Virus record (IMG/VR): IMGVR_UViG_3300050138_000644
Coordinates: 1-20,925 of that record
Length of the DNA stretch: 20,925 bases
DNA from: a virus
Direction: 5' to 3' (one strand)
In this document: positions 1 through 20,925 of the stretch, piece by piece
Layout: each line of letters opens with the position of its first letter
Numbering within the stretch: the stretch's first letter is position 1
The notes under the pieces: generated by a model
Told to the model about the DNA's origin: nothing
What the model saw: the letters and a program-made list of their open reading frames with translations, nothing else
Databases searched by the model: none
Translations under genes and position numbers: made by a program

Positions 1-43
1 GCTCTCTCCCCCACCGGGAGAGCCGACCGGGCGAGCGCGCGGC

Positions 44-98
44 CGTCGGGCATGGCCTCGCCTGCCCGACGCACCGAGGGCGAGCGCGGCCCTTTTTT
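44..98 (+). terminator. Possible rho-independent terminator or leader hairpin before the tail operon
   Basis: An 8-bp perfect inverted repeat (44-51 against 64-71, CGTCGGGC/GCCCGACG) is followed by a smaller GC stem (GGGC 78-81 with GCCC 89-92) that runs directly into six T residues at 93-98. A third small stem (4-10 against 16-22) lies at the window edge. GC stem plus T run fits an intrinsic terminator for an upstream gene outside the window, but the long stem is 21 bases from the T run and the adjacent stem is short. It could instead be chance structure in GC-rich DNA. I see no convincing promoter between here and the gene at 141. Confidence 0.3.
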
Positions 99-140
99 CA
101 TGTCCGGCGTTCGCGCCGCCTCAGCCCGAAAGACACCCCC

Positions 141-515
141 ATGGCCCTCGTCCGAGTCCGACACGCGAGCATCTACGACGGAGCGACCAAGGTCGCCGAG
201 ATGTTCAAGAACAAGTACCACATCGGCTCCGGCGACGAGCCCGCCTTCGGCGACGAGGGGTTCCTCGGGTTCACCGACGGTGCCATCACGACCACGCTCG
301 AGTTCGACACGGTCGTGCCGGCTGCGGGCATGTCGTTCGACCCGAACGACGCCATGCTCAACAAGCGCGACCTGAACATCTCGATCGGGACGCTGTCGGG
401 CAAGGTCCACCAGATCGAGATGCGCATGACCGACGCCGACTACGACTCGGACGCCAAGACCGGCGCGCTCAACGGCAGCTTCAAGTGCTCTGGAGGCGTC
501 CCCTCGGTCACATGA
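141..515 (+). CDS. Phage tail tube protein (myovirus type)
   Basis: A 124-residue protein of the size of Mu-like tail tube proteins (about 115-125 residues). From family knowledge, the stretch DAMLNKRDLNISIGTLSGK followed by HQIEMRMTDADYDSD resembles the beta-barrel tube subunits that stack as rings around the tape measure protein and form the DNA channel. Its place directly before the tail assembly chaperone and tape measure genes is the conserved order in contractile-tailed phages. The start at 141 has only a weak purine-rich ribosome site (CGAAAGA). The stop overlaps the start of the next gene (ATGA at 512-515), so the two are probably translationally coupled. The sheath gene would be expected upstream, outside the window. 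Assignment rests on motif resemblance, size and context. Confidence 0.62.
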   Translation: MALVRVRHASIYDGATKVAEMFKNKYHIGSGDEPAFGDEGFLGFTDGAITTTLEFDTVVPAAGMSFDPNDAMLNKRDLNISIGTLSGKVHQIEMRMTDADYDSDAKTGALNGSFKCSGGVPSVT

Positions 516-1144
516 AGTTCTCGGAGATCGCCGAGGGCATCTCGGCCGAGTCACCGGTCAAGGTGCTCGCCAAGGGCAAAGAGATCCCGGCCCGCGTGCG
601 GCCTCTCTCCGCGATGGAGGAGACCGACGCGGTGTCCTCGGCGATTGCCTTCAGCCGGAAGAAGGGCGCGGAGCCCAAGGCGGGGCAGCCGATCTACGAG
701 TCCGCGCTGGCAGCGGCCACCGTGGCGATGGCGACCCTCGACGACGAGTCGCCCGAGGGCAAGCGCGAGCCCTTCTTCGATGGCGGCATGGACGCGGCGC
801 TCGAGCTCGACACCGACGCCCTGGCGATCCTCTTCGAGCAGCAGCAGGCGTTCCAGGAAGAGAAGAGCCCGAGCTTTCGGGCCATGTCGACCAATGACCT
901 CTTCCGGCTCCTGAAGGAGGTGGTCGAGAAGGACGACCCTTTTTTCTACAGGCGTATATCGCCAGCCACGCGGTGGAACTTGCAGCGTATTACGGGCGCC
1001 CTGCTTCGGAGTGCACGCGTGCTCAAGGACTGGGGTTTCTCGCCCGCGTCGCCCGATGGCACAAGCACAAGCCAGACGCCAGGCCCGCCGGACGAGAGCA
1101 GTACAATGAAGACGGGACCGAACGACGCGAAGGCATCGACGTGA
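512..1144 (+). CDS. Tail assembly chaperone, short (0-frame) product
   Basis: A 210-residue protein. I chose the start at 512 (MKFSEIAEG) rather than an in-frame ATG at 485 because 512 overlaps the tube-gene stop as ATGA, the usual coupled arrangement. Residues 1-140 look like a gpG-type tail chaperone, which keeps tape measure protein soluble while the tube polymerises; visible motifs are VRPLSAMEE, REPFFDGGMD and MSTNDLFRLLKEVVEK. At residues 142-146 the coding sequence crosses a slippery run (CCCTTTTTTC). After it, the 0 frame continues for 65 codons, which is longer than usual, ending in a Ser/Thr/Pro-rich tail. Third-position GC in this last part is about 74%, lower than my impression for the neighbouring genes, as expected if two frames are constrained at once. 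Confidence 0.7.
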   Translation: MKFSEIAEGISAESPVKVLAKGKEIPARVRPLSAMEETDAVSSAIAFSRKKGAEPKAGQPIYESALAAATVAMATLDDESPEGKREPFFDGGMDAALELDTDALAILFEQQQAFQEEKSPSFRAMSTNDLFRLLKEVVEKDDPFFYRRISPATRWNLQRITGALLRSARVLKDWGFSPASPDGTSTSQTPGPPDESSTMKTGPNDAKAST

Positions 1145-1170
1145 TCCTCCCCGATCCCCCGGATCGATGA
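512..1170 (+). CDS. Tail assembly chaperone, -1 frameshift fusion product (gpGT-like)
   Basis: Proposed as join(512..946, 946..1170), about 219 residues. The first 145 residues are shared with the short product; then ribosomes slip back one base on the T run and read a -1 frame extension of 74 residues (LQAYIASHAVELAAYYGRP...) ending in TGA at 1168-1170. Established knowledge: tail chaperone genes before the tape measure gene nearly always make a minor frameshifted product (lambda gpG/gpGT, Mu gp41/gp42), whose extension binds tube subunits. Seen here: a slippery heptamer in the correct frame, a -1 frame open from the slip site to 1170, and a small hairpin just downstream. The next gene starts eight bases after the -1 frame stop, which also favours use of this frame. 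Translation is not demonstrated. Confidence 0.62.
937..976 (+). promoter_or_regulatory. Programmed -1 ribosomal frameshift signal
   Basis: In the 0 frame the codons are GAC CCT TTT TTC. Two overlapping heptamers match the X XXY YYZ rule: C CCT TTT (937-943) and T TTT TTC (940-946). Four bases after the second one comes a hairpin, GGCG-TATAT-CGCC (951-963), then another, CCAC-GCG-GTGG (966-976), either of which could act as the stimulatory structure. The position, at the end of the conserved chaperone domain and upstream of the tape measure gene, is where such signals normally lie. Confidence 0.6.
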
Positions 1171-1177
1171 GGCGCCG

Positions 1178-1783
1178 ATGAAGCTCTCCAAGGTCGAGCG
1201 GGACTACAAGCCCCTGCGGGTCGTCACGCTCCCCCCGAGCGCCTTCGCCGACGGGTGGCCCGGCAAGCCCGCGGTCGACGTGGCCATCGGCCTCCGTCTC
1301 ATCGCGCAGGTGGACGCCGACCGGGGACAGCGAGAGGCCGAGCGGGAGGCGACGGGCTTCTACGCCCAGCTGCGCGAGACGCCCCTGCCGCAGGACCCCG
1401 CGACCGCGGTCCAGGTCTTCAACGAGTCGGTCGTCATGCACGCGGTGGCCCTCGGGACCTGCGATCCAAACAACGTCACGGCCCCCTACTTCCTCGCCGC
1501 GCAGGACACCGTGAAGGTGGCGCTGACGCCCGAAGGGGCCCGGCGCCTCTACGACGAGCTCACCATCCTTCACCAAGGGTCGTCGCCGGCGAGGCACGCG
1601 GCCACCGACGCCGAGGCGAAGCTCCTCGGTCGGATCCTCCGGGCCGGCCCCATCCTCGACGACGAGGACCGGAAGCTCATCGCGTACCTGCTCGAGAAGC
1701 GGGCCGAGGCCGGGGACGTGCCCCTGCCCGATGAGGACGAGGACGACGAGGTCGAGAGCTACGTCGCGCACGCGGCCGTCTGA
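1178..1783 (+). CDS. Unrecognised tail-module protein between chaperone and tape measure
   Basis: A 201-residue protein that I cannot assign to a family. The start at 1178 is supported by GAGG at 1169-1172, within the stop codon of the -1 chaperone frame, so translation is probably coupled to it. The N-terminal half is mixed alpha/beta in appearance (LPPSAFADGW near residue 20) and the C-terminal part is helical with LTPEGARRLYDEL near residue 110. It ends in a strongly acidic patch (DEDEDDEVES). There is no signal peptide or membrane segment. The position suggests a role in tube or tape measure assembly, for example a second chaperone; this is inference from gene order only. Confidence 0.75.
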   Translation: MKLSKVERDYKPLRVVTLPPSAFADGWPGKPAVDVAIGLRLIAQVDADRGQREAEREATGFYAQLRETPLPQDPATAVQVFNESVVMHAVALGTCDPNNVTAPYFLAAQDTVKVALTPEGARRLYDELTILHQGSSPARHAATDAEAKLLGRILRAGPILDDEDRKLIAYLLEKRAEAGDVPLPDEDEDDEVESYVAHAAV

Positions 1784-1798
1784 CCCGGGAGCGCGAAA

Positions 1799-3919
1799 AT
1801 GTCGGACATCAAGATCCGAGTCGGGGCGTCCCTCGAATCCAACGCAGCCTCCGTCTTCCAGCCCCTCATCAAGGCGAGCGAGCGGGCGCGGGCGGCCATC
1901 CAGAGTAACCTCAACGCGGCTCTCAAGGCGGGCGGGGGCGCTGGAGGGACCAAGGGGGGCGTCAAGCACAACGTCGACGCGCTCGACCGCGAGCTCGACA
2001 AAATGGCCAACGACATCCTCCGCAAGGAGGAGCGTGCCCAGCGGCGCCGCACGGCCGCAGTCAACGAGGGGACGCGCGAGCGGGTCCGGATCGAGAAGCA
2101 GGCGGCCAAGGCCATCGAGAAGGCCGAGGCGGCGCCGGCTCGTCAGCGTCGGAGCGGCTTCTGGTCGGGGGGCGGCGGGGCCATCGGGATCGGGCGGCGC
2201 TCGGGGATGCGTGTGCCGCGCGGCGTCGCCATGGCCTACGGGTATGGCGGGGCAGGGGTCAGCGCCTTTGCTCGCGGCATGGGCGTCAACACCGACGTCG
2301 GTTCCATGATGCAGGAGGGCATCGAGAACCAGTCGCTCGCCCAGAAGATCGTCAACTCGGCCCCGAAGTTCAGCGACGCGGGCGCGGCGGAGCGGCAGTC
2401 GGCGGCCGGAGAGCTCGAAGGGCAGGCCCAGAAGATCGGCAACGCGACCGCGACCAGCACCAGCGAGACGCTGCAGGGGCTCGAGGCCTTCGTGGCGAAG
2501 ACGGGCGACTTCGACACGGCGACGTCTACCATGACGGACCTCGCGAAGCTGTCGAAGGCGACGGGCACGAACCTCGTCGACATGGCGAACGCCGCGGCCG
2601 AGGTGTCGCTGAACCTCGGCGACGTGCCCGACAAGGGCAAGGTCGTCTACGACACGATGCGAGCCATCGCGGGGCAGGGGAAGCTCGGCGCGGTGGAGAT
2701 CAAGGATCTCGCCACGCAGATGGCAAAAGTCGCGACGCGGGCCGGGATGTTCGAGGGAGACCGAGGAACGAACATCGCGATCCTCGGCGGCATGGCGCAG
2801 ACCGCGAAGGCCCACGGCGGCGCCGCGAGCGCGACCCAGGCGGCGCAGAGCGTGGTCGCCTTCGCGTCGACGCTGACCAAGGGCGCCACGATCAAGGCCT
2901 GGGGGAAGGCCACCATCACCGAGGGCGGAAAGACGTTCAACATGTCGCCCTTCGTGGACGGGAGCAAGACGCAGCTCCGCAGTCCCGAAGAGCTGATTCT
3001 GATGGCGATGAAGTCGACCAAGGGCGACCTCCAGAAGCTCGGCAAGCTCTTCCCCAACGAGGCCGCCAAGCGAGTCGCGGGCGGCTACGCGGACATCTAC
3101 CGGCAGGCGGGCGGCGGCGAAGAGGGCCTGAAAGCCATCGATCGAACGTTCAAGGAGTTCGCCGCGGCCGCGATGACCGACGCCGACGTGGCGGCCGGCT
3201 TCGCTTCCGCCATGGCGACGAGCAAGAGCAAGGTCCAGGTCTTCAATAACGAGATGCAGCAGGCGAGCGAGAAGCTCGAGGTGGCGCTGCTGCCGGCCGC
3301 CGAGGCGCTCGTGCCGGTTCTCCTCGCGATGGTCGGCGGGTTCTCGTCCCTCATGGACTCGGACTTCATGAAGATGGTTCTCAAGGGCGGAGAGGGATCG
3401 GTCGCGGAGGTCCAGAAGGGCCGCGGGGCCGCGGACCGGGCGGACACCAACGAGACCAGCGCCTTCCTCACGAAGCTCGGGGCCTTCGCGAAGGACAACG
3501 TCGTCCCGAACTACCGGGACAAGAATGGCGAGTGGCAGGCGCCGAGCACCGCGGGAGCGGCGCCCGTGATCGAGGCCGGGAAAAAGGAACTGGCCCACTT
3601 CGGCAAGGAGCTCGAAGAGGTCCAGGGCCGGCTCGGCACGGAGGGCAAAGAGGTCGTTTGGAACGGCTTCGGCAAACGAAACACCCTCGACCAGCTGACC
3701 CCGAAGGAACTGGAGGGGAAGGTGGAGGGCGGAGACATCGCCGCCGCCAAGTACCAGGCCGATCTCGAGCGAGCCAAGACCCTGGCCGCGTCCCAGGACA
3801 AGGTGACCGCTGCGCTCAACGCGCTGACGCAGCAGCTCGCCACCGGGCAGTCCGTCGTCGTGCCAAGACACACCGCCGGGGGCGCCGCGGACCCGAACAG
3901 CCCGCCGCCGGGTCACTGA
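1799..3919 (+). CDS. Phage tail tape measure protein
   Basis: A 706-residue protein, the longest gene of the window, in the expected position after the chaperone. Tape measure proteins set tail length, fill the tube lumen and are ejected ahead of the DNA. Residues 58-118 form a charged, probably coiled-coil helix; residues 120-160 are rich in Gly and hydrophobic; residues about 170-480 resemble the conserved TP901-type tape measure core (repeated Ala-rich helices with motifs such as LAKLSKATGTNLVDMANAAA and KDLATQMAKVATRAGMFEG). A hydrophobic segment near residues 495-515 (LLPAAEALVPVLLAMVGGF) could insert into the host membrane. The C-terminus is Gln/Ala-rich and ends Pro-rich. The ribosome site is GGGAG at 1786-1790. 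A long open frame on the opposite strand here is a by-product of GC-rich codons. Confidence 0.9.
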   Translation: MSDIKIRVGASLESNAASVFQPLIKASERARAAIQSNLNAALKAGGGAGGTKGGVKHNVDALDRELDKMANDILRKEERAQRRRTAAVNEGTRERVRIEKQAAKAIEKAEAAPARQRRSGFWSGGGGAIGIGRRSGMRVPRGVAMAYGYGGAGVSAFARGMGVNTDVGSMMQEGIENQSLAQKIVNSAPKFSDAGAAERQSAAGELEGQAQKIGNATATSTSETLQGLEAFVAKTGDFDTATSTMTDLAKLSKATGTNLVDMANAAAEVSLNLGDVPDKGKVVYDTMRAIAGQGKLGAVEIKDLATQMAKVATRAGMFEGDRGTNIAILGGMAQTAKAHGGAASATQAAQSVVAFASTLTKGATIKAWGKATITEGGKTFNMSPFVDGSKTQLRSPEELILMAMKSTKGDLQKLGKLFPNEAAKRVAGGYADIYRQAGGGEEGLKAIDRTFKEFAAAAMTDADVAAGFASAMATSKSKVQVFNNEMQQASEKLEVALLPAAEALVPVLLAMVGGFSSLMDSDFMKMVLKGGEGSVAEVQKGRGAADRADTNETSAFLTKLGAFAKDNVVPNYRDKNGEWQAPSTAGAAPVIEAGKKELAHFGKELEEVQGRLGTEGKEVVWNGFGKRNTLDQLTPKELEGKVEGGDIAAAKYQADLERAKTLAASQDKVTAALNALTQQLATGQSVVVPRHTAGGAADPNSPPPGH

Positions 3920-3952
3920 CGCCGCCGGGCTGACGCTCGATACGAGGACCGC

Positions 3953-4894
3953 ATGAGCGTCGCTGACGATCTATTCCCGACGCAGTTCGGGGACATCAAG
4001 TTCCCGAGCGAGCTGACGCATCTGCGGATGCAGTTCCGAAACCACGTCCATGAATATCCGCACACGCCCCTCGGTAAGCCCGAGAAGCTCGGCGCGGGCC
4101 TCATCCGGATCTCGGTGCTCGGGCAGTTCCACACGACCTTCTCGAAGTACCCGGCGCTCTACCCGCGAGGGATGCGGGAGCTCTTCAGCTACGCCCAGAA
4201 CGGCGCCACGCTCGCCTTCGTCCACCCGTCGGCAGGGAGCTTCCCGGCCTTCATCACGGACTGGGATCAGGCCAAGAGCGCGAGGGTCCGTAGCGGCGAG
4301 TCGGTCGAGATCACGTTCCTCCAGGATCCGCCGAACTTCACGATCGCCGACATCTCGGCGGACTCCTCGAGCCAGGGGTCGGTCAATAGCTCCGCGGCGG
4401 CGTGGGAGTTCGCGGTGGCCAACGCGAAGCTCACGATGCAGGGCCTCTCGTCGACCACCCTCGATCTCTTCTCGGGACTCTCAGCCCTCCTCAACGAGGT
4501 CGTCGGGATCAAGGACCAGGCCAAGCTCTACGGCAACCTCTACTCGGCGAAGCTCCAGGGGATCCTGAACCTCTGCCAGCAGATCGACCATCGGATCGAT
4601 CTCCAGGACCAGCGGGCGTGGCCGACCATCGACGCCCTCCGGACGCTCCAGGGGAGCTCCGTCGATGCCCTGAACAACGTCCAGCAGGCAACCCAGTCAC
4701 TCCTCACGTACACGGTGCCCTTCACGCAGCCGCTCGCCCAGGTGGCCGTGACGCTCTTCGGGGATGCGAGCGAGAGCGGGGGACTCCTGTCTCTCAACGG
4801 CGCACGGATCATCGATCCGATGCGCGTCCCGGCCTCGACCCCGATCCGGTACTACCCGCCGACGCCCCAGCAGAGGGCAGCGGTCGCGGCCTGA
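3953..4894 (+). CDS. DNA circularisation N-like baseplate protein (Mu gp43 type)
   Basis: A 313-residue protein. Residues 1-125 carry the DNA_circ_N-type pattern: an early Phe-rich strand, HVHEYPHTPLGKPEKLG, a beta strand, then NGATLAFVHPSAGSFPAF, followed by an aspartate and strands ending EITFLQDP. Established knowledge: in Mu-like phages this gene follows the tape measure gene and its product, first named for DNA circularisation, is a baseplate or hub component. Residues 130-313 are mostly helical (LFSGLSALLNEVVGIKDQAK). The start at 3953 is preceded by GAGGA at 3944-3948. Only one base separates its stop from the start of the hub gene, implying coupled translation. The family call is by motif and gene order. 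Confidence 0.78.
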   Translation: MSVADDLFPTQFGDIKFPSELTHLRMQFRNHVHEYPHTPLGKPEKLGAGLIRISVLGQFHTTFSKYPALYPRGMRELFSYAQNGATLAFVHPSAGSFPAFITDWDQAKSARVRSGESVEITFLQDPPNFTIADISADSSSQGSVNSSAAAWEFAVANAKLTMQGLSSTTLDLFSGLSALLNEVVGIKDQAKLYGNLYSAKLQGILNLCQQIDHRIDLQDQRAWPTIDALRTLQGSSVDALNNVQQATQSLLTYTVPFTQPLAQVAVTLFGDASESGGLLSLNGARIIDPMRVPASTPIRYYPPTPQQRAAVAA

Positions 4895-4895
4895 G

Positions 4896-6149
4896 ATGGC
4901 TGCCCAGTACCTCTCCGACGACTTCGGCTTGGCCGACCAGGTCCGGCTCGAGCTCGGGGGCGACACGCTCCTCATCGCGGAGACATGGAACATCCGCGAA
5001 AGCATCCTCTCGCAGCCGGCCCAGTGGACGGTCTCAGGGGGCCACGGCGACGTCGCCGCGGAGATGATCGCGAAGTACCCGAAGCGGACGCCATTCAAGC
5101 TCTACATCGGGGATGTCCTGCAGTTCCAGGGGCGGACCGACGGGCCCGGGGCGAGCCAGCCCGTCGGCGGCGCCATGACCGTGCGGTTCCGGGGACGAGA
5201 CGGGCTCGCCCCCATCCACGACAGCTACGTCAAGAGCGTCACGGGCGTGAACATCGCCACCTACGCCCAGCTCGTCTGGTACGCGCTCGGCACCTGCGGG
5301 TGCACCAAGCCCGACGGAACGGTCATCGATCCGAAGAGCGCGGTCGACCCGGCGGCGCTGCAGACCGACAACGCGGCCAACCGGCAGATCAAGGCGGGCG
5401 TCCCGGTCACGCAGATCCTTCCGCACCGGACCGTCGAGCAGATCTTGGACGACGCGGGCCTCGTCGGTCCCAACGTCGGCGTCTGCCACACCGCCCCGAT
5501 GGCGAAGCTCAACGAGACGTGGCACCAGTTTCTTCGCCGCTACCTCGACCGAGCGGGCCTCATGCTCTGGGCGGTCGCGGGCGGGGGCTTCATGCTCTCC
5601 GCGCCCGACGCGGACCAGAAGCCCACCTACCAGCTCATCCGAAGGACGGGCGATCCCACGACGGGCGGCAACATCGTCGCGACCGACTACGACGACGACG
5701 CCACCCACCGGCACTCCGAGGCCATCATCTACGGCCGGGGGGGAGGCAAGGCCCTCGGGCGCGTCAAGGCCAAGGGCAACTTCCAGGACGACGAGATGAT
5801 CGCGGCGGGCTACCAGCAGCCGATCGTCTTCCGGGATGCCCACGTCTCCTCGAGCGCCGAGGCGAGTTACTTCGCCCGCCGCAAGATCGCCGAAGAGAGG
5901 CGCGCAGGCTGGAGGCTCGAGTACACGGTGAGCGGCCACACGCTCCCGATCGTCGGAAGCACCACCACCCGCGCGGTCCTCACACCCGACACCGTCGTGC
6001 AGGTGCAAGACGACGAGCTCGGGGACGTGGCGACGGGCAACTTCTACATCGAAGGCGTCGAGCGAATGCGCGGGCCGGCGACGACGACAAGGCTGAGGCT
6101 CATGCGGACCCAAGACCTGGTCTTCGGCGGCCCGGACGACGGGGGTTAG
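4896..6149 (+). CDS. Baseplate hub protein (Mu gp44/gpP type)
   Basis: A 417-residue protein. The frame is open further upstream, to an ATG at 4764, but I chose 4896 (MAAQYLSDDFGL) because it follows the previous stop by one base and gives the N-terminus expected for the family. Recognisable hub features are an N-terminal barrel ending SILSQPAQWTVSGGHGD, the strand FKLYIGDVLQFQGRTDG, RFRGRDGLAPIHDSYV, a middle domain with VEQILDDAG and WHQFLRRYLDRAGLMLWAV, and a C-terminal strand region with YGRGGGKALGRVKAKG. Gp44-like hubs form a trimer connecting tube to spike. A pair of cysteines (GTCGC near residue 135) and several others are unusual for a phage hub and could form a bridge or bind metal; that is speculation. 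Confidence 0.83.
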   Translation: MAAQYLSDDFGLADQVRLELGGDTLLIAETWNIRESILSQPAQWTVSGGHGDVAAEMIAKYPKRTPFKLYIGDVLQFQGRTDGPGASQPVGGAMTVRFRGRDGLAPIHDSYVKSVTGVNIATYAQLVWYALGTCGCTKPDGTVIDPKSAVDPAALQTDNAANRQIKAGVPVTQILPHRTVEQILDDAGLVGPNVGVCHTAPMAKLNETWHQFLRRYLDRAGLMLWAVAGGGFMLSAPDADQKPTYQLIRRTGDPTTGGNIVATDYDDDATHRHSEAIIYGRGGGKALGRVKAKGNFQDDEMIAAGYQQPIVFRDAHVSSSAEASYFARRKIAEERRAGWRLEYTVSGHTLPIVGSTTTRAVLTPDTVVQVQDDELGDVATGNFYIEGVERMRGPATTTRLRLMRTQDLVFGGPDDGG

Positions 6150-6152
6150 CGC

Positions 6153-7013
6153 ATGGCCCTGACCGACTTCGATCTCGTTTGCGTCACAGGTTCATCCCTC
6201 GACGCCGACGGCTTTCCGACCCTCACCCACGACGCCGAGGGCGACGAGCCCGGCGGCGCGCAGCCCCCGGGCGCCCCTCCCTTCGAGCAGCACTCGTGGC
6301 TGGGCCTCTGGGCCACCCCGCTCGATCCGGTCACCGACTCCGGTGGTCAGCTCGACACCTCCCAGTCCTGCACGGCCCTCAAGTGCATGGAAGGGGGCAA
6401 GGGTCACATCTGGGCCTGCGAGGACCCGCGCGTCGTCTCGAACCTCATCCCCGCCCCTGCCCCGGGCGAGACCATCGTCCACAACTGCTTCGGGGCCTAC
6501 TCGCGCTACCGGGCCGACGGGTCCATCTTCCACGCCACGACGACCACCGGCGGCGGCAAGGACGGCACGTCGATCTACAGCTGCGTCACGCCCACGGGCT
6601 TCGTCCGCGCCAGCCCCTTCGGTACGGAACGCTTCGGGAGCTTCGGACCCTGGACGGGCTACTCCCTCAACGTCCTCGGGGGCGCCCGGATGACCCTGGG
6701 GTCGGCCGGGGGCGTCATCCCGGGCATGAGCTCCTACGTGCGTTTCCAGTCGCACATGTTCGAGATCAACGCCTCGGCCATCGCCATCGGTCCGGAGGGA
6801 GCACCAGCCGCCCCCGTCGCGAAGGCCATGGAGACGGTCGCCGTCCTCGGGACCCTGGCGACCGCCCTGAACGCGCTGGCCGTCGCCATGGCGGGCTTCA
6901 CCGGGACCGGGACCTTCCCGGGACTTCTCGCAGCGACCTCGGCGATCGCCACCGCGCAGTCGGCCGTCGGGACCGCGCTCCAGACCATCTCGACCCAGAC
7001 CGCAATCGGCTGA
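6153..7013 (+). CDS. Probable baseplate central spike protein (gp45 position)
   Basis: A 286-residue protein directly after the hub, where Mu encodes the membrane-piercing spike gp45. The N-terminal part (1-90) is Pro/Gly-rich with cysteines. Residues 105-215 contain short strands and glycines suited to an intertwined beta spike (YRADGSIFHATTTTGGGKDG, then YSLNVLGGARMTLGSAGG). The last 60 residues are an Ala/Thr-rich low-charge tail that looks helical rather than a beta tip. I see no HxH iron-binding tip motif as in Mu gp45. The start at 6153 follows the hub stop by three bases. The spike call is from position and beta-rich pattern; a different baseplate protein is possible. Confidence 0.52.
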   Translation: MALTDFDLVCVTGSSLDADGFPTLTHDAEGDEPGGAQPPGAPPFEQHSWLGLWATPLDPVTDSGGQLDTSQSCTALKCMEGGKGHIWACEDPRVVSNLIPAPAPGETIVHNCFGAYSRYRADGSIFHATTTTGGGKDGTSIYSCVTPTGFVRASPFGTERFGSFGPWTGYSLNVLGGARMTLGSAGGVIPGMSSYVRFQSHMFEINASAIAIGPEGAPAAPVAKAMETVAVLGTLATALNALAVAMAGFTGTGTFPGLLAATSAIATAQSAVGTALQTISTQTAIG

Positions 7014-7023
7014 GGAGTAGACC

Positions 7024-7440
7024 ATGGCCGCGAACACGCACCTCAGCCTCGCTTCGTGGAACCTCGCCCTCAACGCCGCCCTCGACGTCGAGAACGGCGG
7101 CTTCCTCGACATCTACGACTCCACGGGGACCGGGCAGCCGGCCACGCCCGATGTCGCAGTGACCACGCAGGTCAAGCTGGCGACACTGGCGCTGTCCGCC
7201 ACGGCCTACGGCGCAGCCGTGTCAGGCGTCAAGACGGCGAACGCCATCACCAGCGGCACCGGTCTCGCTGTGGGGACGGGCACGTGGGGACGGTTCTACA
7301 AGAGCGACCACACGACCGCGGTCCACGACTGCAGCGTCGGCACCAGCGCGGCCGACATCAACCTCAACGACGTCGCCATCACGATCGGCGGAACGGTCTC
7401 GGTCACGAGCTACACCGTCTCGATGCCGGCCGCGCAATGA
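7024..7440 (+). CDS. Small phage protein with 'IYDGT-QPATPD'-like motif, unknown function
   Basis: A 138-residue protein with a very good ribosome site (GAGGAG at 7012-7017, six bases before the ATG). The sequence LNAALDVENGGFLDIYDSTG followed by GQPATPDVAVTTQVKLATL matches a pattern I know from many unrelated tailed phages, where small beta-rich proteins of this kind lie among structural genes without an established role. Continuing strands (TWGRFYKSDHTTAVHDC, then a Val/Thr-rich end) fit a compact beta-sandwich. No signal peptide. First gene of the accessory block inserted between the spike and the wedge genes. Decoration, adhesion or fibre attachment would all be possible; none is shown. 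Confidence 0.78.
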   Translation: MAANTHLSLASWNLALNAALDVENGGFLDIYDSTGTGQPATPDVAVTTQVKLATLALSATAYGAAVSGVKTANAITSGTGLAVGTGTWGRFYKSDHTTAVHDCSVGTSAADINLNDVAITIGGTVSVTSYTVSMPAAQ

Positions 7441-7450
7441 AAGGCAGCCT

Positions 7451-7879
7451 ATGAGCATCTCGAGCCTCGCCCTCCGTACCACGACATTCACCACCACGAC
7501 GTCGGCCTGTTGGGAACTGCGCACGGCCGCCGCTGGCCGGCCGAGGATGCTGGAGCTCTCCTTCATCCAGGCGACGGGCACGGCGCAGAGCATTGGTCTC
7601 GGGCGCCCGCAGGCGATCGGGACTACCCCGGTCAACGTACTGTTCCAGGCGGACGACCCGGGCGATCCGGCGTCGGCGCAGAACGCCTCGCTCTCCTGGG
7701 GCGCGTCCCCCACGGTCCCGCTGATCTACATGCGTCGGTGGAACTCGGCGGCGACCATCGGCGTCGGCATCGTGTGGACGTTCCCCCGCGGACTCGTTAT
7801 CCCGGTCTCCAGCTCGCTCGTCATCTGGAACATCACCACGACCGTCGCCAGCGACGTCAACTGCGCCCTCGACGAGTGA
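7451..7879 (+). CDS. Small phage structural-type protein, unknown function
   Basis: A 142-residue protein, ten bases after the previous gene, with a purine-rich AAAGG before its ATG. Motifs RMLELSFIQATGTAQSIGLG, DDPGDPASAQ, MRRWN and VIVWN-like strands (VWTFPRGLVIPVSSSLVIWN) recur in a phage/prophage family of about 140 residues whose role is unknown to me. The alternating pattern of hydrophobic and polar residues predicts a beta-sandwich. No membrane segment. It is likely co-expressed with its neighbours as a virion accessory protein; that is inferred from context. Confidence 0.78.
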   Translation: MSISSLALRTTTFTTTTSACWELRTAAAGRPRMLELSFIQATGTAQSIGLGRPQAIGTTPVNVLFQADDPGDPASAQNASLSWGASPTVPLIYMRRWNSAATIGVGIVWTFPRGLVIPVSSSLVIWNITTTVASDVNCALDE

Positions 7880-7882
7880 GCC

Positions 7883-8143
7883 ATGCCCGACGATCTCGAC
7901 TGCGTGGCGTTCATCTCGATCAAGCTGCACGCCAACGGCGGATGCTCGATCTCCGGCAACGTGGGTGACAAGAAGCTCGCGCTGCAACTGATCGAAACGG
8001 CGCGTGACGCCATCCGCAATCAGGTCAAGGAGCGGCCGGAAATCATCATCCCGAACCGCGACGTCGAGGCGCAGCAGGACCCCGCGTTCCCCACCCTCCC
8101 GCGCGGTGACATGCGCCCGGAGGATCGCGGGGACGTGCCGTGA
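7883..8143 (+). CDS. Small phage protein with 'SGNVGDKKLALQL' motif, unknown function
   Basis: An 86-residue protein. The first half has two strands (VAFISIKLHANGGCSISGN) followed by a helix GDKKLALQLIETARDAIRNQ; the second half is extended and carries IIIPNRDVEAQ and PRGDM. I recall this layout from small genes in phage tail regions, where function is not established. It starts four bases after the previous stop, and its TGA overlaps the GTG start of the next gene (8140-8143), so the pair is probably coupled. Confidence 0.75.
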   Translation: MPDDLDCVAFISIKLHANGGCSISGNVGDKKLALQLIETARDAIRNQVKERPEIIIPNRDVEAQQDPAFPTLPRGDMRPEDRGDVP

Positions 8144-8625
8144 GCGATCTCCTCGGTGGTGCTGGGGCCTCGGAGATTTGGATTGAGCGCGACGACAAGC
8201 GTCTTCTTTCGGCCTTCTGGCAGTTCCCTTACCTGGTCAGCGAACTCACGCCGATCCCCGACGCTCCGGTGGGCTCGCATCGCGCCCATTTCTGGCCGGG
8301 GGGCGGAGGGCTGAACGGCGACGCGGGCGACGTCGGCCTGCTCTACGGCGTTTGGTACTGCAACCCGGACCTGACGCGCGGGAGCACGCGGCGCTTCGGC
8401 ATCGTGGGCGTCACGCGCGACGTGTACGGGTCTCCGCTCGGTGGCGTCACGTGCAAGTTCTACCGCACGAGCACCGACGAGATGGTCTTCACCGTGGTCT
8501 CCGACCCTAGCGGCAACTTCCTGGTCACGACGCCCTACTACCCCGACCAGCACTACCTCGTCTTCTACATGGCGGGCTCCCCAGACATCTACGCCACGAC
8601 CGCGAATACGCTGATCGCAGGGTGA
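8140..8625 (+). CDS. Phage protein with carboxypeptidase-regulatory-like/Ig-like domain
   Basis: A 161-residue protein with a GTG start overlapping the previous stop (GTGA). The C-terminal 75 residues follow the pattern of a carboxypeptidase-regulatory-like (transthyretin-fold) domain: FGIVGVTRDVYGSPLGGVTC, then strands, VVSDPSGNFLVTTPYYPDQH, and a final strand pair. Such beta domains occur on phage virions and are thought to bind surfaces or other virion proteins. The N-terminal 85 residues (ASEIWIERDDKRLLSAFWQ, then a Gly-rich stretch) are not recognised. The protein is shorter than multi-domain fibres, so it may be an accessory subunit. Confidence 0.72.
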   Translation: MSDLLGGAGASEIWIERDDKRLLSAFWQFPYLVSELTPIPDAPVGSHRAHFWPGGGGLNGDAGDVGLLYGVWYCNPDLTRGSTRRFGIVGVTRDVYGSPLGGVTCKFYRTSTDEMVFTVVSDPSGNFLVTTPYYPDQHYLVFYMAGSPDIYATTANTLIAG

Positions 8626-8631
8626 AGATCC

Positions 8632-9231
8632 GTGGGTCTCGACGTCCACCTTGGCCCAGGCTCTGGCCTTAGCGAGGAGGCACAGTCTGCGCTGTCGGTG
8701 CCGCTCGGGCCCAGCTCAGGGCTAAGCTCCACGCTCTACGGGCTCGCCGCCCCCGCCGCCTCTGGAGAGGTCTTCACGGGCACCGGAGCGTCCCGCCTGG
8801 GCGCCCTGCGCTCGGCCGGCATCGGCGCGGAAGTCTTCACGGGCACCGGAGCGTCCCGCCTGGGCGCCCTGCGCTCGGCCGGCATCGGCGCGGAAGTCTT
8901 CACGGGCACCGGAGCGTCCCGCCTGGGCGCCCTGCGCTCGGCCGGCATCGGCGCGGAAGTCTTCACGGGCACCGGAGCGTCCCGCCTGGGCGCCCTGCGC
9001 TCGGCCGGCATCGGCGCGGAAGTCTTCACGGGTACGGGAGCCTCGCGTCTCGGGACGCTCCGATCCCTCGGTACGGGCCCCCTCGTAGGCGGCGCACCGC
9101 CTCCGTTCATCCCCCCGTTCTTCCCGCCGGTCTCCTTCCGGCCACCCACGCAACCGATTCGGCTCCTCCCCACCTGGAGGCCGCCCCTCAACCCCATCCA
9201 GGTGACCGTCCCGTGGCGCCCGAAGCGGTGA
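8632..9231 (+). CDS. Tandem-repeat protein with proline-rich tail, unknown function
   Basis: A 199-residue protein with a GTG start six bases after the previous stop. Residues 1-45 are Gly/Ser/Leu-rich. Residues 46-150 are five consecutive 21-residue repeats (consensus EVFTGTGASRLGALRSAGIG plus A), the first four identical at protein level, the fifth diverged. Residues 151-199 are Pro-rich with aromatic and basic residues (PPPFIPPFFPPVSFRPP; ends WRPKR). There is no signal peptide and no known domain. The repeat with periodic GTG and hydrophobic positions could fold as a beta solenoid or collagen-like fibrous rod; this is speculation. The frame is supported by its fit to both flanking genes and by the good ribosome site of the next gene inside its stop. 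Confidence 0.65.
   Translation: MGLDVHLGPGSGLSEEAQSALSVPLGPSSGLSSTLYGLAAPAASGEVFTGTGASRLGALRSAGIGAEVFTGTGASRLGALRSAGIGAEVFTGTGASRLGALRSAGIGAEVFTGTGASRLGALRSAGIGAEVFTGTGASRLGTLRSLGTGPLVGGAPPPFIPPFFPPVSFRPPTQPIRLLPTWRPPLNPIQVTVPWRPKR
8767..9081 (+). repeat. 63-bp tandem repeat, five units
   Basis: Units start at 8767, 8830, 8893, 8956 and 9019. Units 1-4 are identical in nucleotide sequence except that unit 1 begins GAG and units 2-4 begin GAA. Unit 5 keeps the coding pattern but differs at many third positions. Near-perfect identity including silent sites means the array expanded recently, or was copied by recombination or slippage; copy number may vary between isolates and may be miscounted in assembly. 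Confidence 0.97.
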
Positions 9232-9242
9232 GGAGTCCCCCG

Positions 9243-9536
9243 ATGCCCAGCCTCTCCGCCATGATGACGCCGCTCGCCCGCAGTACCGCGCGAACCGCGA
9301 ATCGTCTGCGGACGTGGGCCCCCCTCATCCAACGCGCCACGTATGCCGAGAGCGTCGCCGTCGAGACGCTCGGGGGTCTCTCCGTGCTCGTCACGTGGAC
9401 CGGAGGCTCTCTTCGCGTGCCCATCGACCCGACCGCCGCGCGCGATCCATCCAGGCCCTGCAGCGCGGCGCGCGAGGTCATCGCGGCCGTGCTCGAGGCG
9501 CGCGGGATCTCCGCCGAGACCATCGAGGCTTCCTAG
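9243..9536 (+). CDS. Small phage protein of unknown function
   Basis: A 97-residue protein. I chose the ATG at 9243 over an upstream in-frame GTG at 9213 because GAGGAG (9230-9235) lies seven bases before it and because 9213 would overlap the Pro-rich end of the repeat gene. It starts with a basic helix (MMTPLARSTARTANRLRTW), continues with strands (AVETLGGLSVLVTWTGGSLR) and ends in a helix (REVIAAVLEARGISAETI). I do not recognise the family. Its TAG shares a base with the GTG start of the next gene (TAGTG, 9534-9538). Confidence 0.7.
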   Translation: MPSLSAMMTPLARSTARTANRLRTWAPLIQRATYAESVAVETLGGLSVLVTWTGGSLRVPIDPTAARDPSRPCSAAREVIAAVLEARGISAETIEAS

Positions 9537-9793
9537 TGCCCCCCTGCATCAAGATCCCCCTCCCCGCGCTGCCCGGGCCCATCAGCTTCAGCCTCGCCCC
9601 GCCGCTGCCGAAGCTCGCCATCTCGCTCCCGAACATCTGCTGCATCGGGCCCATCGGCATCTCGATCGACCTCGGAGCGCTCCTGCCGCCCCTGACGATC
9701 ACGGTCGACTTCATGGCGCCCGTCCGGGTGGCCTTCGCGGCCATCGAGGAGCTCATCGCATTGCTCCCGCTCGATTGTCCGTTCAATCCGTGA
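9536..9793 (+). CDS. Short hydrophobic, proline-rich phage protein
   Basis: An 85-residue protein starting with GTG at 9536, overlapping the previous stop. I prefer this start to the in-frame one far upstream (9314), which would read through the previous gene in another frame. The sequence is nearly free of charge for 50 residues and full of Pro/Leu/Ile (PPCIKIPLPALPGPISF), with a CC pair (NICCIGPIG) and the ending LPLDCPFNP. I recall similarly built small proteins among baseplate genes of other proteobacterial phages, without known function. Proline spacing makes a transmembrane helix unlikely; an extended packing peptide in the baseplate is possible. Confidence 0.68.
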   Translation: MPPCIKIPLPALPGPISFSLAPPLPKLAISLPNICCIGPIGISIDLGALLPPLTITVDFMAPVRVAFAAIEELIALLPLDCPFNP

Positions 9794-9800
9794 GGCGCTG

Positions 9801-10280
9801 ATGGGTGCAGGTCAATTCGGGGCTGGGTTCGGGTCCGCGGGAGTGGATCCGGTCTACGTCCCGGTCTCGCCGTCGGTCGTCGTGCCGCCCCGCGCGGTGA
9901 AGTACGATCCGAGCGTCAAGGGATTCCTCCTCACCGACGCCAGCGGCAACGCCATCGACATCCATCCGGTCGATCAGATGGTCGCCGTCCGGTGGACCTG
10001 GGAGCAAGGCGTCAGCGCCTCGTCCCCCTCGGTCGGACAGAAGATCCGAGCCCGGATGGCGCAGGTCGGCCCGAGCAAGTGGCTCGCCATCGCGGTCGAC
10101 GAGTTCAACCAGGCCGTGGCGGATCTGGTCGCCGCCGGGGACGTGAAGGTGCTCGGAGTGACCCAGGCGGTCAACCCGAGCAACAACTCGATCGTCTTCA
10201 TCCCCTCGTACGTGAACCTCCGGGATCCCAAGACGGATCCCAGGTACCCGCTCGCGAACGCCCAAAGCCTCCAGCCGTAG
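9801..10280 (+). CDS. Baseplate wedge protein, gpW/gp25-like (Mu gp46 position)
   Basis: A 159-residue protein directly before the baseplate J gene. Family-type features: an N-terminal GFGSAGVDPV, the stretch KYDPSVKGFLLTD followed by IDIHPVDQMVAVRWTWEQG, the Ser/Pro turn and VGQKIRARM, a helix with DEFNQAVADLVAAGDVKVLG, and a final strand ending VNLRDPKTDP. In Mu-like phages this small protein, together with gp47 and gp48, builds the wedges around the hub. The ATG at 9801 has GAGG five bases upstream, inside the previous stop. Gene order gives strong support. Confidence 0.78.
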   Translation: MGAGQFGAGFGSAGVDPVYVPVSPSVVVPPRAVKYDPSVKGFLLTDASGNAIDIHPVDQMVAVRWTWEQGVSASSPSVGQKIRARMAQVGPSKWLAIAVDEFNQAVADLVAAGDVKVLGVTQAVNPSNNSIVFIPSYVNLRDPKTDPRYPLANAQSLQP

Positions 10281-10289
10281 CGAGCCCTG

Positions 10290-11861
10290 ATGCCCCTTGA
10301 CACCCTGCCGGCCCTTCTCGTAGTCGCCTCACGCGACTCGCTCAAGGCGAAGTGGTTGACATGGGTAAAAGTGCGCAATCCCGCGGCCGATGGGCGACCG
10401 GGTACGCAGGTCGACCAGGACGGATCGGTCTGGGCGGACGCGGGATCGCTCCTCATCTCGAAGGCGGTCATCCTCTCGAACGGCATCAGCCCCTCGACCG
10501 CCGCGGGAAGCCTTCTCGACTCGTGGATGACCCGTCGCGGGACGCGGAGGCAGGGCGCCGTCGGGGCCGGGGGCGCCGTCAGCGTTCAGACCTCAAGCAA
10601 CGGCACGACGCTGAAGGCCGGGGACATCCTCACGCACATCCCGAGCGGCCAGCAGTACCAGGTCCTCACCGGCGGCATCTACACGAACGGTCAGGCGGTC
10701 CCCGTCGTCGGACTCTCGACCGGACCGCAGACCGACCAGCCCGCGGGCACGGTCCTCACCTGGCTCTCCCCCCGCCAGGGCGTCACGAGCTCGAACGCAG
10801 TCGTCGTCGCCCAGGCCAACGGGTCCGGCCTCGACGGGGGCACCGGACCCGAGACCGACGACGCAGGACAGGCGCGACTGCAGCTCCTGGCGAACAATCC
10901 CGCGGCGTCCGGCAACGACGGCGAGCTGCAGCAGTTTCTCTCGCAGCTGAACGACATCGCGGTCGAGCAGGGCTTCACTTACCCGGGGATCATGGGGCCC
11001 GGCACGACCGGGATCACCTTCACGTTGCGGCCCGGCGTTCCAGGGGCGAGCCGCATCCCGACCCCGACGCAGCTCGCCCTCGCGCTCTCCGAGCTCGCCG
11101 GGTCCTTCCCGGGCGACGACGGCATCTACATGTGCGCGATCGTCGCGAACCCCGTCACCGTCGTCCTCAAGGTGACCTGGGCGCAGGCCGCGTACGCCTG
11201 GGCTGACGCGACGACGTTCCCGCTCTACCACCCGAGCCCGAATCTCGTGTCGGCCGCGGCCAACGCGGGCGGCGTTCTCTCGCCCACGGCCTTCCGCGTC
11301 ACCTCGACCTCCATGTCGGAGGTGCCCCAGGTGGGGCAGAGCATCGCCTTCTTCGATCTCGCGAACCTCGTCTTTCGACGGAAGAAGATCCTGACGGTCA
11401 CGGTCATCTCGGCCACGGCCTGCGATCTGACCGTCGACCTCGCGAGCGGCGTCTCGGACGGGAGCTACACGCCCATCTCGGGGCAGCCGTGCTGCCCGTG
11501 GAGTGACAGCCTCAACTCGGTCGTCACGCCGCTCGTCACGTACTTCTCGAAGCTCGGGCCAGGCGAGCAGGTCGCGAGCTTCTTCGACCCAGGCCTCCGC
11601 CAGCGTCGCAGTCCCACGAGCCCGCAGGTGTGGCCCAACCAGATCACCAACCGCCTCCTCGGTGGCGCTCCGGTGCCCGTGCCGGCCGCCGGCCCCCAGC
11701 AGAACCAGCCCCCCGTGCCGACGCTCTTCTCGACCGCGACCCTCTACGACGTCGAGCTCATCGAGCCGGCGACGCTGCCCTACGCGACGCCTACGGGAAC
11801 GCCGGGAGTCAGCAGCTACTTGAACACGATCGGGCCAGCGCTCGTCGTCTTCCCGGAGTGA
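10290..11861 (+). CDS. Baseplate J-like wedge protein (Mu gp47 type)
   Basis: A 523-residue protein, longer than Mu gp47 (about 360-380 residues). The N-terminal 200 residues contain the region preceding the usual turn (ISPSTAAGSLLDSWMTRRGT; a beta domain with LKAGDILTHIPSG). Near residue 190-235 there is the family-like Gly/Asp stretch leading to ELQQFLSQLNDIAVEQGFTY, then PGIMGPGTTGITFTLRPG, corresponding to the 'YP...GTV' core of baseplate J. The C-terminal 200 residues hold a beta insertion with a CCPW motif and a Pro/Gln-rich linker before the end. Its role is to connect wedges to the hub and pass on the contraction signal. The start has only a weak ribosome site. Confidence 0.8.
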   Translation: MPLDTLPALLVVASRDSLKAKWLTWVKVRNPAADGRPGTQVDQDGSVWADAGSLLISKAVILSNGISPSTAAGSLLDSWMTRRGTRRQGAVGAGGAVSVQTSSNGTTLKAGDILTHIPSGQQYQVLTGGIYTNGQAVPVVGLSTGPQTDQPAGTVLTWLSPRQGVTSSNAVVVAQANGSGLDGGTGPETDDAGQARLQLLANNPAASGNDGELQQFLSQLNDIAVEQGFTYPGIMGPGTTGITFTLRPGVPGASRIPTPTQLALALSELAGSFPGDDGIYMCAIVANPVTVVLKVTWAQAAYAWADATTFPLYHPSPNLVSAAANAGGVLSPTAFRVTSTSMSEVPQVGQSIAFFDLANLVFRRKKILTVTVISATACDLTVDLASGVSDGSYTPISGQPCCPWSDSLNSVVTPLVTYFSKLGPGEQVASFFDPGLRQRRSPTSPQVWPNQITNRLLGGAPVPVPAAGPQQNQPPVPTLFSTATLYDVELIEPATLPYATPTGTPGVSSYLNTIGPALVVFPE

Positions 11862-11865
11862 CAAG

Positions 11866-12393
11866 ATGCCTGGATCGAGCTCCGCACCCAACCGGTCGAC
11901 GCTGGACGGCAACCCCCAGCTCGGCATCACGCAGGGGTATCGTCCGACGCTCGCCGACGGCGGAGCGATCCTCGTCGACGACACGGAGAACCCGCCCGAT
12001 CCGGAGACGATGCCGGTCTCCTTCGCCTGGAACTATTTCTCCGCCATGCTGGCGAGCGTCGGGCGCATGATCGCCGTCGCCAACTTCGGGCTCACCGCCG
12101 GCGTGAGCCCGGTCTTCCCATTCTGGCAAACAGGCGCCAACCTCATCGAGAACAACCCATTCAGCGTGTACTCGCGAGTCGGCGCGGGGCACTACCAGAT
12201 CCAGTGGGTCTCGGGGACCTTTCCGCTCATCGGGGCGCCCAAGGGCTACCTGAACTGCACGGGCGGCGCCCACTCGTACTGCATCACGTGCCAGTACATG
12301 GCGGCGCCGCCGGCGGGGAAAGCGGCGGTCGAGGTGTGGACAACGACCGACGGTGCCCTCGCGGACCTGCCGTTTCAGATCGACCTCTACTGA
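11866..12393 (+). CDS. Unrecognised protein between gp47-like and gp48-like wedge genes
   Basis: A 175-residue protein starting four bases after the baseplate J stop. The N-terminal 45 residues are extended and polar (GITQGYRPTLADGGAILVDD). The middle has a helix (FAWNYFSAMLASVGRMIAVA) and the C-terminal 100 residues are beta-rich with strands such as YSRVGAGHYQIQWVSGTFPL and three cysteines in NCTGGAHSYCITC, which could form a bridge. The end resembles a compact receptor-type beta domain, but I recognise no family. Position within the wedge operon suggests a baseplate component or tip protein. Confidence 0.75.
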   Translation: MPGSSSAPNRSTLDGNPQLGITQGYRPTLADGGAILVDDTENPPDPETMPVSFAWNYFSAMLASVGRMIAVANFGLTAGVSPVFPFWQTGANLIENNPFSVYSRVGAGHYQIQWVSGTFPLIGAPKGYLNCTGGAHSYCITCQYMAAPPAGKAAVEVWTTTDGALADLPFQIDLY

Positions 12394-12397
12394 TCCC

Positions 12398-13618
12398 GTG
12401 CCGAAGTTCTCCTGCTTCACGCCGCTCGGCCAGCTCGCGATGTCGAGCAAGCCATCCAAGGTGCAACAGTGGTACGCGCTCCTGCCCACCCTCTGGGGTC
12501 GAGGCATCGACTTCACGGTAGTCGGCTCCTACGACGAATCTCGCTTGTACGCCGCGTCGCGGATGATGGCCCTCGCGGAGATCGAGCTCGAGCACGCCTA
12601 CAACCAGTGCGACCCGCTGAAGATCTACGACCTCCTGCCACTGGCGGAGCTCGACTACCTGCTCACACCGGGGCCGAAGGACACGGTCGGGACGAGGCAG
12701 GCGGCGCTCGCGGCGGCCGAGCTCCTGCCCCTCGGGGCGGGCGCGAGCAACGTCGTCAACGCCCTGAAGACGCTGCTGGGCGCGTCGTTTCTCGCCTACG
12801 TCCCCAACCCCGCCGGGACGCCGACGGTGTACCCATCGAATCCAGCGACGGGCGGAGGCAACTGGCCGGACGTGCGGAGGCCCGCGAAGTTCCTGCAGCT
12901 CGTCGATCCGGTCGCGACGCTCGGGACCTTCTGGTGCGCCTACCAGGCCATCGACACGAGCGCGCTCCTCAACGTCTCGACGTGGAGCGCGGCGACGAGC
13001 TACTCGGCTTCGACCGCCACGTCGCCTGCCCAGCGGGTCCTTCCGACCACAATCAACGCGAACGGCTACTACTTCACCTGTACGACGGGGGGAGTGACGG
13101 GGGCGACCGAGCCCGCATGGGTGGCCGAGGTCGGGGCCAGCGTGGTGGACGGTGGGGTCACGTGGATTTGTGCATCGCCTATTGCGCCGGCGCTCGTCGT
13201 CGGGGACAAGGTCTGCGTCGACGCGGGCAACACGTCACAGCAGGAGGTCGTCACCGTCACGGTCGTGGCCAACGTGGCTCCGATGGGCGGGAACGCGACG
13301 CCAGGGTACCTCTACTTTCATGCCGCGTTTACCAAGAGCCATGACGTGGGGGCGACCGTGACGACGGGGCAGCAACCGTACTGGTGGAGCACTCAGCGCT
13401 TGAACCTCGTCGTGCTCGCAGCCGCTCCCTCGGTGGATCGGCCGACACGAGCGCGGGTGGACACGGTCATGGCGAAGATCCTCCGGGTGGTCTCGCAGTG
13501 GGCGATCGTGCAGCCGGCGTCGACCACGGCGAACGGCGGGACCGTGGGACCACTGACCGTCGGGAGCCCCATGGGGACGACGACGATCGGGGCGACGACG
13601 TACACCAACTCCAACTGA
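12398..13618 (+). CDS. Baseplate wedge protein, Mu gp48-like, carrying an inserted module
   Basis: A 406-residue protein, about twice the length of Mu gp48. I chose the GTG at 12398 (M/V-PKFSCFTPLG), five bases after the previous stop, over an ATG at 12353 inside the previous gene. Residues 1-130 hold the family-like start: LLPTLWGRGIDF, a long helix with AEIELEHAYNQCDPLKIYDL, the loop LLTPGPKDT, and helix ALAAAELLPLG. After NALKTLLGASFLAYVPNP come beta strands. Residues 196-260 are an inserted module also found in the tip proteins downstream. The C-terminus (MAKILRVVSQWAIVQ, then VGPLTVGSPMGTTTIG) resembles the family's end. Gp48-type proteins attach fibres to the wedge. Confidence 0.72.
   Translation: MPKFSCFTPLGQLAMSSKPSKVQQWYALLPTLWGRGIDFTVVGSYDESRLYAASRMMALAEIELEHAYNQCDPLKIYDLLPLAELDYLLTPGPKDTVGTRQAALAAAELLPLGAGASNVVNALKTLLGASFLAYVPNPAGTPTVYPSNPATGGGNWPDVRRPAKFLQLVDPVATLGTFWCAYQAIDTSALLNVSTWSAATSYSASTATSPAQRVLPTTINANGYYFTCTTGGVTGATEPAWVAEVGASVVDGGVTWICASPIAPALVVGDKVCVDAGNTSQQEVVTVTVVANVAPMGGNATPGYLYFHAAFTKSHDVGATVTTGQQPYWWSTQRLNLVVLAAAPSVDRPTRARVDTVMAKILRVVSQWAIVQPASTTANGGTVGPLTVGSPMGTTTIGATTYTNSN
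12983..13177 (+). repeat. Copy A of a shared ~60-residue protein module (in gp48-like protein)
   Basis: Residues 196-260 follow a pattern W-x(4)-Y ... NGYYF ... GGVTGATEPAW ... VG.SVVDGGVTWICAS. The same pattern occurs at 13764-13940, 14934-15131 and 16733-16918. Similarity is at protein level, not nucleotide level, so copies are old. It probably folds as a small beta domain; carbohydrate binding is a guess. Confidence 0.75.
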
Positions 13619-13628
13619 GGACGGGAAA

Positions 13629-15272
13629 TTGAGTCACAACGCCCTCGTCCGAAACCCCGTCACCCTCTGGACGAACGGCTCGACCATCCTCAGCGCCGAG
13701 CTCACGACCCTCGACGCGAACCTCACGTCCTGCGTCAGCGCGGGCGATCTGGGGGCGACGGTCTGGATCGCGTCGAAGGTCTTCGCCCTCGGCGCCCTGG
13801 TTGTCCCGCTGGCGAACAACGGCTACGTCTACGTCGCCTCGGCCATCACGACGGGCGTCAGCAATAGCTCGGCGCCGGTGTGGCCACTCGCCATCGAGGG
13901 GAGCGTCGTCGACTCCGGGGTGACCTGGACGTGCACGTCGACCGTGGCTGGCCTTCCGACCACAAGCGGCGGTGGATGCTGGGCGCCGGCGGGCCTCATC
14001 ACGATCTCCGGCGCCGGCCTCCGCTGCGACGGCCCCCTCCTCATCACGCGCGGAGGGGTCCTCAACTGCGCCCAGGGGTACATCCAGCTCGACGCGCCGT
14101 CGTCCCAGAAGCTCGGGCCCACGCACTCCGGGAGGACCCGCAAGATCGTCCAGGCGTTCGCGGAGGGGGCGACCGTGCCCCGCGCGATGTGGCGACCCCG
14201 TCGAGACACGGGCGGCATGCAGTCGCTGTCTCCGATGTACCAGCTCTGGAACGCAGCGAACCCCGCGCCTGCCGTCCTGGGCTTGCCCATCCGAGGATAT
14301 CAGGGAGCGACGCTCTCGAGCGTGACGGTGGGGTTTCGGGTCGCGACGCCGCATACGACGCTCCCGACGAAGATGCCGGCCTTCCGGATGCTCCGCGTCG
14401 GCTCGGACGGGACCTCCGTCGCAATGACGTCGATCGCCGCAGGCGCGGACGCCCTGGGGTTCGTCTACGTGACGAAGCCCGCCTCCACGGATGCCTGGTA
14501 CAACAACGGACTCGGGCAGTCCTTCACGTTCACGTGCGACATCAGTAACGTGATTGACCGGACTCAATACACCTACCTGCTCGAGGTGCAAGAGGAGCAA
14601 GGGCTGACGGGGTACCCGTGGGTCACGCAGATCATGCAGCCGGTGCTGGCGCTGGCCTATGGGATCGGAACGCTCACCGGGCTGACGGCCTTCGATGGCA
14701 TTACGCCGGTGGACGGGTCGCGGATCCTCGCTCTGGACGGTTCGGAGAACGGCATCTACATCGCTCACTCTGGAGCGTGGACGAAGGCGAACGATCTCTC
14801 GCAGGCGTCGCAGTTCTACCAGGGGTTCATCGTAGGAGTGCAGCAAGGTCTCTTCTACGGGGGGACCTACTGGCAGCCGTCGACGAACACCGCGACGTGG
14901 CAGTCAGGAACGACGCCTCCGGGGACAGCGGTGTGGTCGGCGGTGACTGGGTACTTGGCCAACGACGTGGCTGTGCCATCGTCCGCGCGCTTCAACGGGT
15001 ACTGGTTTCAGGTCGCGTCGATTCTTGGCTCAGGGACCTCTGGAGGCACCGAGCCGTCGTGGCCGAGTACCGTGGGCGCGACTGTGATCGACAATCCGGG
15101 CGCCAACCAGGTGGTCTGGAAATGCACGGGCCCTACGTCGACGCCGCTCACCTTCTACACGCGGCCCAACGGGGACACGGCTCAAGCCGGCGCGGCGCTT
15201 CTCGCGGCGGGCAACGTCTTTCACGCCGCGGCCCTCACGTATACGAACATCCAGACGCTGGCGTTTCAGTAG
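13629..15272 (+). CDS. Tail-tip/fibre protein, paralogue 1, with two shared modules
   Basis: A 547-residue protein. The start is TTG at 13629, supported by GAGGACGG at 13617-13624, just inside the previous stop. Domain order: N-terminal attachment region (1-45), shared module copy B (46-104), a motif GGCWAPAGLITISGAG (about 115-130), a beta-rich domain (about 180-330) with YQGATLSSVTVGFRV and NVIDRTQYTYLLEV, a central stretch with YIAHSGAWTKANDLSQASQF resembling a surface-facing binding domain, module copy C (436-501), and a final beta strand set. The two genes after it share the GGxW and beta-domain patterns, so the three are paralogues. Position after gp48 is where tail fibre genes lie. Receptor binding is inferred. 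Confidence 0.72.
   Translation: MSHNALVRNPVTLWTNGSTILSAELTTLDANLTSCVSAGDLGATVWIASKVFALGALVVPLANNGYVYVASAITTGVSNSSAPVWPLAIEGSVVDSGVTWTCTSTVAGLPTTSGGGCWAPAGLITISGAGLRCDGPLLITRGGVLNCAQGYIQLDAPSSQKLGPTHSGRTRKIVQAFAEGATVPRAMWRPRRDTGGMQSLSPMYQLWNAANPAPAVLGLPIRGYQGATLSSVTVGFRVATPHTTLPTKMPAFRMLRVGSDGTSVAMTSIAAGADALGFVYVTKPASTDAWYNNGLGQSFTFTCDISNVIDRTQYTYLLEVQEEQGLTGYPWVTQIMQPVLALAYGIGTLTGLTAFDGITPVDGSRILALDGSENGIYIAHSGAWTKANDLSQASQFYQGFIVGVQQGLFYGGTYWQPSTNTATWQSGTTPPGTAVWSAVTGYLANDVAVPSSARFNGYWFQVASILGSGTSGGTEPSWPSTVGATVIDNPGANQVVWKCTGPTSTPLTFYTRPNGDTAQAGAALLAAGNVFHAAALTYTNIQTLAFQ
13764..13940 (+). repeat. Copy B of the shared protein module
   Basis: Residues 46-104 of the 13629-15272 product: starts at W46, contains NNGYVYVASAITTG, SSAPVWPLAIEGSVVD and ends SGVTWTCTS. 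It is the shortest copy and lies N-terminal to the main beta domain. Confidence 0.75.
14934..15131 (+). repeat. Copy C of the shared protein module
   Basis: Residues 436-501 of the 13629-15272 product: starts VWSAVTGYLANDVAVP, contains FNGYWFQV, SGGTEPSWPSTVGATVID and ends VVWKCTG, with a short insertion (NPGANQ) before the last strand. It lies C-terminal to the main beta domain. Confidence 0.78.
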
Positions 15273-15281
15273 GGGCGGGCG

Positions 15282-16223
15282 ATGCACAATACGTTCATCC
15301 GTCCTTCAGGACAGTGGCCCGCGGAGTTCGTTCCGGGCGCGACCGACGCCCAGCTTGCCGACGTGGCGCAGTTCCAGGGACTCAACGGTGACACCGGCGT
15401 TCACGGCGTCCGGATCAACCCCGACTCCTTCTACGGCCAGGCCGTGCCTCTCCCTGCTGGATACTGGAGCACGCTCGACACGGCGCAGGCGGGACTCGTC
15501 AACGGGGACGCTGGCAATGGGACGTGGAGCCCGGCGAAGCAGATCGTCATCGGCGGCGCGGGGATGTGGTGCGCTGGTCCCTGGACCTTCGGGGCGCCAT
15601 ACCTCATGGCGCTCTGCACGAGCGCCTTCCCGCTGACCTTCGGTGACAACGACTACACGCTCCTCGGCAGTGGCCACGCCACGGCGTCGCGGGATCTCGT
15701 GACCGCGTGCAACCTCGGGACGGACATCTCGGGGGCCGTCAGCGGCGGCATAGCGGTCATGATGTCGGACTTCGCCTCGGGCGGAGGGGCCATCAACTTC
15801 GCGGGATCGCCGTTCCGGGGTGGGGGGCGGCTGCTCGTCCCGCTCCGCGTACACCACGGGGCGACGTTCCAGTACGTCCGGTTCTACTTCAACATCATCA
15901 CGGGGCACGCGGGCATCCCGGCGATCCTCCCATTCTTCCGGGCGTATGCCGTCGACATCCTCGGCAACGTCGCGCCGCTCAACACGAGCACGGGGCAGGT
16001 CGGCGGAGGCTTCATGTCGCTGGGCACGCCCGCGAACGTCACGACCTACGAGAATACGGCGGAGTTTCTCTATCCGACGGACGCGGGGACGGTCGTGGAC
16101 TGCACCCGGTTCACCTACTTCGCGGAGATCGTCGACGAGGGCGGCGCCAACGCCCTGAACGGCAACACGTGGCTCGACATCGTCTCCGAGATGCGGGACA
16201 TCCCTGACATGAGGCCGAGCTGA
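15282..16223 (+). CDS. Tail-tip/fibre protein, paralogue 2
   Basis: A 313-residue protein whose ATG follows AGGGG at 15271-15275. The N-terminus (MHNTFIRPSGQWPAEFVPG) and DVAQFQGLNGDTG form a probable attachment part. The motif GTWSPAKQIVIGGAGMW (about 80-96) and the beta domain (about 185-313; HHGATFQYVRFYFNI, TVVDCTRFTYFAEI) match the preceding and following genes. Unlike them it carries no copy of the shared WTC module, so it shows the plain architecture. Similar three-part proteins with a GGTW.P motif occur, as far as I recall, in other phages from delta-proteobacterial lineages. The stop overlaps the next start (TGATG). Confidence 0.72.
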   Translation: MHNTFIRPSGQWPAEFVPGATDAQLADVAQFQGLNGDTGVHGVRINPDSFYGQAVPLPAGYWSTLDTAQAGLVNGDAGNGTWSPAKQIVIGGAGMWCAGPWTFGAPYLMALCTSAFPLTFGDNDYTLLGSGHATASRDLVTACNLGTDISGAVSGGIAVMMSDFASGGGAINFAGSPFRGGGRLLVPLRVHHGATFQYVRFYFNIITGHAGIPAILPFFRAYAVDILGNVAPLNTSTGQVGGGFMSLGTPANVTTYENTAEFLYPTDAGTVVDCTRFTYFAEIVDEGGANALNGNTWLDIVSEMRDIPDMRPS

Positions 16224-17188
16224 TGTCTGGCGGACCTGGACCCGCACCCACGGGCGGCTGGACCCCTCGAACCCCGATCATCCTCGGCGGGAGCGGCGTC
16301 ACCTTCGGATCGAACGGCACGCTCTTCGACGGCGGCATTGCCACGAAGCAGGGTGGCCGGCTGAGCCTCACCGCCGGCTACGGCAACGTCCCCGCCTTCA
16401 CGACGCCCGTGACCGACACGATCGTGGTCCCGGCCCTCGCGATGCACGTACCGGACACGGCGCCTGCGTCGATGCTCGGAGACGACCTCTTCTCGATCGT
16501 CGGACCGCCGTTCCCCGTCGGCCTGCAGACGGCCCTCGCGTCGGCCGCGTACCTGGAGATCCCGTCCCGCTACCTCCACCAGGGCGCCTACCTCAACAAG
16601 ATGCTGCTGCGGTTCCGGGTGGTGGTCAACCCGGGCGCGGTGCCCGCGATCCCGCTCTCCTTCACGCTCAACGCGTGGAACCTTGCGAGCACGGCGCAAG
16701 AGACGATCGGGCCGACGTCCACGATGAGCAAGTGGCTCGGGACGCACTCGTACCCGACCGGCTCGTACATGATCCCGGACCCGGCCTACACGCCGATTAC
16801 TGGGTATTTCTACAAGGCCACGACGGGCGGGACGTCGGGATCGGTGACCGCCAACATCTGGCCCGTCGTCATCGGCCAGACCTACGTGGATGGCAGCGTC
16901 ACCTGGACGTGCTGGGGCAAGAGCGGACAGCTCCCGAACATGACCGGGTGGGTCGCCACGACCGCGACGATGCTCACGCCCGCCCAGTACTTCGCGGCGG
17001 GCGCCGTGCAGACGCTCGAGCTCGACTTCGACCAGACCCTGAACAACACCATCGACCACACGGCCTACCGGTACGTCCTCAGCATTTCGGGGGCGGCCGA
17101 CGTCTCGACGGCGTTCCCTCAGCTGAACCTGATCCTCCACTCGGTGGAGATCGACATGGTGAACATCCTCGACACGAGGTTCGAGTAG
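16223..17188 (+). CDS. Tail-tip/fibre protein, paralogue 3, with nested module
   Basis: A 321-residue protein, coupled to the previous gene by TGATG (16221-16225). The N-terminus lacks the attachment part of its paralogues and starts almost directly with GGWTPRTPIILGGSG. The beta domain begins at HQGAYLNKMLLRFRV (about 119) and resumes with VQTLELDFDQTLNNTIDHTA and YRYVLSI (about 265-290); between them lies the shared module (171-232), inserted in the loop where paralogue 2 has only a short Thr/Gly-rich connection. Its stop at 17188 is one base from the stop of the reverse-strand gene, so this is the last gene of the + strand tail block before the island. Confidence 0.72.
   Translation: MSGGPGPAPTGGWTPRTPIILGGSGVTFGSNGTLFDGGIATKQGGRLSLTAGYGNVPAFTTPVTDTIVVPALAMHVPDTAPASMLGDDLFSIVGPPFPVGLQTALASAAYLEIPSRYLHQGAYLNKMLLRFRVVVNPGAVPAIPLSFTLNAWNLASTAQETIGPTSTMSKWLGTHSYPTGSYMIPDPAYTPITGYFYKATTGGTSGSVTANIWPVVIGQTYVDGSVTWTCWGKSGQLPNMTGWVATTATMLTPAQYFAAGAVQTLELDFDQTLNNTIDHTAYRYVLSISGAADVSTAFPQLNLILHSVEIDMVNILDTRFE
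16733..16918 (+). repeat. Copy D of the shared protein module, nested in a beta domain
   Basis: Residues 171-232 of the 16223-17188 product: WLGTHSYPTGSYMIPDP, ITGYFYKATTGGTSG, ANIWPVVIGQTYVDG, SVTWTCWG. It matches copies A-C in order and spacing and is the only copy placed inside the tip-protein beta domain. Confidence 0.75.
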
Positions 17189-17189
17189 G

Positions 17190-17765
17190 TCATGGGCCCT
17201 GCACCGAGGAGCAGGACGGGCTGTAACCCAGAACGCCCCCGTCCGCGGCCGTAACGACGCATTCGACCCACGCGGCCTGGTTCGACGTAGAGACCGACCA
17301 CGGACACAGGCCAACCACTGGCGGCGGCGGATCCGTCGACACGCACCGCACGGGCGGCCCATTGGCCTGGAGCATCGTCACGGTGTAGGGGCCGGCGGCT
17401 GCGCGCGCGGCCTGCTGGGCTGGCGAGCCGATCGTGTCGCTCGCGGCCCACCACCCGAGTCCGCATCCGAAAGGAACCTCCACCGCCTCCAGCGACCCCG
17501 TGTAGGTGCCGGTCGTGCAGAGGATGAACTCTGCTGGCAGCGCGGCGTCGACGCTGGCCTCTATCCCGACACCAGCATCTACGGAGGCCTCGGCCGATCC
17601 ATCAGCCAACGGGCCCGCGTCGCTCTGCCCGGCACCGTCGCCATGGCCGAGGCTGTCCGCAGCCGCGTCGCCGAGTGGGGCACCGGAGGCCGCCTCGAAC
17701 GCGCTCCCACCGCACCCAAGGACGGCAGTCAGGGCGAAGCCGAGAAGGCGAGCTGTACTGTTCAT
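17190..17765 (-). CDS. Reverse-strand secreted lipoprotein (moron candidate)
   Basis: A 191-residue protein read right to left. I chose the ATG at 17765 (MNSTARLLGFALTAVLGC) because it gives a classical lipoprotein signal: basic residue, hydrophobic stretch and lipobox VLG-C with Cys18; an earlier TTG at 17846 would bury it. After the cysteine comes a long Asp/Ala/Gly-rich spacer (about 30-75, e.g. DAGPLADGSAEASVDAG), a hallmark of myxobacterial lipoproteins, then a Cys-rich domain (FGCGLGWW, PPVRCVSTDPPPPVVGLCPW, a late SPSCSSVQG) with probable disulfides. I recognise no family. The gene is on the opposite strand to all structural genes and ends tail-to-tail with one base between stops. It is probably expressed independently, from a promoter I cannot identify. 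Serum-type conversion, exclusion or an envelope role are guesses. Confidence 0.65.
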   Translation of the reverse strand: MNSTARLLGFALTAVLGCGGSAFEAASGAPLGDAAADSLGHGDGAGQSDAGPLADGSAEASVDAGVGIEASVDAALPAEFILCTTGTYTGSLEAVEVPFGCGLGWWAASDTIGSPAQQAARAAAGPYTVTMLQANGPPVRCVSTDPPPPVVGLCPWSVSTSNQAAWVECVVTAADGGVLGYSPSCSSVQGP

Positions 17766-18070
17766 CTTCTGAACCTGACCACTGCCCGGACAGTTCGCAA
17801 GGGGGCGCATCTCCCCCAACGCTACCCCGTCCCGCCTGGAGTGCAAGGACCAACACGAGTCGCTCTCGGTACCATCGCAACACTTCCCGTCCGGGTCTCC
17901 GTCGTCGGAACCGCGATCGCCGTGGGCTCACCGCCCGACGCGTGACCGCCGCAGGCTCGCATCACGACCCCGCAAGCCACGAGCATCCCGAGTCCGGCGC
18001 AGCCCATGCCCGTTCTCCGCATCTCCTGAACGTACCACGGGCGCCTGTGCGCGCCTGCGAGGCCCCCCCG
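17766..18070. other. Divergent region between reverse lipoprotein and + strand operon
   Basis: About 305 bases between the start of the reverse lipoprotein and the start at 18071. It must hold the promoter for the reverse gene, and perhaps one for the + strand, but I find no clear -35/-10 pair, operator or terminator. It contains a doubtful small reverse ORF (17822-18022). A second reverse frame is also open here, continuous with the lipoprotein frame, reading a Cys/Asp-rich stretch (DDGDPDGKCCDGTESDSCW) without an ATG or GTG start; this may be decayed coding sequence. Confidence 0.4.
17822..18022 (-). CDS. Candidate small lipoprotein, possibly a broken gene
   Basis: A 66-residue reading frame starting MRRTGMGCAGLGMLVAC: two arginines, a short hydrophobic stretch and a canonical lipobox LVA-C with Cys17. 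AGGAG stands directly against the ATG, too close for a good ribosome site. Codon third positions look coding in the first half (GC-rich) but not in the second half, where the neighbouring reverse frame looks better. So the N-terminal part may be real and the rest out of frame, i.e. a frameshift remnant of a longer lipoprotein. It could also be chance. Confidence 0.3.
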   Translation of the reverse strand: MRRTGMGCAGLGMLVACGVVMRACGGHASGGEPTAIAVPTTETRTGSVAMVPRATRVGPCTPGGTG

Positions 18071-18934
18071 ATGGCCACTCCCGTAGCCAAGCTTCTCGTG
18101 TCGATCGCCGGTGGCGGAGCCACGTCCGGCTTCGTCTCGGCCGCCTTCGGGCAGACGATGCAGCTCTCGGCGCTCAGCACCGCGAACTTCCAGAGCGTCA
18201 AGTACGAGATCTACGACTACCCGCCTGGCATGATCTGCCCGTCGGGGTGGTCCACGGCGGCGTCGGGGGTCTTCTACTACGCCCCGTCGAACCCGACGTC
18301 GCTGCCGCCGGTCGTGACGCTCCCCGCGAGCGGGTCCCAGACCTGGGGTCCGTTCATGCTGCGGCTCAGCGGCAACGGAAACCCGCTCCGGCTCAACCCG
18401 GACGGCAGCCCCAACACCGGCTTCAATCCCTCCTACACCGACGAGTCGACGATCGTGTTCATCCCGAGCCCCACGCTCGGGCTCTGGGGCCTCGGCTTCA
18501 ACGAGGAGACCCAGGGTGACGCCCTCCGAGGCTATGTCGGCCCGCTCATGCACGATCTCCGCCTCATCGAGGCGGCGGCGACCGGCGGCGGCGGAGTCAC
18601 CTGGACCGCGCAACACGTCAAGTACGGAGACCCCCCGCTGCAGCTTCTCGCCTATGGCATCGGCTTCGGCGATCCTGGGTATGGCGCCGGCGGCGTCGTG
18701 ACGATGCTCACGCCCATCGGGCCAACAGACGGCATAGCGTTCAAGGCGGGGGACTCCACCGCGACGAACAACGGGAGCACCCGCAAGATCGGGATCTCCC
18801 CGACGTCGGGCTGCTCCATCGAGGACCCCCAGAACCCGGGAAGCTTCGTCACCACCACCGTCTACATCGTGCAGCAGGCGGATTTCCGCGAGTACTTCTG
18901 GGATGCCACGAATGCCCACTGGAAGCTCACCTGA
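18071..18934 (+). CDS. Phage protein with 'EIYDYPPG' motif, unknown function
   Basis: A 287-residue protein. I chose the ATG at 18071 with GAGG at 18059-18062; the frame is open upstream but the extension reads as Arg/Pro-rich noise through the divergent region. Motifs LLVSIAGGGATSGFVSAAFG, QLSALSTANFQSVKYEIYDYPPG, CPSGWSTAASGVFYY and WGPFMLRLSGNG recur, in my memory, in a phage/prophage family of delta-proteobacterial origin with unknown role. The pattern suggests an Ig-like beta domain (1-110) followed by a second domain containing VGPLMHDLRLIEAAA and a beta-rich C-terminal third. It restarts the + strand block after the reverse island and overlaps the next gene by TGATG. Likely a virion accessory or fibre-associated protein. 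Confidence 0.75.
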   Translation: MATPVAKLLVSIAGGGATSGFVSAAFGQTMQLSALSTANFQSVKYEIYDYPPGMICPSGWSTAASGVFYYAPSNPTSLPPVVTLPASGSQTWGPFMLRLSGNGNPLRLNPDGSPNTGFNPSYTDESTIVFIPSPTLGLWGLGFNEETQGDALRGYVGPLMHDLRLIEAAATGGGGVTWTAQHVKYGDPPLQLLAYGIGFGDPGYGAGGVVTMLTPIGPTDGIAFKAGDSTATNNGSTRKIGISPTSGCSIEDPQNPGSFVTTTVYIVQQADFREYFWDATNAHWKLT

Positions 18935-19596
18935 TGAAAAAGCTCATCGTTCCCGCCATCCTTGCGCTGCTCACGGCCGCAATGATCGTCCTTGGGGCGC
19001 TGGTCCTGTCGGCGCACACCACCCATGAAGTCGGCGGCGGGATGCCGTGGGCGACCCCGGGTGACGCCGGTACGGTGCCCATCTCCAACGGGCCCGGCGC
19101 CACGCCGACATGGGGACCCGTCAGCGCGGCAGCCGTCGTCGTCGATGGCGGCGTCGTGCAGGTCATCCAGTCTGGGTCCGTCACACTAGGCGCGGACGGG
19201 GGCCCCACATGCGCGGCCGTTGCGCTCCCTCTCGCCCCGGCTGGTGGCGACGCGAGCACGTACGTTGGTCTCTGCAACGTCGACATCATCGTGCAGGAGA
19301 TCGGCGTCGGCGTCGGCGGGCAGGCGTGGTGCGGGGCGCGGATCAATATCGTCGGCTTCAACGAAGCCGGAGTGATCAACGGCGGCATCACGTCGAACGG
19401 GTACGGCAACGCCAACGGCCAGGCGTGGTCTGCCGCGTCCCACTTGTTCAATACCGACGCCGGGTGCGGAGACGCGGGGCCGATATTCAGCGGCGGAGCG
19501 GGCGGCTTGGGGCAAATCTCGACGTGTTACCCGCCCGGCATCGACGCCGGCCACTTCGACCTCACGATCACCTCCGTCACCACCTGCAACAACTGA
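18934..19596 (+). CDS. Membrane-anchored protein with fibre-like linker
   Basis: A 220-residue protein whose ATG overlaps the previous stop (TGATG, 18932-18936). It begins MKKLIVPAILALLTAAMIVL, a basic start and one transmembrane or signal-anchor segment (about 3-27). Residues 34-60 read ATPGDAGTVPISNGPGATPT followed by WGPVSAA, which resembles the Gly/Pro linkers common in phage tail fibres. The remainder (about 75-220) is beta-rich with cysteines (TSVTTCNN at the end; NTDAGCGDAGPIF). I do not recognise the domain. The hybrid of fibre-like linker and membrane anchor is unusual; it could be a host-envelope protein made from the fibre gene repertoire. Confidence 0.7.
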   Translation: MKKLIVPAILALLTAAMIVLGALVLSAHTTHEVGGGMPWATPGDAGTVPISNGPGATPTWGPVSAAAVVVDGGVVQVIQSGSVTLGADGGPTCAAVALPLAPAGGDASTYVGLCNVDIIVQEIGVGVGGQAWCGARINIVGFNEAGVINGGITSNGYGNANGQAWSAASHLFNTDAGCGDAGPIFSGGAGGLGQISTCYPPGIDAGHFDLTITSVTTCNN

Positions 19597-19699
19597 GACG
19601 GTGACACGAGCGGGGGATTCCCGATCGAGATCCTCGTCCATCGAAGACCACCTTGCACGAACGCCCCGGGCTCGACCCAGGCGGCGAAGGGAACCATCC

Positions 19700-20092
19700 A
19701 TGCCCGCGACGGCCCGCACCCTCAACCCGAACTCGGCCATCACCGAGTGGGACAGCCAGGCCTACGTGAACTCCGGCGTCATCGCCGCGGCCCCGTGCAC
19801 GCTCCTGACGGCTGTCGGATCGAACAAGGGAGCGGCGATGCTCTACATCATGTTCTTCGACTCGGCGACCGTGCCCGCCGACGGCGCCATCCCGGTCATC
19901 GAGCCTATCCCTCTGCCACCGGGGGGGACGTTCAATCTGAACGAGCAGGATCTCTCGAGGGCTGGCCAGGGGGCCCCGAACCAGAACGGCCTCACGATGG
20001 TCAACGGTCTCTCGTGGGCCGCCTCGACGACGGCGGCGACCAAGACGGTCGACGCGACCAGCTCCATCTGGATGACCTCGACCTTCGCCTGA
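19700..20092 (+). CDS. Small phage structural-type protein
   Basis: A 130-residue protein. I chose the ATG at 19700 with AAGGGA at 19687-19692 rather than a GTG at 19601, whose extension is Arg/Ser-rich and unlike a real N-terminus. The sequence (YVNSGVIAAAPCTLLTAVGS, then MLYIMFFDSATVPADGAIPV, PPGGTFNLNEQD, and an Ala/Thr-rich strand pair ending SIWMTSTFA) fits a family of about 130-residue beta-sandwich proteins found in many phages near tail or head decoration genes. No signal peptide. The 103 bases before it hold no feature I can support. The stop overlaps the next start (TGATG). Confidence 0.78.
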   Translation: MPATARTLNPNSAITEWDSQAYVNSGVIAAAPCTLLTAVGSNKGAAMLYIMFFDSATVPADGAIPVIEPIPLPPGGTFNLNEQDLSRAGQGAPNQNGLTMVNGLSWAASTTAATKTVDATSSIWMTSTFA

Positions 20093-20589
20093 TGGGAGAC
20101 CCCACGCGCACCCTCCGACTCGCGATCCTCGCTGCCACCCTCGCCACCCTCGTGGGCTGCGCCGAGCGACCGGGGCCCCATCCGACGGGCATCTCCCTCA
20201 CCGTCTCGCCGTCGGGCCTCCTCACCTCGGCGAACGGCGGGCTGTGGTGCACGCCCCACACGGTGGTCAGCGGAGGGACGCTCGCTGCGACGTATAGCGA
20301 CTGCCCGGTGCGCCTGGACACGAGCAACAGCCTGGACGCGGGGACCGCGACGTACTCGCTGACGGCCACTCCGTTCAACGGAGAGTGGCATTCGGCCTGC
20401 TGGATGTCCTGGGCAGATGCCTCGGCCGTGGCGCCAACCGTGACGTCGGCCGACGGGGGCGCCACGCTGGTGCCGTTCAGCGGGCTTGCCTCGCCTGCCC
20501 CCGGGGGGCTCGTGGGCTCGACGACGGTCTCGACGCCGGGCGCGTGCTGGACCGGACGATGGGACGGCAGCGAGTGGGTGCCCCAGTGA
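20092..20589 (+). CDS. Phage-encoded lipoprotein, unknown function
   Basis: A 165-residue protein starting at the ATG that overlaps the previous stop; the frame is open upstream but out of register with the real gene there. The N-terminus MGDPTRTLRLAILAATLATL followed by VGC is a canonical lipoprotein signal with Cys23. The mature part is beta-rich with four further cysteines (GGLWCTPHTVVSGG, YSDCPVRLD, HSACWMSWAD, GACWTGRWDGSEW), probably two disulfides. No family recognised. Coupled to a virion-type gene, so expressed late with the structural operon; a lysis or outer-membrane role is possible but unproven. Confidence 0.72.
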   Translation: MGDPTRTLRLAILAATLATLVGCAERPGPHPTGISLTVSPSGLLTSANGGLWCTPHTVVSGGTLAATYSDCPVRLDTSNSLDAGTATYSLTATPFNGEWHSACWMSWADASAVAPTVTSADGGATLVPFSGLASPAPGGLVGSTTVSTPGACWTGRWDGSEWVPQ

Positions 20590-20627
20590 ACCGCCGCGCC
20601 GTTGACGATAGTGATGGAGGAAAGACC

Positions 20628-20925
20628 ATGGGAATGTTTGCGCGACTTGCTCTCCTCGTGTGCTTCGTGGCGTGCTCGCAGCCGTCCGCGCCGCCCGTCC
20701 CCACGTTTGCCCCCGGGGTAGCGCCGACTGTCGAGAGTACCGCACCGCCAGCGCCCGCCATGCCCCACCACGCGAGGCCCCCGCTCACACCTCTTCGCAA
20801 GGAGGACGTGAAGACGCCTGAACAGCTCGCGCGCGCCGCTTGCCCCAACAAGGACGGCACGTGGGGGTGCCCCGCCATCAATCCGACGACGTTGAAATAC
20901 GATCCCGCGCTCGGACTCAAGCTGA
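20628..20925 (+). CDS. Second lipoprotein, truncated by the window end
   Basis: About 99 residues are visible before the window ends. The ATG at 20628 has a very strong ribosome site (GGAGG at 20616-20620, seven bases away). The N-terminus MGMFARLALLVCFVAC has a lipobox-like FVA-C (Cys16), then a Pro/Ala-rich spacer (25-55), a basic patch (RPPLTPLRKED) and a segment with two cysteines (AACPNKDGTWGCPAINP). Small Pro-rich lipoproteins at the end of late operons can be outer spanins of lysis cassettes, but the visible part is not enough to say so. Confidence 0.65.
   Translation, partial: MGMFARLALLVCFVACSQPSAPPVPTFAPGVAPTVESTAPPAPAMPHHARPPLTPLRKEDVKTPEQLARAACPNKDGTWGCPAINPTTLKYDPALGLKL

Follow-up and report, generated by a model that had tools for sequence, protein, structure and literature searches.

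Four segments that resemble one another lie in three baseplate-type proteins encoded in the window (the whole virus record of 20,925 bases; GC 68%), and they raise the question of whether a single domain moves between virion proteins and, if so, what it would do on the particle. The window is probably a piece of the genome of a contractile-tailed phage. Five co-oriented genes lie 3' of the Baseplate_J gene, and three of the five hold the four copies of the module (Table 1). The GTG start of the wedge-like protein (ORF 12353-13618) was chosen from its orthologues. This protein has no Pfam match, and its description as gp48-like in the initial annotation is based on a general resemblance and on the gene order after the Baseplate_J gene, with no Pfam or PHROG profile confirming it. 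Tip protein B has an orthologue in the relative L017 that is 50% identical and has both modules.

Table 1. Features of the module-bearing gene block in the window. Leave-one-out: E value with a profile of the other three copies; relatives-only: E value with a profile of other viruses alone; AF2: AlphaFold2.
Feature	Position	Strand	Evidence and remarks
Baseplate J-like protein	10290..11861	+	PF04865 E 1.7e-16; phrog_6; basis for identifying the gene block
175-aa neighbour protein without module	11866..12393	+	L109 orthologue has one module inserted
Baseplate wedge-like protein, 406 aa, GTG start, one mid-protein module	12398..13618	+	follows the Baseplate_J gene
Module copy 1, internal, wedge-like protein	12968..13186	+	leave-one-out 2.8e-13; relatives-only 3e-19; AF2 pLDDT 92
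Tip protein B, 547 aa, TTG start	13629..15272	+	two modules and a second promiscuous, decoration-type domain
Module copy 2, near N terminus of tip protein B	13749..13949	+	leave-one-out 3.6e-11; relatives-only 5.8e-20
Second widespread virion domain (GL..DG..GSRIL..NGIY..W), distinct from the module	14664..14915	+	PHROGs 16867, 27782, 11518, 2647 and others; PDB 9nx3 E 3e-4
Module copy 3, near C terminus of tip protein B	14919..15140	+	leave-one-out 3e-11; relatives-only 2.4e-18; AF2 pLDDT 94.5
Tip paralogue without module	15282..16223	+	27% identical to tip protein B core, E 1e-15
Tip protein C, 321 aa, one internal module	16223..17188	+	
Module copy 4, internal, tip protein C	16718..16927	+	leave-one-out 7.6e-10; relatives-only 4.8e-17

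The four segments are homologous. They are 58-75 residues long (~65 aa), lie in frame within three ORFs, and follow the common pattern W..A.t.Y..G..V.P....NGY.Y..tt.GtSG.tEP.WP...G.TV.DG.VTWTC, with W, P, GY, G, W, D and V-x-W-x-C invariant among the four aligned copies. The body of the module is strongly conserved; its variable loops are the one that joins P to NGY and the GANQ hairpin, which is 4 residues longer in copy 3 (NPGANQ). HMMs built from three copies find the omitted fourth at E values of 7.6e-10 to 2.8e-13, against 0.017 for the best reversed or wrong-frame decoy, and a profile built from other viruses alone finds all four (E 4.8e-17 to 5.8e-20). Since this relatives-only profile finds nothing else below 0.17 in six frames, the window holds four copies and no fifth. 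The initial annotation was thus right in counting four copies in three proteins, with boundaries now improved to those of Table 1, and in noting that their placement depends on the carrier. The copies are old or diverged: they are 60-68% identical at the DNA level and therefore form no recent DNA repeat, and their GC content is 0.64-0.69 compared with 0.68 for the window. A disulphide between C38 and C68 was considered and rejected, as the two cysteines show no clear coupling (35 sequences with both, 55 with C68 alone, 6 with C38 alone and 12 with neither).

AlphaFold2, run with alignments of relatives for copies 1 and 3, predicts for both a mostly beta domain with strands in the same order and one short helix turn (pTM 0.80 for copy 1 and 0.83 for the divergent copy 3); the two predictions are not fully independent because they have many alignment rows in common. 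Foldseek returns the same sole confident PDB match for each, the tailspike of cyanophage Pam1 (7EEA; probability 1.00 and TM 0.61-0.66, with probability 0.99 for copy 3). The two copies are predicted to adopt one fold and not different ones. Profile A7 also matches the 7EEA chain by sequence (residues ~492-547, E 0.001), while the small profile A2 gave only chance matches by sequence against solved structures. By sequence and fold, Pam1 tailspike gp17 is the one solved member of the module family, in which the module forms one internal part of the spike. The Pam1 spike has a beta-helix and a distal beta-sandwich proposed to recognise polysaccharide, and the passage that proposes this does not single out the module segment (PMC9382816). 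Structural matches in BFVD comprise dozens of phage structural proteins, including a P22 gp10-like protein, baseplate wedge proteins, pectate-lyase spikes and a major tail protein. The “capsid decoration protein” of PDB 9nx3 was rejected as a relative, as it matches the neighbouring domain of tip protein B and not the module.

Comparison of orthologues demonstrates that modules are acquired, lost and duplicated in tandem at sites that stay fixed. The site in the wedge protein is empty in L017 and L100 (flanks 52-54% identical, gap of 3-6 residues), occupied by one copy in the window, and occupied by two tandem copies in L109. The neighbour protein encoded just upstream is without a module in both the window and L017, and has one in L109. 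Within the window, the tip family includes one paralogue that has no module (Table 1). A nozzle-like protein carries the module in L137 and three codons instead in L055, with flanks that are 89% and 84% identical, and an adaptor compared between L055 and L128 shows a like contrast (flanks 73% and 92% identical). These cases constitute natural experiments, in which the same protein occurs with 0, 1 or 2 copies, and flanks 84-89% identical occur with and without the module. The nearest non-identical relative is in a non-homologous carrier protein for 108 of 191 copies, with individual nearest neighbours being uncertain because module sequences are short. On one contig, modules that are 80% identical are carried by two genes between which BLASTP finds no relation. 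The longer NPGANQ hairpin, which the window has in the C-terminal module of protein B, is found in protein C in L017, consistent with exchange between sites. Since orthologues differ in whether they have it and non-homologous virion proteins share it, the module is a promiscuous virion accessory domain, in agreement with the earlier proposal of a self-contained domain moving between virion proteins. Movement as a DNA-level repeat or transposon was rejected: no DNA repeat joins the copies, which are too dissimilar in DNA (see above), and no obvious target duplication is seen at the L137/L055 site.

Profile searches against phage proteins found the module in unrelated structural proteins of many phages. 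From 153 loci, 194 module copies were collected in 172 ORFs, 131 of them non-redundant; the module is internal in 126 of 139 classified copies, and there are ten tandem pairs. The carriers comprise major capsid proteins (phrog_212, phrog_10, Phage_capsid, SU10 MCP), head closure proteins (Hc3/P22 gp10-like), SU10-type adaptors, nozzle, tail sheath (phrog_165), tail tube, minor tail protein L (gpL), GTA-type hub and gpJ, together with spikes and fibres that have beta-helix, GDSL lipase, hyaluronidase, F5/8-C, laminin-G and PKD domains. The frequencies of these carriers are not unbiased, because the patterns used to draw the sample centre on EP-x-WP and VDG-x-VTW. In one relative of 138 kb, all ten copies are located at 85-108 kb, the stretch with tail genes.

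The module is enriched in viruses and rare in prokaryote genomes. In IMG/VR, one profile gave 359 confirmed relatives out of at least 600 pattern matches and another gave 372 out of 468, compared with 4 of 55 in prokaryotes (one genome per species, 84,980 species), a contrast that is only approximate because the scan patterns differed slightly. In samples of two phyla, the module was found in 3 of 195 and 13 of 198 genomes. Where module-positive prokaryote genomes could be classified, major head, minor tail and tape-measure families occur among the surrounding genes. A scan with tip protein B at its full length (547 aa) gave no matches. Phages with relatives of the module include those of Gram-positive, Gram-negative and cyanobacterial hosts. 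Its cultured carriers are phages of Caulobacter, Brevundimonas, Gordonia, Microbacterium, Glutamicibacter, Staphylococcus, Xanthomonas, Alteromonas, Brevibacillus, Psychrobacillus, a cyanobacterium and others; examples are Microbacterium phage Araxxi, Glutamicibacter phage Voltaire and Caulobacter phage phiCbK.

No Pfam family covers the module, but it is related to CBM5/12 (PF02839). CBM_5_12 matches were found in 31 of 108 copies (best E 2e-6); one relative (L120) scores 28.0 bits, above the curated cut-off of 26.2 bits, and others score 12-23. Copies 1, 2 and 3 of the window, scanned alone, have no CBM_5_12 match in Pfam, nor have the whole window proteins at E<=1. With hhalign, the module aligns to solved CBM5/12 domains at 88% with a score of 29.9, compared with at most 15.3 in 100 column shuffles. 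The shared part is the N-terminal CBM5/12 signature, W-x(5)-Y-x2-G-x2-V...G-x2-Y, also written W-x5-Y-xx-G(D)-x-V...NG-xx-Y. The likeness is limited to ~30 N-terminal columns and stops past the NG-xx-Y strand; the C-terminal half, EP-x-WP...G-x-TV-x-DG-x-VTWTC, differs. We take the chitin-binding tryptophan of ChiA1 to be W687, in the C-terminal half of that domain. It has no counterpart in a simple alignment, and the profile alignment ends before its position; the module column before EP is Ser/Thr, and a conserved Trp follows in EP-x-W. The top eight Foldseek matches of copy 3 include CBM5/12-bearing chitin deacetylases and Serratia chitinase B, which also bears CBM5/12, all weak (probability 0.12-0.20). 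CBM5/12 domains such as the chitin-binding domain of ChiA1 (1ED7) are ~45 aa long and found on chitinases, whereas the module is longer and found on virions. Because the likeness ends mid-module and the second half is its own, we call the module CBM5/12-related and not a CBM5/12 member. Judging from these alignments, it probably descends from CBM5/12, or from a common ancestor with it, with a rebuilt C-terminal half.

The reading that we favour, with a probability of roughly 0.6, is that the module is a promiscuous, CBM5/12-derived domain of the virion surface that gives weak multivalent surface binding. The domain is autonomous and is pasted in frame, on this reading by recombination or duplication, into tolerant and probably exposed sites of almost any virion protein, its insertion being tolerated because it folds on its own. 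Each module might then add a weak contact of low specificity with glycans of the cell surface or matrix, and the contacts could sum to avidity, given that a particle contains many copies each of its sheath, capsid, wedge and tip proteins. This avidity may serve the reversible first step of adsorption. By analogy, weak multivalent binding is plausible because of the CBM5/12 link and because of the CBM-decorated lactococcal 936 phages, which have CBMs on neck, major tail and Dit proteins; binding of these CBMs to host cells was shown with GFP fusions, and they are thought to work by avidity (PMC6669499). The 936-phage CBMs are BppA-like, belong to a family different from the module, and are described in one phage group (PMC6669499). 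A wider version of this proposal, to which we would give somewhat less than even odds, is that the module represents a general, phage-specific adhesive family derived from CBM5/12 and rebuilt for virions, which has spread to every exterior layer (capsid, neck, sheath, tube, baseplate and spikes). If so, it would be a second, so far unrecognised “Ig-like” system, in which the whole particle and not the tip alone engages the cell or biofilm matrix.

The main rival is that the module is mobile but purely structural, that is, a stabilising or cement-like spacer or a neutral loop insertion that has no ligand. The presence of the module in non-adhesive parts such as major capsid, head closure, adaptor and sheath speaks for this, as does its absence from closely related virions, and the conserved W, Y, G, P-x-WP, D and W could all be core residues. 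However, gain and loss between proteins with such similar flanks suggests that the module is dispensable for assembly, and both its probable CBM5/12 ancestry and its frequency in spikes and fibres that also have beta-helix, lipase, hyaluronidase, F5/8-C or laminin-G domains count against this rival. We consider a purely structural role unlikely, if the most serious of the competitors. Less probable again is that each copy is a specific receptor-binding domain for a defined host receptor, with loop variation as host-range tuning. The variable loops and the occurrence in tip and spike proteins would be expected of such domains, but the same module is also on capsids, neck and sheath, its body is strongly conserved, and its relatives range across very different hosts.

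Two further explanations would do without a mobile domain altogether. Vertical inheritance from an old duplication in one tail lineage, with no transfer, is suggested by the L017 tip proteins B and C, which carry modules at matching places, and by the similar divergence of carrier flanks and modules; as a full account it is refuted by the 0, 1 or 2 copies at the wedge site, the empty sites in close relatives and the non-homologous carriers, and we regard it as very improbable. Even less credit is due to a compositional resemblance between low-complexity, Gly/Thr/Val-rich beta sequences. The segments are indeed small and Gly/Thr-rich, but with both types of profile their E values are lower than that of any reversed or wrong-frame decoy by many orders of magnitude, and two divergent copies have the same predicted fold and the same PDB match, which refutes this explanation.

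Promiscuous virion domains as such are already known, from Ig-like and lactococcal CBM examples. The Ig-like domains of phages, reportedly described by Fraser et al. in 2006 as an optional and promiscuous domain on many virion proteins, follow the same logic as the module but differ in fold and sequence. Members of A7 match no Ig family in Pfam, and antibody matches in Foldseek have probabilities of at most 0.05. It is also established that phage receptor and baseplate proteins undergo domain shuffling (PMC10684548). The present module, however, lacks a Pfam family and is more widely distributed over the virion than expected, occurring even in capsids, sheaths and head-tail connectors, and in phages of very different hosts. 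A full-text search of the open-access literature, which is weak evidence of absence, returned no paper describing the module as a family.

The initial annotation knew no named family for the module, which holds for Pfam; apart from the distant relation to CBM5/12, PHROGs v4 has phrog_20658, a profile of 211 positions labelled “head decoration”. It matches the three window proteins (E 4.5e-8, 3.3e-13 and 5e-4) in the module region only, and it also matches all 15 diverse copies of alignment A2 and 108 of 125 carrier proteins. The matches fall at profile positions ~120-199, that is, in the module part alone, with the first ~120 positions unmatched. Sheath, wedge, capsid and spike proteins match this PHROG because they carry the module. 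The carriers of the window are not identifiable as head decoration proteins, being encoded in a tail and baseplate gene block adjoining Baseplate_J, and the label is doubtful. It is an annotation trap, in which tail proteins are at risk of a wrong “head decoration” label; the module protein of Brevibacillus phage Sundance is annotated as a “putative head decoration protein”, yet its gene is found among tail genes.

The nozzle-like proteins of L137 and L055 form a natural pair with and without the module: their flanks are 89% and 84% identical, and a 66-residue module in one stands against approximately 3 residues in the other. In the two tail sheath proteins (phrog_165), which are mutually divergent, the module occupies an identical position, at about 206-210 of the sheath profile. 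The module-bearing protein of Brevibacillus phage Sundance is annotated as a putative head decoration protein. Its gene lies in a tail region, surrounded by genes for a lytic transglycosylase and a minor structural protein and by a YomH-like gene; the "head decoration" label of the matching PHROGs family, phrog_20658, may itself be wrong.

Tip protein B has a mosaic structure, built with two domains that are each promiscuous among virion proteins: the module and a second domain that is also present on head decoration, tail fibre and virion proteins, and in the "capsid decoration protein" of PDB 9nx3.

Features discussed, in the window unless an L-number (locus of another phage or virus) is given
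Feature	Position	Strand	Remarks
Sundance "putative head decoration protein"	L192:1590-2477		With module
Nozzle-like protein	L137:3738-6047		With module
Nozzle-like protein	L055:7633-end		Without module
Tail sheath protein	L004:4008-5783		With module
Tail sheath protein	L105:3918-6062		With module
Second domain	14664-14915		GL..DG..GSRIL..NGIY..W; tip protein B, between its two modules
Tandem repeat	8770-9041		63-base unit, 4.3 copies; 99%, nearly perfect
Long lipoprotein-like ORF	17190-17846	minus	CGGS..., Asp/Ala/Gly-rich; sequence style

Among the tail genes lies one for a 199-aa protein, in which the tandem repeat is translated as repeated EVFTGTGASRLGALRSAGIGA. The long ORF is oriented opposite to the tail genes. 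Judged by sequence style, its product looks like a lipoprotein of a type common in Myxococcota; the gene may derive from the host or serve lysogeny, and may hint at which host the phage has.
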